Below, in pieces: positions 1 through 64,000 of a stretch of DNA of 64,000 nucleotides. The stretch lies in NCBI RefSeq assembly GCF_014132355.1, contig NZ_BLZO01000085.1, positions 1-64,000 of the forward strand, given 5' to 3'. Each line of letters starts with the position of its first letter. The stretch's first letter is position 1. The notes under the pieces were generated by a model. It was not told the origin of the DNA, did not search any database, and saw nothing but the letters and a program-made list of their open reading frames with translations. Origin of the DNA: Okeania sp. KiyG1. GTDB lineage: Bacteria > Cyanobacteriota > Cyanobacteriia > Cyanobacteriales > Microcoleaceae. Made by a program: the position numbers and the translations under genes.

Positions 1-71
1 TTTTTCCTGATATTTTTCTATTAAACCTTAATTATTTAATTATTAATTATTAATTATTAATTATTAATTAT

Positions 72-539
72 TTAATGCCAATTTTTCCAAGGATTTTTAG
101 ATAAATTAGAATTAGTATATCTCTTGTCGTGAGATACTTCTTCTCCTATCCAGTCTGGCAATTCAACTTCTTGATTTTCATTATCAAGTTCAACTTCAGC
201 CACAATTAAACCTTGATTATCTCCAGCAAACTCATCAACTTCCCAAATAAAATTACCATGAGAAACCTTATATCTAACCTTTTCAATTAACGGTGAACTA
301 CACAAAGTATTCAACATCTCTTGAGCATCTTCAACTGGAATAGAATACTCATATTCTGACCGTGAATTACCCACAGAAGGTCCTTTAATAGTTAAATAGC
401 CTTGGTCTCCCGCAATTCTTGCCCTTAATGTTATGCCATCTTCTGTAGACATATAACCTTGACGATAAACTTGTCCCACAGCTTGATTACGCCACCCGTT
501 GCCTTTAACTAAAAACTTACGTTCTATTTCTATTGCCAT
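72..539 (-). CDS. CYTH domain protein (triphosphate tunnel metalloenzyme)
   Basis: A 155-residue protein with the CYTH signature ExExK at its N-terminus (E4, E6, K8 in MAIEIERKFLV). Alternating charged strands follow, such as RARIAGDQGYLTIKG and IEKVRYKV, that supply the Arg/Lys/Glu residues lining the tunnel in this family. Bacterial single-domain members usually hydrolyse inorganic triphosphate or similar triphosphates with a divalent metal; the exact substrate cannot be read from sequence. The length is normal for a stand-alone CYTH protein and it should be cytosolic. It is divergent from the gluconokinase gene with only about 33 bases between the start codons, so the two promoters must overlap. 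Family assignment is firm, substrate is not. Confidence 0.9.
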   Translation of the reverse strand: MAIEIERKFLVKGNGWRNQAVGQVYRQGYMSTEDGITLRARIAGDQGYLTIKGPSVGNSRSEYEYSIPVEDAQEMLNTLCSSPLIEKVRYKVSHGNFIWEVDEFAGDNQGLIVAEVELDNENQEVELPDWIGEEVSHDKRYTNSNLSKNPWKNWH

Positions 540-572
540 TTTAATATTTAAGAACTTTTGAGAATTAATACA

Positions 573-1058
573 ATGATTATTATCATAATGGGAGTTTCCG
601 GTTCTGGTAAATCTACTATTGGAAAATTATTAGCAAAATCTCTAGATTATGACTTTTATGATGCCGATTATTTTCACTCCCAAGCTAATATAAAAAAAAT
701 GAGTAGTGGTAATCCTTTAAATGATACAGACCGGATTCCTTGGTTAATAGAAATGAGAAATGCAATTGAGCAATGGTTAGATAATAATAAAAATATTATA
801 TTAGCCTGTTCTGCTCTGAAAAAAGCTTATCGTCATCTACTGATAAAAGAATCACAAAATATTAAACTTATCTACTTGAAAGGGTCTTTTGATTTGTTTG
901 CCCAAAGACTAAGGGAACGAGAAAATCACTTCATGAAAGTCGAAATGCTAAGAAGTCAATTTGACGATCTTGAAGAGCCAGAAGAAGCAATAATAATAGA
1001 TATAGATGTTGTAAAATCTCCAGAATATATTGTAAATTCTATTAGGAATAGTTTGTAG
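573..1058 (+). CDS. gntK: gluconokinase
   Basis: A 161-residue P-loop kinase that phosphorylates D-gluconate to 6-phosphogluconate, feeding the oxidative pentose phosphate pathway. The Walker A motif GVSGSGKST lies at residues 7-15. The GntK-type blocks LACSALKKAYRHLL and HFMKVEMLRSQFDDLEEP, which contribute to sugar and nucleotide binding, are present. Length fits the family (about 160-175). An upstream TTG at 558 would add five residues; the ATG at 573 is preferred because it places the P-loop at the usual distance from the N-terminus. It is transcribed away from the CYTH gene. A gluconokinase is plausible in a cyanobacterium with a phosphorylative Entner-Doudoroff or gluconate salvage route, but no partner gene is adjacent. 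Confidence 0.9.
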   Translation: MIIIIMGVSGSGKSTIGKLLAKSLDYDFYDADYFHSQANIKKMSSGNPLNDTDRIPWLIEMRNAIEQWLDNNKNIILACSALKKAYRHLLIKESQNIKLIYLKGSFDLFAQRLRERENHFMKVEMLRSQFDDLEEPEEAIIIDIDVVKSPEYIVNSIRNSL

Positions 1059-1063
1059 AAATT

Positions 1064-1118
1064 TTATAGTAGGTAACAGGTAACAGGCAACAGGCAACAG
1101 GCAACAGGCAACAGTAGG
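1064..1118. repeat. tandem CAGGCAA-type microsatellite
   Basis: Short head-to-tail copies of a 7-base GGCAACA-like unit just downstream of gntK. The same kind of purine-rich heptamer (GGAACAG, GGAATAG, GGAGTAG) is found at many other places in the window, frequently inside MITE-like elements. Confidence 0.8.
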
Positions 1119-1128
1119 AAAAGTATTT

Positions 1129-1348
1129 AGGGTTTGCGCTCAAAAGTCTTTTAGTAGGAGTAGGAGACAGGAGAAATGGGAATGAGCGAGGAGGTAGAAG
1201 TAAGAATTGTCCCAAAATTGTTCTGCCTAAATCTTGACCAAAATCCTAAATTTTTGAAGCATTACCACTTAAAATCTCGCACTTTTTGATACTTAAAAAG
1301 GCTAAAACCTTGATCTATAAAAACTGTTAGATTTAATCAGCAAATCCT
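1129..1348 (+). mobile_element. MITE-like element, family A (AGGGTTTGC ends)
   Basis: About 220 bp beginning AGGGTTTGCGCTCAAAAGTC and ending TTTAATCAGCAAATCCT, so the outer bases are inverted repeats (AGGGTTTGC / GCAAATCCT). It carries an internal run of GGAGACA-type repeats and the conserved stretch AATGGGAATGAGCGAGGAGG. Other copies lie near 9160, 22053, 25372, 37850, 56145, 56388 and 63048 in both orientations. It has no coding capacity. Non-autonomous transposable element is an inference from ends, size and copy number. Confidence 0.65.
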
Positions 1349-1442
1349 ATTTATATATCTAAGTTTCATCATCACTTTTGACTTTTAACTTTTAACTTTT
1401 AACTTCCGCGTAGCGGGACTAAAGCCTTCTTCCTTCCTTCTT

Positions 1443-2509
1443 TTAATTTTTATTTTTTTGCTCCAACCAAGCCAAACCAGCACCAAAAGTTTCAGCTAAA
1501 ATACTAATCAAACGATAGAGTGCTACAGCACTTAAAACAATACCAGGAGAAAATTTTTGCTCCAGTAAAGCTAAAGTAGTAGCTTCAAATACCCCAACTC
1601 CTCCAGGCGCTCCTGGTATAACTAAACCTAATAGCCATGCAAAACTAAAAACACCATATATTCATAAAACTTGATTCAATTCAATAGAATTTAAAGCTAA
1701 TATCGTCAACAAAAACCCAGAACCTCGAATTATAACAAAACAAATTTCTCCAAAAAAAGGCTTGATTGGATAGCCTTTTAATTTTAATTCCAGAGGTCGA
1801 GATGAATAAGGTTTTATAGTTTTTAACTTAAGCTTTTCAAGTAATTTAATTACTGGATTTAAAATTATTGGGTGAAATCCACTCAGAATAATTACTAAAC
1901 ACAAAAACTGTAAAATCAAACTTTCTTGAGTCGCAGTAACTAGAGCGATCGCTAAAGCCACAACAGCCATTAAAAGAGGTTCAATTAAAACACTTAAAAT
2001 TGCCACTTCAACTTTTATTCCTACTTGTTTTGTAGCAGCAATACGACCATAAAAATGCCAAAAATTTCCTGGTAAATACTTAGCAATATTTGTTAGTAGA
2101 TATACTCTAATATCATGTCCGGATAATTAGTGATGAAAAAACTTATCATGAGTGCTTAAACAGTAAATCTTTCTATTTTCCCTACTCCCCTACTCCCATA
2201 CTCCCCTACTCCCCCGCTCCCCTACTATTTTAATAATAAGTATTCAACCGGACATGATATAATAGCCCATCACAAATTAACAGTTTGATTAAATTATTGA
2301 ATAATCCAAAACCATACCCATCCCGACCAAATGTGAGCCATAATAGTCACAAAAAAAGCAACCGTCAGACTGACAAACCCAGAATTGCTAATCCTAATTT
2401 CCCAAACTTGTTGCCAATTATCTTTGAGAGTTGTAGCTAAAAAAAATAAAGTTCCCCCCAAAATAATCCAGCGTAGATAAGGTTTTAGGTACGAGAAAAC
2501 TTTTTTCAT
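1443..2509 (-). pseudogene. UPF0104 / flippase-like membrane protein, broken by a MITE and stop codons
   Basis: Fragments of one membrane protein of the UPF0104 family (lysylphosphatidylglycerol synthase transmembrane-region type). The N-terminal part (MKKVFSYLKPYLRWIIL..., 2294-2509) ends in stops TAA and TGA. A 151-bp MITE follows at 2110-2260. The frame then resumes with VYLLTNIAKYLPGNFWHFYG, the usual next block of the family. An in-frame TGA at 1662-1664 interrupts it again, after which the hallmark PGAPGGVGVFE and the last helices are readable to 1443. The start codon overlaps the stop of the NlpC/P60 gene (ATGA), so the two were once translationally coupled. With at least three stops plus an insertion it is not functional. 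Confidence 0.85.
2110..2260. mobile_element. 151-bp MITE, family T (TATCATGTCCGG ends)
   Basis: Perfect 13-bp terminal inverted repeats, ATATCATGTCCGG at 2110-2122 and CCGGACATGATAT at 2248-2260, with a CTACTCCCC-rich centre. It sits inside the UPF0104 reading frame. The same ends bound the decayed IS1-like element at 53574-54814 and elements at 56116 and 63350; a variant lies at 34854. It is therefore probably a deletion derivative mobilised by that transposase (inference). Confidence 0.85.
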
Positions 2510-3228
2510 AAACCACAAAACTTTCTCGGTTGATAACTCCTAACCACTCTTGCTGCACTCCGAAATTGTTGATAGTATCTTTGACTAACTTCATCCCCCA
2601 CTTCAGACAACACATCAATGCCAATACCATTACGACCTTTACTTTTTCCAGAACTATGAATATAACGTCCTTCTCCCAGATATAATCCTACATGATCTGC
2701 TTTTTCACCAGTGCCAAAAAACACTAAATCTCCGACTATGAGTTGATTATTTAATTGATATTTATCTAGAGAAATCTTCTGACAAAAATCTTCTTGTTGA
2801 TAAGCATCTCTAGGCAACCAAATACCAACAGAAACAAAAGCAGCTTGAATAAGGCCAGAACAATCATAATTAGGCCCTACTGTACCTCCCCAGAGATAAT
2901 AGTTAGGAATGCTCATAGCTTTATAAGTAAAAGCAATTATTTCTGGTAATTTCTCTCTAATTTCAGTCTCGCCAAAAATGTGAGGTTGAAAAGGAGTTTT
3001 AGCTGGTTGAATCTTATCAATGTCTGTATATTTTAACCACCCTTGATAATCATCTTCTTGTAACTTGACCAAAATTGCACTGTCGAATTTTTCCTGTAAC
3101 TGGATAACTTGTAAATTTCGTCCAATAGCGGCTTGAGTTGCCAAAATATTACATTCAGAAGAATCATAAATATTGATATTATCTTGGCACTGATATTCAA
3201 TAACATTAGATAATTGGCGGTCGATCAC
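2506..3228 (-). CDS. NlpC/P60 family endopeptidase with N-terminal SH3b-like domain
   Basis: 240 residues. The C-terminal C40 peptidase domain carries C123 in YDCSGLIQ, H179 in ADHVGLYLG and H191 in YIHSSG, the Cys-His-His triad. Residues 1 to about 80 form a bacterial SH3-like domain. Size and domain order match the structurally known cyanobacterial gamma-D-glutamyl-diamino-acid endopeptidases of Anabaena and Nostoc, which cut the L-Ala-gamma-D-Glu / diamino-acid stem peptide during murein recycling. There is no signal peptide, which fits a cytosolic recycling role. All key residues are present and the frame is intact, although the gene that followed it in the operon (UPF0104) is dead. The start (ATG at 3226-3228) gives the family's normal N-terminus. 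Confidence 0.92.
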   Translation of the reverse strand: MIDRQLSNVIEYQCQDNINIYDSSECNILATQAAIGRNLQVIQLQEKFDSAILVKLQEDDYQGWLKYTDIDKIQPAKTPFQPHIFGETEIREKLPEIIAFTYKAMSIPNYYLWGGTVGPNYDCSGLIQAAFVSVGIWLPRDAYQQEDFCQKISLDKYQLNNQLIVGDLVFFGTGEKADHVGLYLGEGRYIHSSGKSKGRNGIGIDVLSEVGDEVSQRYYQQFRSAARVVRSYQPRKFCGL

Positions 3229-3307
3229 TAAATTTCCCCTGGATAATTTATGGAGTAATTAAAATATTTTATATGTATAAACTATAGCCTTAGTTATCAG
3301 AATCACT

Positions 3308-3409
3308 ATTAGACATTTCCATAAAAGAGAGAGTAGAGAGTAGGGGGAAAGAATTGATGAATAAGAGTACGATAATTGATTTGATTTTTTATTATTGGAG
3401 GTTTCTATT
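3308..3409 (+). mobile_element. MITE-like element, family E (TTAGACAT ends)
   Basis: Begins TTAGACATTTCCATAAAAGA, has GAGTAGGG-type repeats, and ends GGAGGTTTCTATTA after ATTGATTTGATTTTTTATTATT. Related copies are at 29320-29463 (inverted), 47500-47624 and 62835-63042. Ends are inverted repeats of the form TAGACATCTC / GAGATGTCTA. Confidence 0.6.
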
Positions 3410-3419
3410 ATTGTAAAGA

Positions 3420-3640
3420 TGTAAGAATTTCCTGCGGAATGCTGCACAAACAGCCTTCAGCGCTTCCCTGCTGGATGCTACGCAAACAGCTATTGCTTTT
3501 AGTTTTAGATCAAAGCTTGACTAATTGAGTCAGAATTTATACTTACTATAAAAGCTGGCTGAAACAGTCTATATTTATTTAAACCCTTTCATGAGAGCTG
3601 AGAGCTGACAGCTAATAGCTGAATGCTTACTTAAAGATAG
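3420..3640 (+). mobile_element. MITE-like element, family H (AGCT-rich ends carrying a GCGGAATGC repeat)
   Basis: An element of about 220 bp that matches the inverted sequence at 48058-48278. Shared internal blocks include GCTTTTAGTTTTAGATCAAA, GAGTCAGAATTTATACTTAC and CAGTCTATATTTATTTAAAC. The right end is AGAGCTGACAGCTAATAGCTGAATGCTTAC in pieces. The left end has the inverse, but with the short palindromic repeat TTTCCTGCGGAATGCTGC inserted in it, and a second degenerate copy follows at about 3463. Confidence 0.65.
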
Positions 3641-3752
3641 CTTTGATTTTCAATAACTATGGAATAATTAACAGATAATTTTTCACTTATTCTGTATATT
3701 ATTAAATTAAGTATTTTTCTCTTTTGTGACATACTCCCACACTAAGCTGCCG

Positions 3753-3934
3753 CTATAGTGTGGGCTTCTCGATTCCTAGCCCTGCCATTGCATCAGGCTC
3801 CACGAGCTTTAAGAACGGAATGCCCTGCCGCCCTATTTTTTATATTTATCGCCACATTTCCTACGGAATGCTACGCAAACAAGTTGCCGTCTATTACAAT
3901 ACCGCAATACGGACAAGAATGAGTTCTTTCTAAA
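3753..3934 (-). pseudogene. TnpB C-terminal remnant (zinc-finger and tail)
   Basis: Read on the minus strand, ERTHSCPYCGIVIDGN resembles one half of the TnpB zinc ribbon (CxxC followed by the residue block leading to RuvC-III). After an interruption by the short repeat around 3858-3885 the frame continues with GRQGIPFLKLVEPDAMAGLG and ends IEKPTL-stop at 3753, a tail style typical of cyanobacterial IS200/IS605 orfB proteins. Beyond the stop a hairpin-forming CACACTA...TAGTGTG sequence would be the element end. Everything upstream of the zinc finger is missing, so it is a dead fragment. Confidence 0.6.
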
Positions 3935-4081
3935 GATTATAGCATTAGAAGGAAAGGGCGCAGACAGATAGAGAGGTTAAAACCCAGAAAATGCAATATT
4001 TTTCGCTCCTTGAGTCCTTTGCTCCTTCGGTTCTTCCTTCTGCTATACCTGATTTTTACTATTTAACTCCTTAATTTCTAT

Positions 4082-5026
4082 ATGACTTTTTTCAATCGAG
4101 ATGAACAGTTAAATATCCTGGGTAAAGACATTATAGAGGCAATCAAGATAGAATTTTCGGAATTAACTAATGAGCAAATTGCTATAACTTGGTTAGTCTA
4201 CGATTTACCAATGGCAGGAAATATCAAGAACCCTACAGAGTTTTGGCAACAGCAAGTGCGTGGTTGGAGCGATCGCGGCGATGAACGGATGTATGCTGGT
4301 GGAATGGTCCATTTATTCTATCTGATAGCTATCTATGAGTGGTTAGAGAAAGGAATGGTCAAAACCTCAGCAGAATTAGAAAGAGCAATTCGAGATATGG
4401 TCGTTTATTCCAGTAACGATGCTACTGGTCTAGTTGTAGATGTTTTAACTGGAACTACCAGTGGACCTGAAATTTCATCAGGACCTTTTCAAACCTGGAA
4501 ATATCAACGTAACTTTGTCAATCGTTATTTTCAATCTCTGAAGTGGCCTGAGTTAAAATCCATTAATGTTAATCAAAAAACATGGTGTGATGGTCCTTAT
4601 GGTCGAGAAAGAATGTTTCAAGGACTATTGATGGAAAATCGGAATATACTGACTACTCATAGCACAGCTCGTTTGTTACATAGTGTTGTAGGTGGGGTTG
4701 CAGTATCTCCTTTAGCTTCACAGAAAATGATGAGCTTGTTCAAGAAAAATTCTGGCCAAGATGAGTTAAGAGATAGAGGTAAAGAACAAGCTATAGGATT
4801 TTTGGATGATAGTCTACCTCCAGATGCTAATGTCTGGAGCAAGGGAATCAGAGATTCCCAGGTGCGTCATAATTTTGCTTATATTGAGTTACCAAATATT
4901 AAGCCATATCTTTTGGTTGTATTTACAGAAGGTAAGAATCTTAGCCAAAATGAACGGATAATGCCTTATATTTCCCAAAAGTTTGTAGAGGCAATGAAAA
5001 AATTAGAGTTAACTTCTGCGGGCTGA
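4082..5026 (+). CDS. serine hydrolase / class A beta-lactamase-like protein, SxxK motif altered
   Basis: 314 residues with the overall pattern of the cyanobacterial beta-lactamase2-like serine hydrolases. Where the catalytic SxxK should stand, in MYAGGMVHLFYLIAIYEW, the sequence has G74 and H77 instead of Ser and Lys. The SDN-like element SSND is at 110-113, and a possible KTG counterpart lies in VWSKGIRDSQVRHNFAYIE. If the alignment is right, the protein cannot acylate a beta-lactam and may be a binding protein or a decaying paralogue. No signal peptide is evident. The last codons (SAG-stop) lie in the first hairpin of the RNA region that precedes the IsrB gene, so the C-terminus was probably rewritten when that element inserted. 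Confidence 0.7.
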   Translation: MTFFNRDEQLNILGKDIIEAIKIEFSELTNEQIAITWLVYDLPMAGNIKNPTEFWQQQVRGWSDRGDERMYAGGMVHLFYLIAIYEWLEKGMVKTSAELERAIRDMVVYSSNDATGLVVDVLTGTTSGPEISSGPFQTWKYQRNFVNRYFQSLKWPELKSINVNQKTWCDGPYGRERMFQGLLMENRNILTTHSTARLLHSVVGGVAVSPLASQKMMSLFKKNSGQDELRDRGKEQAIGFLDDSLPPDANVWSKGIRDSQVRHNFAYIELPNIKPYLLVVFTEGKNLSQNERIMPYISQKFVEAMKKLELTSAG

Positions 5027-5224
5027 AGCCACGCAGCTTGAACGACCCAACGTTTAACTAAGAGTTGACGCTTACCATGAGCCAAAAGCGATAACACTTC
5101 CAGATGTTTTCCTAGTCTGGATTATCTGTTGGCCTTTTTGGGTAAAGGCATCCCGTAATTGGGAGACACAACGTTTTTGGTTGGTCATAGGAACACACAA
5201 CTTTCTCGAAAAGGATTATCTCTT
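5011..5224 (+). ncRNA. candidate omega RNA of the IsrB element
   Basis: The interval between the serine-hydrolase gene and IsrB can form five successive hairpins. They are CTGCG-GGC-TGAA-GCC-A-CGCAG (5016-5036), CGTTTAAC/GTTGACG (5051-5070), CCAGA/TCTGG (5100-5120), GCCTTT/AAAGGC (5132-5149) and TCCC/GGGA (5151-5164). IscB and IsrB proteins are known to use a guide RNA scaffold encoded directly upstream of the gene, with the guide at its 5' side, drawn from sequence flanking the element. Position, strand and size here fit that. By that rule the guide would be the last bases before about 5011, within the end of the hydrolase gene. Structures were found by eye, without a folding program. Confidence 0.6.
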
Positions 5225-6424
5225 ATGATTCGAGTACCTGTCCAAAATCCCAATGGTTCCCCTGCAATGCCCACCAAAGCATCACGGGTACGTCGTTGGA
5301 TCGAGGAAGGAAAAGCTACTGAACACTGGAACGATGCCGGGTTATACTATGTTCGCCTGGTAGCTGAACCATCAGGTTGTCAAACCCAGAAAATAGTAAT
5401 TGGTTGCGACCCAGGCAAAAACTATACGGGAATTGCAGTACAGTCAGCAAAATTAACCCTTTACACCGCGCATTTAGTTTTACCTTTTGAGCGCGTTAAA
5501 GAACGACTTGGCTCTGCTGTTATCAAGCAAGGAAAAGTTATTAAAAATGTTAGAGGTCGAGCATTGCAACGTCGGGTGAGGCGCGGGAGAAGAATTAACA
5601 GAAAAGTGCCTTTTAATCAACGTGCCCACCGACAAAAGCGATTTGATAATCGTCGCAAAAAAGGTAAGCTAGCTCCATCTATTCGAGCATCTAGGGAAAT
5701 GGAAATTAGGATAATAACAGAACTTTCTAAAGTTTTCCCTATTACTACTATTGTTTACGAACTGGTTAAAGCCGATGTAGATTTAACCAGCAGTAGAAAA
5801 GGAGCGCGTTCTGGTAAAGGATTTTCTCCAGTTATGGTTGGGCAAAACTGGTGTGTTGAAAAACTAAAATCTATTGCGCCAGTCAAAACCAAATACGGTT
5901 GGCAAAAAAATAATAACGGCACAAGTCAAATGCCTCTTGCAGAGGAGCTTCGCTTTCGTAAACATTTAGGGTTAGAAAAAGTCAAAGATAAAAAAGCCCA
6001 AGTGCCAGAATCTCATGCAGTAGATGGCATTGCTTTAGCCGCCAGCGAATTTGTTCGTTATGGAGTAACTCCCAGAAAAAACTGCGATACCTGGGGTTGG
6101 AAAGGCTCTGTTAACATCAGTCCTGGCGTTTTTCGAGTAATAACCAGATCGGCTTATTTTCGCCGTGCCTTGCACTTTGATAATGCGGAAAAAGGCGGTA
6201 TCCGCAAACGTAAAGGTGGAACAATTACTCCTTTTAAAGTACGCTTAGGCGATAAAGTCCTTGCTGAAAAAGCTGGAAAAATTTACATTGGATGGGTTGG
6301 AGGTTTTACCGATGGTAAGACTAAAAATATCAGTGTTTATAACCATAACTGGAGGCGAATGGGGCAGTTTTCTCCTCAGAAAGTCCAACTGATTCGTAGG
6401 TCTAATAAACTGTGCGTTGTTTAA
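5225..6424 (+). CDS. isrB: IsrB-like RNA-guided RuvC protein (IscB relative without HNH; RRXRR protein)
   Basis: 399 residues from the ATG at 5225 (a TTG 66 bases upstream is in frame but lies in the structured RNA). Residues 1-50 are a PLMP/RRXRR-type domain (NGSPAMPTKASRVRRWIEEG). RuvC-I is IGCDPGKNYTG (D62). An arginine-rich bridge helix spans about 108-160 (RALQRRVRRGRR). RuvC-II is IVYELVKADVD (E179) and RuvC-III is ESHAVDGIALAAS (H264, D267). RuvC-II and RuvC-III are separated by only about 85 residues with no HNH motif, which is the IsrB rather than the IscB layout. The C-terminal 110 residues (GDKVLAEKAGKIYIGWVGGF) resemble the target-interaction region. All RuvC acidic residues are intact, so an RNA-guided nickase is plausible. 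No TnpA transposase is next to it. Confidence 0.82.
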   Translation: MIRVPVQNPNGSPAMPTKASRVRRWIEEGKATEHWNDAGLYYVRLVAEPSGCQTQKIVIGCDPGKNYTGIAVQSAKLTLYTAHLVLPFERVKERLGSAVIKQGKVIKNVRGRALQRRVRRGRRINRKVPFNQRAHRQKRFDNRRKKGKLAPSIRASREMEIRIITELSKVFPITTIVYELVKADVDLTSSRKGARSGKGFSPVMVGQNWCVEKLKSIAPVKTKYGWQKNNNGTSQMPLAEELRFRKHLGLEKVKDKKAQVPESHAVDGIALAASEFVRYGVTPRKNCDTWGWKGSVNISPGVFRVITRSAYFRRALHFDNAEKGGIRKRKGGTITPFKVRLGDKVLAEKAGKIYIGWVGGFTDGKTKNISVYNHNWRRMGQFSPQKVQLIRRSNKLCVV

Positions 6425-6631
6425 GTCACGGGGGTTGAAACCGCCGTTTGCCTTTCCTCCACCCTTTAAAAAGAGGTGGATTCCAGGCTCTCAATTGCTT
6501 CTGTTGAAGAAGACAGAAGGCAGAAGGGAAAATTCCATAAGGATAGTCTTCAACACGCCACTCAGTGTCTACAAACCCCAAATACATTTTAAGCACTATG
6601 TAGATGGTGGAGTATTAAACCTGCCACTTTA
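6425..6631 (+). other. right flank of the IsrB element with hairpin
   Basis: Just after the IsrB stop, CCACC (6459-6463) and GGTGG (6475-6479) can pair around CTTTAAAAAGA, and GGGGTTGAAACCGCC precedes it. This is the kind of subterminal hairpin expected at an IS200/IS605-type right end. The exact element boundary cannot be fixed without an empty site. An open frame at 6417-6632 has no protein-like features. Confidence 0.4.
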
Positions 6632-6735
6632 ACGAAGTCAGAAGTCAGAAGTTATTTTTGTAACGGGGATTTTAGACCTGTTCCAAAAATACTTCGCCTT
6701 AAAAGGCGGGGTTTTAGACCCATATTATTTTGATC
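6632..6735 (+). repeat. dispersed repeat family J
   Basis: A stretch with GAAGTCAGAAGT, TTATTTTTGTAACGGGGATT and TTCGCCTTAAAAGGC, repeated with about 80 percent identity by eye at 26613-26731. A shorter relative is at about 6937-6985. Function unknown. Confidence 0.65.
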
Positions 6736-6797
6736 AATATAGAGGAAGAACAATTACCTCCTGCCTTCTGCCTCCTGCCTTCTGCCTTTCCTGATAA

Positions 6798-6887
6798 CGG
6801 AGAAGGAGGGATTCGAACCCTCGGTACGGGGTTCTCCCGTACAACTCATTAGCAGTGAGCCGCTTTCGACCACTCAGCCACCTCTCC
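6798..6887 (-). tRNA. tRNA-Ser(GCU)
   Basis: On the minus strand a 90-nt class II tRNA: acceptor stem GGAGAGG pairing with CTTCTCC, discriminator G, D-arm GGCTGAGTGGTCGAAAGC, and anticodon stem-loop CTCACTGCTAATGAG giving anticodon GCU (codons AGU/AGC). A long variable arm (TACGGG/CCCGTA) and the T-arm GGGTTCGAATCCC follow. No CCA is encoded. It is isolated, with repeats on both sides. Confidence 0.97.
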
Positions 6888-7787
6888 AATGATTATTTAC
6901 TATAACAGATATTTGTCGGTTATGGCAAGTCTATCTTAACAAAGTCATAAGTCAGAAGTCAGAAGTCGTTTTTGGAGGTTGCATAAATGCGCTTGGGATT
7001 TTAATAGTTGTGTGGAAGTGGAAGTGGAAGTGGAATGGGCATCTTGCCCGTTCCTAATATTTTCCCGTTCCTGATATTTTCGGGACAGGCAGGATGCCTA
7101 CCCCCACTTACTACTTATATTCCCATTCGCCCCTCAGCAATGCCACTAATTTAGCATGATATGAACAAACTAAATTTGTAGCAGTTATTCAAGGCAAAAG
7201 TTAACTTGCAACTACATAATTTCAAATTAATAGGCAAATTTGACAATTGACAATAGCTTATACTATGTTAAAATTTTTGAGGTTAATTAACTATTGTTGA
7301 TTTATTAATATGAATTAATAATAGTTAACATATATTGATATAGTTATACTGGTCTAACTGTATATCAAGTTGTATACATTATGCTAAATTCTGACAAACA
7401 GAAAAGTTTGTGGTGCGCTCACCAGACCACTATGTAACCGCTATCCTGATAAGTTACCCCTAGTATGGTTAAGTCATTAAAACTTCTGCGACCGCCGAGA
7501 ACCAAGGCAACGTAAGTTTTTAAAAGCGTCTACAGGTTTTCTTCTAGACATTGGGAGATACCCCCTCAGTAGGTCTCACTTGCTGTGCATTGTGAGCAAA
7601 TGGCTCGAAAATAGTATCGGGAACAATCATTATCCTTGTAATGTCTTGGTTCACAAGGGTTAATTTTTCCCTATAAACGAAGATATAAATGAACTAAAAG
7701 GCCATCTATACAGAATCTAAAAGTTAGCTCTTTGAGCAAATCACAGATAAATCAGCAATAGTAAATTCTAAAAAACGAGGTAAGTAA
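6888..7787. other. intergenic region upstream of the RTX gene
   Basis: No convincing gene. It holds a family J relative (6937-6985), GTGGAAGTG and TTCCCGTTCCTGATATTTTC repeats, and two short hairpin repeats built on GGGCATCTTGCCC (7037) and GGCAGGATGCC (7086). From about 7380 to 7700 the sequence is less repetitive and lies directly before the RTX gene, so it is the probable long leader or promoter region. It matched no riboswitch class that I could recognise. Confidence 0.5.
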
Positions 7788-8693
7788 GTGACACAAATAC
7801 CAAATCCAACCACACCATCAGTAGATATACCTAACACTGATGTCGATGATGGGGGGCGTATCCGAATCGGAACTCCAGGAGCAGACCGTATAGGGGGAAC
7901 AGATAGAGCGGACAATATTTCAGCCTTGTCAGGTGATGACTTCGTGGCAGCAGGTGGTGGTAATGATGTAGTTGCATTAGGTGGAGGTTCTGATACTGCA
8001 ACTGGTGGTACTGGCAACGACTCTGCCCAAGGTAACCGAGGAGCTGACTCCATGCTCGGAGGTGCAGGAGATGATTGCCTCAGAGGTGGAAGAGATGATG
8101 ATACTATAGATGGTGGTGCAGATAATGACATTCTCTTCGGCGATCGCGGTGATGATATAGTCAGAGGTGGAGCAGGAGCAGACCTAGTAAGAGGTAATCT
8201 AGGTGTTGATTTCCTACAGGGAGATGGAGGTGCTGATACTCTTCAAGGAGGTAAAGGCAGTGATAGTCTTGATGGTGGTGATGGGGCTGACTTCATATCA
8301 GGAGAAAGAGGGAATGATATTTTAACTGGTGGCGATGGAGCTGATACATTCTTCTTCTTCTATGGTGAAAATGGTACTTATGGAGTTGACACTCTAACAG
8401 ACTTTAATGGAGGAGAAGATAAGATAGTTCTAGCTGCTGGTCCAACTATTCCAGAGGACGCCGGCTTTAATGCTCTAAGTGGTTCAGCAGGAGGTCAGTT
8501 GCCCGCAAATGAGTTTGCAGTGGTTGAGAACTTCGTCCCTGGAACTCAAGGAGACAACCCCGCAGCAATTATATATGACCCTGTTAGTGGTTTAGTCTAC
8601 TATAACCCAACAGGAACTATTGGTGATGAAGATCAAATTCTTCGGGTTGCTCCGAATACCCCATTAGACAACACTGACTTTGAAATCTTCTAA
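7788..8693 (+). CDS. RTX (hemolysin-type calcium-binding) protein
   Basis: 301 acidic residues starting with GTG (AGGTAAGTAA precedes it at Shine-Dalgarno distance). From about residue 28 to 185 it consists of nonapeptide RTX repeats of the type GGxGxDxLx (GGAGDDCLRGG, GGDGADFISGE, GGDGADTFFF) that wind into a calcium-loaded parallel beta-roll. After the repeats a domain beginning TDFNGGEDKIVLAAG, ending with TPLDNTDFEIF, resembles the C-terminal uncleaved signal region of type I secreted proteins. No catalytic domain is present, so it is probably an extracellular or surface protein; such proteins coat filaments or aid gliding in some cyanobacteria. No ABC exporter gene is in the window. A terminator-like hairpin follows. 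Confidence 0.9.
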   Translation: MTQIPNPTTPSVDIPNTDVDDGGRIRIGTPGADRIGGTDRADNISALSGDDFVAAGGGNDVVALGGGSDTATGGTGNDSAQGNRGADSMLGGAGDDCLRGGRDDDTIDGGADNDILFGDRGDDIVRGGAGADLVRGNLGVDFLQGDGGADTLQGGKGSDSLDGGDGADFISGERGNDILTGGDGADTFFFFYGENGTYGVDTLTDFNGGEDKIVLAAGPTIPEDAGFNALSGSAGGQLPANEFAVVENFVPGTQGDNPAAIIYDPVSGLVYYNPTGTIGDEDQILRVAPNTPLDNTDFEIF

Positions 8694-8756
8694 GTCTGGT
8701 TAATATATAGATGCGGTTTTAAATATGGGTATTACCCAAGAATGAAGATTTTTGTT

Positions 8757-8791
8757 CCCTCCTAACCTAATTTTAGGGGGGATAAATTTTT
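8757..8791 (+). terminator. probable rho-independent terminator after the RTX gene
   Basis: CCCTCCTAA (8757-8765) pairs with TTAGGGGGG (8773-8781) with one wobble, and is followed by ATAAATTTTT. It is 60 bases after the RTX stop on the same strand. Confidence 0.5.
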
Positions 8792-9159
8792 AGGGCGTTG
8801 CATATTTGGGAGGTGTGGGGAGTGTGGGTGGTGTGGGTGGTGTGGGGAGTAAAAATCTTGTCTACAGTTCTCAAAAAAATGTACTTTTCAATATTATATG
8901 GCAGAAGGCAGAAGAAAAAATCTGGTGTTGTCTGAGTTTTCAGCTTTTGATATTTCCTTACCGAATAATTAAGGTTTAAAGCTTCTCTTTATAAAGGAGA
9001 AAAAAGGAAAAATTTTCACGCTCCGCGTCAATTCTTTTCTTTTCAAGGAGAGGTGTTTGTTAATTATTAATTATTAATTATTAATTATTAATTGTTGAAG
9101 GTTTTCTTCGACTGCTATAAGCTTGAAATTTGAGATAAAAACCTAAATATTCAATAATT
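8792..9159. repeat. microsatellites and family B repeat
   Basis: GGTGTGGGGAGTGTGGG repeats (8808-8850), then a family B copy at about 8945-9060 (TTCCTTACCGAATAATTAAG, GGTTTAAAGCTTCTC, AAGGAGAAAAAAGG), then TTATTAA heptamers at 9059-9097. No gene seen. Confidence 0.55.
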
Positions 9160-9401
<242 letters not shown>

Positions 9402-9739
9402 TAATTAACTATTAGCTAAGGGTAACAAACCCACCGTTAGAACTAAATTATTTCAGGGATTTTGAACAGGAGATTTGGTTTCAGCATCAATCCCTAAAGG
9501 TAAATTTCCAGGAGTTTATATAGGCAGAATTGCGATTAGGTTCGGTCTTAGTTTTGTTATCCAACTACCTGAAAAAAAAAGTTCGATTTTCACCCCAAAT
9601 ACTTAACTCTTATGCACAAAAATGACGGATACAATTATGCTTTTAAGAAGGATTCGCGGTAGTGCTAAATTTATTTGTTGACCTCTATTCCCTTCACCGT
9701 TAAGCTTGGCTATAATGGGATTCTCCTGGAGGTATAAAG

Positions 9740-12655
9740 ATGGGAATAACAGAATATCTCAGATTAGCAAAATTCTACTTGAGCGAAGGTAAATTAGGTC
9801 AAGCTATAGCAACTTGTCAAGAAGTTTTAGAATTACAATCAAATTCTGAGGATGCCTACAGAATATTAGGAGAAATTTATCAAGTTCAAGGCAATTTTCA
9901 GGCAGCTATGTATGCTTATACAAAGGCTTTGGAGATTAAGCCTGAGTTGGCGGAAGTTCATGTTTATCTTGGTCAATTATATAGTCAGAAAAAGTGGTTG
10001 ATTGAAGCAGCAAGTCAATATCAACAAGGGATTAATTTAGGGTTAAAATGGCCGGCAGTTTATTATAATCTGGGTAATATAAAGCATCAATTTGGTTATT
10101 TGGAAGCTGCTATTGAATGTTATGAAATGGCTATTATTCTGAACCCGAATTATATTAAGGCTTATTTGAGTTTAGGTAATGTTTTTGAGTTGCAAAGAAA
10201 TTATCAAGCAGCAGTTGATATTTATAGAAAAATTATTATAATTAAGCCTAATTCTGTAGAAGCATATAATAATTTGGCTGGTGTTTTAGCTGATTTGAAT
10301 CGAACTGAGGAAGCTGTTGAAGTTTATCAGGAGGCGTTAGGTTTAAAGCCAAATTCAGCAGATTTATATAATAATATTGGTCATGCTTTATCAAGGGAAA
10401 ATCCGGCACGAGCGATCGCTGCTTATGGTCGTGCTATAGAGTTAAATCCTACTTTGATTAAGGCGCATTATAATTTGGGTAAGGTATTACAGGTTATTGG
10501 GGAGCATGAGTGGGCGGTAAAATGTTTTGAAGAGGTTATTCGACTAAAGTCAGAGGAAGATAATGTATTAGCTTATAGTGATTGTGCTTTTTCTTTGATG
10601 GCTATGGGTAAGTTTAAGGCTGCTTTTGTTTATTTACAAAAGGGGATTATTAATCATCAGTTTGTGGATGGTTTTTGTCAGTTATGGGCGTCTAAGTTAG
10701 GGAATGCGGAGGGGATAGTATCTGATGAATTGTATTTGACAAAGGTAGCTGGTTTTAATTTTATTAGGGAGCTGAAAAAGTTAGATGGTTATTCGGAAAG
10801 TTTTCAGCAGCAGTATGAGAAAATATCTGAATATTTGTTTGAATATTATGTTCATTTTGGTAATGTTTTGATGGAAAATGAGTCTTATGCTAATGCAGAG
10901 ATGTTTTATCAAAAGGCTTTACAAGTTGAGGGAAATTTACCAGATGTTTATTGTTTATTAGGGAATTGTCTGGTTAAGCAAAAACGGTTGAATTCAGCGA
11001 TTATTAGTTATCGGGTAGCTATCCAATTATTATTAAGTGAAAGTAGAGTTGCTGAGACGATAAGTATTTATTTTGATTTGGGAAAGGTTCTGGAAAGGCA
11101 ACAACGATGGGAGCAAGCGATAGATTGTTATGGTAAAGTTTTGTCTGAAAAACCAATATTAGATTCGCAGATATTTAACAATAATTTTCAGCTTGATCGA
11201 CAATTAGAAGGATTACTTTTATCTACAAAAGATTGGATAGAAGGATTAGACAGTAAGAACGAACTGCCAAAATATATAGAGGTAAAATTAGAAAAATCTA
11301 CGGCAGAAGATAAGGCATCCCCCCTACTCCCCTTTGAAAGGGGGATAGAAGAAATTACTAAACTTTCAATTCAGGATTTAAGCTCTAAAAATGAGCAGAA
11401 AAATTTAGAATGTCTTGGGTTAAATTGTGGTAAATGTTTATGGGAAATTTATCAGTATTTTGAACCTAAATACCTTGCTCCAGCAGTTTATAGTCTGAAT
11501 GGTAAGAGTGGGTTTAGCCAAGATACGGATTTTTTGAGTGAGGGTTTAGACAAAAAAAGCTCTTCCCTCAAACCACTAAAAAAAGGGGATAGACCCTTAT
11601 TGACGGGAGATGCAAAAAGTAGTAAAGCAGATTTCTCTCACTTTCTGAAAATTTCCCAGACTCCCAATTTCGTAACAATAGTACGAGAGGGAAGAGCTTG
11701 GATGATGCCTAAGAAAAATTACTGGAGACTATGTTACGCGATCGCGATTATGACTCCAGATAATTACTTATTGGCAGATGTTTCTAGGGAGTATCCATCC
11801 CCGTTACCGGGATGTAGGAACCATGACCCAAGTAAACATCGAATATTTGGTTTGGAAGAGCTTCCGTATCTAGAGAAAATTCATGGTAAAGTGGCAGTAT
11901 TATCGGTACTGTCGGGAAATGTGTATTTTCATTGGATGGTAGACCTTTTGCCGAGAATAGAGGTATTACGTCAGGGGATAAATTTAGAAGAGATAGATTG
12001 GTTTTTGGTGAATAATTATCAACAACCTTTTCAGCAGGAGACTTTAAAAATTCTGGGCATTCCTGAAGAGAAAATTTTGGCAAGCGATCGCCATGCTCAT
12101 ATTCAAGCAGAAGAGTTGGTTGTACCTTCGTACTCTAGTTATCTAGGATGGTTACAACCGTGGGGATTAAAATTTTTGAGGGAAGAATTTTTCAAAGTTC
12201 TAGGTAATAGTAATAGTAAGTCGAATTTTTCAGAAAGAATATATATAGGTAGAGGGAATGCTAGATATCGGCGAATAATGAACGAAGCAGAGGTAGTAGA
12301 GATATTATCGCAATTTGGTTTTACCTATATTACTCCAGAGTCAATGTCCCTAGAAAATCAGATTGCTACTTTTACCAATGCCAAGATTATAGTAGCTCCT
12401 CATGGAAGTGGTTTAACAAATATAGTATTCTGTAATCCAGGGACAAAAATTATTGAAATTTTTTCACCCCACTATCTGAGATACTATTATTGGCAGATTA
12501 GTCAATTATTAGGACTAGAGCATTACTATCTAATTGGTGAAGCATTTAGTTGTTATCCAATTAGAAATATAATGTATGAAAGTTCTTTAGTGGAAGATAT
12601 TTTTGTGAATTTAGGGTCATTAAATTTAATGCTTAAAGCTGTAGGTATTATTTAA
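9740..12655 (+). CDS. TPR protein with C-terminal GT61/DUF563 glycosyltransferase
   Basis: 971 residues with a good ribosome site (CTGGAGGTATAAAGATG). Residues 1-300 are nine or so TPR units (LAKFYLSEGKLGQAIATCQEVLE...), with more at about 365-470. A linker (about 480-640) follows, then a GT61-type domain: NVYFHWMVDLLPRIEVL, RIYIGRGNARYRRI, and IIVAPHGSGLTNIVFCNPGTKIIEIF, the conserved PHG-GLxN block. It should transfer a sugar to a polysaccharide or protein acceptor. The linker contains two pieces that read like translated intergenic repeats (KASPLLPFERGIEE near residue 528; SSSLKPLKKGDRPLLTG near 607). It shares TPR style with the next large gene and is in the same orientation, but a 4-kb repeat array separates them. 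Confidence 0.88.
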   Translation: MGITEYLRLAKFYLSEGKLGQAIATCQEVLELQSNSEDAYRILGEIYQVQGNFQAAMYAYTKALEIKPELAEVHVYLGQLYSQKKWLIEAASQYQQGINLGLKWPAVYYNLGNIKHQFGYLEAAIECYEMAIILNPNYIKAYLSLGNVFELQRNYQAAVDIYRKIIIIKPNSVEAYNNLAGVLADLNRTEEAVEVYQEALGLKPNSADLYNNIGHALSRENPARAIAAYGRAIELNPTLIKAHYNLGKVLQVIGEHEWAVKCFEEVIRLKSEEDNVLAYSDCAFSLMAMGKFKAAFVYLQKGIINHQFVDGFCQLWASKLGNAEGIVSDELYLTKVAGFNFIRELKKLDGYSESFQQQYEKISEYLFEYYVHFGNVLMENESYANAEMFYQKALQVEGNLPDVYCLLGNCLVKQKRLNSAIISYRVAIQLLLSESRVAETISIYFDLGKVLERQQRWEQAIDCYGKVLSEKPILDSQIFNNNFQLDRQLEGLLLSTKDWIEGLDSKNELPKYIEVKLEKSTAEDKASPLLPFERGIEEITKLSIQDLSSKNEQKNLECLGLNCGKCLWEIYQYFEPKYLAPAVYSLNGKSGFSQDTDFLSEGLDKKSSSLKPLKKGDRPLLTGDAKSSKADFSHFLKISQTPNFVTIVREGRAWMMPKKNYWRLCYAIAIMTPDNYLLADVSREYPSPLPGCRNHDPSKHRIFGLEELPYLEKIHGKVAVLSVLSGNVYFHWMVDLLPRIEVLRQGINLEEIDWFLVNNYQQPFQQETLKILGIPEEKILASDRHAHIQAEELVVPSYSSYLGWLQPWGLKFLREEFFKVLGNSNSKSNFSERIYIGRGNARYRRIMNEAEVVEILSQFGFTYITPESMSLENQIATFTNAKIIVAPHGSGLTNIVFCNPGTKIIEIFSPHYLRYYYWQISQLLGLEHYYLIGEAFSCYPIRNIMYESSLVEDIFVNLGSLNLMLKAVGII

Positions 12656-12960
12656 AAGGAAGAAGGAAGAAGGAAGAAGGAAGAAGGAAGAAGGCATTCC
12701 CCCTATCCCCCGATGATGCGCTATCCATTACCCACATTTTTCTGAATATAAAATTTGACAAAATAGACAAGTCATGGGTGAGTCTTGGTTAGGCTTTTTT
12801 AGCAGAAAAAATGTATTTTTCCGTACACTTTTTTTAGACAACTTCAGTAGTTTTATTTAGCTACTATGATTCTTTCTCCTTTCTCCCCTTCTCCCCACAA
12901 GGGTTTCAAGACTTATGGGTAAGGGATAGCTTTGAAAGGGGGGATAAAAACAAGGAAAAA
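12656..12960. repeat. AGGAAGA microsatellite and short repeats
   Basis: AAGGAAG heptamers at 12654-12692 directly after the glycosyltransferase stop, as after the TPR-GT2 gene at 21605. The remainder is C-rich or T-rich repeat debris (CTTTCTCCCCTTCTCCCC). No gene seen. Confidence 0.6.
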
Positions 12961-15900
12961 TATTGCTTTGTCTGAGTTTTAAGCTTTCAAAAAAAAGGAA
13001 GAAAGAAAATGAAAAATCAAGGTTTGAGTCTAGATATAGCTAGATTATTTGAGTTGTGAGATGTTCTCTAATTTTCAAGAAAAATCCAAGTGAAATTCTC
13101 ATAATTTATTCCCGACTGCTATATTGTTGATTTGAGATTTTGGAAAGAGATGATTTTGCGATTCGCAATCTAAAAGCCATCTGAAATTAGATAGTAAAAC
13201 CTGAATTAATCATCGCCAACAAAAGAGAGACAATGAAATCAATAAATCCTACAGAAAGTGTAGCCGAAAAATTCCATCAAAAAGCAGAATTTTATGTAAA
13301 GGAAGAAGGCAAAAGGCATCCCATCAACACCTCTTTGAAAGGGGTAAGGCAGAAGATAAAATATTGCTTTGTCTGAATAATTTGAGTTATGAGAGACTCT
13401 ATAATTTTAGAGAAAAAATTCAAGTGAAATTCTCATAATTGATTCCCGATAGCTATATTGTTGATTTGAGATTTGGGACTAATATTATTTTGCGATTCCC
13501 AATTTCAAAGCCATATCAAATTAGACAGTAAAACCTGAATTAATCATCTCCTTCAGAAAGTGCATAAGCTTTCTAAAAAAAAGGAAGAAAGAAAATGAAA
13601 AATCAAGGTTTGAGTCTAGATATAGCTAGATTATTTGAGTTGTGAGATATTCTCTAATTTTCAAGAAAAATCCAAGTGAAATTCTCATAATTTATTCCCG
13701 ACTGCTATATTGTTGATTTGAGATTTTGGAAAGAGATGATTTTGCGATTCGCAATCTAAAAGCCATCTGAAATTAGATAGTAAAACCTGAATTAATCATC
13801 GCCAACAAAAGAGAGACAATGAAATCAATAAATCCTTCAGAAAATGCATAAGCTTTCAAAAAAAAAGGAAGAAAGAAAATGAAAAATCAAGGTTTGAGTC
13901 TAGATATAGCTAGATTATTTGAGTTGTGAGATGTTCTCTAATTTTCAAGAAAAAATCCAAGTGAAATTCTCATAATTTATTCCCGACTGCTATATTGTTG
14001 ATTTGAGATTTTGGAAAGAGATGATTTTGCGATTCGCAATCTAAAAGCCATCTGAAATTAGATAGTAAAACCTGAATTAATCATCGCCAACAAAGAGAGA
14101 CAATGAAATCAATAAATCCTACAGAAAGTGTAGCCGAAAAATTCCATCAAAAAGCAGAATTTTATGTAAAGGAAGAAGGCAAAAGGCATCCCATCAACAC
14201 CTCTTTGAAAGGGGTAAGGCAGAAGATAAAATATTGCTTTGTCTGAATAATTTGAGTTATGAGAGACTCTATAATTTTAGAGAAAAATTCAAGTGAAATT
14301 CTCATAATTGATTCCCGATAGCTATATTGTTGATTTGAGATTTGGGACTAATATTATTTTGCGATTCCCAATTTCAAAGCCATATCAAATTAGACAGTAA
14401 AACCTGAATTAATCATCTCCTCCAGAAAATGCATAAGCTTTCAAAAAAAAGGAAGAAAGAAAATGAAAAATCAAGGTTTGAGTCTAGATATAGCTAGATT
14501 ATTTGAGTTGTGAGATATTCTCTAATTTTCAAGAAAAATCCAAGTGAAATTCTCATAATTTATTCCCGACTGCTATATTGTTGATTTGAGATTTTGGAAA
14601 GAGATGATTTTGCGATTCGCAATCTAAAAGCCATCTGAAATTAGATAGTAAAACCTGAATTAATCATCGCCAACAAAAGAGAGACAATGAAATCAATAAA
14701 TCCTACAGAAAGTGCATAAGCTTTCAAAAAAAAAGGAATAAAGAAAATGAAAAATCAAGGTTTGAGTCTAGATATAGCTAGATTATTTGAGTTGTGAGAT
14801 GTTCTCTAATTTTCAAGAAAAATCCAAGTGAAATTCTCATAATTTATTCCCGACTGCTATATTGTTGATTTGAGATTTTGGAAAGAGATGATTTTGCGAT
14901 TCGCAATCTAAAAGCCATCTGAAATTAGATAGTAAAACCTGAATTAATCATCTCCTTCAGAAAGTGCATAAGCTTTCTAAAAAAGGAAGAAAGAAAATGA
15001 AAAATCAAGGTTTGAGTCTAGATATAGCCAGATAATTTGAGTTATGAGAGACTCTATAATTTTAGAATTTTAGAGAGCAAATAAAAGTGAAATTCTCATA
15101 ATTGATTCCCGATAGCTATATTGTTGATTTGAGATTTGGGACTAATATTATTTTGCGATTCCCAATTTCAAAGCCATATCAAATTAGACAGTAAAACCTG
15201 AATTAATCATCTCCTTCAGAAAGTGCATAAGCTTTCTAAAAAAAAGGAAGAAAGAAAATGAAAAATCAAGGTTTGAGTCTAGATATAGCCAGATAATTTG
15301 AGTTATGAGAGACTCTATAATTTTAGAATTTTAGAGAAAAATTCAAGTGAAATTCTCATAATTGATTCCCGGTCGCTATATTGTTGATTTGAGATTTGGG
15401 ACTAATATTATTTTGCGATTCCCAATTTCAAAGCCATATCAAATTAGACAGTAAAACCTGAATTAATCATCTCCTTCAGAAAGTGCATAAGCTTTCTAAA
15501 AAAAAGGAAGAAAGAAAATGAAAAATCAAGGTTTGAGTCTAGATATAGCCAGATAATTTGAGTTGTGAGAGACTCTATAATTTTAGAGAGCAAATAAAAG
15601 TGAAATTCTCATAATTGATTCCCGATAGCTATATTGTTGATTTGAGATTTGGGACTAATATTATTTTGCGATTCCCAATTTCAAAGCCATATCAAATTAG
15701 ACAGTAAAACCTGAATTAATCATCTCCTTCAGAAAGTGCATAAGCTTTCTAAAAAAAAGGAAGAAAGAAAATGAAAAATCAAGGTTTGAGTCTAGATATA
15801 GCCAGATAATTTGAGTTGTGAGAGACTCTATAATTTTAGAGAGCAAATAAAAGTGAAATTCTCATAATTGATTCCCGGTCGCTATATTGTTGATTTGAGA

Positions 15901-17007
15901 TTTGGGACTAATATTATTTTGCGATTCCCAATTTCAAAGCCATATCAAATTAGACAGTAAAACCTGAATTAATCATCTCCTTCAGAAAGTGCATAAGCTT
16001 TCTAAAAAAAAGGAAGAAAGAAAATGAAAAATCAAGGTTTGAGTCTAGATATAGCCAGATAATTTGAGTTGTGAGAGACTCTATAATTTTAGAGAGCAAA
16101 TAAAAGTGAAATTCTCATAATTGATTCCCGATAGCTATATTGTTGATTTGAGATTTGGGACTAATATTATTTTGCGATTCCCAATTTCAAAGCCATATCA
16201 AATTAGACAGTAAAACCTGAATTAATCATCTCCTTCAGAAAGTGCATAAGCTTTCTAAAAAAAAGGAAGAAAGAAAATGAAAAATCAAGGTTTGAGTCTA
16301 GATATAGCCAGATAATTTGAGTTGTGAGAGACTCTATAATTTTAGAGAGCAAATAAAAGTGAAATTCTCATAATTGATTCCCGGTCGCTATATTGTTGAT
16401 TTGAGATTTGGGACTAATATTATTTTGCGATTCCCAATTTCAAAGCCATATCAAATTAGACAGTAAAACCTGAATTAATCATCTCCTTCAGAAAGTGCAT
16501 AAGCTTTCTAAAAAAAAGGAAGAAAGAAAATGAAAAATCAAGGTTTGAGTCTAGATATAGCCAGATAATTTGAGTTGTGAGAGACTCTATAATTTTAGAG
16601 AGCAAATAAAAGTGAAATTCTCATAATTGATTCCCGGTCGCTATATTGTTGATTTGAGATTTGGGACTAATATTATTTTGCGATTCCCAATTTCAAAGCC
16701 ATATCAAATTAGACAGTAAAACCTTAATTAATCATCTCCTTCAGAAAGTGCATAAGCTTTCTAAAAAAAAGGAAGAAAGAAAATGAAAAATCAAGGTTTG
16801 AGTCTAGATATAGCCAGATAATTTGAGTTGTGAGAGACTCTATAATTTTAGAGAGCAAATAAAAGTGAAATTCTCATAATTTATTCCCGATCACTATATT
16901 ATTCATTTGATATTTTAGACAGAGATGATTTTGCGATTCGCAATCTAAAAGCCATCTCAAATTAGACAGTAAAATCTTAATTAATCATAGGAAACAAAAC
17001 AGAGACA
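12961..17007 (+). repeat. 4-kb tandem array derived from the leader and start of the TPR-GT2 gene
   Basis: About 15 tandem copies of a 250-290 bp unit. The core runs TTGAGTT(G/A)TGAGA, TTCTCATAATTGATTCCCG, GCTATATTGTTGATTTGAGA, TTTTGCGATTC, AAGCCAT, GTAAAACCTGAATTAATCAT. Copies begin AAGCTTTC at about 12991, 13568, 13851, 14435, 14718, 14968, 15229, 15489, 15741, 15995, 16248, 16501 and 16755, the later ones at a 253-bp period. Two copies (13233, 14119) retain ATG plus about 25 codons nearly identical to the start of the gene at 17008 (MKSINPTESVAEKFHQKAEF). The last unit runs directly into that gene. The array is therefore an amplification of the gene's own upstream region. Most units also carry an SD-led short ORF (MKNQGLSLDIAR). 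Confidence 0.92.
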
Positions 17008-20000
17008 ATGACATCAACAAATCCTCCAGAAAGTGCAGCAGAAAAATTCCACCAAAAAGCAGAAGCTTATGTAGCCGAAAATAAATTTGATGAGGCGATC
17101 GCTTCTTGTGAATTAGCTATAAAAATAGAAGAAAATTATGCTCCAGCTTACAAAACTTTAGGTAATGTTTGGCAAGCAAAAGGAAAATTAGAAACAGCAG
17201 AAAATTATTATAAAAAGCGTTAGAAATTAAATCAAATTGGCCGGAAATATATGCTAATCTCGGCAGTTTATACGCCATGCAGCAAAAATGGCAAGAGGCA
17301 ATATCCTATTATCAAAAAGCTGTAAACTTGAAGCCAGATTTTGCCGGAGTTTATCGTAATATGACGAAAGTATGGTTACGTTTGGGTAACCAAAAATCTG
17401 CTACATATTGTCAGTACAAAGCATTTTCTCTAGAACCTGAAAAAGCTACCCTAGAAGAAATTCTTAATTTAGGTAAAAATCTACAGCAACAGGGTAGTTT
17501 AAACGAGGCAATATCTTGTTACCGAATTGCTATTAAATTAAATACTAATTCTGTAGAAGCTTATCAAAATTTAGGAGAAGCTTTAAAACAGCAAGGAAAT
17601 TTAGATGAAGCGACAGTTTGTTTTCGCAAAGCTATCGAACTTAGAGCAACTAATACCAAGACAAAAGTAGAAACTTCAACAGATATTAGGGCTAATGAAT
17701 ATAATTTAGTTTCTAGTAAAGAATTAGAGCCGAAAGATACTTTAGTAGGCAGTTTAAATAACCACGAAGAAAATGCTAATGATACTCTAGCTGCGGCAGA
17801 ACAGAAAAATAATATTCCACCTCAACCAACAACTGCCATTAATACTGAAGATATAGAAACTTATATGATGGTGGCAGAGACTTATGTGAATCAGAAAAAA
17901 TGGCAACAAGCAATTACTGTAAGTCAGAAAATTATTTCAATTAAACCAGAACCCAAAGCTTATAAAATAATAGGTAATTCTTTACAAGCTATGGGGAAAT
18001 TACCAGAAGCATTAGATTGGTACAAAAAAGCATTAGAAATTAAACCAGATTTTGTAGAAGTTCATGCAAATTTAGGCACTATATTTGCTCAAAAACAACA
18101 GTGGGAAAAAGCCATACAATATTATCGAAGAGCAATTGCAATTAAACCAGAATTTGCCGGAGCATATCGTAATTTAGCCAAAATTTATACTCAACTTAAT
18201 CAGTCAGCAGCAGCGGCAGAATGTTTATATCAAGTATTAAGACTAGAACCAGGAAAAGCTACAGCAGAAGAATTTTTATTTACTGGAAATACTCTGAATG
18301 AAAGTGGTCAATTACAACAAGCGATCGCTTGTTATCAAGGGGCAATTCAGTTAAAGCCGCAGTTAGTAGAAGCTAGTTATAAATTAGGAGAAATTTTAAT
18401 TCAAAACGAGCAGTGGTCAGAAGCAGTTGCTTGTTATCAAAGAGTCATATCTGCAAATCCAAATAATATAGAAGCTTATCAAAAATTAGGAGATGGTTTA
18501 TTCAACCAGGGACAGTTAGAGCTGGCTTTACAGAATTATCAAAAGGCTCAAAAACTAGAACCGAATAATACAGAAATCAAGCAAAAAATCGGAGAAATTT
18601 ATTATAGATATGGAGAAGATTTCCAAGAACAAGGAAAAGTAGAAGAGGCAGTTCAAGCTTATAGTAAAGCAACGGAAAATTATCCAGAATTTGATATTCC
18701 TTATGGAAAACTAGGGGAAATTTTCTCACAACAGGAAAAATGGGAAGAAGCTGTCAAAGTATATAAAAAAGCAAGTGAAATAAAATCAGATAATTCTTGG
18801 TATCACAATAGTTTAGGAGAAGCTTTCAAGAATTTAGAAAAATGGTCAGAAGCTGTTGAACCTTATCGTCGAGCAATAGAATTAAATCCTGATTTTTCTT
18901 GGTCTCATAATAATTTAGGAGACTGTCTATTAAAACTAGAAAAATGGTCAGAAGCTATTGAACCTTATCGTAAAGCAATAGAATTAAATCCTGACTTTAC
19001 TTGGTCTCATATTAACTTAGGAAAATCTTTGTGGTCAACTGGAAATTGGCAAGAAGCAATAGACCCATATCGTCGCGCCATAGAATTAAAAGCAGACCTA
19101 CCGGAAGCTTATCAAAAATTAGGGGATGCTCTGAAAAAACGCGCTCAATTAGATTTAGATGAAGCCATAAAATGGTACGAAAAAGCCATAGAAAATAATC
19201 CTGAAAATGAACAGCTTTATCATAAAGCATTAGAAATAAAACCAGAAGACCACAAACTTTATTTACAACTAGGCAATACATTAGTAAAAAAAGGGAAAAC
19301 TCATGGAGCGATCGCCTTTTATCAGTTAGGTTTACAAATTAATCCAGATGACCCTGAAATTCAAGCCCAGTTAGAAAAGATATTACCTAAAAAAAAGGTT
19401 TTAAGGGAACAGGAGACAGAGGATAGGCAACAGGAAAATGTCACTCTTTTGAAAAGTGAACAGGAAAATGTCGCTCTTTTGAAAAGGGAAAAGGAAATAG
19501 TAAATAAGGAACAAACAAGTGTTGCTATTTCTCCCTCGACTTCTTCTGTAGTTGAAAAAGAAGATGCCTATCAATTATGGCTAAAAGCAAACTTACCTAG
19601 TTCAGAAAAACTAAAGAAGATGTCGGAAAATTTAGACACTTTTCGATATCAACCATTAATTAGTATTATCTTGCCAGAAAAAACAGCATCTCCAGAGTTC
19701 CAAGAGACTATTGAATCAGTTATAAATCAAGTTTATCCAAACTGGGAAATCTGTTATATTGCCGATAAACTTCCGCAAAATCTAGAAACAGAAAGCAGAA
19801 TAAAATTAGTATTGAAAGATGAAAGTGGAGATATTGCCACAAACTTAAATACTGCCTTAGCATTGGCAACAGGAGATTTTGTCACCCTCTTAAATTCTGA
19901 GGATATCTTAACACCAGATGCTCTTTATGAAATGGTGAAATTGCTAAATCGATATCCCCAAGCAGATATGATTTATTCAGACGAAGATAAATTAACTGAA

Positions 20001-21605
20001 GAAGGGAAATTAACTCAACCATACTTTAAACCAGATTGGTGTCCCGACTCATTTTTATCTCGAATGTACACTGGTCATTTATGTATATATCGCCGAGAAT
20101 TAATAGAAAAATTGAACGGTTTTCGAGCAGGATATGAAAATAATTATGAATATGATTTAATTCTGCGGTTAAGCGAAACAAGTCAAAAAATATTCCACAT
20201 TCCCAAAATACTTTATCACAGCAGAATTTCCGAAAATGGAGTAGCCATAAATCAGACAATTTCAACAGAAACAGCCAAAAAAGCATTAGCAGAAGCATTA
20301 GAAAGACGAGGAGAAAAAGGAACAATTTATAACCTGCCTCAACATCCTGGTTTCTATCAAGTTCGTTATCAAATTCCAGAGAAAAAGCTAGTCAGTATTA
20401 TCATTCCCACCAGAAACTTAGGAGAAATATTAGATAGATGTCTAGAGTCAATCTTTAGCAAAACAACTTACCCAAATTACGAAGTAATATTGATTGACAA
20501 TGGCAGCGACGAATCAAAAACAAAAGATATTATCGAAGGTTGGAAAAATCAAGAACCACAACGTTTCAAATGCTATGAATATGATATTCCTTTCAATTTT
20601 TCCAAGCTCAATAATTTTGCAGCAGAAAAAGCAGAAGGTGATTATTTATTATTCTTAAATAATGACACAGAAGTAAAAACTCCTGACTGGTTAGAAGCAA
20701 TGGTCGAACAAGCACAAAGAGAAAAAATAGGAGCAGTTGGTGCCTTATTGTTATACCCAGATAATACAATTCAACACGCCGGAGTTGTATTAGGAATGCG
20801 GAGCGTAGCAGACCATAGTCATCGTGGTTTTTCTCCCACTGATAGTGGATATAATGGTCAAATTATTTCTGTAAATAATTATTCCGCTGTAACTGCCGCT
20901 TGTTTAATGTGTCGGCGAAAAGTTTTTGAAGAAATTGGAGGCTTTGATGAAGAATTGGCCGTAGCATTTAATGATGTAGATTTATGTTTGAAAATGCTAG
21001 ATAAAGACTATCGAAATATTTATGTACCTCACGCTGTTTTGTATCACCATGAATCGAAAAGTCGAGGAGTAGAAAATACAGGAGAAAAACAATTACGTTT
21101 CCAACAAGAAATTCAGAAGATGAAGCAAAGGTGGAAATATGTAATAGATGAAGATCCTTGTTATAACCCTCATCTAACTCGACAACAAGAAGACTTCAGT
21201 TTAAGGGTTAACACAAATGTCGAAGTTGGTATTTCTTTATATGAAAAAGATGCAGAAATAGTTGGTTGTTCTATAGATGTACCCAAACCAGGAATAGAGC
21301 AAAATATTACTTCTATTTGTATAGGTGGGTGGGTAGTAGGAAAAAAATATCCCCCAGTAACAGTCAAACTAATTTCCTTAACTACATCAGGTAAAGTTTT
21401 ACGAGAAGTTCCTGCTAATTTACATCGTCCAGATGTAGGTAAAATTCATCCTGAGTATCCTGATGCTCAACATTCTGGTTTTTGGGGAGAATTAGAAGTA
21501 ATTGAATTTGCGCCAGAGATGAAAATTTCCTTAGAAGCTATTCTCAAAGATGGTTCTCATGTACGACTGGGAATGGTGAATTTGAAATGTCCTAGTTTGA
21601 TTTAA
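17008..21605 (+). CDS. TPR protein with two GT2 glycosyltransferase domains (one frameshift)
   Basis: One long gene read in two frames: 17008-17223 (71 residues) and 17277-21605 (1442 residues, continuous in frame from about 17219). At 17214-17221 the sequence TATAAAAAGCGTTAG ends frame one; adding one A restores YYKKALEIKSNWPEIYANLG. TPR units fill the first half. A first GT2-like domain (PLISIILPEKTASPEF, DEDKLTEEGKLTQPYFKPDW, with DEDK as a DxD-type element) starts near residue 793 of the long frame. A second (VSIIIPTRNLGEILDRCLES, FLNNDTEV) starts near 1040. A short beta-rich domain ends the protein. Two GT2 modules in one chain suggest a polymerase of alternating sugars or rhamnan-type glycan. 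A repeat-derived segment (QENVTLLKSEQENVALLK) joins the TPR and GT2 parts. Confidence 0.85.
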
Positions 21606-22052
21606 AAGGAAGAAGGAAGAAAGAAGAAGGAAGAAGGAAGAAGGAAGAAGGAAGAGGGAAGAGGAATAGTAGAACAGTTCAAAAGTTGAAAACTCAGACA
21701 ACTTCAAGAATTTAGAATTTAGAATTACCTCTTCTTGAAAACGGATAGGATTGACTAATCATGAAAATCTTTTCTCTCTTGGTCGATTGGATATGGCGAG
21801 GAGACCCGTTCTTATCAGAGCCGCTCCGCTTTTAGCGCAGCTTTGCGATAGCAAACGCCATCCCACCCTTCGGGAAGCTCCGCTAACGACCGCTTGTTTC
21901 TCCTTTAAAGGAGAGGATTTTTACCTTAATTATTCGGTAAAATTTTTCCTTATTTCTTCTTCCTTCTGCTATACCATTACATCTGGACATGAATTGATAG
22001 ATGTGGGATTTGAACCTGTAATTTAAGTTAGCTGAAGATATGGGAGTTAAAT
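21606..22052. repeat. AAGGAAG microsatellite and family B repeat
   Basis: GGAAGAA heptamers at 21604-21665, TTTAGAA units, then a family B copy in inverse orientation at about 21730-21955. The B copy includes TTGGTCGATTGGATATGGCG and hairpin-rich GCGCAGCTTTGCGATAGC inserted in it, and ends CTCCTTTAAAGGAGAGG then TTAATTATTCGGTAAAAT. No gene seen; open frames here are composed of repeats. Confidence 0.6.
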
Positions 22053-22346
22053 AGGGTTTGCTGATTAAATCTAAAAGCATTGAAATATAAAGACAAGTGC
22101 CTTTTTGTGGCCTTTAAAAAGTACCTGGTATCACGTCTAAAACGCTCAAAAAGGGGCGTATTTTAGGCTCATAGTTGGGCAGAAAAATCATTCTTACAAT
22201 TCTTACTCCTACCTCCTCGCTCATTCCCATTTCTTCCCCTCCTGGGAGGGGTTAGGGGTGGGTTGTCTCCTGTCTTCTGTCTTCTGTCTCCTGTATCCTG
22301 TCTCCTGTCTCCTACCCCAGCAAAAAGACTTTCCATAAGCAAACCT
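22053..22346 (-). mobile_element. MITE-like element, family A (inverse)
   Basis: AGGGTTTGCTGATTAAATC at the left and CATAAGCAAACCT at the right, with CTCCTACCTCCTCGCTCATT and CCTGTCT heptamers inside; orientation opposite to the copies at 1129 and 9160. It contains the extra insert CTCCTGGGAGGGGTTAGGGG. Confidence 0.65.
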
Positions 22347-22395
22347 TAAATAGGAACTTTTGGAAATTGGTATAAAAATAAAATTCATAGATTAT

Positions 22396-23308
22396 TCAAA
22401 TATCTTGATTATTAAAATCAACTTTTTCGTAAAGGTAACTAAATCCTGTTTCAAAATCTAGAGCAGTTAACTTTAATCTTGACTCTTCAAATTCATAATA
22501 TGTAACTTCCCATTTATCCTCAGAAGTTTTAGCATACTGTTCGATATAAAACTGATATTGGTCAATCAAAATATACTCTTTAAACTCAGGAATTGACCGA
22601 TAAAATTTAAACTTATCTCCTCGGTCATAATTTGCTGTTGATTTTGATAATACTTCAACAATTATTAAGGGATTAGTAACTGTATCTGTACGACTTTGAT
22701 GATAGGTTGGTTTATCTTCAATTATCATAATATCGGGGTTATTTCAGTTATCAGTTATCAGTTATCAGTTATCAGTTATCAGTACTTTTGCAGTAATACC
22801 AATTTGAAAAAAGAATGCTACAAAAAGGTAGACCTTGATCGGATATGCTTAAAAATAGCTAGTCTAGTTAATTTTAGATAGTTATTTATATCGTTTTTAC
22901 ATTTTTTAAAATATTTATCCCTTCTTCCTTCTTCCCTCTTCCTTCTTTCTTACTTCTACCATTCGTAACAAACATTTATCAAATTGGTATAAGGAGGCAA
23001 GAAAACAAGGAATTATCTTTTTTTGTCCCTTAAAAGGGGAGGCTTTAGACCACAATTTCTCGGTAAGTATATAAATAAGAATCGGGTATCCATAAACGAA
23101 CATCACCGATAAATACACGATAATTTTTGCCTTTTAAAGCAAACTTTAAGTAAGCACAAAAATTACTGGCAATTTCATTATGATTAGTAGTTCCACCTGT
23201 CATTGATATTATTTCTCCATCTAGATATTCATGTTTATCTTCAGAATTTTCCTCTAATAATAAATATTCTTCTGGAGTATATACTTTCTCGTGTGTCTGA
23301 ATTTGCAT
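22396..23308 (-). pseudogene. Uma2 family (DUF820) nuclease-like gene split by a repeat insertion
   Basis: N-terminal part (from about 23308): MQIQTHEKVYTPEEYLLLEE, DGEIISMTGGTTNHN, FIGDVRLWIPDSYLYTY. C-terminal part (22396-22740): DIMIIEDKPTYHQ, NPLIIVEVLSKSTANYDRG, FKEYILIDQYQ. These are consecutive pieces of a Uma2 protein, which has a PD-(D/E)xK-like fold (D in DIMI, ExxS in EVLS). Between TY and (P)DIM lie about 320 bp of repeats including a family C MITE (22796-22990) and GTTATCA heptamers, which put a stop after REIVV. It is a close relative of the intact gene at 37158. Dead unless the insert is spliced out, for which there is no sign. Confidence 0.85.
22796..22990. mobile_element. MITE-like element, family C (ATACCAATTTGA ends)
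   Basis: ATACCAATTTGAAAAAAGAA at the left and ATTTATCAAATTGGTAT at the right, giving inverted ends ATACCAATTTGA / TCAAATTGGTAT. Inside are GACCTTGATCGGATATGCTT and a CTTCTTCC-type microsatellite. A copy in the other orientation lies at 33716-33930; a short relative is at 30748-30839. Confidence 0.75.
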
Positions 23309-23320
23309 ATTTTTTTCCAA

Positions 23321-23888
23321 GAGTATTAGACTTCTTGCAGAAGTCAGGGAATAGGGAATAGGGAATAGGGAATAGGGAATAGGGAATAGGGGGATGAAAT
23401 TGTTGATTTCAGATATTGAATTGATGTAAGTAACACCTTTGCAAGAGGTCTATTGCTAATAAACAAGAGGTCTATTGCTAATAAATAAGTAGTCATGCAA
23501 AATAAATTTCCTAGTTTAAAGAGGGAACAGGAAACAGGAAGTCAATAGGATGTGTAATTAATTTTGCTTATGAATTTATTAGGACTGAAGCAAAACGATC
23601 TGTTATACTAAATTCATTTGTCAAACACTACTCAAGGTTCTTGTTAAGTTACTAGGAATCTTCACTTGTTTTATGTTTTATTCCATAATATTTAGACAGT
23701 AGGAATTAACGGCCGTTAACCCCTACAAATGATGTATAATTTCGTCTTTGGCGTAAGTCTTGATTATATTAGACTTTTAGCAAAAGTAACAATTCAATTT
23801 TTTCCTATATTTAATGAATTGGCATCTACTTTTTCCCGATGATTCTATTTTAAGATAATGACTAAAAACACTAAAACTACTAAATTAT
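23321..23888. other. intergenic region before the FAD oxidoreductase gene
   Basis: GGGAATA heptamers at 23347-23390; a 23-bp direct repeat GCAAGAGGTCTATTGCTAAT (about 23441 and 23464, second copy starting ACAAGAGG); a 14-bp perfect palindrome TTAACGGCCGTTAA (about 23707). The last 150 bp are AT-rich and probably contain the promoter of the following gene. No gene seen. Confidence 0.5.
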
Positions 23889-25001
23889 ATGTTTGATTGT
23901 ATTATAGTTGGCTCTGGACCCGCAGGAGCAAGTGCCGCATATCATCTAGCAAAAAACGGACGTTCTGTATTAGTCTTAGAAAAAGAATCTTTACCTCGAT
24001 ATAAACCCTGTGGAGGTGGAGTTTCTCCCATTGTTCAACAGTGGTTTGATTTTGATTTTACACCAGCTATTTCTCTGAAAATAAACTCTATTCGTTATAC
24101 TTGGAAAAAAGGCGATCTAGTAGAAGTTAACCTAAAAAATCAAGAACCAATTTGGATGGTACGCCGAGAAGTTTTTGATTATTTTATCGTTCAGCAAGCG
24201 CAAAAACAGGGAGCAGAAATTAGAGATAAAGCTAAAGTTATAGGCATAGAATTTAAGCACAATAACTGGCAAGTTAATACCAATAATCAATCATTTATCA
24301 GTCGTTATTTAATTGCTGCTGATGGAGCTAAAGGTTCCATGGCTAAATGGTTAGGTTTTAACAATCGTAAACACTTTTCAGGTGGTGCTATGGAAATAGA
24401 AGTACCAGTTGAAAATCAACAAATTGATAGTGCTTATTTTGAATTTGGAATGTTAAATAACGGCTATGTTTGGAACTTTCCCAAAGCTGATGGATACTCA
24501 ATAGGAGTCGGTACATTTTGGCGAAAACATGGTCAAAATTTTGGAGCTTTATTAACAGAATATGCCACAATGTTTGAGGTAGATATTCAAAATGTTCAGA
24601 AATTTGGTCATCCTTTATGTTTGTGGAATGGCAATCAAAAATTACATACACAAAATGCAGTTTTAGCAGGAGAAGCAGCTTGTATTGTTGACCCTTTTAC
24701 TGCTGAAGGAATTCGCCCTTCTATATTTACAGGTATTAAAGCAGCCGCAGCAATTAATAATTCCCTAAATGGCGATCTATTTGCTTTAGAAAAATACAGT
24801 CAAGTAGTTAATGAAGAATGGGGTAAAGATATGGTTTGGGCACAACGTTTAGCCCAAGGATTTTCTCACTTTTCACATATTGGTTATCAAGTAGGTGTGA
24901 AGCGACCTCGCGCTACTACTATTATGACTAAAATTTTGTCTGGAGAATTAAGTTATTCAGATGTGGTAGGTTCTGCTTTACGAAAACTTTGGCAAAGATG
25001 A
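23889..25001 (+). CDS. geranylgeranyl reductase family FAD-dependent oxidoreductase
   Basis: 370 residues. N-terminal FAD-binding Rossmann motif IIVGSGPAGASAAYHLAKNG with the acidic end LVLEKE, then the family motif YKPCGGGVSP (ChlP/GGR style). The second FAD-contact motif LAGEAACIVDPFTAEGIRPS is at about 258-280, and a GG-reductase-type substrate region follows. Members saturate isoprenoid double bonds, for example geranylgeranyl to phytyl groups. The protein is shorter than the usual ChlP (about 400) and is probably a paralogue rather than the chlorophyll enzyme. It stands alone with repeats on both sides. Frame is intact. Confidence 0.88.
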   Translation: MFDCIIVGSGPAGASAAYHLAKNGRSVLVLEKESLPRYKPCGGGVSPIVQQWFDFDFTPAISLKINSIRYTWKKGDLVEVNLKNQEPIWMVRREVFDYFIVQQAQKQGAEIRDKAKVIGIEFKHNNWQVNTNNQSFISRYLIAADGAKGSMAKWLGFNNRKHFSGGAMEIEVPVENQQIDSAYFEFGMLNNGYVWNFPKADGYSIGVGTFWRKHGQNFGALLTEYATMFEVDIQNVQKFGHPLCLWNGNQKLHTQNAVLAGEAACIVDPFTAEGIRPSIFTGIKAAAAINNSLNGDLFALEKYSQVVNEEWGKDMVWAQRLAQGFSHFSHIGYQVGVKRPRATTIMTKILSGELSYSDVVGSALRKLWQR

Positions 25002-25128
25002 AAATTTATTCTAAATGAAGGCAGAAGACATAAGGAAAAAAAGGAGAAAGCTCAAGATAATTTGAGCATTTCTTCGGTATTGTTAGTTCTTAAATTTTAT
25101 TTATAACTGGCCTGTCCGAATATGATAT

Positions 25129-25289
25129 TACAGCGCTTTTCATTTGAGTAGACCACAAAATTATTTTTGGCGCTTAGAGTAGGGAGTAGGGAGTAGGGAG
25201 TAGGGAGTAGGGAGTAGGGAGTAGGGAGTAGAAAAATGCTTTTGGGTTGCCCATACTAACTGTAGTCTATCCATGTGAAAAGCGCTATA
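25129..25289. mobile_element. MITE-like element, family D (AGCGCTTTTCA ends)
   Basis: ACAGCGCTTTTCATTTGAGT at the left and ATCCATGTGAAAAGCGCTAT at the right are imperfect inverted ends of about 25 bp, extended by GTAGACCA / TAGTCTAT. The centre is eight GTAGGGA heptamers. It may be followed or preceded by a family T trace (GTCCGAATATGATATT at 25113). No second copy was recognised in the window. Confidence 0.7.
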
Positions 25290-25371
25290 AGATGTAGTAA
25301 AACTTTCGATATTGAGTATTATACCTATCAATTTTAGCTGATAGCTGAGAGCTGAATGCTAATAGCTAATT

Positions 25372-25641
25372 AGGGCTTGCTGATTAAATCTAAAAGCATT
25401 GACACATAAAGACTTTAGCTTTTTTGGGGTCTAATTGCAGTGCGCTTGTTTCAGTCTAAAACGTTCAAAAAGTTAGTATTTTAGGTAAGAGTTGGGCAGA
25501 ACAATCTTGGGACAATTCTTACTCCTACCTCCTCGCTCATTCCCATTTCTCCTGTCTCCTGTCTTCCCCTCCAGGGAGGGGTTAGGGGTGGGTTGTCTCC
25601 TGTCTCCTCCCCCTACTAAAAGACTTTTGAGCGCAAACCCT
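25372..25641 (-). mobile_element. MITE-like element, family A (inverse)
   Basis: TAGGGCTTGCTGATTAAATC at the left, GAGCGCAAACCCTA at the right. Contains CTACCTCCTCGCTCATTCCC and an embedded CCCCTCCAGGGAGGGGTTAG repeat. AGCTGATAGCTGAGAGCTG repeats precede it (25335-25370). Confidence 0.65.
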
Positions 25642-25643
25642 AA

Positions 25644-26600
25644 TTAATAAATTAAATCATCTTTAATTAAAGCTTTAAACTTAGGATTTGAGCTAATTTT
25701 AAAAAAATGAGCATCAGTTTCTGCCATCTCTCTATATGGCTGACCAGCACCTAAATTAATTGCTTGTTCTAAATTTTCAATAGCTAAATATGGCTTATCC
25801 TGCAAAGCATAACAACGAGCTTTATTATAGTAAGCCAAAGAATAATCTGACTGAATTTTTATGGCTTGGTCAAAACAAGCGATCGCCTCAACCCAATCTC
25901 CTAAATTGGATAAAGCTTGACCCAAATTATTCCAAGCTTCCTGATAGTCTACTTTAATCTCTATGGCTTTTTCATAACTAATAATTTCTCTTTTAGTATT
26001 CCCCAAATAAAATAAAGTTTTTCCTTGAAAATTCCAAGCTATATAATGATTAGGCTTAAGTTTAATAACTTTTTCAAAAGAATTCAAGGCTTCCTGATAC
26101 CTTCCTAATTCAAATAATGCCTTGCCTTGATTATGCCAAGCTTGGTATAAACTTGGTTTAATTTTTATTGCTTGTTTGTAATTTTCAACTGCTTCTCGAT
26201 AATGTCCTAAACTACTCCAAGTATTTCCAGCATTGTACCAGGCTTGATATAAATCTGGTTTAATTTTTGTGGCTCTCTCAAAAGAAATTATCGCTTCCCG
26301 ATGTTGTTCTAAATTATTGAGTAAATTACCTCGGTTATACCAAACTAAATGAGAATTTGGTTGAATTTCTATCGCACGATTAAAATTATTTAAAGCTGAC
26401 TGGAATCTACCTATTAATTTCAAGGAATTACCTCGATTATTCCAGGCTTCATAGTAATCTGGCTTAATTTTTATTGCCCGATTAAAAGCAGTAATAGCTT
26501 GTTGATGCTTCCCCAATTTACTAAAATTTACTCCCATATTGTACCAGCTCTGATAATCATCTGGGGAGATTTTTATTCGTCCATCCATTTCATTTTTCAA
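25644..26600 (-). CDS. tetratricopeptide repeat protein
   Basis: 318 residues made almost entirely of about eight 34-residue TPR units with the sub-family pattern YYEAWNNRGNSLKLIGRFQ and ALNNFNRAIEIQP, typical of cyanobacterial TPR proteins. No enzymatic domain and no signal peptide, so a protein-protein scaffold is likely. The ATG at 26598-26600 is chosen; the first TPR starts within 15 residues of it. A final degenerate unit (REMAETDAHFFKISSNPKFK) ends the protein, as in many of these proteins. The partner is unknown. Confidence 0.88.
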   Translation of the reverse strand: MKNEMDGRIKISPDDYQSWYNMGVNFSKLGKHQQAITAFNRAIKIKPDYYEAWNNRGNSLKLIGRFQSALNNFNRAIEIQPNSHLVWYNRGNLLNNLEQHREAIISFERATKIKPDLYQAWYNAGNTWSSLGHYREAVENYKQAIKIKPSLYQAWHNQGKALFELGRYQEALNSFEKVIKLKPNHYIAWNFQGKTLFYLGNTKREIISYEKAIEIKVDYQEAWNNLGQALSNLGDWVEAIACFDQAIKIQSDYSLAYYNKARCYALQDKPYLAIENLEQAINLGAGQPYREMAETDAHFFKISSNPKFKALIKDDLIY

Positions 26601-26612
26601 GGGAGAAGAATT

Positions 26613-26731
26613 AACGAAGTCAGAAGTCAGAAGTCAGAAATCAGAAGTTATTTTTGTAATGGGGATTTGAGCAAACCTCCAAAAATATTTCGCCTTAAAA
26701 GGCCTGGTTGCGCGACCCAATTATTTTGATA
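26613..26731 (+). repeat. dispersed repeat family J
   Basis: TAACGAAGTCAGAAGTCAGA, TTATTTTTGTAATGGGGATT, TTCGCCTTAAAAGGC and a final CCAATTATTTTGAT parallel the copy at 6632-6735. It lies directly upstream of the TPR gene start and may carry its promoter on the minus strand. Confidence 0.6.
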
Positions 26732-26779
26732 AATAGCTTTAATCATTATGGTCTTGATATTCAAAGATTTCTACTTATG

Positions 26780-27000
26780 TTTTAGGGAACAGGCAATAGG
26801 GAATAGGGAATAGAAATAATTACCAATGGATAATTGATAATTGATAATTGATAATTGATAATTAATCGAATCTAGGTTTAAAGCCTCTCTTTTAAGGAGA
26901 AAAAAGAAATCAGATTCCTTTATATTCAATTCCGTAACGGTTTTAACCAGAGGTAATTATTCATTATCCATTATCCATTAATGAAATATAGGTGTACCTC
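26780..27000. repeat. family B repeat with GATAATT microsatellites
   Basis: GGGAATA and TGATAAT heptamers (26785-26860), GGTTTAAAGCCTCTCTTTTA with AAGGAG (26877-26910), CGGTTTTAACCAGAGGTAAT, then CATTATC units. Same layout as family B copies at 58630, 60440, 61150 and 63545. Confidence 0.6.
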
Positions 27001-27035
27001 ATTAGTTTGAGAAACGCTATATAAAATTTTATCAA

Positions 27036-27583
27036 TTATTTTAAATCTAATAATCCACTGGTTTTTAACTTGGGATTAAAACGAATATTTTCTTCTAAAC
27101 CTCTAGTTTTTAATATTTCTAAAATATTAGCTTCAACTCGCCTAGATATATTTTTTAAGAGTTTTTCTTTAGCAACTTCATCAATTAATGGGTCGTGATA
27201 TTGTATTGCTTCTGCTTCTGTCATTTCTTGTTTAGCATCTATTGGTTGATTCCACTTTGCTTCTGCAATATCATTACCTATAGGTAAAGAACCATTTTCA
27301 TTAATCCAAGCAGTTTTTATACCTTCTAATATAGTACGATTCGGACGTTCAGTAGTTTGTGCTTTTAGCCAATAGCAACTATTAGGTTGACGGACTAAGT
27401 GTTGTTTCATGCTCTGATATATATCACGAGAATAACCTACAAATAGTAATTTTTATCCTGGTCGAAAATTCCATAAACACCTATTTTTCCTTGTAAAGAA
27501 ATTGGTAATTTTCCTTGAGAATTAATATAAGGTAAGTATTCTAATTTAGACAATTCTGGGATTTGCATTTGAGTATTAGTCAT
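27036..27583 (-). CDS. GIY-YIG nuclease-like protein (one frameshift)
   Basis: The plausible start is the ATG at 27581-27583: MTNTQMQIPELSKLEYLPYI, then LQGKIGVYGIFDQDK, the GIY-YIG-like beginning (GVYGIF). Frame one hits a stop after DKNYYL. If one A is added to the A5 run in GATAAAAATTAC (about 27452-27456) it continues DKKLLFVGYSRDIYQSMKQH and the 124-residue open frame to 27036 (QPNSCYWLKAQTTERPNR...). In this cyanobacterial family VGYSRDI supplies the conserved Tyr-Ser-Arg block. The gene is therefore either a recent pseudogene, a sequencing undercall, or one read by slippage. Nuclease activity is not proven for this branch. Confidence 0.7.
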
Positions 27584-27702
27584 TGTTTGAAATTTTCCTG
27601 TTCAGGGGTAGTGTTAATTAATTAGGAATTAGATAAAAAAAGCTTCGATCATAAACTAGCTGATAGCTGACTGCTGTTGGCGCAGCATTCCGGAGGAAAT
27701 GC

Positions 27703-28062
27703 TTACAAGGTGATTTTATAGATGGCGCAGAGACGACTTGGTTGAAATATTTTAGCTTTAAACATGAAGTTGGGCGGAACGTTAATAATAATATAGTCAC
27801 TGGATTCGTGATACTTCTCAAATTCTTTTGCCATTCCTTTAGGTGTTTCTTTGCTGTAGGGAACTGGTTGAAATATTAATTCAGTAAATTCTAATTTTTG
27901 ACATGGTAATTTTGAAGTAATTTGTTGAACAAAATTTTCACTTGTTAATAAATTGAACAACATTTGTTGAGCATTTTGTTCTAACGTAAAGCTACTTTCA
28001 AAGCTTTCAATGATTTTTAGACCCACTTTTTTTCCTTTTCTATATTGATCGAATGTAAGCAT
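27703..28062 (-). CDS. hypothetical protein between inverted short repeats
   Basis: 119 residues, not recognised. It has an alternating hydrophobic/charged pattern (QKLEFTELIFQPVPYSKETP, DYIIINVPPNFMFKAKI) compatible with a small beta-rich fold, no signal peptide and no transmembrane segment. It starts with ATG at 28060-28062, inside or at the edge of a palindromic repeat (GCATTTCCTACGGAATGC at 28059-28077). The reverse copy of that repeat (GCATTCCGGAGGAAATGC at 27681-27698) stands just beyond its stop. Three stops close all frames beyond both repeats. It may be a real small gene whose start and end were reset by the repeats. Confidence 0.45.
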   Translation of the reverse strand: MLTFDQYRKGKKVGLKIIESFESSFTLEQNAQQMLFNLLTSENFVQQITSKLPCQKLEFTELIFQPVPYSKETPKGMAKEFEKYHESSDYIIINVPPNFMFKAKIFQPSRLCAIYKITL

Positions 28063-28471
28063 TTCCTACGGAATGCTCCGCAAACAAATGCATGAACTTA
28101 CAGGACTTACTAAAGTTAGCTTGTTACCTTTTTCTTTCGGTGCGGAATGCGGAAGCAAACGTAATTTTGAATTCTCCTTCTAAGATAATAAATTAATAGC
28201 TGATAGCTGATAGCTGATAGCTGACTGCTGAATGCTTACTATCAAATTGGGCTATGGCTGTTATAATAGTATTGCTTATTGCTATCAAACAGAAAATTGC
28301 CTTTACTTAATATTACTCTTTGTTTGATTCAACTCAACTACTTTTAAATAAATATAAAGATTTATTAAAATGCATTTTTATTTAATAATTTATGATATAA
28401 TTTTTAGATCAAAATTGTGTTATCTAGTATTAAACTATTAAACTTAACATCTTCAATGGGGATATCGATTT
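28063..28471. other. intergenic repeats and AT-rich promoter region
   Basis: A degenerate GGTGCGGAATGCGGAAGCAA repeat (28139), AGCTGATAGCTGATAGCTG repeats ending AATGCTTAC (28197-28245), then 200 bp of AT-rich sequence that probably contains the promoter of the gene at 28472 (a candidate -10 TATGATATAAT at about 28391). No gene seen. Confidence 0.45.
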
Positions 28472-29101
28472 ATGGAAGACACAGAAACATCGTCAACAGT
28501 TTCAAATAATTCCCAAAGTCAGCCTCATTGGCTACAAATAGCAGAATATACTGCTTTAGGGGCTTCAATTGTTGGTTCAGGTTTGGCATTGGTACTGGAA
28601 AAAATTTCGTTTGTTGCACCCCCAATAACACTGGCATTAGTATTGAATTCAATTAATAGAAAAAGATTTGAGGAAAAAATACAAACACATATTAACAATG
28701 ATGTAGAAGAACTAAGGATAGATATTGATTCAGTGGATGGGTATCCAGAGAAAATACCAGAAAAATTTACTGAATTAACCCCAGAATCTCCCATAAATTT
28801 CTCTCAAAATCAATCAGATTTTGAATTTAATACAATTACAAAAGAAGACTGGGACACAATAAATACTAAATTTTCAGATATTGATGAGGAATTACAATCA
28901 TTAAAAGATTTAACTACAGATTTACAACAGCATTTAGGAAATAACTTACAATCAATAAACAATGCTTCTATGTCTAATAAAATTGAGGAATTACAAGCAC
29001 AAGTGAATACATTACAAGACTTAAATCGAGATATAGTTAGACCATATTTTATTCGTTTAATTCGTGCAGTCAAACAACTACATAAAATGCTCGATTCTTA
29101 G
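28472..29101 (+). CDS. membrane-anchored coiled-coil hypothetical protein
   Basis: 209 residues. A polar N-terminus is followed by a hydrophobic hairpin at about 22-60 (YTALGASIVGSGLALVL, ISFVAPPITLALVLNSI), then a charged cytoplasmic or periplasmic part with heptad-like leucines (about 125-200: DIDEELQSLKDLTTDLQQHL, IEELQAQVNTLQDLNRD). This is the look of a small cyanobacterial membrane-associated coiled-coil protein; no enzymatic motif is present. The start ATG follows TTCAATGGGGATATCGATTT, with GGGG as a weak ribosome site. Function unknown. Confidence 0.7.
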   Translation: MEDTETSSTVSNNSQSQPHWLQIAEYTALGASIVGSGLALVLEKISFVAPPITLALVLNSINRKRFEEKIQTHINNDVEELRIDIDSVDGYPEKIPEKFTELTPESPINFSQNQSDFEFNTITKEDWDTINTKFSDIDEELQSLKDLTTDLQQHLGNNLQSINNASMSNKIEELQAQVNTLQDLNRDIVRPYFIRLIRAVKQLHKMLDS

Positions 29102-29187
29102 TAATTAAACTGTGAGAAAATAGACAGTTAAAAATAAGTTTTGATTTTCCTTGCTGTATAACCTTTTTCCTGTAAGCTGGGGAGCAA

Positions 29188-29232
29188 TTAAATTTATATT
29201 TATGGCTTATATTTATGGCTTATATTTATGGC
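29188..29232. repeat. 16-bp tandem repeat
   Basis: Three near-perfect copies of TTTATATTTATGGCTTA-like units. Probably neutral. Confidence 0.7.
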
Positions 29233-29319
29233 AAAATTATCATTAAAAAACTTGGGGAGAGCTAGAGAAAAGGCAATTATAGAATTCTAGAAAAATTCTT
29301 TTATCAATAGCTGACACGC

Positions 29320-29463
29320 CCTAGAAATCTCCAATAATAAAAATCAAATCAATTATCGTAGATAAATCATCAATTACTCCTCTCTACTGCCTACTCCCTT
29401 TTTCCCCTCCACCGGAGGGGTTAGGGGTGGGTCCCTACTCCCTCTTTTCCAGAGAGGTCTATT
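29320..29463 (-). mobile_element. MITE-like element, family E (inverse)
   Basis: CTAGAAATCTCCAATAATAA at the left and CTTTTCCAGAGAGGTCTATT at the right, with AATCAATTATCGTAGATAAA and a CTACTCCC/CCCCTCCACCGGAGGGG core. It is the inverse of the copies at 3308, 47500 and 62835. It ends about 28 bases before the hydrolase start and so may supply part of that gene's leader. Confidence 0.6.
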
Positions 29464-29490
29464 GTAAATCAGAAATGCACTTTTTAACCA

Positions 29491-30402
29491 ATGACTATTT
29501 TTGAGACTTTCTTGAAACTTCTATTAATAAGTTTAGCAACTATCTACACTTCTGCTTTTGTATTGCTAAGATTGCTACAAAACCGATTGATATTTGAACC
29601 TGCACCATTGGTATTAGCAACTCCTGCTACTGTTAATCTTCCATATCAAGAAGTTTGGTTATCAATTCCAAATTCTCACAAACAAACAGAAAAAATATCT
29701 GGTTGGTGGATTCCTCAAACTAAGAGGAATTCTAGAGTTATTCTCTTTCTACAGGGTGCTAAAGGTAACATGGCATATCGGAAAAATAGTTACAATCTCG
29801 AGCGGGTTGCTAAACTATATCAATTGGGATTTTCGGTATTTATGATTGACTATCGGGGGTACGGTAACAGTCAAGGAAGGTTTCCCACAGAAGCTAGCGT
29901 TTATGAAGATGCATTGATAGCTTGGAATTATTTAACTCAAGAAAAAAATTTTACACCAGAAGAAATTTTTGTTTATGGATACTCTCTTGGAGGAGCAGTC
30001 GCTGCTAATCTTTGTCTGCAACAACCACGAGCAGCAGGATTAATTGCTGAAGGTTGCTTTACTTCCATGAAAGACATGGCTAAATACAGACACAGACGTC
30101 GAATCCAGATATTTCCCCTCAACTTACTGGTCACCCAAAAATTTGACTTCATTAACAAAGTAAAATTATTGGAAATGCCCGTTTTATTTATTCATGGAAT
30201 GAAAGATGAAATCGTACCTGCAGCAATGAGTCAAAGATTATTTGCAGCAGCAGCAGCACCGAAAAAATTACTTTTAATACCAAATGCGGCACATGACAAT
30301 CTTGCTCAAGTAGATAGCGATCGCTACATAGCAACTATCAAAGAATTTTTTGATTGGATCGTCAAGGATAGTTCTAGTGTTAGTCAAGAATTTATTCATT
30401 AG
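29491..30402 (+). CDS. alpha/beta hydrolase with N-terminal membrane anchor
   Basis: 303 residues. A hydrophobic segment at 7-30 (FLKLLLISLATIYTSAFVLL) acts as a signal anchor, so the enzyme faces the periplasm or thylakoid lumen. The nucleophile elbow is GYSLGG, the acid is in HGMKDEIVP, and the histidine is in PNAAHDNLAQ. The oxyanion region reads LFLQGAKGN, where most relatives have HG. The family (often annotated as DUF1100- or BAAT-like hydrolase, Bem46-type) comprises esterases of unknown physiological substrate. The frame is intact and the gene stands alone. Confidence 0.87.
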   Translation: MTIFETFLKLLLISLATIYTSAFVLLRLLQNRLIFEPAPLVLATPATVNLPYQEVWLSIPNSHKQTEKISGWWIPQTKRNSRVILFLQGAKGNMAYRKNSYNLERVAKLYQLGFSVFMIDYRGYGNSQGRFPTEASVYEDALIAWNYLTQEKNFTPEEIFVYGYSLGGAVAANLCLQQPRAAGLIAEGCFTSMKDMAKYRHRRRIQIFPLNLLVTQKFDFINKVKLLEMPVLFIHGMKDEIVPAAMSQRLFAAAAAPKKLLLIPNAAHDNLAQVDSDRYIATIKEFFDWIVKDSSSVSQEFIH

Positions 30403-30447
30403 GTGTTAGAGGATATCTGAAAAGTTTTTTGATACTGAATTTTGCCC

Positions 30448-30586
30448 CCCTAACCCCCCAACTTTGGGGGGAACAGGAGTCAATTTGCTTGCTCTAGTCC
30501 CTCTTTTTATCCCCCTCCCGTCCCCCTTTTTTATCCCTCTCCCGTCCCCCTTGGAATCCCCCTCCCGTCCCCCTTGGGAAGGGGGA
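30448..30586. repeat. C-rich hairpin repeats
   Basis: CCCCCCAACTTTGGGGGG (about 30453-30470) is a perfect 8-bp-stem hairpin that could act as a terminator of the hydrolase gene, though it also belongs to a dispersed repeat type. Tandem CCCTCCCGTCCCCCTT units follow at 30515-30575. Confidence 0.6.
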
Positions 30587-30688
30587 AAGCCAGAGGATGC
30601 TGCGCTTTTTGTTGAATGGGAAGCCAGAGGATGCTGCGCTTTTTGTTGAATGGGAAGCCAGAGGATGCTGCGCTTTTTGTTGAACGGG
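30587..30688. repeat. three tandem copies of a 34-bp unit
   Basis: AAGCCAGAGGATGCTGCGCT plus TTTTGTTGAATGGG, starting at 30587, 30621 and 30655. Copies one and two are identical; the third ends in ACGGGGG. Not coding as far as can be seen. Confidence 0.9.
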
Positions 30689-30747
30689 GGATGCGCGGGG
30701 GCGAGGGATGTAGCAAATGGGACTTCTTAGACAACCTCTTAGATGTT

Positions 30748-30839
30748 ATACCAAATTCAAAAAAGGTCGTTACAGTATTAATCTCTAAATTCCGACCAGC
30801 AGAGAAAACCACTGTAGCAATATTTTATGAAATTGGTAT
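30748..30839. mobile_element. short MITE-like element related to family C
   Basis: ATACCAAATTCAAAAAAGGT at the left and TTTTATGAAATTGGTAT at the right; 92 bp in total. It ends about 50 bases before the GH116 start and may include its promoter. Confidence 0.55.
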
Positions 30840-30889
30840 TAGGTAAATTTTTCTCATACATGACTTACAACCTATGACCTTCAAATCCA

Positions 30890-33334
30890 ATGAATAAACA
30901 AAACTCTACCCCTAATATTCCCCCCTGTACCTGGAACCGTCCCATTGGTCTTAACTGGGACAACCCTTACACAGTCCGCTACAGCAGTAACCTCGATGAC
31001 GGTCCTTGGCACGGAATGCCTCTCGGTGGCTTCGGTGCAGGAGCAATTGGTCGCTCTCCACGAGGGGATTTTAATCTCTGGCATCTCGACGGTGGCGAAC
31101 ACATTTATCAAAATTTACCCGCCTGTCAATTTAGCATTTTTGAAGAAACTAAAGGCCACAAACAAGCTTATGCTCTATGTACCGAACCACCAACAGATGG
31201 CAGTCTCTCAACTTGGCAGTGGTACCCGAAACAAAAAGCAGAGTTACATACTGGCACTTATCATGCTCTTTATCCTCGTAGTTGGTTTGTCTATGAAAAT
31301 GTATTTACTGCACAATTAAGCTGCGAACAATTTTCCCCAATTTGGGCAGGTAATTATCAAGAGACCAGTTACCCTGTTGCTATCTTTGAATGGGTCGCTC
31401 ACAACCCTACTGATGAACCCATAACTCTCAGCATTATGCTCACCTGGCAAAATACCATCGGTTGGTTTAGCAATTCTGTGAAAACACCACAAGTACAAGT
31501 TAGAGATGATGGTAGTCCAGTTTATGAATACAAACCAAGGTGGGGAGAAAGTACAGACAACTTTAATTTATTAGTGGAAGATTTCCATCGTATCGGTTGC
31601 ACAATGACGAAGTTGAGCATTGCCGATCGCCCCGCAGAAGGAGAAGGTCAAATGGCGATCGGAACTTTTACTAATGCTGCTGTGGAAGTTAATTATCATA
31701 CACGCTGGAATCCTGCGGGCAATGGAGAGGAAGTCTGGCGCTACTTTGCAATAGATGGCACAATCATAGATGAATACAATGAACTACCTGCAACAGAGGG
31801 AGAGCAAATTGGGGTAGCTATGTCTGTTCGTTTTACTCTCAGACCGGGGAAAACTCGGAAAATACCTTTTTTCTTAGCTTGGGATTTACCTTTAACTGAG
31901 TTTAGCGCTGGAGTTTCATATTATCGCCGTTATACAGATTTTTATGGTCGCAATGGGAAAAATGCTTGGTCGATAGTTCGTACTGCGATGAAACACTATC
32001 AGATTTGGCGCGAGAATATTGAGACTTGGCAAAACCCTATTTTGCAACGGGAAGATTTGCCTGGTTGGTTTAAGATGGCTTTGTTTAACGAACTTTACGA
32101 CCTCACCAGTGGGGGTACTCTCTGGAGTGCTGCTGACGATCGCGACCCTAAAGGTCAGTTTGCTGTACTGGAATGTTTGGATTATCGTTGGTATGAGAGT
32201 TTGGATGTAAGATTATATGGTTCTTTTGCTCTGTTGATGTTGTGGCCGGATTTGGAAAAGTCGGTGTTGTTAGCTTTTGCACGGGCGATTTCAACTGCGG
32301 ATGATACACCGAGAATTATTGGTTACAATCAAGCGTCGGCAGTCAGAAAAAAGGCAGGAGCAACTCCCCATGATTTGGGTGCACCCAATGAGCATCCTTG
32401 GGAAAGGACTAATTATACGAGTTATCAGGACTGCAATCAATGGAAGGATTTATCTAGTGATTTTGTGTTGCAGGTTTATCGGGATTTTCTGTTGACTGGT
32501 GCAGATGATTATGAGTTTCTCTGGGAATGTTGGTCTGCTGTGGTGGAGACAATGGCATATCTTAAGGCTTTTGACAAGGATAATGATGGTATTCCTGAAA
32601 ATGAGGGAGCGCCGGACCAAACCTTTGATGATTGGCAGTTGCGGGGGGTGAGTGCTTATTGTGGTGGGTTATGGTTAGCTGCTTTGGAAGGGGCGATCGC
32701 TATTGGGAAGGTTTTAATTGAGCATCCGAGGGAAATTCCTTATTATCCACCTCAAGGTTTTCAGTCTGAGGTCGATAAAAATTCTGTGGATGCTATTAAT
32801 AATCAAATTTCTGTTTATCAAAGTTGGTTGGAAAAAGGATTAGTTGTTTATCAAGAGAAGTTATGGAATGGGGAATATTATCGTTTGGATAGTGATAGTA
32901 ATTCGGAAGTGGTTATGGCTGACCAATTATGTGGTCAATTTTATGCTAGGTTATTAAATTTGCCGGATATTGTACCTGGTGAATGTGCTTTATCTGCTTT
33001 GAATACTGTCTATAATTCTTGTTTTAAAAAGTTTCATAATGGCAAGTTTGGAGCAGTTAATGGAGTATTACCTGATGGTTCTCCAGAAAATCCTGATGCT
33101 ACCCATCCATTAGAAGTTTGGACGGGAATTAATTTTGGTTTAGCTGCTTTTATGGTGCAAATGGGAATGAAGGATAAAGCTTTAGAAATAACTGAAGCGG
33201 TGGTGCGGCAAATTTATGAAAATGGTTTACAATTTCGCACCCCAGAAGCTATTACTGCTGACAGAACTTTTCGAGCTAGTCATTATCTCAGAGCAATGGC
33301 AATTTGGGCGATTTATTTAGAATTTAGAATTTAG
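30890..33334 (+). CDS. GH116 family glycosidase (GBA2-like glucosylceramidase/beta-glucosidase)
   Basis: 814 residues. N-terminal beta-rich domain (GMPLGGFGAGAIGRSPRGDF, the GBA2 N-domain signature), then an (alpha/alpha)6 catalytic domain. The nucleophile is E401 in FNELYDLTSGGTLW, and the acid/base is D580 in DQTFDDWQLRGVSAYCGGLW; both correspond to the catalytic pair known in the bacterial GH116 beta-glucosidase. Substrates in the family are beta-glucosides, including glucosylceramide in animals; in a cyanobacterium a glucolipid or cell-wall glucoside is more likely. Length is close to the family norm. No signal peptide. The last codons (EFRI-stop) are the first unit of a TTTAGAA repeat array, so the true C-terminus may have been trimmed. 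Confidence 0.92.
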   Translation: MNKQNSTPNIPPCTWNRPIGLNWDNPYTVRYSSNLDDGPWHGMPLGGFGAGAIGRSPRGDFNLWHLDGGEHIYQNLPACQFSIFEETKGHKQAYALCTEPPTDGSLSTWQWYPKQKAELHTGTYHALYPRSWFVYENVFTAQLSCEQFSPIWAGNYQETSYPVAIFEWVAHNPTDEPITLSIMLTWQNTIGWFSNSVKTPQVQVRDDGSPVYEYKPRWGESTDNFNLLVEDFHRIGCTMTKLSIADRPAEGEGQMAIGTFTNAAVEVNYHTRWNPAGNGEEVWRYFAIDGTIIDEYNELPATEGEQIGVAMSVRFTLRPGKTRKIPFFLAWDLPLTEFSAGVSYYRRYTDFYGRNGKNAWSIVRTAMKHYQIWRENIETWQNPILQREDLPGWFKMALFNELYDLTSGGTLWSAADDRDPKGQFAVLECLDYRWYESLDVRLYGSFALLMLWPDLEKSVLLAFARAISTADDTPRIIGYNQASAVRKKAGATPHDLGAPNEHPWERTNYTSYQDCNQWKDLSSDFVLQVYRDFLLTGADDYEFLWECWSAVVETMAYLKAFDKDNDGIPENEGAPDQTFDDWQLRGVSAYCGGLWLAALEGAIAIGKVLIEHPREIPYYPPQGFQSEVDKNSVDAINNQISVYQSWLEKGLVVYQEKLWNGEYYRLDSDSNSEVVMADQLCGQFYARLLNLPDIVPGECALSALNTVYNSCFKKFHNGKFGAVNGVLPDGSPENPDATHPLEVWTGINFGLAAFMVQMGMKDKALEITEAVVRQIYENGLQFRTPEAITADRTFRASHYLRAMAIWAIYLEFRI

Positions 33335-33715
33335 AATTTAGAATTTAGAATTTAGAATTTAGAATTTAGGAGGTTTTGAAATTCAAAAGTCAAAAGTTTG
33401 AATTAAAAATTCAAAAGTCAAAAGTTAGAATTTCGGAGGTTTTGAAATTCAAAAGTCAAAAGTCAAAATTCAAAAGTTAGAATTTTGGAGTTAGGAGTTA
33501 GGAGTCAGAATTTTAAATTCAAAATTCAAAAGTTAGAATTTCGGAGTCAGGAGGTATTTGAACTATTAAATTTTTCAATTCATAATCCCTGTTCCCTGTT
33601 CTCTCTTTTCTGGAGATTTCTAATAATTAGAATTTAGAATTTAGAATTTAGAATTTAGAATTTAGGAGGTTTTGAAATTCAAAAGTCAAAAGTCAAAAGT
33701 TAGAATTTAGGAGTT
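33335..33715. repeat. TTTAGAA and AAAAGTC heptamer arrays
   Basis: Seven-base units (ATTTAGA, AAAGTCA) in patches at 33321-33368, 33380-33545 and 33628-33712, plus a CTGTTCC patch (33585). No gene seen. Confidence 0.75.
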
Positions 33716-33930
33716 ATACCAATTTGATAAATGTTTGTTACGAATGGTAGGGACGTTGCATGCAACGTCCGTACGAAAGAAGGAAGAGGGAAGAAGGAAG
33801 AGGGGATAAATATTTAAAAAAATGGAAAAACGATATAAATAACTATCTAAAATGAACTTGATTAGCTATTTTTAAGCATATCCAATCAAGGTCTACCTTT
33901 TTGTAGCATTCTTTTTTCAAATTTGTCTTA
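33716..33930. mobile_element. MITE-like element, family C, with a 20-bp perfect palindrome
   Basis: ATACCAATTTGATAAATGTT at the left; the right end GCATTCTTTTTTCAAATTTG is slightly decayed. Opposite in orientation to 22796-22990 and sharing GCATATCCAATCAAGGTCTA. Inside, GGACGTTGCATGCAACGTCC (33751-33770) is a perfect palindrome not present in the other copy, i.e. a repeat nested in a repeat. Between 33930 and 33993 AATTCTA heptamers precede the next gene. Confidence 0.75.
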
Positions 33931-33993
33931 TTTATAAGAAGAGGAAATTCTAAATTCTAAATTCTAAATTCTAAATTCTAAATTCTTTAAATT

Positions 33994-34779
33994 ATGAAAA
34001 TAGTTACTTGGAACGTCAATTCAATTAGAACTCGTCAAGAACAAGTTATAGAATGGTTACAAACAAATCCTGTAGACGTTCTCTGCTTACAAGAAACCAA
34101 AGTTATTGACCAAGATTTTCCGCGATCGCCCTTTGAAGAATTAGGCTATCATACTTATATTTCTGGTCAGAAATCTTATAATGGTGTAGCAATTTTTAGT
34201 CTTTCCCCAATGGAAGATGTTAGTAGTGGGTTTGCACCTATTTTAGGTGAAGATAAAGTGGGAGATTTTGACATACAAAAACGGTTAATTACTGGGGTAG
34301 TAAATGATATCCGTATTCTGAATCTTTATGTTCCTAATGGTGCTAGTGTTGGTAGTGAAAAATATGACTATAAACTTCATTGGTTGAAACTTTTGCAAGA
34401 ATATATCAAAATTATTCTTGACAAATCACCCAACTTGTGTATGTGTGGAGATTTTAATATTGTCCCAGAAGACCGAGATATTCACGATCCAGAAGGTTGT
34501 AAAAATTCTGTGGGATTATCAGATGCGGAACGCCAAGCTTTACAAGAAATTCTCAAATTAGGATTAGTAGATGCTTTTCGCCAGTTTACCAGCGAAGGAG
34601 GTCACTACAGTTGGTGGGACTATAGAGCAGCAGGTTTTCGCCGTAACCGTGGTTGGCGTATTGACCATCATTATCTGAGTTTGCCCCTTTCTCAAAAAGC
34701 CATAAGTTGTATAATTGACAAATCTCCAAGACAATTACCAAAACCTAGCGACCATACACCAGTTATTGTGGAATTTTGA
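33994..34779 (+). CDS. xthA: exodeoxyribonuclease III (AP endonuclease)
   Basis: 261 residues of the EEP nuclease fold. MKIVTWNVNSIRTR carries the metal-site Asn, LCLQETK the catalytic Glu, and GDFNIVPEDRDIHDPE the Asp-Asn pair. WWDYRAAGFRRNRGWRIDHHYLS and the terminal PSDHTPVIVEF supply the Asp-His pair. It cuts DNA 5' of abasic sites and degrades 3' ends during base-excision repair. Length and all motifs are normal for the ExoIII/XthA family. AATTCTA heptamers run to 13 bases before the ATG, so the ribosome site is weak. Confidence 0.96.
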   Translation: MKIVTWNVNSIRTRQEQVIEWLQTNPVDVLCLQETKVIDQDFPRSPFEELGYHTYISGQKSYNGVAIFSLSPMEDVSSGFAPILGEDKVGDFDIQKRLITGVVNDIRILNLYVPNGASVGSEKYDYKLHWLKLLQEYIKIILDKSPNLCMCGDFNIVPEDRDIHDPEGCKNSVGLSDAERQALQEILKLGLVDAFRQFTSEGGHYSWWDYRAAGFRRNRGWRIDHHYLSLPLSQKAISCIIDKSPRQLPKPSDHTPVIVEF

Positions 34780-34853
34780 AAGAAGTGCATCCAGTGCGAG
34801 CATCTTGCTCGCCAGTACTGTACCTAACTGAGATGAAATTCGCTTTTTATTTG

Positions 34854-34990
34854 ATATCAAATCCGTTTAATTGGACATAAAAAAATTCTCCAATCGTCAT
34901 AACTACGCTCATCTTTGTAATTCTTTCTCCTCCTGACTCCTGACTCCTCCTAACTTAACCATTCTATGGCTGTTTAACCGGATTTGATAT
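34854..34990. mobile_element. MITE-like element, diverged family T
   Basis: ATATCAAATCCGTTTAATTG at the left and GTTTAACCGGATTTGATAT at the right: inverted ends that differ from the other family T copies at the middle positions (AAATCCG for CATGTCCGG). Contains CTCCTGACTCC repeats. GCGAGCATCTTGCTCGC (34796) and GCGGGCAAGATGCCCGC (35028) are short hairpin repeats on either side. No gene between 34780 and 35139. Confidence 0.65.
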
Positions 34991-35139
34991 GATATAGCGT
35001 TTCCCGTTGTTATGAGGTACACTTATCGCGGGCAAGATGCCCGCACTACAATATTTTAATCATTTACCCTGTACCTCATTTCCCCGAAATATGCTGTAAT
35101 TTTTTCAATTGAACTATTAATAACCAACAAAAAATAATT

Positions 35140-36024
35140 ATGTTTTTAGTAACAGGAGCAACCGGAGACTTAGGGCAAAGAATAATCAGAATCTTGAGAG
35201 AAAGAGAAATATCAGTCCGTGCTTTTGCCAGACTAAATTCTTCTTATTCTGAATTAGAAAATCGTGGTGCTGAAATCTTCATAGGCGACTTAAAAATAGA
35301 CAAGGATATTGAAAAAGCTTGTCAAGGAATTGAATATATTATTAGTGCTCATGGTGGTGCTGGTGATGTTCAAGCAATTGACTACCGAGCTAATATTGAA
35401 CTGATAGATTCTGCGGTGAAAGTTGGTGTTAAACATTTTGTATTTATCTCTGTCTTGGGAGCAGAAAGAGGATATGAAGATTCACCTACTTTTAAGGCAA
35501 AAAGAGAGGTAGAAAAATATCTCAAAACGAGTGGTTTGAATTATACTATTTTGCAACCTTCTGGTTTTGCTTCTAATTTATTACCATTGGCAGAAAGATT
35601 TAAAGATACAGGAATTTATCTACTTATTGGAGATGACAAAAATCGCACTTCAATAGTTAGTACAGATGATTTGGCAAAAATTGCTGTGGATTCTGTTTTT
35701 GTAGAAGCTGCTTGTAATCAAACTTTGCCTGTGGGCGGACCAGAAATTATTTCTAGAGGAGAAATTTCTCAGATATTTAGTAGAGTTTTTAACCGGGAAC
35801 CAATAGTTATTAATCCGCCTTTATTTGTATTTGATGGATTACGAAATACTGTGGGATTATTTAATTCTGAATTACAAAAAAGTCTCGGTACTTTAAGAGT
35901 ATTATTGGCGAATGAATTTTTCTGCACTCCAGAAGAAATTGAGAATTTAGAGACAATATTTGAAATGAAAATGGAATCTGTAGAGAGTTTTATTCGCCGA
36001 AAAATGGGAGATCCAGGAATTTAG
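35140..36024 (+). CDS. NmrA-like NAD(P)-binding protein
   Basis: 294 residues. N-terminal Rossmann motif FLVTGATGDLGQRIIRIL (GxxGxxG), then AFARLNSS and IFIGDLKIDKDIEKACQGIE as in atypical short-chain dehydrogenases (NmrA/HSCARG, UbiA-associated or Ycf39-like). There is a YKAKREVEKYLKTSGLNYT-style region (here FKAKREVEKY, no catalytic Tyr), which suggests a sensor or chaperone role rather than a reductase; Ycf39-like proteins help pigment insertion into photosystem II. Which subfamily cannot be decided by eye. The C-terminus (RKMGDPGI) is close to the first repeat unit of the 194-bp array. Confidence 0.82.
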   Translation: MFLVTGATGDLGQRIIRILREREISVRAFARLNSSYSELENRGAEIFIGDLKIDKDIEKACQGIEYIISAHGGAGDVQAIDYRANIELIDSAVKVGVKHFVFISVLGAERGYEDSPTFKAKREVEKYLKTSGLNYTILQPSGFASNLLPLAERFKDTGIYLLIGDDKNRTSIVSTDDLAKIAVDSVFVEAACNQTLPVGGPEIISRGEISQIFSRVFNREPIVINPPLFVFDGLRNTVGLFNSELQKSLGTLRVLLANEFFCTPEEIENLETIFEMKMESVESFIRRKMGDPGI

Positions 36025-36985
36025 AATTTAGAATTTAGAATTTAGAATTACCTCTTTTTTCTCCATGAATGGAGAGACTTTAGTAAGCATTTAGCCGTTC
36101 GCTCTAGATATATTGGTTTTGCATAAGTCATGAAAATATTAACAATAAAAAATAGGGATGGTTCTGCATTGTAATTATTTTTGTTAGGAAGCACAACAGT
36201 GGGAGCATCTTGCTCCCATACAAGAATTTAGAATTTAGAATTACCTCTTTTTTTCTCCATGAATGGAGAGACTTTAGTAAGCATTTAGCCGTTCGCTCTA
36301 GATATATTGGTTTTGCATAAGTCATGAAAATATTAACAATAAAAAATAGGGATGGTTCTGCATTGTAATTATTTTTGTTAGGAAGCACAACAGTGGGAGC
36401 ATCTTGCTCCCATACAAGAATTTATAATTTAGAATTACCTCTTTATTTCTGCATAAATGGAGAGACTTTAGTAAGCATTTAGCCGTTCGCTCTAGATATA
36501 TTGGTTTTGCATAAGTCATGAAAATATTAACAATAAAAAATAGGGATGGTTCTGCATTGTAATTATTTTTGTTAGGAAGCACAACAGTGGGAGCATCTTG
36601 CTCCCATACAAGAATTTATAATTTAGAATTACCTCTTTATTTCTGCATAAATGGAGAGACTTTAGTAAGCATTTAGCCGTTCGCTCTAGATATATTGGTT
36701 TTGCATAAGTCATGAAAATATTAACAATAAAAAATAGGGATGGTTCTGCATTGTAATTATTTTTGTTAGGAAGCACAACATCCCATACAAGAATTTATAA
36801 TTTAGAATTACCTCTTTATTTCTGCATAAATGGAGAGACTTTAGTAAGCATTTAGCCGTTTGCCCTAGATATATTGGTTTTGCGTAAGTCATGAAAATAT
36901 TAACAATAAAAAATAGGGATGGTTCTGCATTGTAATTATTTTTGTTAGGAAGCACAACAGTGGGAGCATCTTGCTCCCGTACTCC
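36014..36985. repeat. five tandem copies of a 194-bp unit
   Basis: Units share TTAGCCGTTCGCTCTAGATA, TTGGTTTTGCATAAGTCATG, AAAAATAGGGATGGTTCTGC and end with the hairpin GGGAGCATCTTGCTCCC. GTCATGAAAATATT recurs at about 36127, 36321, 36515, 36709 and 36888, so four periods are 194 bp and the last unit is 15 bp shorter because the 5' half of its hairpin is deleted. Open frames on the minus strand (86 residues each) are simply copies of this unit and look non-coding. A recent amplification, since units 2 to 4 are almost identical. Confidence 0.93.
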
Positions 36986-37157
36986 CTCTAAACATTGATT
37001 GTTCCTATCTAACATTAATATGCAGAACTACCAATAATTACTATGCAGGATTACCAATAATATTATCAGGACTTATGCAAAGGTACTAAATCGAATGAGG
37101 GCGTTAGCGGAGCTTGACGTTAGTCAATGCCATTCGCCCCTACATATACTGAAAACT

Positions 37158-37733
37158 ATGCAAATTCAACAACAAAAAAACTATACTCCGACAGAATATT
37201 TAAACTTTGAAATTAACTCACAACAACGACAGGAATATATCAATGGTGAAATTATTTCCATAACTGGCGGTACTCCAAATCATAATCAGATATCTCTCAA
37301 CTTCAGCGCTGCTTTAAATTTTTCTCTCAAAAATCAATCATATCGAGTTTTTGTGGCAGACCAACGACTTTGGATTCCGAATAAAAGTATCTATACTTAT
37401 CATGATGTGATGGTTACTTCAGGAGAGTTGCAATTACAAACAGGAAGAAAAGATACTATTCTCAATCCCCTAATAATTGCCGAAGTATTGTCAAAATCTA
37501 CTAGGAATTATGACAAAGACGAAAAATTTGCAGCTTATAGAACTATTCCTACATTTCAAGAATATTTACTCATAGACCAATACACAATGCAAGTAGAACA
37601 ATATTATAAAACTGCTCAGAAACAGTGGATTTTCTCAGAATATAATGAAGCCAGTGAAACTATTTCTCTTAATTCAATTTCCTTCCAGATAACTATGGCA
37701 GATATTTACAATAAAGTCGAGTTTGAAGCGTAA
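37158..37733 (+). CDS. Uma2 family (DUF820) endonuclease-like protein
   Basis: 191 residues from the ATG at 37158; an earlier ATG at 37095 would read through a GCGTTAGCGGAGCTTGACGT repeat. Blocks YTPTEYLNFE, EYINGEIISITGGTPNHNQI, VFVADQRLWIPNKSIYTYHD, PLIIAEVLSKSTRNYDKDEK and EYLLIDQYTMQVEQY define the family. The D (YHDVMV), E (AEVLS) and K residues match a PD-(D/E)xK-like core. The family is greatly expanded in cyanobacteria and its role is unsettled. It is intact, unlike the split relative at 22396-23308, to which it is clearly similar. Confidence 0.88.
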   Translation: MQIQQQKNYTPTEYLNFEINSQQRQEYINGEIISITGGTPNHNQISLNFSAALNFSLKNQSYRVFVADQRLWIPNKSIYTYHDVMVTSGELQLQTGRKDTILNPLIIAEVLSKSTRNYDKDEKFAAYRTIPTFQEYLLIDQYTMQVEQYYKTAQKQWIFSEYNEASETISLNSISFQITMADIYNKVEFEA

Positions 37734-37849
37734 TAAAAGTATTTTCAGCTAACATTTATTCAGTTACAGTAGATTCCAAGTATATGAAGTACAGATATTA
37801 ACAATTAAATCTTTCTAGTGCAGGCATCTTGCCCACTATGGGTGTACCT

Positions 37850-38093
<244 letters not shown>

Positions 38094-38328
38094 GACCTAA
38101 CTCCACCGTATTAGCTTTTTCTCAACAGTTGTTTGGATAATATGTATTCTTTTTTTCCTCAGTTAAGTATTTACAAGTTTTGACAATTCTAATAGCAGAT
38201 TAATAAGCTTTCTGAGCAACAATACTATTACTTTCACTTATCATATTTAACCCTTAGTTTTCTGAAGGAACAATCAAGTGTAAACTTCTGACTTCTGTGC
38301 GGGCGAATGCCATTCGCCCCTACTGGCT

Positions 38329-39801
38329 TCATGTAATTCTCCCGCCATCACATACTACACGAAAGCCAAAATTGTAGTTGAGGATGTCGCGCCCAGCGTT
38401 GTAGTTGCGATACGCGGAACGGCAGCCATCAGGAATGATCAGCCAGGAACCGCCACGCAGTACGAGATAATGTTCTTTTCCATCATTTTCCAGCCAAGCA
38501 CTACCATCAGTAGGGGCACCTTCATAGTTTTTATGCCTGTAATCAGCGCACCACTCCCAGACATTGCCGTGCATATCATATAAACCAAAAGCATTAGGAG
38601 GAAAATTCCCTACATCTGTTGTTTCTTCTCGATATTTACCTTTAGGTGCCTTGCCATAAATATCATTGCCATTGTAGTTAGCTAACTCAGACGTTATAGT
38701 TTCTCCAAAATAAAAAGGTGTGGTTGTACCTGCACGACAAGCATATTCCCACTGACTCTCACTCGGTAGTCTGTAGTTTTTCCCAGTTTTCTGAGATAGC
38801 TTTTGACAAAATTCTGTCGCATCGTACCATGACACACATTCTACTGGACGATTTTCTCCTTTAAAATCAGAAGGATTTTTACCCATAATTATTTTATATT
38901 GGTTTTGAGTAATAGGATATTTACTCATATAAAAAGGTTGCAGAGTAACTTCATGTTGCGGACTTTCACGATCGCGTCTTCCTGCTTCATTTTCTGGCGA
39001 ACCCATCATAAAAGTACCTCCAGGAATAGCCACCATTTCCAACATCACACCATTACCCAAATCTTCAGTGAAAAATGCTGCTTTGTGGGAATGACGATTA
39101 ATTTCTTCCCCTTTTATATTTACAGTTATTACGTCAAATTTTTCCAAGTAAAAATGAAAAACATCAGGAGGCATTTCCGGCCAAATCTTCTTCAAAGCTT
39201 CAATAGATATAGCCGTTCCCTCCTTTCCTTCCTCTTCATTTTTCCCCTCCATGTGAGTAGTTATCCCCACAACAAAACCTGTTTCTAAATCAACAACAGG
39301 TGCCCCACTATAACCTTTTTGCAATTTACCAGCTTCTATTTTTAGCTTCCCAATAGCAACTTCTTCTCCCACATTTTTGATAATCTGGAAAGCCTTTTCT
39401 TCACCAGCTTCAACCATCATAATTCCTTTGATTGTTTTGCGACGACGCACCTTATTTTCACCCCACAGAAAATAACCAGGAATTGAAATTTTTAAACTTA
39501 TTTCTAGCTCTTCAGGTAAAATTATTAATCCTAAAGGAAGAACAGACAAAAGTTCTTTGACTCGCAAAACTGCCAAATCAAAACCCTGAGTATCTCCTAT
39601 TGCCACAACTTCTGCGGAAATATTATTTACCAATACATATTCCTCACCACCCACATCCTCAACAACATGAGCGCAAGTCAGCAAATAAGTATAATTTTCT
39701 TCTTGATAAAAAGCAAATCCAGTACCAATAACATTTCCTTTCATAGAGTTATCACTAGCACTGGTAATTAAAACAATAGATTTTTCTAACTGTCCGTTCA
39801 T
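38329..39801 (-). CDS. trypsin-like protease domain fused to a formylglycine-generating-enzyme (FGE/SUMF1) domain; putative DGR target
   Basis: 490 residues. Residues 1 to about 225 are a trypsin-like serine protease domain with H45 (TCAHVVED), D75 (FDLAVL) and S165 (GYSGAPVV). Residues 245-490 are an FGE-sulfatase/C-type-lectin-fold domain: MVAIPGGTFMMGSPENEAG, PVECVSWYDATEFCQKLS, RLPSESQWEYACRAG, GLYDMHGNVWEWCADY. It ends LRGGSW...GFRVV. The last 40 residues have the layout of a diversity-generating-retroelement variable region (RGGSW-variable-CRSA-variable-GFRVVC). In other bacteria such fusions are surface or signalling proteins with a diversified ligand-binding face. No signal peptide is evident. 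Upstream is an IS-like remnant; downstream is a palindromic repeat. Confidence 0.9.
   Translation of the reverse strand: MNGQLEKSIVLITSASDNSMKGNVIGTGFAFYQEENYTYLLTCAHVVEDVGGEEYVLVNNISAEVVAIGDTQGFDLAVLRVKELLSVLPLGLIILPEELEISLKISIPGYFLWGENKVRRRKTIKGIMMVEAGEEKAFQIIKNVGEEVAIGKLKIEAGKLQKGYSGAPVVDLETGFVVGITTHMEGKNEEEGKEGTAISIEALKKIWPEMPPDVFHFYLEKFDVITVNIKGEEINRHSHKAAFFTEDLGNGVMLEMVAIPGGTFMMGSPENEAGRRDRESPQHEVTLQPFYMSKYPITQNQYKIIMGKNPSDFKGENRPVECVSWYDATEFCQKLSQKTGKNYRLPSESQWEYACRAGTTTPFYFGETITSELANYNGNDIYGKAPKGKYREETTDVGNFPPNAFGLYDMHGNVWEWCADYRHKNYEGAPTDGSAWLENDGKEHYLVLRGGSWLIIPDGCRSAYRNYNAGRDILNYNFGFRVVCDGGRIT
38368..38442 (-). other. putative DGR variable region (codons 454-478 of the FGE gene)
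   Basis: Conserved GGCGGTTCCTGG and TTTGGCTTTCGTGTAGTATG flank a stretch coding LIIPDG-CRSA-Y-RN-Y-NAGRD-I-LN-YNF. Most variable codons read NNC or NNT (ATC, ATT, GAT, GGC, TAT, TAC, AAC, AAT), as expected if a template rich in AAC/AAT was copied with adenine-directed errors. The stretch is much richer in GC than the rest of the gene. No template copy or reverse transcriptase is in the window. Confidence 0.6.
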
Positions 39802-39869
39802 TCTTTTATTCTTTAGTAATATAAAGATTAACTTTTCCCTGAAAATTCAAACCAAATTTTACCGAAAAG

Positions 39870-40190
39870 CGACGTTGAAAGCCCCCGTGTTTTAACCGGG
39901 GGATGAAAACAAGCGAGTCGTTTAGATTAGACAACTTTAGTTGTCCTGTGCTATTATCTGGATATACAAACGTTTAGACAAAAGTAAGCAGAAAGCTGTA
40001 GGGGCGAACGGCCGTTCGCTTAAGCCGACTGTGTAGGGGCACTTTGACTTGTCCCCAAAGAATATATCTTTGGTCAGCTAAGGAGAAACGAAGGAACAAG
40101 GATTTATCCCGTTGCGTAGTATCAACTTAGAATCCCCTCGGCTTTAGCCAGGGGAGTAGTCAACTCATTCTACTAGCTCGCCTAGCTTAA
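39870..40190. mobile_element. palindrome-ended IS200/IS605-like remnant without transposase
   Basis: The left part has CCCCCGTGTTTTAACCGGGGG (39879-39899) followed by GATGAAAACAAGCGAGTCG; the right part has CCCCTCGGCTTTAGCCAGGGG (40134-40154). Similar hairpins frame the TnpB at 58800-60300 and the remnant at 55000-55480. The middle, 220 bp, contains no frame, only GGGGCGAACGGCCGTTCGC (40010) and unassigned sequence. This is the usual look of a transposase-less palindrome-associated element; the assignment is by analogy. Confidence 0.5.
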
Positions 40191-40299
40191 AAATGTGGGT
40201 AGATAGAAAATATAGACCTCTCCCCCCTTTCCCAGGGGGGTTCGGGGGGATTTTAGCGTTGGGTTTTACTCACAATTTTAGTTTAGACGAGCTACTACC

Positions 40300-43200
40300 T
40301 TTAAATCTTATTACTAGACCGAAACAGTTAATTTGCTCAGTTATTATTGGTGCGGGGGCGGGTTTATCTCATCATTTCTAACCCCCATTAATTTAACGTG
40401 GAACCCCGCCATAATACTAGACCGGAACAGTTAATTTGCTCAGTTATTATTGGGGCGGGGGCGGGTTTATCTAAATCATTTCTAACCCCCATTAATTTAA
40501 TCTGGAACCCGACGCTAATACTAGACCGAAACAGTTAATTTGCTCAGTTATTATTGGGGCGGGGGCGGGTTTATCTAAATCATTTCTAACCCCATTAATT
40601 TAATCTGGAACCCGACGCTAATACTAGACCGAAACAGTTAATTTGCTCAGTTATTATTGGTGGGGGGCGGGTTTATCTAAATCATTTTTAACCCCCATTA
40701 ATTTAATCTGGAACCCGACGCTAATACTAGACCGAAACAGTTAATTTGCTCAGTTATTATTGGGGCGGGGGCGGGTTTATCTAAATCATTTCTAACCCCA
40801 TTAATTTAATCTGGAACCCGACGCTAATACTAGACCGAAACAGTTAATTTGCTCAGTTATTATTGGGGCGGGGGCGGGTTTATCTAAATCATTTCTAACC
40901 CCCATTAATTTAACGTGGAACCCCGCCATAATACTAGACCGGAACAGTTAATTTGCTCAGTTATTATTGGTGCGGGGGTGAGTTTATCTCATCATTTCTA
41001 ACCCCCATTTATTTAACGTGGAACCCCGCCATAATACTAGACCGAAACAGTTAATTTGCTCAGTTATTATTGGTGGGGGACGGGTTTCTCTAATCATTTT
41101 TCACCCTATTAATTTAACCTGGAACCAAGACCTAATACTAGACCGGAACAGTTAATTTGCTCAGTTATTATTGGGGCGGGGGCGGGTTTATCTCATCATT
41201 TCTAACCCCCATTTATTTAACGTGGAACCCCGCCATAATACTAGACCGAAACAGTTAATTTGCTCAGTTATTATTGGTGGGGGACGGGTTTCTCTAATCA
41301 TTTTTCACCCTATTAATTTAACCTGGAACCAAGACCTAATACTAGACCGGAACAGTTAATTTGCTCAGTTATTATTGGGGCGGGGGCGGGTTTATCTAAA
41401 TCATTTCTAACCCCCATTAATTTAACGTGGAACCCCGCCATAATACTAGACCGGAACAGTTAATTTGCTCAGTTATTATTGGGGCGGGGGCGGGTTTATC
41501 TAAATCATTTCTAACCCCATTAATTTAATCTGGAACCCGACGCTAATACTAGACCGAAACAGTTAATTTGCTCAGTTATTATTGGGGCGGGGGCGGGTTT
41601 ATCTAAATCATTTCTAACCCCATTAATTTAATCTGGAACCCGACGCTAATACTAGACCGAAACAGTTAATTTGCTCAGTTATTATTGGTGCGGGGGTGAG
41701 TTTATCTAAATCATTTCTAACCCCCATTAATTTAACGTGGAACCCCGCCATAATACTAGACCGGAACAGTTAATTTGCTCAGTTATTATTGGGGCGGGGG
41801 CGGGTTTATCTCATCATTTCTAACCCCCATTTATTTAACGTGGAACCCAGACCTAATACTAGACCGAAACAGTTAATTTGCTCAGTTATTATTGGTGCGG
41901 GGGCGGGTTTATCTAATCATTTCTCACCCCATTAATTTAATCTGGAACCCAGACCTAATACTAGACCGGAACAGTTAATTTGCTCAGTTATTATTGGGGC
42001 GGGGGCGGGTTTATCTAAATCATTTCTAACCCCCATTAATTTAACGTGGAACCCCGCCATAATACTAGACCGGAACAGTTAATTTGCTCAGTTATTATTG
42101 GGGCGGGGGCGGGTTTATCTCATCATTTGTCACCCCATTAATTTAATCTGGAACCCGACGCTAATACTAGACCGAAACAGTTAATTTGCTCAGTTATTAT
42201 TGGGGCGGGGGCGGGTTTATCTAAATCATTTCTAACCCCCATTAATTTAACGTGGAACCCCGCCATAATACTAGACCGGAACAGTTAATTTGCTCAGTTA
42301 TTATTGGGGCGGGGGCGGGTTTATCTAAATCATTTCTAACCCCCATTAATTTAACGTGGAACCCCGCCATAATACTAGACCGGAACAGTTAATTTGCTCA
42401 GTTATTATTGGGGCGGGGGCGGGTTTATCTCATCATTTGTCACCCCATTAATTTAATCTGGAACCCGACGCTAATACTAGACCGAAACAGTTAATTTGCT
42501 CAGTTATTATTGGGGCGGGGGCGGGTTTATCTAAATCATTTCTAACCCCCATTAATTTAACGTGGAACCCCGCCATAATACTAGACCGGAACAGTTAATT
42601 TGCTCAGTTATTATTGGGGCGGGGGCGGGTTTATCTCATCATTTGTCACCCCATTAATTTAATCTGGAACCCGACGCTAATACTAGACCGAAACAGTTAA
42701 TTTGCTCAGTTATTATTGGGGCGGGGGCGGGTTTATCTAAATCATTTCTAACCCCCATTAATTTAACGTGGAACCCCGCCATAATACTAGACCGGAACAG
42801 TTAATTTGCTCAGTTATTATTGGGGCGGGGGTGAGTTTATCTCATCATTTCTAACCCCCATTAATTTAACGTGGAACCCCGCCATAATACTAGACCGGAA
42901 CAGTTAATTTGCTCAGTTATTATTGGGGCGGGGGTGAGTTTATCTCATCATTTCTAACCCCCATTTATTTAACGTGGAACCCAGACCTAATACTAGACCG
43001 AAACAGTTAATTTGCTCAGTTATTATTGGTGCGGGGGCGGGTTTATCTACATCATTTGTAACCCCCATTAATTTAACGTCGAACCAGACCCTAATACTAG
43101 ACCGGAACAGTTAATTTGCTCAGTTATTATTGGGGCGGGGGCGAGTTTATCTCATCATTTGTAACCCCCATTAATTTAACGTCGAACCAGACCCTAATAC

Positions 43201-43300
43201 TAGACCGAAACAGTTAATTTGGTGTTTTATTATTGGTGGGGGGCGGGTTTATCTAAATCATTTCTAACCCCATTAATTTAACGTCGAACCAGACCCTACT
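40300..43300. repeat. 3-kb tandem array of a G-rich 104-bp unit, 29 copies
   Basis: ACTAGACCG(G/A)AACAG, TTAATTTGCTCAGTTATTAT, then TGGGGCGGGGGCGGG, GTTTATCTAAATCATTTC, TAACCCCCATTAATTTAA and a variable linker (CTGGAACCCGACGCT or CGTGGAACCCCGCCA). I count 29 ACTAGACC starts between 40312 and 43199 with steps of about 97-108. Units fall into sub-types that repeat in blocks (the same unit order recurs at about 42064-42790), i.e. higher-order repeats made by unequal exchange. Not CRISPR: no unique spacers. The G-tracts are all on the plus strand. Confidence 0.95.
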
Positions 43301-43387
43301 AATGTAATATTCAACTAAAGATGATATAAACAGTAACAAATTTTGATATTATTGAGATATCTCAAGTAGTTATTCAAAATTCAAAAA

Positions 43388-43987
43388 ATGGAAAAATACA
43401 CGGAAAATAAATATCCAATTAATAACTTACTAAAACAACGTTGGAGTTCTTTAGCTTTTACTGACAAAATGGTTTCATCAGAAGTATTACTTTCACTTCT
43501 AGAAGCAGCAAGATGGTCTCCTTCTTGTTTCAATGAACAACCTTGGAGTTTCATTGTTGCTACTAAAGAAAACCCTGCTGAATACGACCGCCTTTTCAGT
43601 TGTATAGTAGAAGGAAATCAACCTTGGGCAGGTCTTGCTCCTGTATTAATGTTATCCGTTGCTAAACTTTCTTTTGACAGAAATAATAATCCAAATAGAC
43701 ACGCTTTTCACGATGTAGGTTTAGCAGTTGCCAGCTTAACTTTTCAAGCAACAGAAATGGGTTTAAGAGTTCATCAAATGGGGGGTTTTCATGTTGATCA
43801 AGCACGGGAATTATATAAAATTTCAGCAGAATATGAACCAGTAACAGCTATAGCTATTGGTTATCCAGCAGAACCCGATATTTTGCCTGAGTCTTTACGA
43901 GAGAGGGAACTTTCTCCCCGCAGTCGTAAACCTATGAGTTCTTTTGTGTTTACTGGAGAATTTGGCAAGACTGCTTCATTTATTTAG
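43388..43987 (+). CDS. nitroreductase family protein
   Basis: 199 residues of the FMN-dependent nitroreductase fold. RWSSLAFTDKMVS is the N-terminal FMN-phosphate site (R-S-x-R style), EAARWSPSCFNEQPWSFIVA is the family's most conserved block, and HDVGLAVASLTFQATEMGLRVHQMGGF and AIAIGYPAEPDILPE follow. It reduces nitro compounds or quinones with NAD(P)H as a homodimer; the substrate is unknown. The start ATG comes about 90 bases after the end of the G-rich array, so the array may neighbour its promoter. Intact. Confidence 0.9.
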   Translation: MEKYTENKYPINNLLKQRWSSLAFTDKMVSSEVLLSLLEAARWSPSCFNEQPWSFIVATKENPAEYDRLFSCIVEGNQPWAGLAPVLMLSVAKLSFDRNNNPNRHAFHDVGLAVASLTFQATEMGLRVHQMGGFHVDQARELYKISAEYEPVTAIAIGYPAEPDILPESLRERELSPRSRKPMSSFVFTGEFGKTASFI

Positions 43988-44186
43988 TTTTTAAAGAAGC
44001 GATCGGTATCTGGCAATAGTATTCAATAGCAAAACTTGTAGTGGACGAACAAAGTGTGTCAGTCTACTACAAGATTGGTTACTAAAATCAATCAATTATT
44101 TTCTCCTACTCCTTAGTGCAGGATGGCAGAAATAACTTACCAGTTACAAAATCCTCAAACAATTACAAATCAAAAATGATTGACTG

Positions 44187-44240
44187 TCTTGAGTGTGTCT
44201 TACATTCTGAGGAAACCTCAGAATTACACACTCGCTTTTA
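44187..44240. repeat. 48-bp palindromic repeat, terminator-like
   Basis: GAGTGTGT ... ATTCTGAGG-AAA-CCTCAGAAT ... ACACACTC followed by GCTTTT: a long hairpin 200 bases after the nitroreductase. Its inverse (GCGAGTGCGTAATTCTGGGG ...) sits at 54071-54118 inside the IS1-like pseudogene, so it is a dispersed repeat that may have been recruited as a terminator. Confidence 0.65.
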
Positions 44241-44299
44241 ACTTTTGACTTTTAACTTCCGCGCAGCAGCACTACTCCCTATTCCCTCTTCTAGAAATA

Positions 44300-44940
44300 A
44301 TGCCAGCAAAAGACACTTATCATCAAGCTCTCAAAAATCCTTTAATTAAAGATAATTGAACAATTAAAGCAATATGATTTGAGTTGTGAGATATTGGAAA
44401 CTTTTAGGCAACAGCTCCGGAAGGCAACAGGCAACAAAGAAGAAGAAAAAAACGTATTATTATGAATGTAATAATTGCTATATTCTGTACTTTTAAGGAA
44501 CACTTTAATTCTCACAACTGATTCCTGATTCCTATACTTTTGACAACTGACAACTGATAACTGATAACTGATAACTGATAACTGATAACTGAAATTACCC
44601 TTATCCTATTAAATATGAAGAAGTTAAATTATTGGCCGATATAGCTGGTGAAAAAACAATTTCTGCAACAAGAGGAGAGCAACAAATTGTGATTGAAATT
44701 AAAAGTTTCCTGAGTTGTTCTCCAATGCGTGAATTTGAAACAGCATTGGGACAATATTTAATTTATCAAACATTCCTTTCTCTTACTCATCCTAATTATC
44801 AAGTTTATCTAGCAGTTGGTAACAAAATTCATGAAAAGTTTTTTGCACAAGTTGCAATTGAATTAATTCTACAAAAATATCAAGTTTTACTATTAGTGAT
44901 TGACATTAAAAAAGAGGAAATTATTGAATGGATAAGCTAA
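44300..44940 (+). pseudogene. xisH: xisH, interrupted by a MITE
   Basis: XisH homologue, one of the two small proteins encoded with the fdxN excision system (in heterocystous cyanobacteria XisH and XisI help XisF). The start MPAKDTYHQALKNPLIKDN at 44300 runs into TGA where Trp is expected, then the frame is broken by 226 bp (44367-44592) and resumes NYPYPIKYEEVKLLADIAGEKT and continues to ...IIEWIS-stop. The direct repeat AATTA flanks the insert (44362-44366 and 44593-44597), as expected of a target duplication. The second part (from 44632) has no ATG. The gene overlaps xisI by 13 bases. Confidence 0.85.
44367..44592. mobile_element. MITE-like element, family F (AGTTGTGAGA / TCTCACAACT ends)
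   Basis: AAGCAATATGATTTGAGTTG with TGAGATATTGG at the left; AATTCTCACAACTGATTCCT with GATTCCTATAC at about 44508-44535, then ACTGATA heptamers to 44592. Flanked by AATTA direct repeats. Another copy lies at 50198-50365, and the unit of the 4-kb array (12961-17007) contains a related pair TTGAGTTGTGAGA / TCTCATAATTGATTCCCG. Confidence 0.75.
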
Positions 44941-45269
44941 TTCATTATCAAAATATCATCAAACAAATTCTAACTAATTATCAAAACATATCAGCACAAG
45001 TTCCTGACCCTGGTATAGATGAGGTATTAATATTTGATGACCAAAGAAGTCAATATCTTTGGTTTAATATTGGCTGGAAAAATGATAGACGAATTAAAGC
45101 AATTTCTGTTTATATTCGGATTCAAAATGAGAAGATTTATATTGAAGAAGATTGGACGGAGGAAGGAATTGCTAATGAATTATTAGGGGAAAATGTACCG
45201 AAAGAAGATATTGTTTTAGCTTTCCACGATCCTGAATCTCGTAAGTTAACTGAGTTTGCTATTGTTTAG
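44928..45269 (+). CDS. xisI: XisI family protein (fdxN element excision controlling factor-like)
   Basis: 113 residues with the full XisI pattern: MDKLIHYQNIIKQILTNYQN, EVLIFDDQRSQYLWFNIGW, RIKAISVYIRIQNEKIYIEE, DWTEEGIANELLGENVPKED, IVLAFHDPESRKLTEFAIV. It overlaps the end of xisH, the usual arrangement. XisH/XisI pairs are abundant in non-heterocystous cyanobacteria, where no fdxN element exists, so their real role there is unknown. It is intact although its partner is broken, and its translation may suffer as it was coupled. Confidence 0.9.
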   Translation: MDKLIHYQNIIKQILTNYQNISAQVPDPGIDEVLIFDDQRSQYLWFNIGWKNDRRIKAISVYIRIQNEKIYIEEDWTEEGIANELLGENVPKEDIVLAFHDPESRKLTEFAIV

Positions 45270-45526
45270 AGAATTTGGTTTATCCAATAATAGTCGGTCT
45301 AGTCGGTTGTGTTTCGCTGCGGGATATGAAAAGCGACATATGGTTGGATAATTAGCCCAAGGGCTCAGACAGAAAGGCAAGCATTTTATTACAAGTTGGT
45401 AGCCCAACGGGTTAGGTCAGCCGCGGGCAAGGAATATCTTGGCAAGGCTTACAGCGATCGCCCCCGTCCGCTGCACTGAATAGCTAGGGACGCCAAGGTA
45501 CTTTAGCTGAGATTAATCAACTAAGT
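45270..45526. other. intergenic, GC-richer unassigned stretch
   Basis: From about 45284 to 45500 the sequence is richer in GC than its surroundings. It has end-like inverted bases TTATCCAA ... TTGGATAA around 45282-45350 and short hairpins (GCCCAAGGGC). No frame or known RNA recognised. Confidence 0.4.
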
Positions 45527-46147
45527 TCAGTTAGCCCTTGACTTTCCCTTGAGCAGCAAAATTCCTAGGCCAGCTACTACTGCACTAAACATGGAGGTAG
45601 GTTCAGGCGTCTTTGCTGTAGGAGAACCTGTAAATGCTACCTCACGAATTTCAATACGGTTGATACCCAAACTGCTTTGATTAGAATTCAGAACAACGAG
45701 ATCTACTTTGCTTACCCCAAGAATGAGATTATTAAATACATACTCTCGTGGATCAACTTGTGTGATAGGTGCTAGGAAAGTAGGAGAAGAAGCAATTAAC
45801 CCATTTGAATCGTTAAAGAAATCTAAACGGAAATCTTTGATTCCTTCCTCAAAAACATTAATATCATTCCAGAGAATGAAACTGTTTAGATTAAATTCAC
45901 CATTTAGCTCAAGGGTAATAGTTCCACTTGATGCATTAGAAGCAAATCCATTGAAAGGTCCTGGAAAACTAGGGAAAAGTCCATCTGCTGTGATTCCGTC
46001 AGCAATTTCATCTATTGTAAAACTACCAATTGATTGAAGATTTGTTGTTGGAGTAATTTGGTTTCCACTAATAAGTGAAAATGCAGATGCTTCACCTGCA
46101 TTTAATGCTACCGTCAGACTAATTGCACCAAGAATTATTTTCTTCAT
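45527..46147 (-). CDS. PEP-CTERM domain exported protein
   Basis: 206 residues. Signal peptide MKKIILGAISLTVALNAGEASA; a beta-rich body with repeated hydrophobic strands (GTITLELNGEFNLNSFILWN, IKDFRLDFFNDSNGLIASSP); and a C-terminal sorting signal TPEPTSMFSAVVAGLGILLL followed by basic KGKSRAN. PEP-CTERM proteins are cut by an exosortase and go to the outer surface or exopolysaccharide. The particular body domain was not recognised. A 79-bp MITE ends about 100 bases upstream of its start. Intact. Confidence 0.9.
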   Translation of the reverse strand: MKKIILGAISLTVALNAGEASAFSLISGNQITPTTNLQSIGSFTIDEIADGITADGLFPSFPGPFNGFASNASSGTITLELNGEFNLNSFILWNDINVFEEGIKDFRLDFFNDSNGLIASSPTFLAPITQVDPREYVFNNLILGVSKVDLVVLNSNQSSLGINRIEIREVAFTGSPTAKTPEPTSMFSAVVAGLGILLLKGKSRAN

Positions 46148-46243
46148 TTTGTATTTACCTAAATTTTCAGCATTAATTATTTGGAAAAAGGTAGTACAAG
46201 CTTAACATATAATTTTACCGCAAGTCAATTGTAGTATATACGA

Positions 46244-46322
46244 ATACGGTTCAGTTAAGGATTTTTTTGGCAGTTCTGTAATTTGAAAAGCTCAATGAGT
46301 TTTTGTCTGAGCTGAACCGTAT
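46244..46322. mobile_element. 79-bp MITE-like element, family G
   Basis: Perfect 11-bp terminal inverted repeats, ATACGGTTCAG (46244-46254) and CTGAACCGTAT (46312-46322). It lies in the promoter region of the PEP-CTERM gene. Only this copy was found in the window. Confidence 0.7.
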
Positions 46323-46429
46323 TGCAGTATAATAATCTATATATGAAATAGAACGTAAATTCCCGTAGATTTGATAAAACTTTCCTACTTTTCTCTATCT
46401 TCCCTTAACCCAATTCCTCGCTCTACTTA

Positions 46430-46640
46430 TTAGTCTGAAATGGTCCTAAAAGATCGCCAGGATTAGCATAATTAACTGCATTTATTAAATCTTCTGGCAA
46501 GCTAGCTAAAGTAACTGCACCCATCATGCCATTAAAATTTTTATCATTTGCAACTGAATATTATTTAGCTAAATTTTCAAACCTTCCACCGTATTCTACA
46601 ATTTTTCGATGTATAGCATCTGCTTTATACCATAGAGAGT
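46430..46640 (-). pseudogene. fragment of a PpiC-type isomerase, duplicate of the gene at 48285
   Basis: The stretch ATTAGTCTGAAATGGTCCTA to GCATCTGCTTTATACC aligns base for base, with scattered changes, to 48438-48628 inside the peptidylprolyl isomerase gene. On the minus strand it still encodes pieces like NFNGMMGAVTLASLPEDLIN. It lacks both ends of the gene and has stops. A partial duplication or the rest of a deleted paralogue. Confidence 0.8.
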
Positions 46641-46661
46641 GAAATGATTTAAATCTTTTTC

Positions 46662-47420
46662 CTATATAAAAACATAACCATAAAACTCTTTATATTTATC
46701 GTACAATTCAGCTTCATGCCGTTGATTTTCTACAAGTTCTTCAGCAGTTTTATTACCTACATATTTTTGCAAAAATTTTTCCTGTGCAGAAACTTGTGGA
46801 GCATAAAAATGTTCAGTCCAACAATTTTCAGGCAGCACAAAAGTAGCAATTGGAATATATCCAGTTTTTTCCATTTGTGTCACTTTATTTGAAATAGTAT
46901 CTATTTCCGGATATTCATTATTCCAAAACTCATCAATTTCCACAGGTCGCTCTTCAGTGAACCACGATACTTCTGAAACTGCAAGGAAAGCTCCTTTCTT
47001 CAAAAACTTATACCATTCATTTATACCTCGTTCAAATCCAATATTGTAGATTGCTCCTTCTGACCAGATTAAGTCTAATTCTTCATTCTGAAAAGGAAGT
47101 TTGTCCATTGAACCAACAATGCCATTTACTCTATTTTGAAGATTCAGTTTCTGGCTATTAATATTGAATAAATCTATAAAGATGGGAGACAGGTCAATAC
47201 CTGTAATATGTCCTGACGTATGATTAGCTATTACCATCGTCTGACCACCTGTTCCACAACCTATATCAGCAATTTTTGATTCATTTGTCAGATTATCAAT
47301 AAAGCTTAAAGCTTTAATAGTTACTTCAGGACTCCCTGGTCCTTGTCGTTCTATAGTCGAATAATATTCGTAGATTAATTTCAAATCAAACTCATGAATA
47401 GATTTATTTTCATCACTCAT
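46662..47420 (-). CDS. class I SAM-dependent methyltransferase
   Basis: 252 residues. Motif I is [16 protein letters not shown], with [12 protein letters not shown] as motif post-[21 protein letters not shown] and [16 protein letters not shown] as the later strands. It resembles UbiE/COQ5-like small-molecule methyltransferases; the acceptor is unknown. The C-terminal third ([20 protein letters not shown]) is typical of a group present in many bacteria. It lies between the isomerase fragment and a repeat-rich gap and may have been separated from the isomerase gene by the insertion events. Intact. Confidence 0.9.
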
Positions 47421-47499
47421 ATTTTTTCCTTATTTTCTCTAAAAGTTCTGCATTTTTCAGGTATTGGAAAAGCTCATCTAATTTAATGCGACAACATTA

Positions 47500-47624
47500 C
47501 TAGACATCTTCAGAAAAGAGGGAGTAGGGAGTAGGAAACCCACCCCTTACCCCTCCTGGGAGGGGAATAATTGATTATTTATGTACGATAATTGATTTTA
47601 TTTTTGATTATTGGAGATATCTAC
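47500..47624 (+). mobile_element. MITE-like element, family E
   Basis: CTAGACATCTTCAGAAAAGA at the left and TTGGAGATATCTAC at the right, with GTAGGGA repeats, CCCCTCCTGGGAGGGG and ACGATAATTGATTTTATTTT inside. Confidence 0.65.
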
Positions 47625-47690
47625 TGCAAATGATGAATAAATTTTAATCTCTTCTTATTTTCAATCAGAATATCATTTTTGGATACTTAG

Positions 47691-48057
47691 TTATAAATCA
47701 AATATTTTTGTAGGAAAGTTCCATATAGAATCCCCGATCGTATCTTTATACGCGGTATGTGCTTTTGGCAGAAGTCCGACCCGACGACTGAGGAGTGAAG
47801 AGCGAAATTCAGGAACGAGAATAGGGGAGGCAAGCATATGCGACTCCGCGACGACGTTAGCCGCACTTGGTAGCAACCCTAGCAAGTTGAAATTTGCTTC
47901 CATCTCCTCACACTCCCCACATTCCTCCAGGGAGGGTTAGGGTGGGTCCCCACACTCCCCACACTCTCCCTATATTTTTAAATAGATCCACTCAGGGGTT
48001 CTATAACTTCCCTACTCTTCCCTCAATAAAACTCCCCACTCTTTATACTGCTAATTT
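47691..48057. other. GC-richer stretch with a 70-residue open frame, unassigned
   Basis: Between about 47700 and 47900 GC content rises (GACCCGACGACTGAGGAGTG, CGACTCCGCGACGACGTTAG). A minus-strand open frame MEANFNLLGLLPSAANVVAE ... FPTKIFDL is 70 residues and was not recognised; no ribosome site is obvious. The rest (47900-48057) is CACACTCCCC repeats. Confidence 0.3.
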
Positions 48058-48278
48058 GTAAGCATTTCCTGCGGAATGCTGCACAAACAGCTATTAGCTG
48101 TCAGCTCTCAACAAAAGGAAGGAGTTTAAATGAATATAGACTTTAAAGCTGGTTTTTGTAGTAAGATTTAATTCTGACTCAGTTAGTAAAGCTTTTATCT
48201 AAAACTAAAAACAATAGCTGATAGCTGATAGCTGATAGCTGACCGCTGTTTGCGTAGCAGTCCGCAGGAAATGCTTAG
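48058..48278 (-). mobile_element. MITE-like element, family H
   Basis: GTAAGCATTTCCTGCGGAAT at the left and GTCCGCAGGAAATGCTTA at the right, each followed inward by AGCTATTAGCTGTCAGCTCT-like repeats. Inverse of the copy at 3420-3640 over its whole core. It ends 7 bases before the stop of the isomerase gene. Confidence 0.75.
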
Positions 48279-48284
48279 GTTAAT

Positions 48285-49049
48285 TTAATCATTAACATGA
48301 AGAGTAATTTTACTATCTTGAAGTTTCTCTGATACCCAACGCTCAAATAATTCACCGTCTAATTTTTTCCTAATTTCAGGATTATCTAAAGAAGCACCTT
48401 GTAACTGCTCTAACCTAAATAAACTCCAAAACTTATTAGTCTGAAATGGTCCTAAAAGATCGCCAGGATTAGCTGAATTAATACTATTTCTCAAATCTTC
48501 TGGCAAACTACTTAAACTAACAGCACCCATAATGCCATTAAAATTTTTATCATTTGTCACTGAATATTCCTTAGCTAAATCTTCAAACCTGCTGCCTTCT
48601 TCCACAATTTTTCGACGCAAAGCATCTGCTAATTCTTTATCTTCCACCACAATTCTAGATAAAATTACATAATCTAGACCTGCTTTCCGTTCATTAAAAT
48701 ATGCTTCTATTTTTTCTGCAGTAACTGAGTCTTTTAATCGCTTTAGTTTAAAAGAATTTTCTATCTGTGACTCTAAAGCATTATAGTTAATTCTATTTTG
48801 TTGTAACCATTCTTGAAACTTTTGTTGGTCTTCCAGCTTTCTTTGCAATCTAAAATCAATCATAGCCTGTTGAATAACTGCTGGACTTACATTAATATCT
48901 TCCCTAGATTGCATTTCTTTATCTATCACATATTGACGTACAATTTCTGTGACAAAAGACTGTAATTTCCCAGATGCTTGTAAATATCTTAAACCTTGTC
49001 CCCAAGATAATTGTTCTTCACCTATAGTTAATAGTGGTTTAGATTCCAT
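48285..49049 (-). CDS. peptidylprolyl isomerase, PpiC/SurA-like (parvulin)
   Basis: 254 residues. An N-terminal helical SurA-like part (about 1-110: EIVRQYVIDKEMQSREDINV, LEDQQKFQEWLQQNRINYN) precedes a parvulin domain (about 125-230: YVILSRIVVEDKELADALRR, GSRFEDLAKEYSVTNDKNFN, GDLLGPFQTNKFWSLFRLEQ). No signal peptide, so cytosolic. Such cyanobacterial proteins are often near peptide-maturation genes, but none is here. A decayed partial copy lies at 46430-46640. Intact; a T-rich region follows the ATG. Confidence 0.9.
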   Translation of the reverse strand: MESKPLLTIGEEQLSWGQGLRYLQASGKLQSFVTEIVRQYVIDKEMQSREDINVSPAVIQQAMIDFRLQRKLEDQQKFQEWLQQNRINYNALESQIENSFKLKRLKDSVTAEKIEAYFNERKAGLDYVILSRIVVEDKELADALRRKIVEEGSRFEDLAKEYSVTNDKNFNGIMGAVSLSSLPEDLRNSINSANPGDLLGPFQTNKFWSLFRLEQLQGASLDNPEIRKKLDGELFERWVSEKLQDSKITLHVND

Positions 49050-49399
49050 TTTTAATATTCCTTTCTTTAGCTAATTTTGCTCCAGGTTTTAGTCTATCTC
49101 AACCGATCATTTTTTGAATCTGCCTTTACTAAATCTTTACTCAATTTTCTCGAAGAAGGAAGAAGGAAGAGCGGGGGAGCGGGGAGTGGGGGAGTGGGGG
49201 AGTAGGGGAGTAGGGAGTAGGGGAGTGGGGGAGTAGGGGAGAAACAAACATCAGAATAACTAGCATTAACTGGCTAATAATTAGGAAATAAGTTATTAAA
49301 CCTGTGTTAATTACCTGATAACTGAAGTTTCTGGCAAGAAAAGCATTAATGCATGGGAATTGGTATTAAACCCAAAATCAAAAGATAATAAATTTTTAG
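49050..49399. repeat. intergenic with GGGGGAGT tandem repeats
   Basis: GCGGGGGAGCGGGGAGTGGG and GGAGTAGGGGAGTGG units at 49167-49243; AGGAAGA at 49154. No gene seen. Confidence 0.6.
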
Positions 49400-50197
49400 C
49401 TAAACTACCAAAGTTAGAGCATAGTACCAAACTATCGCTAATAAAATTGCAGCGATCGCCCCGATTAAAGTATTGATAATATTTACTATTTCATTGGTTA
49501 ACCATTCAAACTGAGACTGTATAGTTGCCCCAATCACACTTTCTAAATTAGTAGCAATAAAGGCTGCTAATACACAAAAAGCTATTCCTGTCAAGTTAAT
49601 TAAACCTACAGACCAACCAACCAGAGCGATCGCCACGGAAGCTACAATACCAGCTAAAGTCCCCTCTAAACTCACAGCACCCTCAGTACCTCGTGGCACT
49701 GGTTGTAGAGTTGTAATTAAAAAGGTCCGCTTACCGTAAGCTTTTCCTACCTCACTAGCACAAGTATCAGAAAGCTTAGTGCTAAAACTAGCCACATAAC
49801 CCAATATTAGTAAAAATGGTAAATTTTCTATGGGAGGATTATTCGGGTATAACAGACCAATTACCCAAACTCCCACAGCACAGATAGCAGCAGTCAGAGC
49901 TGAACCCCAAACATTTTCTGGCCCTCTAGCTCCTTCTCGCTTTTCTGCAATTCCGGCTGCCTGTTTTTGGGCCATTCCAATGCGAGTAACACCAGACCCT
50001 ACTAAAAAATAAAAGGCCACCACTAGATATCCAGGCCAACCCAAACTACCCCAAATTATTACTCCTAATATCCAAGCATGAAGTATTCCTGCTGGGGTTA
50101 ACAATTTTTTAGGGGCAAAATAAACGAGACTGAGTAAGATAGTATTTAAGCTGATAGCTATTAACCAGGGATTTATAGAATTAATTGCAGAAAACAT
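49400..50197 (-). CDS. DUF92 / TIGR00297 integral membrane protein (VTE6-like)
   Basis: 265 residues with about six or seven transmembrane segments (INPWLIAISLNTILLSLVYF, WPGYLVVAFYFLVGSGVTRI, ALTAAICAVGVWVIGLL, FLLILGYVASFSTKLSDTCA, GTLAGIVASVAIALVGWSVG, NIINTLIGAIAAILLAIVWY) and the family motif KLSDTCASEVGKAYG. Plant and cyanobacterial homologues include VTE6, a phytyl-phosphate kinase that recycles phytol for tocopherol and phylloquinone; this member may act likewise. A MITE ends immediately upstream of the ATG (50198), so the native leader and perhaps the original start have been replaced. Confidence 0.88.
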   Translation of the reverse strand: MFSAINSINPWLIAISLNTILLSLVYFAPKKLLTPAGILHAWILGVIIWGSLGWPGYLVVAFYFLVGSGVTRIGMAQKQAAGIAEKREGARGPENVWGSALTAAICAVGVWVIGLLYPNNPPIENLPFLLILGYVASFSTKLSDTCASEVGKAYGKRTFLITTLQPVPRGTEGAVSLEGTLAGIVASVAIALVGWSVGLINLTGIAFCVLAAFIATNLESVIGATIQSQFEWLTNEIVNIINTLIGAIAAILLAIVWYYALTLVV

Positions 50198-50365
50198 ATA
50201 GCAATATGATTTAAGTTATGAGATATTGGAAACTTTTAGGGAACAGGGAACAGGGAAAAGGGAACAGAGAAGAAGAAAAAACGTATCAGATAAATATGAT
50301 AACTGCTATATTCTATCCTTTCAAGAAACAGCCAAATTCTCACAACTGATTTCTGATTACTATAC
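50198..50365. mobile_element. MITE-like element, family F, abutting the DUF92 start codon
   Basis: ATAGCAATATGATTTAAGTT with ATGAGATATTGGAAAC at the left and TTCTCACAACTGATTTCTG, ATTACTATAC at the right. Contains GGGAACA heptamers and AACGTATCAG. Copy of the element inside xisH. Confidence 0.75.
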
Positions 50366-50439
50366 TATCTACTCATTAGAAACATCTGTTGCAATTTTAA
50401 CTTCAAGAAAGGAAGAAGAGTATGGAAAAAGGGTAAGGG

Positions 50440-50685
50440 TCAACAATTAATAATTAATAATTACCTCTCCTGGAAAAGAAGAGGATTGACGATTAAGGAT
50501 TTTTTTTTCTTTTTGATCCTTTAAATGACTAAATGACAGGCTTTCAAGCTTAATTATTCGGTAAAACATCCCCAACTTCTTGAAGAAACTCAAATCCATA
50601 ACGGAATGCTTCTTCTTCCTTTTTGTTTAAATTTTATCAGATGTTTTTAGTCAAAAATATATTTGTCTATTACTAGGAATTAACC
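50440..50685. repeat. partial family B repeat and leader of the VOC gene
   Basis: AATTAATAATTACCTCTCCT, GGAAAAGAAGAGG and AGCTTAATTATTCGGTAAAA are family B blocks. The 100 bp before 50686 are AT-rich and likely hold the promoter. Confidence 0.5.
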
Positions 50686-51123
50686 ATGAATCAAGTTCTT
50701 TTTCACTTAGCTTTTCCCGTTAATGATATTGCTCAAACAAAAAAATTTTATGCTGATGGTTTGGGTTGTGAAATTGGTCGAGAATCTCCAAATTCTGTCA
50801 TTTTAAATCTTTACGGTAATCAAATAGTTGCTCATGTTGCTAAAGACACTTTAGAACCGCAAAAAGGAATTTATCCCAGACATTTTGGTTTAGTTTTTAC
50901 TCTAGAAAGTGACTGGGAAGCTTTATTAGAACGTGCCGAAAAAAATAATTTGAAATTTTATCAACAACCTAAACGGAGGTTTACAAATTCTCCTTTGGAA
51001 CATCGTACTTTTTTCTTAGAAGACCCATTTCATAATTTGCTAGAGTTCAAATATTATTGTCATTCAGAAGCAATTTTTGGCTGCAATGAACATCAAAAAG
51101 TTGGCGATGTTGTAGAAGTTTAA
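50686..51123 (+). CDS. VOC superfamily (glyoxalase-like) protein
   Basis: 145 residues of two beta-alpha-beta-beta-beta units: FHLAFPVNDIAQTKKFYADG, LGCEIGRESPNSVILNLYGN, then HFGLVFTLESDWEALLERAE and TFFLEDPFHNLLEFKYYCHS. Metal-type residues are visible (H7, H67-like in RHFGL, E in LEFKYY). This subgroup is widespread and may act as a dioxygenase, a lyase or a binding protein; no substrate can be assigned. A second, different VOC gene follows 300 bp downstream, perhaps an old duplication separated by repeats. Confidence 0.85.
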   Translation: MNQVLFHLAFPVNDIAQTKKFYADGLGCEIGRESPNSVILNLYGNQIVAHVAKDTLEPQKGIYPRHFGLVFTLESDWEALLERAEKNNLKFYQQPKRRFTNSPLEHRTFFLEDPFHNLLEFKYYCHSEAIFGCNEHQKVGDVVEV

Positions 51124-51420
51124 ATTAGTCTGCTTGTTAGACATGGGAAAGGTCTCAAAAATAGACTTATTGTAAGCATTCAGCTGTTTGTGCATCATTC
51201 CGCAGGAAATGCTTACTTATTATTCAAACAAATTATTTTTTCAAATTGGTATAAGTAGTTTTTACTGATATTTTTATTGTTATGAAAGCTTTGCCTAAAA
51301 AAGCTTTAATTCATATATGATTTTTGATGTTTAGACAGGGAAATATTTTTCCCACTGTTCCCTGTTCCTTGTTCCCTGTTCCCTGTTCCCTGCTATAGTT
51401 AATTGTCTGGAGAATCCTAA
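51124..51420. repeat. intergenic repeats
   Basis: The palindromic repeat GCATCATTCCGCAGGAAATGC with GTAAGCATTCAGCTGTTTGT (51173-51215), the right end of a family C element (TTCAAATTGGTAT at 51242), and CCTGTTCC heptamers (51350-51392). Confidence 0.55.
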
Positions 51421-51798
51421 ATGACAAAAATAACTTTCAATCATGTCATCCCTCAGTTTAGAATTTTTGATGTTGATAAAGCTAAAGAATTTTACCTAAA
51501 ATTTCTAGGTTTTGAACTCAAGTGGGAATATCGCTCCGATGAAGCAGGTCCAGTATATATGGAAGTCTCAAAAGCAGATTTTTCAATACATCTTACAGAG
51601 AATCACGGTGATTGTTGTCCAGGGTCATCAGTATTTATTTGGATGAATGGAATAGACAATTACTATCAAGAAATTTCTTGTCGTGATTATCCCTTTATGA
51701 ACCCTCAAATAGAAGATGCTTCCTGGGGCGCTAGATTAATGATTGTCATCGATCCATTTGGCAATAAAATAATGTTTAATGAATCAACCGATAAATAA
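51421..51798 (+). CDS. glyoxalase/bleomycin-resistance-like VOC protein
   Basis: 125 residues. VIPQFRIFDVDKAKEFYLKF, LGFELKWEYRSDEAGPVYME, DFSIHLTENHGDCCPGSSVF, DASWGARLMIVIDPFGNKIM. The pattern (W in DASWG, ExxD, DPFGN) is that of the small bleomycin-resistance-type proteins in the VOC superfamily, typically homodimers that bind a ligand at the interface. Usually annotated as glyoxalase; real activity unknown. ATG follows the microsatellite with GGAGAATCCTAA as a plausible ribosome site. Confidence 0.85.
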   Translation: MTKITFNHVIPQFRIFDVDKAKEFYLKFLGFELKWEYRSDEAGPVYMEVSKADFSIHLTENHGDCCPGSSVFIWMNGIDNYYQEISCRDYPFMNPQIEDASWGARLMIVIDPFGNKIMFNESTDK

Positions 51799-52241
51799 TA
51801 TTTTTGTTAATTTAGGCAATTACTGTACATTGTTTATAGTTCTGAAAAAATGGAAAAAATTCATAGTAGACAAATGGATAAAAATTCTAACTAATCAACT
51901 TAATTGAAAAAGGCAGAAGGCAGATAGAAAACCAGGTAAGTTTTGGGTTTATGAACGTAAGTATTTCCTCCAGAATGCTGCGCAAACAGGGGTCAGCTAT
52001 TAGCTAGCCTCCTAGGTCGGAACTGCGGACTTCAGCTATTAATTTTGGGTCTGCGTAAAAGCAACCTTTGAAATTGAAAAATGATAAAAAGTTACTGCCA
52101 TGCGTCCGAGGACAAAACCTTAGAAGTAATTATTCATTAATAATTGCTGATAGTTGAATGCTGATAGCTGAATGCTTACCTTGTAATTATAGGGTGCAAA
52201 GTGTTATTCTAAATTTGTTAATTATCTTTACAGGAAAGCAG
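51799..52241. other. intergenic repeats before a small hypothetical gene
   Basis: A repeat at 51958-51990 (GTATTTCCTCCAGAATGCTG), the nested short repeat CTCCTAGGTCGGAACTGCGG inside an AGCTATTAGCTAG tract (52000-52045), and GCTGATAGTTGAATGCTG near 52145-52180. No gene seen. Confidence 0.5.
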
Positions 52242-52505
52242 ATGAACATGAAAAGCATAAAAACTGAAGAATTTGTATCTTTACTAATAGGTATTTTGAG
52301 TGCAATGCCTCCAGAAGGAACCTTCTGCAAGATAGTTAAATCCTTGGCAGAAACTAATGCTTGGCAAGACTTTATGGAAGCTAATTATGCTGCCGATATT
52401 TGGGAACAGGATAAAAACAAAATCTTAGAAGAATTAAAGGAAAAATTTGGTGCTGAGATAGATATGGAAGAAGTGCTTAAGGAATGGGAAAAACAGTCTC
52501 AATAA
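52242..52505 (+). CDS. small hypothetical protein
   Basis: 87 residues from the ATG at 52242, which has CAGGAAAGCAG at Shine-Dalgarno distance; an upstream in-frame TTG/ATG region is repeat-derived. Acidic, helical (MKSIKTEEFVSLLIGILSAM, EQDKNKILEELKEKFGAEID, MEEVLKEWEKQ). A family of similar small acidic proteins is found in cyanobacteria, but I do not recognise a function. Confidence 0.55.
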   Translation: MNMKSIKTEEFVSLLIGILSAMPPEGTFCKIVKSLAETNAWQDFMEANYAADIWEQDKNKILEELKEKFGAEIDMEEVLKEWEKQSQ

Positions 52506-52755
52506 CCAAGATTTTTTTTCTACTTTTGGTTTGAGGAAATATTTTCAATCAATTGTCATAACTAGCAGTAGGGAATATAGGTTTTTCTAACCTAATTCCC
52601 TTGTTAAATAATTGGGTTGAATTTTTGCAGTTTATTATAAATTTATCAAAAGCAAGACTACTTTGGAAAATTTGCAAAAATAGTCAGAATAAAGAACAAA
52701 ATTTATTAAATTCTAAACACTTACTTCAACAAGTAATATAGCGTACTCGCTCAAA

Positions 52756-53385
52756 TCAACCGATAAAATTATTGATTTTTCTTGACTTATATTCTGCTTT
52801 TAATTCCTCAGCAATTACTTTGAAAACTTTTTCATCTGACACCATCCAAGCATGAAGTAAAACATTTATTTTGATGTCTCTCCCCACTGGTACTTGAGAA
52901 CTTCTAGCAGGCAAAATCATCGCATCATAAGGAGTCCAAATAGAGGTGAAATTTATCTGTTCTAATAAAGCAATATCCTGGTTTAAATCTTCCAGAAAAT
53001 CACTTTTCGGACGCATCTGCTTGGGTGCTGCTAAATTTAAAGCGTAAGCTGTTAATGTGCCGTTGTGTGGAGAAGAAATGGTAATAAAACGTTCTACTCT
53101 TTCTATACCTCCTAATCTTTGAACATAGTAACGACTGACTATTCCTCCCATACTAAAACCTATTAAATCTAAGGTTTGATTAGGAGGAAATGTTTTGTTT
53201 ATATAATCATCGACTTGTTTAGCTAGTTTATCTAACCCTAAAATACCGTAATTAGGAACTAAGTTCAGAGAATAGACATCCCAACCTAAGTTTTTGAGGT
53301 ATCGAGACATTCGATCAAATATTCTAATAGTGTCAAAAATTCCGTGGATTAGTAATACCGGATTAGGTTTATTTAAACGGTTCAT
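52756..53385 (-). CDS. lipase-like alpha/beta hydrolase
   Basis: 209 residues. PVLLIHGIFDTIRIFDRMSR supplies the oxyanion HG, LIGFSMGGIVSRYYVQRLGG the nucleophile elbow GFSMGG, TPYDAMILPARSS the probable acid, and LLHAWMVSDEKV the histidine. It resembles the cytosolic triacylglycerol-lipase / PGAP1-like esterases common in cyanobacteria. No signal peptide; compact length. Intact, isolated, with AT-rich intergenic sequence downstream (52506-52755) in which nothing else was seen. Confidence 0.88.
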   Translation of the reverse strand: MNRLNKPNPVLLIHGIFDTIRIFDRMSRYLKNLGWDVYSLNLVPNYGILGLDKLAKQVDDYINKTFPPNQTLDLIGFSMGGIVSRYYVQRLGGIERVERFITISSPHNGTLTAYALNLAAPKQMRPKSDFLEDLNQDIALLEQINFTSIWTPYDAMILPARSSQVPVGRDIKINVLLHAWMVSDEKVFKVIAEELKAEYKSRKINNFIG

Positions 53386-53573
53386 ATTCCTGATTTATTG
53401 TGCTTATCTTCATTCTAAATTTTAGAGTGTAGCGATCGCTCTTCTTGATGTTGAGTAGGACAATCTTTTTACTGGTATAGCAGAAGGAAGAAGGAAGAAA
53501 GAAGAAGGAAGAAGGAGGAAGGAAGGAGGAAAAATATTGTGTTGTCTGAGTTTTAAGCTTTTGATCTGTCCTA

Positions 53574-54814
53574 ATATCATGTCCGGATAATTAGTTATAA
53601 AAAACTTTCTCCTTCAACTCCAGTTCTTCTTGGTAGTGCCTGTGCGAAAGTGTGGGAATGATCAGATAAATATAGTCCCTAAATTGTGGAAATAATTATG
53701 GAATGTCCTCTGTGTGGTCATCACAAACCCCATAAGCACGGAAAAACAAGCATTGGAACTCAACGATACTATTGTCCCGAATGTGGACAAACTTTTCCTG
53801 CGGAATGCTGCGCAAACACGCTCAACTTTTGACACTCTATACTATCGTCGGCAAATTGAACCAGAAAAAATGCCCATGGTTCTACAGGCTCATGTTGAGG
53901 GCAGTAGCTTGAGAGGAATTAGTCGCACAGTGAACCTAGCTTATAATACAGTAGTTAGTTTGGTATCTAGCAGCTTCTCAAAAAGGGCAAATGATTCATA
54001 ATGCCTATGTACAAAACATAGAAACCTCACAAATCAGTAGTGACGAATTTTGGTCATTCGTCCAAAAAAAGCGAGTGCGTAATTCTGGGGTCTCCCCAGA
54101 ATGTAAGACGCACTCAAGACACAAAAACATTGTCGGATGAATGAATGGACACTTATGTGATTGTTGGATTGGGATGACTCAAGCATCCAGAACGTGGATT
54201 GATTTTGGCCACTCGTGTCGGCAAACACACTGACCAGTTCATTACAGAATTAATTGCCAACACAGAAGGGAAAACCAACTGACTGGCAGTGGCATACTGA
54301 TGATTGGGGTGGGTTAGAGCAAATTCTCCCTCCAGAAGTAAAGCACATTATTGGCAAAGACCAGACACAGCAGTTAGAGCTTTCCTAACGGGATTGTCAG
54401 ACAGCACATAGGTAGGTGGCATCGCACCCCAGAATAAATTTGGTAAAGTCTGGGCACAGACAGAGATAACAGTGAGGTTAGCGTTCGCGGAGCGTGGCGT
54501 TACTCTGTATCGCCTATTTCAATTGGATTTGGGTTCATACTCGCAAAGAAAATACTGCTGCACAAACAGCTGAGTTGGCGTTCGCGGAGCGTTGCGTTAC
54601 TCTGTATCGCTCCTTGGAGTTGGAACGACCTAATTACTTATCCCACACTTTACTGATGCACTACCTTCTTCTTCTTTCTTCCCTCTTTCTTCCTGACTCC
54701 TGACTTCCCCTCCCCTCCAGGGAGGGTTAGGAGTGGGTTGGGAGGGTTAGGGGTGGGTTGACTCCTGAGGACTCCGTAGTTATTTATTTATCACTGTTCA
54801 ACCGGACATGATAT
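53574..54814 (+). mobile_element. decayed IS1-like insertion sequence with family T ends
   Basis: 1241 bp between ATATCATGTCCGG (53574-53586) and CCGGACATGATAT (54802-54814), the same 13-bp inverted ends as the MITE at 2110-2260. It contains a broken IS1-type transposase and a terminal region of repeats (CCTCCAGGGAGGGTTAGGAG). The transposase and ends together make it the likely parent family of the family T MITEs. Confidence 0.8.
53698..54660 (+). pseudogene. IS1-family transposase, multiply broken
   Basis: The start MECPLCGHHKPHKHGKTSIG with CPEC is the IS1 InsA-type zinc ribbon. The frame is then hit by a short palindromic repeat (GCGGAATGCTGCGCAAAC at 53800-53818), after which TFDTLYYRRQIEPEKMPMVL and GSSLRGISRTVNLAYNTVVS (helix-turn-helix) follow. 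A frame change leads to SSDEFWSFVQKK (a DDE-type Asp), interrupted by a second palindromic repeat (54071-54118). Later pieces (GMTQASRTWIDF, ERPNYLSHTLLMHY) are in several frames, and two GCGTTCGCGGAGCG repeats lie at 54481 and 54577. No active transposase. Confidence 0.85.
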
Positions 54815-55648
54815 AACCTTTCCTTCGACTGCTATAGCACTACAAGAATTGGTTAAGACATTTTTCAATCCTGTTTCCTGACGGATTCCGCAGGAAAAAA
54901 CCTTTTACACTCGCTATTCCCTATTCGCTATTCCCTATTCCCAGCTCCGGTGTTCCCTATTCCCTATTCCCTATTCCCTAATTATGAGATGTTTTTGACT
55001 TCTCACCCGACTGAAGTACGGGTGATTCTAAGGAGTTGTTCCAAATCGGTTTAAAAACACGGTTCGTCACACCTACTAGCTGTCACTGGACTTAATCTTC
55101 CCAGTGGTGGTAGCTCATATACCACCTACAGACTCAGATCTGCTGACAAAAATGCCACATACATTGCCTTTACTTTTTTAGTTTTATTTTCAGAGTGGTT
55201 TTGCTCAAGGAGTGAGCCATAAATCCCTATCTCTGCTGCCTACTTGCCTGTGCCAAGCGTCTTGGTAGAACAGTGCTACTAGTTTCTTACTGGCGGGAGT
55301 TTCACCCTACTAGCATTGAGTCTATGGGACAAACCTTGTTCCTACTCATATTCATTGCTATTATCCCACATTTTGGGATACTTGGGAATAAATTCCCACA
55401 ACTTGTTTTCATCCAAGGGCTAAAGCCTCTTGGCTTTCAACTGCACGTTTTTGTAAACAATTACAAATTTTTTTGCTTCTGATTTTCTCCAATTGCGAAT
55501 TTTACGATTAACCTATTCTAGTTAATGTAAAGTTTTATAAATAAATATAGACAAAATTTACGCTAGCTTTTAATTTAAACATAATCAAAAATTTAACTGT
55601 AAAATTGTTTACAGAAAATCATTGAAAATCATTTAGGAGATAAAAATA
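54815..55648. pseudogene. TnpB-element remnant and intergenic repeats
   Basis: GGATTCCGCAGGAAA repeat (54886), CTATTCCC heptamers (54905-54980), then 55000-55480 with IS200/IS605-like ends. CACCCGACTGAAGTACGGGTG (55005-55025) is one hairpin; TTTTCATCCAAGGGCTAAAG with CCTCTTGGCTTTCAACTGC (55403-55440) is the inverse of the end at 39876. On the minus strand ...CTACCACCACTGGGAAGATT... LSPVTASRCDEPCF reads like a tnpB tail. No catalytic part remains. The last 170 bp are AT-rich and precede the next gene. Confidence 0.5.
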
Positions 55649-56098
55649 ATGTTAGCTTTTATTGGAGGATTGTTCGCTGGGGTATTTGGTGTCCTGGGAA
55701 ATCTGCTAGGAAAGAAGTCTAATTATTTATTAGAATTTGACGATGCTAAGGACACTAATGAACCCAAGCAAGAATCTACTCAAGCAAGTGTAGCAGCACC
55801 AGAACCTACTACAAAAAAAGAAACTAAACCTGCTAGTCCTGAAACTCCAAAAATTGCTAAAGCCAAACTTTCTGAGGCTAAAAAAATTGCTAAAAAAGCT
55901 GAAGCTGAAAATGGCACTCCTGCAGTGGCAACGCCACAACCTCCTGTAACTAATATTAAAGTTTCCCAGGAACCAGAAGAGTTAGTATTATTTGCTCCTA
56001 ACTTTTTAATGCCAAAGCCTACAGCAAAACGTCGTCGTCCTGGTCCTAGCATGGGTATGTTTCGTGGTATGGCTAAGGATTTAAATCTGCCAAGATAG
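55649..56098 (+). CDS. cyanobacterial hypothetical protein with low-complexity linker
   Basis: 149 residues with a strong ribosome site (TTAGGAGATAAAAATAATG). A short hydrophobic N-terminus (MLAFIGGLFAGVFGVLGNLL) looks amphipathic and could anchor the protein to a membrane. The middle (about 30-115) is rich in K, P, A, E and T and probably disordered. The C-terminus FAPNFLMPKPTAKRRRPGPS, MGMFRGMAKDLN is basic and looks conserved. I recall this arrangement from cyanobacteria-specific proteins of unknown function; no domain can be named. Confidence 0.7.
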   Translation: MLAFIGGLFAGVFGVLGNLLGKKSNYLLEFDDAKDTNEPKQESTQASVAAPEPTTKKETKPASPETPKIAKAKLSEAKKIAKKAEAENGTPAVATPQPPVTNIKVSQEPEELVLFAPNFLMPKPTAKRRRPGPSMGMFRGMAKDLNLPR

Positions 56099-56115
56099 TA
56101 TTAGATCGAGAACTT

Positions 56116-56782
56116 ATATCATGTCCGGATGAACAGTAATAAATAGGGTTTGCTGAAAAAGTCTTTTTAAGGAGTAGGGGAGTAGAAAGTAGTTAGGAGA
56201 AACGAGAAATTAATTAGGAGATAGTTGGATATATTTGTAAGAGTGATTTTTCTGCTACTATTCTGCCTTTTATGCTAATTTTTTAAGCTAACTCAACTGA
56301 AAACCAAGCACTTTTTTCGACCTAAAAAGGCTAAAACTTTTATCAAAAGAGTGCTTTTAGATTTTGATCGGTAAGTCCTAAATAATTAGGGTACGGGTGA
56401 AAAAATTGCTTGGTGGGAGTAGGACACGGGGATGCACCAGACGCGGAGACGGGTCGATTTGTGGGAGAACAGGCAACGGTTTCGGCCATTTTATGTGAAG
56501 GAATTTTCTTGAATTTCAGCAGAAAATTTCAGTGTTTTGAGGCAAAACTAGCCAATAACATAGGAGATAAACTGAATATAAAAAGCTCCATTACCGTAAG
56601 CTATCCTGACTTTTAGATTTAATCAGCAAACCTTAATTAGGGAGAACTCAGAAGGGATAAATAGTGGAAAAAAGAATATATCAGTAGGAGAAGGATGAAG
56701 AAAGTTTTTTGTTTGCTTGGGCAAAACTGCGTTAACGTTTAAGCACAACTGAGTTATATTGCTGATTAAGCGGACATGATAT
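56116..56782. mobile_element. 667-bp composite: family T ends with family A elements nested inside
   Basis: Outer ends ATATCATGTCCGG (56116-56128) and CGGACATGATAT (56771-56782). Between them are two family A-like blocks: 56145-56380 (AGGGTTTGCTGAAAAAGTCT to GATCGGTAAGTCCTA) and about 56388-56634 (AGGGTACGGGTGAAAAAATT to TTTAATCAGCAAACCT). A 68-residue frame at 56410 is inside the latter and not convincing. Then 56783-57100 contains only AT-rich sequence and short repeats. Confidence 0.7.
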
Positions 56783-57100
56783 TAAAACCCACATTCCGCA
56801 CCACAAAATGTAGCAACCCAAGAAGGAGTCAGGAGGACCGAGTCAGGAGACAGAATTTGGGAGAAAACCATAGCTACTGTAATTTAGTAACAAATCAAGC
56901 AAGTATTTATGCGTAAATTTTTTACTCGGAATTTGATCGACGAAAAAAGTAATTGAGATGATTTGCATAGTATAAATACCTACCAAGCTACGAATTTATA
57001 TACTACTTTTAATATTACGCTCTTGAAGTGCGGAATGTAGGTTAAAAATAAAGGGGTAAAAAATTAGCTTTTAACTTTGCATATTGGCTATGTTAAGCCC

Positions 57101-58210
57101 CTAATTTTTTAAGAATACTAATGTACTATATAGATGAAAAGCTGGGTCCCACATTGTTTCTATTTTACGGGATATATCAATGTGATATTTGAGACGACTT
57201 AATAATTGAGTGTAATCTCGACTTGCGACTTCTCCAAAAGGAGTAAAATCAGACCAAGTTTTGATATTACCTAGTTTTTGCTCTATAGTATTTACTAACT
57301 CATTCCATTTAGTTCTATTAGTAGTTTGTAATTCAGATGGAGATTGTTTCGGATCGGATATAACATGAGTAATTCCTTTTTGATATTGATAATTTTGGTC
57401 ACAAAATCTAATAATACTACGGCGATTAGGAAGATGTAAATCTAATATATTGGCATAATCTTGAGTCATTTGTTTATGACGAATTTTTTCGGAACGTCGC
57501 CTAGGGTCGTAATCCATAGCATTCATAAAAATAGGCAATAATCCCTCAACTTTATCTACTATTTCTGACCACTGAAAATTTAAACTCCCCATTTTATCTT
57601 GTTCATTTAGACAAACAATACTTGCTTCAGAAGAAGAAATAGATTGAAAATATTGAACTCTAAATATATTTATCTTCTCAATATCTGATATTTTTGCCCA
57701 AAATACAGGAATGCCTGCTTTGAGCATTTCTTCACCATAAATTTTTAGTTCCCCAATAGCTCCAAGACGATAAATTCGCCAACCTCTACTTTGTAATTGC
57801 ATTCTCGCTGTATAGGGGTCAATTTTCATAATTCTAGCTAGATTTTTAGCAGCTTCCTGTTTATTTTCTTTACTAATAGCTTCAATAATAAGTAATCCTG
57901 GTTCGGTATTTTTAGGGTCAGATTTAGCAGTGGCGATCGCTTGTTGCTGGCGTTTTTTCTCTATGGTTTCTATTCTTTGTAAACCTTGACGTGCTTGGGC
58001 AACTACTTGTGGATTTGTTGCATCTTTCAGCAATTTTCTATAGAATTTTTCTGCTGATTCTAATTTATTTATTTCTTCATACCACCGCCCAATATAAAGT
58101 TGCACCCACAAATTTTGAGGATGTTCTTTTTGTAATTTTTTTAGTAATTTGCCTGCCTGTTGATAGTTTTTTTGTTCTAGTAAAGTAGCAACTTCTTTTA
58201 TTTCTTTCAT
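57101..58210 (-). CDS. TPR protein of unknown function
   Basis: 369 residues. The first 90 form two or three TPR-like helical pairs (EVATLLEQKNYQQAGKLLKK, LWVQLYIGRWYEEINKLESA). Then comes a basic helix (GLQRIETIEKKRQQQAIATA). The remainder is an all-alpha/beta domain (PGLLIIEAISKENKQEAAKN, IDPYTARMQLQSRGWRIYRL, GDFTPFG-like, FHLYSTLVFL) that I recognise only as a cyanobacteria-type conserved region; it has no clear catalytic motif. It is likely cytosolic. The ATG at 58208-58210 gives a normal TPR beginning. Transcribed away from the nearby TnpB element. Confidence 0.8.
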   Translation of the reverse strand: MKEIKEVATLLEQKNYQQAGKLLKKLQKEHPQNLWVQLYIGRWYEEINKLESAEKFYRKLLKDATNPQVVAQARQGLQRIETIEKKRQQQAIATAKSDPKNTEPGLLIIEAISKENKQEAAKNLARIMKIDPYTARMQLQSRGWRIYRLGAIGELKIYGEEMLKAGIPVFWAKISDIEKINIFRVQYFQSISSSEASIVCLNEQDKMGSLNFQWSEIVDKVEGLLPIFMNAMDYDPRRRSEKIRHKQMTQDYANILDLHLPNRRSIIRFCDQNYQYQKGITHVISDPKQSPSELQTTNRTKWNELVNTIEQKLGNIKTWSDFTPFGEVASRDYTQLLSRLKYHIDISRKIETMWDPAFHLYSTLVFLKN

Positions 58211-58799
58211 ATATAATAGTCCTATTTAAGCTGCCAGAAAATATCTCGGAAAAAGACAATAACAGTTCATTTCAGTTATCAGTTATCAGTTAGTCTCCTG
58301 TGGTCGGAGCTACGCTAATAGTTATCAGTACCTCTGCAATAAGGAGACAAGAAAATACAGAATTCTCTTTACCTGGTTATCAAAAGGTACTTTTTCCAAA
58401 TCTATTCTAATATTTCTGCTTTCTACTTTGCCTTTTTAATCAAGATATAGTGTTTCTCAAAAAGCATGAGATACAGTTATTTTTCTTATTTTCTATCCCC
58501 TGTTTCCCGGATTACTACTCCCTAAAAACCAACAAATTTTGTACTTGACCAATGTGGAAATCGCTATACTATCATTGCTATTCTGACATAGAAAATAGTC
58601 ATCTTCAATAATTGATAATTGATAATGGATAATTGATAATGACCTCTCCCTAAAAGGAAGAGGATTTAATCAAAGGAAAATTTTTTCTCTCTTGGTCGAT
58701 TGGATATGGCTCCGAGACCTCGCCATCCCTCGACCGCTTGTTTCTCCTTAAAAGGAGAGGCTTTAAACCTTAATTACTTAATTATTCGGTAAAATTTCG
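58211..58799. repeat. intergenic: short nested repeats and family B
   Basis: TCAGTTATCAGTTA heptamers with CTCCTGTGGTCGGAGC inserted between them (58292-58308), then AATTGATAATGGATAATTGA and a family B copy at 58630-58800 (CTCTCCCTAAAAGGAAGAGG; GGTCGATTGGATATGG; CTCCTTAAAAGGAGAGGC; ATTATTCGGTAAAAT). No gene seen. Confidence 0.6.
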
Positions 58800-58902
58800 G
58801 TAAGTCCTAAACCACCGTCTTTTAAGCGGTGGATGGAAACGACGCGACGGGTTTTAACCCGTAGTCACGTTCACATCTCTAGGAGTTTTCGCTATCATAT
58901 CT
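58800..58902 (+). other. left end of the TnpB element
   Basis: CCACCGTCTTTTAAGCGGTGG (58812-58832) is a 6-bp-stem hairpin followed by ATGGAAACGACGCG; ACGGGTTTTAACCCGT (58847-58862) is a second. They precede the tnpB frame by 40 bases. Similar hairpin ends mark 39870 and 55000-55480. Confidence 0.5.
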
Positions 58903-60265
58903 ATGATACAGCGAAAAATAATTATGTATCTTACCCAAAAGAACAAAATTAGAAACCTGTCTAGCCAGGAGTTTAAAGCCTTAAAGCAATTGTGCAAATT
59001 ATCTAAAAATATGTACAACGTAGGGCAATATTGCTGTACGACAGTTCTATTTTTCTGAAGGCAGATACAGATACCTGAGATATGAATCAAACTACCATTA
59101 CTGCAAAGATAACGAAAGCGTTTGCGTAGCATTCCGTAGGAAAGCTCCTCTGTAAGAGGCAAACTACCAACTACTTCAAACTGATATTGCACAGCAAACT
59201 TTAAAAGTGGTAGATAGGTCTTTTAAGTCATTTTTCAACTTAATCCAAAAAGCTCAGGAAAGTCTATATCGTTGGGAACAAATACGAATACCTAGATACC
59301 TCAAAAAAGAAGGATATTTTCCTTTAATCATACCTCGAATTAAGGTAATAAATGGGTATTTTAATATCCCAATGTCAAGAAAATTTAAGACTGAATATGG
59401 TGCAGTTAAAATCACATTTCCAGAAAGATTAGTAGGTAAAAACCTGAAGGAAGTTAGAATAATTCCTAGATATGATGCTAGGTTTTTTAAAAGCGTAGCT
59501 CCTCCACAGGAGGCAGTGGAATTTATTACAGAAGAACAACCACAACCAAAAGTAAAATCTGACAATGCTTTAGCAATAGACCTTGGTCTAAACAATCTAG
59601 CAACTTGTGTATCAAATATTGGGTCATCATTTATTTTAGACGGTAGAAAACTGAAATCAATCAACCAGTGGTACAACAAGGAAAATTCGAGATTACAGTC
59701 CATAAAAGATAGACAAAGCATCAAAGGTAATACGAAAAAGCAAATTAGCATTACGGTAAATCAGAACAATAAAGTTAGAGATTATCTGAATAAAGCAGCT
59801 AGATATTTAATCAACTGGTGTAGTGAAAACCAAATATATACTATTGTTGTCGGTGTTAATCCAGGGATGAAAAAAAATATCACCCACCCCCATCCCCTCC
59901 AGGGAGGGGAGCAAGAGGGTGGGTACCAAAAGTTTGTACAAATACCACACCATAGTCTCAGGTTGAAGCTAAAAACTATGTGTGATAGATATGGATTAAC
60001 CTATATAGAACAAGAAGAATCTTATACCTCTAAAGCTAGTTTTTTAGACGGCGATCGGATACCTCTTTACAATGCCGATAACCCAAGTGAATATAGTTTT
60101 AGTAGCAAACGAATTAAGCGCGGTTTGTATAAAACTAAGCAAGGAAAATTGATAAATGCTGACTGTAATGGTGCTGCAAATATTAGAATCAAAAGTAACC
60201 TGAATGGGTTTACCCCGGACAGACGCTTAGGCATCTTTGGCTATGCTATTAAGGGTAAAATTTGA
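58903..60265 (+). pseudogene. tnpB: TnpB-like RNA-guided nuclease gene, frameshifted and repeat-interrupted
   Basis: The N-terminus MIQRKIIMYLTQKNKIRNLS (58903) ends after about 50 residues. A one-base shift brings back VRQFYFSEGRYRYLRYESN, then a short palindromic repeat (59118-59145) introduces a stop. Open frame 59207-60265 (352 residues) continues NLIQKAQESLYRWEQIRIPR, RuvC-I LAIDLGLNNLATCV (Asp), YIEQEESYTSKASFLDGD and RuvC-III INADCNGAANIR (Asp). The usual RuvC-II Glu position reads TIVVGVNPGMKK (Gly), and there is no CxxC zinc ribbon. An in-frame insertion (THPHPLQGGEQEGGY) is a translated CCCCTCCAGGGAGGGG repeat. Inactive as it stands, but an interesting TnpB type. Confidence 0.8.
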
Positions 60266-60310
60266 CGTGAGGAAAGTCCGTCAAATTTATTCGCCTTAAG
60301 AATCCACGCG
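60258..60310 (+). ncRNA. hairpin spanning the tnpB stop codon (candidate reRNA end)
   Basis: AAATTTGACG (60258-60267) is perfectly complementary to CGTCAAATTT (60279-60288), a 10-bp stem with loop TGAGGAAAGTC; the stop codon TGA lies in the 5' arm. Known TnpB guide RNAs (reRNA) overlap the end of tnpB and run to the right end, so this is a good position for part of one. Confidence 0.55.
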
Positions 60311-61620
60311 ACTTTAGTCCCTAGAATGTCAAAATTAAACATCTATAGAAAATATACTTCCTGTTTTTTCTTCTGAAAAGCTTTATCTGTAATACCATGC
60401 ATGAAAAAAGAATGTTACGAATAATAAGCATGAGAAAAATACTTTACCGAAGAATTAATAATTAAATAATTAAATAATTAAATAGTTCAGGTTTAAAGCC
60501 TCCCCTTTCAAGGGGAAAAAAGCGGTCGAGGGATGGCTCCGAAACCTGCGCCATATCCAATCGACCAAGAGAATAAATTTTTTCCTTTTACTCAATCCTC
60601 TTCCTTTTAGGGAGAGGTAATTATCAATTATCCATTATCAATTATCAATTATTGAAAGCAGGTCTTCCTTTGACAAAAAATAGAATTTACTAGCTCAAAA
60701 CTGGTATTGAAGTTATTCCCATACGACTCCTGACTCCTGACTCCTGACTCCTCAGAAATAGCCTAACTATTTGTAGCAAACATTTATCAAATTGGTATAA
60801 GCTTTTTAAGGTTTAATAATTGCAGTCCTTACCGAATTATTAATAATTAATAATTAAATAATTCTGGGTTGTGCAGAGCGCATAATGTGTGGGATAAGTA
60901 AGTAGGGCAGCCCAATGTAATCTCAAAGCACTGATATATAAAGGTTGAGCGCATTTTTGGAGCGAAAAAAGTGCGAGTTGTTAAGCTTCTTGGACCAAAA
61001 AGTTAGGACGGCTGGCAGACAAGCACAATTAAAGATACATCCTACAATTATTTCTCCTACTTTCTTTCTCTGTCTCCCTACCCAGACCACACTTCCCACA
61101 CTTTCCACACTCCCCACCCTCCCCACACTTCCTTGACGCACTACCTAATTCTGGTTTAAAGCCTCCCCTTTTAAAGGGAAAAAAAGTGCTAGGATATTTC
61201 CTTATCTTCAATCCTCTCGGTTTTAACCAGAGGTAATTATCAATTATCCATTATCAATTATTAATTAATGAAGCATAAACGCTATTAGTAGGGTTTGTTA
61301 GCGGTAGCTTCACATACTAACACACTATATATAGTGCCTTTGCGTAAGTCCTGAATTGGTAAAAAAATAACTCATAAATTAAAGTTATAGAATATTACTA
61401 AATACATTTGGAATTTAAACTCAATTTTTCCAAAAAAGTTCAAATGAGCTTTTTAGGGCGAAAAATGGGGGTAATTTGAGTGCGATCAGGCTTTTATTGG
61501 CCATTTATTCAAAGTATTGATACATAAGAATTACAGGATGGTTGCTTGTGAAGAAAATTTCGTGTATTTTTGAGTTAAGTGGCTAGCTCTGCTTAGGGGC
61601 TTACTAAAATGAACAAGAGA
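60311..61620. repeat. long repeat-filled intergenic region
   Basis: Family B copies at about 60440-60655 and 61140-61270, both with GGTTTAAAGCCTCCCCTTTT and AATTATCAATTATCC. The right end of a family C element (ATCAAATTGGTAT at 60788). CTGACTC heptamers at 60725-60752. CACACTTCCCACACT repeats at 61085-61135. 61330-61600 shows no gene, only AT-rich single-copy-looking sequence. Frames in 60920-61210 are repeat-derived. Confidence 0.6.
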
Positions 61621-61805
61621 ATTAGTAAGTAGAAGTGCGATAGCGCAGCTAAACGTAGTTATCGCGTAGCGGAACGGAGTTCTATCGCGCTAGTGTAACG
61701 TAGTTTTATCGGGTAGCGGAACGGAGTTTATCGCGCCAGGGTTTAGCGGAGCTATGCGTCAGCAAAACGTAGTTTTATCGCGTAGTGGGAGCATCTTGCT
61801 CCCAT
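61621..61805. repeat. iteron-like GC-rich hairpin cluster
   Basis: AACGTAGTTATCGCGTAGCG with GAACGGAGTT (about 61653), AACGTAGTTTTATCGGGTAG with CGGAACGGAGTT (about 61697) and AACGTAGTTTTATCGCGTAG (about 61765), then GGGAGCATCTTGCTCCC (61787-61803). The repeated unit is about 44 bp, then about 68 bp apart. Not coding. The following 61806-62034 has no recognised gene. Confidence 0.7.
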
Positions 61806-62034
61806 GCCAGGCATCCCTTGTTTTTGTATACCATGGGAGGAGGACTACACATTTTTCTACCTGCTGGTGCGCGTTCCCTTTCCTGGTCAGCGTTGCGCAA
61901 GGGAGCTGTCGTTGTCACAGGGTCGCATTCGCTTTTTCCTCTATTTTCAGTCCTGAATTTCCTGACTTCTGAGCCAGTCTTCCTGACTTCAGTAGCTAAA
62001 AGTACATACCGCTGGCTCATATTCCAAATGGCTT

Positions 62035-62792
62035 CTATACTTTTCTTTTCTCCAATACAGCAGCAACTAGAGACAATGCAACTAAAGGAGCTGTAACTGC
62101 TCTAAGGATACGTTTACCTAGAGAAACTGCTTGAAAACCTGTAGCGATCGCTGCTTCTATTTCCACATTAGTCCAACCTCCTTCCGGACCTATCATTATT
62201 ACTATTGATTCTGGTAGTTGATTATCCAATAAATTTTCCAGTAAAGAAGAATAGTTATTACGAGCGACACATATATATTTGTAAGAATTAGATAAAGTTT
62301 GACCATCAAATAATGATAAAGCTGCCGAATATTCCATAGTTTCTCTGATTATTGGAACTACTTGACGCTCTGATTGTTCAGCAGCTTCACGGGCAATTTT
62401 TTGCCACCTTTGCAACTTTTGCGGACTAGGTCTTAGTAAAGTTCTAGAACTTATAACTGGCAAAATATTAGTAACTCCTAATTCTGTACTTTGCCGAACA
62501 ATTTCATCAAAATTATTTCCTTTGGGCAAGGCAGAAATTAGAATCAGTTCTATTGGTAGTTCATTTTGAATAAAAATTTCTTTCTCTAAAATTACATTTA
62601 TTGTACTTTTTTAGAGGTTTCTGCTTCAAGTTTCGCTAACCAAGAATTACCTTTACCATCCATTACAATAAGTTGGTCTCCTTCCCCTAGTCGCAACACT
62701 CGACTTAAGTAATGTTGTTGTTCAGGATTTAGATGTACTTTCTGTTGCTCAATTTGGTGGGGGGCGATCGCTAATCTTTGCAAATTAGCCAT
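62035..62792 (-). CDS. rsmE: 16S rRNA (uracil-1498-N3)-methyltransferase RsmE (one frameshift)
   Basis: Full gene in two frames. The first is MANLQRLAIAPHQIEQQKVH, LNPEQQHYLSRVLRLGEGDQ, DGKGNSWLAKLEAETSKK (62598-62792). After TCTAAAAAAGTAC one A must be added to read STINVILEKEIFIQNELPIE, LILISALPKGNNFDEIVRQS and on through the SPOUT domain: RTLLRPSPQKLQRWQKIARE, AAEQSERQVVP, IMIGPEGGWTNVEIEAAIAT, LGKRILRAVTAPLVALSLV. The knotted SAM site motifs GPEGG and LGKRILR are intact. RsmE methylates U1498 of 16S rRNA at the decoding site. Since RsmE is a housekeeping enzyme, a sequencing undercall or slippage is more likely than loss. Confidence 0.88.
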
Positions 62793-62834
62793 ATTAGAAA
62801 AAAATTTAATCGTTCAAACTTGGTTATTCTTACA

Positions 62835-63042
62835 TTAGACATCTCTTCCAAAAGAGGGAGTAGGGAGTAGGGAGTAGGGGGAAATAATTAATGATTTATG
62901 TACAATAGACATCTCTTCCAAAAGAGGGAGTAGGGAGTAGGGAGTAGGGAGTAGGGAACCCACCCTAACCCCTCCCAGGAGGGAAATAATTGATAATTTT
63001 TGTGGGATAATTAATTTTATTTTTATTATTGGAGATGTCTAA
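62835..63042 (+). mobile_element. MITE-like element, family E (with internal duplication)
   Basis: TTAGACATCTCTTCCAAAAG at 62835 and again TAGACATCTCTTCCAAAAGA at 62907; GGAGATGTCTAA at the right end. The centre has GGGAGTA heptamers and AATTTTATTTTTATTATTGG. It looks like one copy inserted in the left half of another. Confidence 0.7.
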
Positions 63043-63047
63043 TAATT

Positions 63048-63278
63048 AGGGTTTGCTGATTAAATCTAAAAGCATTGACATATAAAGGTTGAGCGCATTT
63101 TTTAGTTAAAAAAAGTCCAAGCTTAATGGTCGTAATGGTTCAAAAAATTAGCATTTTAGGCTCATAGTTGCGCAGAATAATCCCTTGATTATTCTTCCTC
63201 CTACCTCCTCTATAATTCCCATTTCTCCTGTCTCCTGTCTCCTACCCTTACCCATAAGACTAGTGAAGCGCAAACCCT
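63048..63278 (-). mobile_element. MITE-like element, family A (inverse)
   Basis: AGGGTTTGCTGATTAAATCT at the left, GTGAAGCGCAAACCCT at the right; CTACCTCCTCTATAATTCCC and CCTGTCT inside. It is followed by AATTAATTTTATTCTCGATC and GTTAGAGATGTCTAATAGAC. Confidence 0.65.
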
Positions 63279-63349
63279 AATTAATTTTATTCTCGATCGT
63301 TAGAGATGTCTAATAGACTTCTGGCGATTGTTAATCTTAAACCCTTGTC

Positions 63350-63458
63350 ATATCACGTCCGGTTGAATATTGATCGATAAGGAAGTAGGGATAATAATGA
63401 GATTTACTCTATGCAAGAAGATCGGTTTTTTTATCGCGCTCTTATCCGGACTTGATAT
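63350..63458. mobile_element. 109-bp MITE, family T
   Basis: ATATCACGTCCGGTTGAATA at the left and TCTTATCCGGACTTGATAT at the right: one mismatch each from the family T consensus. No coding content. It shares GTTGAATA with the end of the 2110-2260 copy. Confidence 0.75.
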
Positions 63459-63544
63459 AATACTTCAGCAAAAACTTAGTTTAAACCAGATATCTATTAT
63501 TAATCTAAGTTGATTTATCAAGTAAATTTTCAGAAGCTGAGTTC

Positions 63545-63675
63545 GTTACCGAATATTTAAGGTTTAAAGCCTCTCCTTTTAAGGAGAAACAAGAAAAATT
63601 TTCCTTTGATTCAATCCTCTTCCTTTTAGGGAGAGGTCATTATCAATTATCCATTATCAATTATCAATTATTAAA
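63545..63675. repeat. family B repeat
   Basis: GTTACCGAATATTTAAGGTT, AAAGCCTCTCCTTTTAAGGAG, ATCCTCTTCCTTTTAGGGAG and AGGTCATTATCAATTATCC in that order; the best-preserved copy of the family. Confidence 0.65.
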
Positions 63676-63681
63676 CAGACA

Positions 63682-63867
63682 ATGCCAATAAACATCTCCA
63701 GAAAAGATTATGAAACCCTCATCCTACTGTACCAAAATCGGTATTTTTGGAGAGTTCTAACAATCGAGTTATTTCACTGGGTAGTAAATTTATTACAGTT
63801 CTTTGAAATTGAAATTTTAGATTCACTACCACATCATATTTCTAACCTAGAAATACTGAAAAACTGA
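63682..63867 (+). CDS. short hypothetical protein, doubtful
   Basis: 61 residues, MPINISRKDYETLILLYQNR and YFWRVLTIELFHWVVNLLQF. Starts immediately after a family B repeat, no ribosome site, not recognised. Could be an N-terminal piece of a broken gene. From 63868 to the end nothing was seen. Confidence 0.25.
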   Translation: MPINISRKDYETLILLYQNRYFWRVLTIELFHWVVNLLQFFEIEILDSLPHHISNLEILKN

Positions 63868-64000
63868 GGTTGCAAATTATTGAACAATATTGCCAAAAAT
63901 TAGTTTAGACTTTGACTAAAAAAACCTAATATTAATCATTATAGTAATTATAAAATCTAAAATCCTGTTCATCAACAATCTCAAATCATTCGTCACTATG

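Follow-up and report, generated by a model that had tools for sequence, protein, structure and literature searches.

The window, a 64,000-nucleotide stretch of a contig of Okeania sp. KiyG1, carries a serine-hydrolase-like gene whose 3' end is joined to a short element coding for a RuvC protein (Table 1). An initial annotation had placed an IsrB-type RNA-guided protein and its upstream RNA at 5011-6424. Alignment of the left and right ends moved both limits, the start to 5008 and the end to 6503; the outer stem of the RNA, S1, also begins at 5008.

Table 1. Features of the IsrB element and its host gene, numbered as in the window.
Feature	Position	Strand	Description	Basis
Serine-hydrolase-like gene	4082..5026	+	Beta-lactamase2 fold (PF13354)	ORF; Pfam E 4.3e-11
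Predicted guide	4988..5007	+	host-gene stretch of 20 nt next to the left end	analogy with DtIsrB; boundary from empty site
IsrB mobile element	5008..6503	+	1,496 bp, without tnpA ORF	left- and right-end alignments, gap-free empty site, length
Omega RNA scaffold to isrB start	5008..5224	+	S1, SL1, SL2, SL4, SL5, SL7, two pseudoknots	covariation, folding, weak HEARO match
Guide-adaptor region	5008..5069	+	closed by S1 (from 5008, with 5063-5069)	covariation
SL1	5016..5036	+	TGAA loop contains the hydrolase stop 5024-5026	centroid fold
SL2 loop ACCCAA	5045..5050	+	adaptor pseudoknot strand	pairs with 5138-5143
SL4 loop TTCCTA	5109..5114	+	nexus pseudoknot strand	pairs with 5188-5193
SL5 loop TTGGGT	5138..5143	+	second adaptor pseudoknot strand	
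TAGGAA	5188..5193	+	second nexus pseudoknot strand	
SL7	5212..5224	+	small hairpin over Shine-Dalgarno-like AGGA just 5' of isrB	95.5% of cells paired, family alignment
isrB gene	5225..6424	+	399 aa	PLMP/RRXRR, bridge helix, RuvC D62/E179/D267, R378 and Q381, no HNH
TTGA, right flank	6504..6507	+	target site and predicted TAM	right-end alignment, empty site; TAM from PMC9581776

The isrB product was described at the outset as a 399-residue RuvC protein with D62, E179 and D267 intact, a PLMP/RRXRR N-terminus, an arginine-rich bridge helix and no HNH domain, and each of these features was borne out. The sole Pfam match is RRXRR (PF14239, E 1e-42, residues 4-196); at a cut-off of E 0.001 Pfam gives no HNH domain, which would lie between RuvC-II and RuvC-III, and the protein aligns end to end with the HNH-less DtIsrB. 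Its identity as an IsrB was upheld by comparison with the solved structure of DtIsrB (Desulfovirgula thermocuniculi, PDB 8dmb). A phmmer search gave E 1.3e-40 with the best stretch at residues 2-394, and DtIsrB was the top PDB fold match (E 6.1e-26) of the predicted model, which has a pLDDT of 74.8 and is weak in places, with 58 of 399 residues under 50. The two proteins share 30% identity in the structural alignment, and in the phmmer alignment with 8dmb segments 90-103 and 223-235 of the window protein are gaps.

The bridge helix occupies residues 109-122 of the model, and R116, R117, R119 and R120 are invariant in 30/30 rows. The RuvC D/E/D residues are kept in 51 of the 56 family rows, the five misses being frame-broken (L046, L049, L056) or in the wrong orientation (L111, L114). 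R378 and Q381 align with the TAM-reading R323 and Q326 of DtIsrB and are kept in 51 and 50 of the 56 rows. DtIsrB residue numbers are given as chain number minus 150, a derived offset; as a check, R100 and R104 both fall on arginines. The sequence of the window protein is that of an IsrB whose RuvC residues are intact and in which the TAM-reading arginine and glutamine are present.

In IscB, a bridge helix and a left-end omega RNA are found as in the window element. The likeness to IscB (NF040563; OgeuIscB structures) extends over the N-terminal 180 residues and RuvC, but the window protein has no HNH, and its score of 78.9 bits against the NCBIfam model does not reach the curated cut-off of 175. 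TnpB of IS605 elements belongs to a different protein family; it takes its guide from the flank of the element and has the target tetranucleotide as its TAM, but its RNA lies at the right end, unlike that of the window element.

Sequence comparison showed that the insertion lies at the 3' end of the hydrolase gene, directly flanked by ATTAGA on the left and TTGA on the right. The closest empty site, L068, aligns gap-free over the junction with one mismatch, within the tetranucleotide, and thereby fixes the boundary at 5007|5008, the right flank TTGA at 6504-6507 and the predicted guide at 4988-5007. An empty site in relatives had been anticipated near 5011; such a site was present in 5/5 same-genus genomes examined, and the junction, as seen in L068, is at 5007|5008. 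In these genomes the guide bases are identical at 19-20/20 positions, and at the site itself all five carry TTAA or ATAA rather than TTGA, so that TTGA is the presumed sequence prior to insertion. A second gap-free empty site in the family was found by comparing L113 with 5 siblings. At both sites the insertion is precise, beside a fixed tetranucleotide and without target duplication, as is characteristic of IS200/IS605 elements. The locus provides a delimited natural IsrB element with an empty site, a predicted guide, a TAM and a host gene, in a genus with sister genomes that lack the element at this site.

The last 19 nt of the hydrolase gene (5008-5026) are element sequence. Its present stop, TGA 5024-5026, forms the first three bases of the SL1 TGAA loop, as had been noticed, but this TGA is the element's and not that of the original host gene. 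Relatives of the hydrolase end in KKLD or KKLQ; the C-terminus was probably KKLD-stop originally and is now KKLELTSAG-stop. The original stop codon is most likely TGA 6505-6507, inside the TTGA, so the host's own stop would have been displaced to the far side of the element, with the left end giving a substitute. The initial annotation had remarked on sequence common to the gene and the RNA. It is indeed present, because the element landed at the stop of the gene, and the hydrolase gene probably survives because the insertion hit its stop codon and the element's left end brought another. As a separate matter, selection of the left end for a stop in the phase needed at N|TGA stops was considered and rejected on phase counts: a stop occurs within the first 30 nt in the needed phase in 27/51 left ends, in another phase in 28/51 and in the third in 13/51.

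In DtIsrB, a 20-nt guide precedes the scaffold, and the published TAM is TTGA, read by R323 and Q326 (PMC9581776). By analogy, the last hydrolase codons appear to serve as the guide of the window element. These codons had already been proposed as the guide; its end, placed near 5011 at first, is set at 5007 by the empty site. The 20-nt target of the predicted guide is GAGGCAATGAAAAAATTAGA, then TTGA, and 4988-5007 is the only site in its own genome with fewer than three mismatches. The right flank TTGA fits, by position, the NTGA TAM of IsrB and equals one published for these proteins (PMC9581776).

The 217 nt upstream of isrB fold better than shuffled sequences (z -3.07, with 1/200 shuffles equally good). 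Five hairpins had been reported here, and at least five local hairpins were found in 5016-5164: SL1 (5016-5036), SL2 (5038-5057), SL4 (5099-5121), SL5 (5132-5149) and one at 5151-5164. All five are present in the centroid fold, while SL5 is missing from the minimum-energy fold. At the gathering threshold, Rfam returned one tRNA and otherwise no match in the whole window. A covariance model of the omega RNA had been suggested as a check; the HEARO model (RF02033) matched at the right place and over its full length (5008-5201), its initial stem and hairpin falling on S1 and SL1, but weakly, at 34.1 bits, far below the gathering score of 83; this score was reached by 0/20 relatives put to Rfam. 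The RNA was therefore tested by an alignment of its own family.

In the family alignment, pairing was seen in 87.4% of 1,637 cells compared with 70.2% in shuffled alignments, and double changes in 285 cells compared with 87. Sliding the partners by 1-3 columns reduced pairing to 29-51%. The nexus pseudoknot was paired in 98.3% of cells. SL5 aligned poorly (49.7% of cells), which was attributed to MAFFT shifts: for some family members SL2 and SL5 (helices 3 and 10, at 77% and 50%) appear to lie in the wrong columns of the MAFFT alignment. A further test of the pseudoknots therefore compared own with swapped partners inside column ranges, with no fixed column pairs. S1 and the adaptor and nexus pseudoknots each gave 0/20,000 permutations, the adaptor test comprising 30 sequences. 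The covarying helices and both IsrB pseudoknots agree with the upstream omega RNA first postulated, and the 5' end of the element is, as judged by covariation, a structured RNA with the IsrB omega RNA fold. A promoter scan of 3900-6900 gave 6 sites against 6.1 in shuffles, no excess over chance.

Two other IsrB proteins, CwIsrB (Crocosphaera) and DsIsrB (Dolichospermum), have cyanobacterial hosts. Both have been tested, with a published TAM of NTG as opposed to the TTGA flank in the window; as described in PMC9581776, their RNAs resemble that of the window in pairing SL2 with SL5 and SL4 with an SL7-side strand. The same paper describes a DtIsrB omega RNA with S1, SL1, SL2, SL4, SL5, SL7 and both pseudoknots, as in the window, where the scaffold is shorter (217 nt to the start codon compared with 262 nt).

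The best explanation, which as a whole is highly probable, is that the window element is a small non-autonomous mobile element with an IsrB nickase and its omega RNA, and that it behaves like IS200/IS605 elements. Read-through from the hydrolase gene would yield one RNA, with 4988-5007 as the guide in its 5' part and the scaffold from 5008. IsrB and this RNA would nick the non-target strand of chromosome copies that still have, or have regained, the empty site of guide plus TTGA, and repair from the occupied copy would restore or spread the element. Every new insertion would thus draw its guide from the landing site. The element itself would be moved by a Y1 transposase acting in trans.

The IsrB family contains one clade adjoining TTGA and another adjoining ATGA, and their signature residues differ, with C-terminal loops that carry KGGT-TPF/GGYT or YGGT-TRH/SGDT. 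In the first set, 52 of 57 loci were entered in the right-end table, which with L112, L113, L130 and the window came to 56, all with distinct right flanks. Two loci, L008 and L048, were omitted as their right ends could not be placed, and three, L052, L053 and L057, as they were cut or interrupted. A start codon was counted where 100 codons were open and the 50 codons upstream were not. In the ATGA clade of this set, the ATG is the start codon of a host gene in 15/27 cases, with the upstream rule inapplicable to 5 of the 15, whose left ends were unplaced (L032, L041, L051, L112, L113), and with a left flank of only 11 nt in L013. L112 and L113 pass the rule when their left ends are located later; L130 is not a start. 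With both flanks at least 300 nt long, 9/20 sites were starts, compared with 59/1,330 in the null (p 1.3e-7).

The second set comprised 40 stretches, of which 23 entered the final count, the others being without the sought C-terminal signature, short-flanked or in the first set (L157, L170). A first automatic count gave 10/24 against 32/149 (p 0.034). Its control consisted of downstream same-strand ATGA sites only and counted in-frame ATGs inside genes, and its 10 hits included L170. Under the rule of the first set, host-gene starts numbered 8/23 compared with 20/375 in the control; here the 50 codons read upstream of the first ATGA belong to the element and not to the host.

In the TTGA clade, insertions inside genes are strongly depleted (2/24 compared with 1,640/2,331 control sites). 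Landing on stop codons may then be a matter of survivorship, with insertion at any TTGA, loss of the intragenic copies and a chance fall on a stop, an explanation with a slightly better than even chance. The stop excess at non-internal sites is modest (3/22 compared with 18/691, p 0.024) and, with the window element removed, amounts to 2/21 (p 0.11), as survivorship would allow. Nevertheless, the start excess of the ATGA clade remains when non-internal sites are compared (9/17 against 59/446, p 1.8e-4).

It is tentatively proposed, at somewhat less than even odds, that the two clades of cyanobacterial IsrB read the first TAM base differently and thereby live on translation signals. ATGA elements would sit before start codons, with some right ends finishing in a Shine-Dalgarno sequence, while TTGA elements could settle on stops, the left end giving the new stop. 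As guide the element would use either the last part of the gene upstream or the 5' leader of the gene downstream. The element would lie between promoter and gene or at the end of a gene, using host transcripts and leaving proteins nearly intact. The IsrB family is known; the newer part appears to be its landing on start and stop codons, which seems to merit follow-up.

It is unlikely that the window holds a decayed, immobile relic, an old IsrB insertion that no longer moves or acts and is retained as the end of the hydrolase gene. No tnpA ORF was found in 5008-6503. Of the 24 Y1 matches in the same genome, 20 loci were searched with 1.5-kb flanks, and none had matching ends. This search, allowing at most two mismatches, returned only scattered 12-13-mer matches and applies to the own genome and to ends not diverged further. 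A relic would fit the lack of a matching transposase, as well as the state of the one other copy with a left end in this genome, in which isrB can be matched only up to residue 282, and the isrB fragments on contig C140. However, isrB has an uninterrupted reading frame and retains its catalytic and TAM residues, and the window RNA differs from the close rows L001, L002, L003, L006 and L056 in a paired manner, having TTCCTA/TAGGAA in the nexus where they have TCCCTA/TAGGGA.

It is very improbable that the RNA is no more than a transposon end with a 5' leader regulating isrB translation and that the hydrolase codons are not a guide: SL7 is conserved over the Shine-Dalgarno-like AGGA and such control has also been suggested for DtIsrB, but both tertiary contacts, which DtIsrB needs for nicking (PMC9581776 for both points), are kept by compensatory change, and a simple leader would not need them.

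The family comparison ties the TAM choice of the protein to the position of the element in host genes, and the role of these nickases for their elements and the residues that set the first TAM base are now open to experiment. L027, a natural Q381R relative, adjoins ATGG, as the Q326R mutant published in PMC9581776 predicts.

The serine-hydrolase-like gene bordering the IsrB element was looked up in 40 genomes, and in all five same-genus genomes besides its own the element is absent from this site. The joined flanks of the window align gap-free across the junction to the closest empty site, locus L068 (window, ...AAAAAATTAGA|TTAAGGAAGGCAG; L068, ...AAAAAATTAGA|TTGAAGAAGACAG), which fixes the limits of the element and of its flanking tetranucleotide. 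An empty site near 5011, proposed as a check in the initial annotation, thus exists in relatives and puts the left boundary at 5008.

The hydrolase gene ends KKLD-TAA in L068 and ...TTACAATAA, KKLQ-TAA, in L069, L070, L071 and L072. With the element removed, the window reads TTA GAT TGA, that is KKLD-TGA, and from this restored order the original stop most likely lay within the TTGA hit by the insertion. Because the stop is TAA in all five empty relatives, the pre-insertion TTGA is one that we infer. The present stop, TGA at 5024–5026, comes from the element, where it lies within the loop of the omega-RNA stem-loop SL1, and the protein now ends KKLELTSAG. The coincidence of a gene stop with a guide-RNA hairpin, as pointed out earlier, is real, but its cause had been missed: the TGA belongs to an element that most likely inserted on the stop of the gene.

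Past the element, a tRNA-Ser (GCT) lies at 6797–6888 on the minus strand, and similar sequence is found within about 100 nt after the hydrolase gene in L070 and L071. An ORF at 7788–8693 is rich in GG-G-D repeats and by eye resembles calcium-binding RTX proteins.

Features of the window element and ATGA-flanked elements at apparent host starts
Feature	Position or loci	Strand	Remarks
IsrB element	5008–6503	+	1,496 bp; L068 empty-site alignment
Flanking tetranucleotide TTGA	6504–6507	+	L068 empty-site alignment
Adaptor pseudoknot	ACCCAA 5045–5050 with TTGGGT 5138–5143	+	strand-swap test
Nexus pseudoknot	TTCCTA 5109–5114 with TAGGAA 5188–5193	+	strand-swap test
ATGA elements adjoining an apparent host start	L013, L022, L023, L029, L032, L033, L038, L039, L041, L042, L044, L047, L051, L112, L113		

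One scan of genome contigs yielded 57 relatives, all with cyanobacterial record titles, Okeania and Hydrocoleum being the nearest. An alignment of left ends took in eleven close copies, another copy from the window's own genome and the window itself. All but L007, which is interrupted at its left end and could not be aligned, begin NTCAAC or GTCACC, mostly GTCAAC (GTTAAC in the window). The preceding DNA differs among copies, except that L001 and L059 have a common flank. In a twelve-row alignment of right ends, TTGA is conserved save in L006, where its position was placed by eye.

The isrB ORF (5225–6424) encodes 399 residues and contains the RuvC residues D62, E179 and D267 named in the initial annotation. 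RRXRR (PF14239, E = 1e-42) was the sole Pfam match, no HNH family was found in the Pfam scan, and the NCBIfam IscB model gave 78.9 bits, under its curated cut-off of 175. Among solved structures, the IsrB of Desulfovirgula thermocuniculi (DtIsrB; PDB 8dmb) came first by sequence (residues 2–394, E = 1.3e-40), with seven listed IscB sequences ranking below it. It was also the best PDB match (E = 6.1e-26, TM 0.73 by target length) of an AlphaFold2 model built from a 30-row family alignment, the mean pLDDT of which was 74.8, with 58 of 399 residues below 50. The assignment to IsrB is supported by sequence and by predicted fold. R378 and Q381 align with DtIsrB R323 and Q326, reported as readers of positions 3 and 4 of the target-adjacent tetranucleotide, or TAM (PMC9581776), and are kept in 51/56 and 50/56 family rows, five of the misses being broken or mis-oriented rows.

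The 217 nt upstream of isrB fold better than shuffled sequences (z = -3.07). Rfam HEARO (RF02033) matches 5008–5201 over the full model with 34.1 bits, below its gathering score of 83, which none of the 20 relatives given to Rfam reached. Owing to these low scores, the RNA was tested in a family alignment of 30 left ends, using a structure combined from RNAalifold and the published DtIsrB helices (PMC9581776). Of 1,637 cells, 87.4% pair compared with 70.2% after shuffling, figures favoured by the partial derivation of the structure from the same alignment. Sliding the partners lowers the paired cells to 29–51%, and changes on both sides occur in 40 of 55 pairs. Two helices are weak, SL2 (77%) and SL5 (50%), and their low pairing was put down to misplaced alignment columns. 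In a second test, without fixed column pairs, each sequence's own strands were compared with swapped strands. Helix S1, the adaptor pseudoknot (joining the loops of SL2 and SL5) and the nexus pseudoknot (joining the SL4 loop to the strand that precedes SL7) each exceeded all 20,000 permutations and SL7 all but two, the permutations treating the sequences as unrelated. Covariation upstream of the gene, a point on which the earlier reading depended, is thereby seen as paired changes in helices, with support for both pseudoknots. Pseudoknot mutations are reported to abolish nicking by DtIsrB (PMC9581776).

DtIsrB is described as using a 20-nt guide before the scaffold and an NTGA TAM, TTGA at 60 degrees (PMC9581776). 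By position, the predicted guide of the window element is GAGGCAATGAAAAAATTAGA (4988–5007). Elsewhere in its own genome no site matches it with under three mismatches, and 13 sites match with three, counted irrespective of an NTGA flank. The five empty relatives, identical at 19–20 of the 20 guide bases, have TTAA or ATAA in place of NTGA and on that account should escape nicking. One relative, L027, has Arg at the TAM-reading Gln position and ATGG after isrB. This single natural case agrees with what the behaviour of the published DtIsrB Q326R mutant would predict (PMC9581776).

With the element limits, RNA fold, intact enzyme and TTGA flank shown at the level of sequence, a mechanism may be proposed. 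Transcripts of the hydrolase gene would run on into the left end of the element, and the scaffold would bind IsrB with the 20 nt of the gene next to the element as guide. Empty sites, whether left by excision or present on further copies of the chromosome, would be nicked next to TTGA, and the occupied copy would serve as template for repair. The element would depend on a transposase acting in trans; among 20 of the 24 Y1 matches in the genome, no Y1 transposase locus had ends matching the element.

Right ends were placed by eye for 56 elements (52 of the 57 scan loci, three more loci and the window). The flank is TTGA in 28, ATGA in 27 and ATGG in one. On a 50-row tree (midpoint rooting), the rows flanked by ATGA or ATGG group into a single clade that contains no TTGA row (support 0.91). 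Residues in this clade are mostly YGGT-TRH and SGDT, and in the TTGA clade usually KGGT-TPF and GGYT or GGFT; since a single split on the tree separates the two groups, a tie of these signatures to the first TAM base is only hypothesized.

A start codon was scored where the ATG opens a frame of at least 100 codons that is not open upstream. This applied to 15 of 27 ATGA-clade elements, and to 59 of 1,330 ATGA sites taken from those flanks for comparison (odds ratio 27, p = 2.8e-13). Five of the 15 had no placed left end and were judged without the upstream condition, and one further case (L013) had an 11-nt left flank. The left flank is hardly or not readable in L032, L041, L051 and L013; among elements with 300 nt or more on each side, the figure is 9/20 (p = 1.3e-7). 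A second genome set, in which the junction was simply taken to be the nearest ATGA downstream of isrB, gave 8/23 against 20/375 in the control (p = 5e-5); an earlier, looser rule and control gave 10/24 against 32/149 (p = 0.034). The right flank of L113 was found in 10 genomes of its genus, and in all five sibling loci read a near-identical left flank joins the same ATGA directly, which places this element right in front of a start codon of the host. Shine–Dalgarno-like words occur 4–14 nt before the junction in 10/27 right ends followed by ATGA and 2/28 followed by TTGA (p = 0.008). Several ATGA-clade right ends finish with AAGGAG or GAGG, separated from the ATG by a few nucleotides.

TTGA insertions fall on stop codons in 4/26 cases against 18/2,331 (p = 7e-5). 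This landing may reflect survivorship, since the excess shrinks to 3/22 against 18/691 (p = 0.024) at sites outside genes and to 2/21 (p = 0.11) when the window is also omitted. Survivorship alone does not explain the start-codon landing (9/17 against 59/446, p = 1.8e-4). Independence of the insertions is assumed in the start and stop tests; no two of the 56 right flanks are the same.

IsrB, its RNA and its TAM have been published, including orthologues of Crocosphaera and Dolichospermum, in a structure paper whose main text contains neither 'start codon' nor 'stop codon' (PMC9581776). Among the literature matches listed, which cover few subscription papers, none deals in its title or the start of its abstract with start or stop codons as insertion sites of IsrB or IscB. 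The first description of HEARO elements reportedly named ATGA or GTGA as their target, in which case ATGA as a target was already known. Stem loops of IS605 type are reported to be linked to lipoprotein genes in Borrelia (PMC2775950). The window element is well delimited, and the start- and stop-codon pattern of the family merits a proper survey.

The same genome holds a second copy (contig C87, 8213–9058) in which the isrB match ends after residue 282. A short contig, C140, carries 3' pieces of isrB twice in inverted orientation (C87 and C140 together are L059–L063); they probably belong to the C87 copy, through an assembly break or a real rearrangement. Three additional open frames of 430–509 codons (C154:57350–57808, C172:64406–64888 and C65:19127–19588) match the N-terminal 180 residues of IsrB at 35–36% identity and are in the size range of IscB. 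In L007 (2422–2500) and L052 (2427–2503), group II introns (Rfam Intron_gpII) end at, or no more than 3 nt from, the point where the isrB match begins, an arrangement of a retroelement within the gene of an RNA-guided element.
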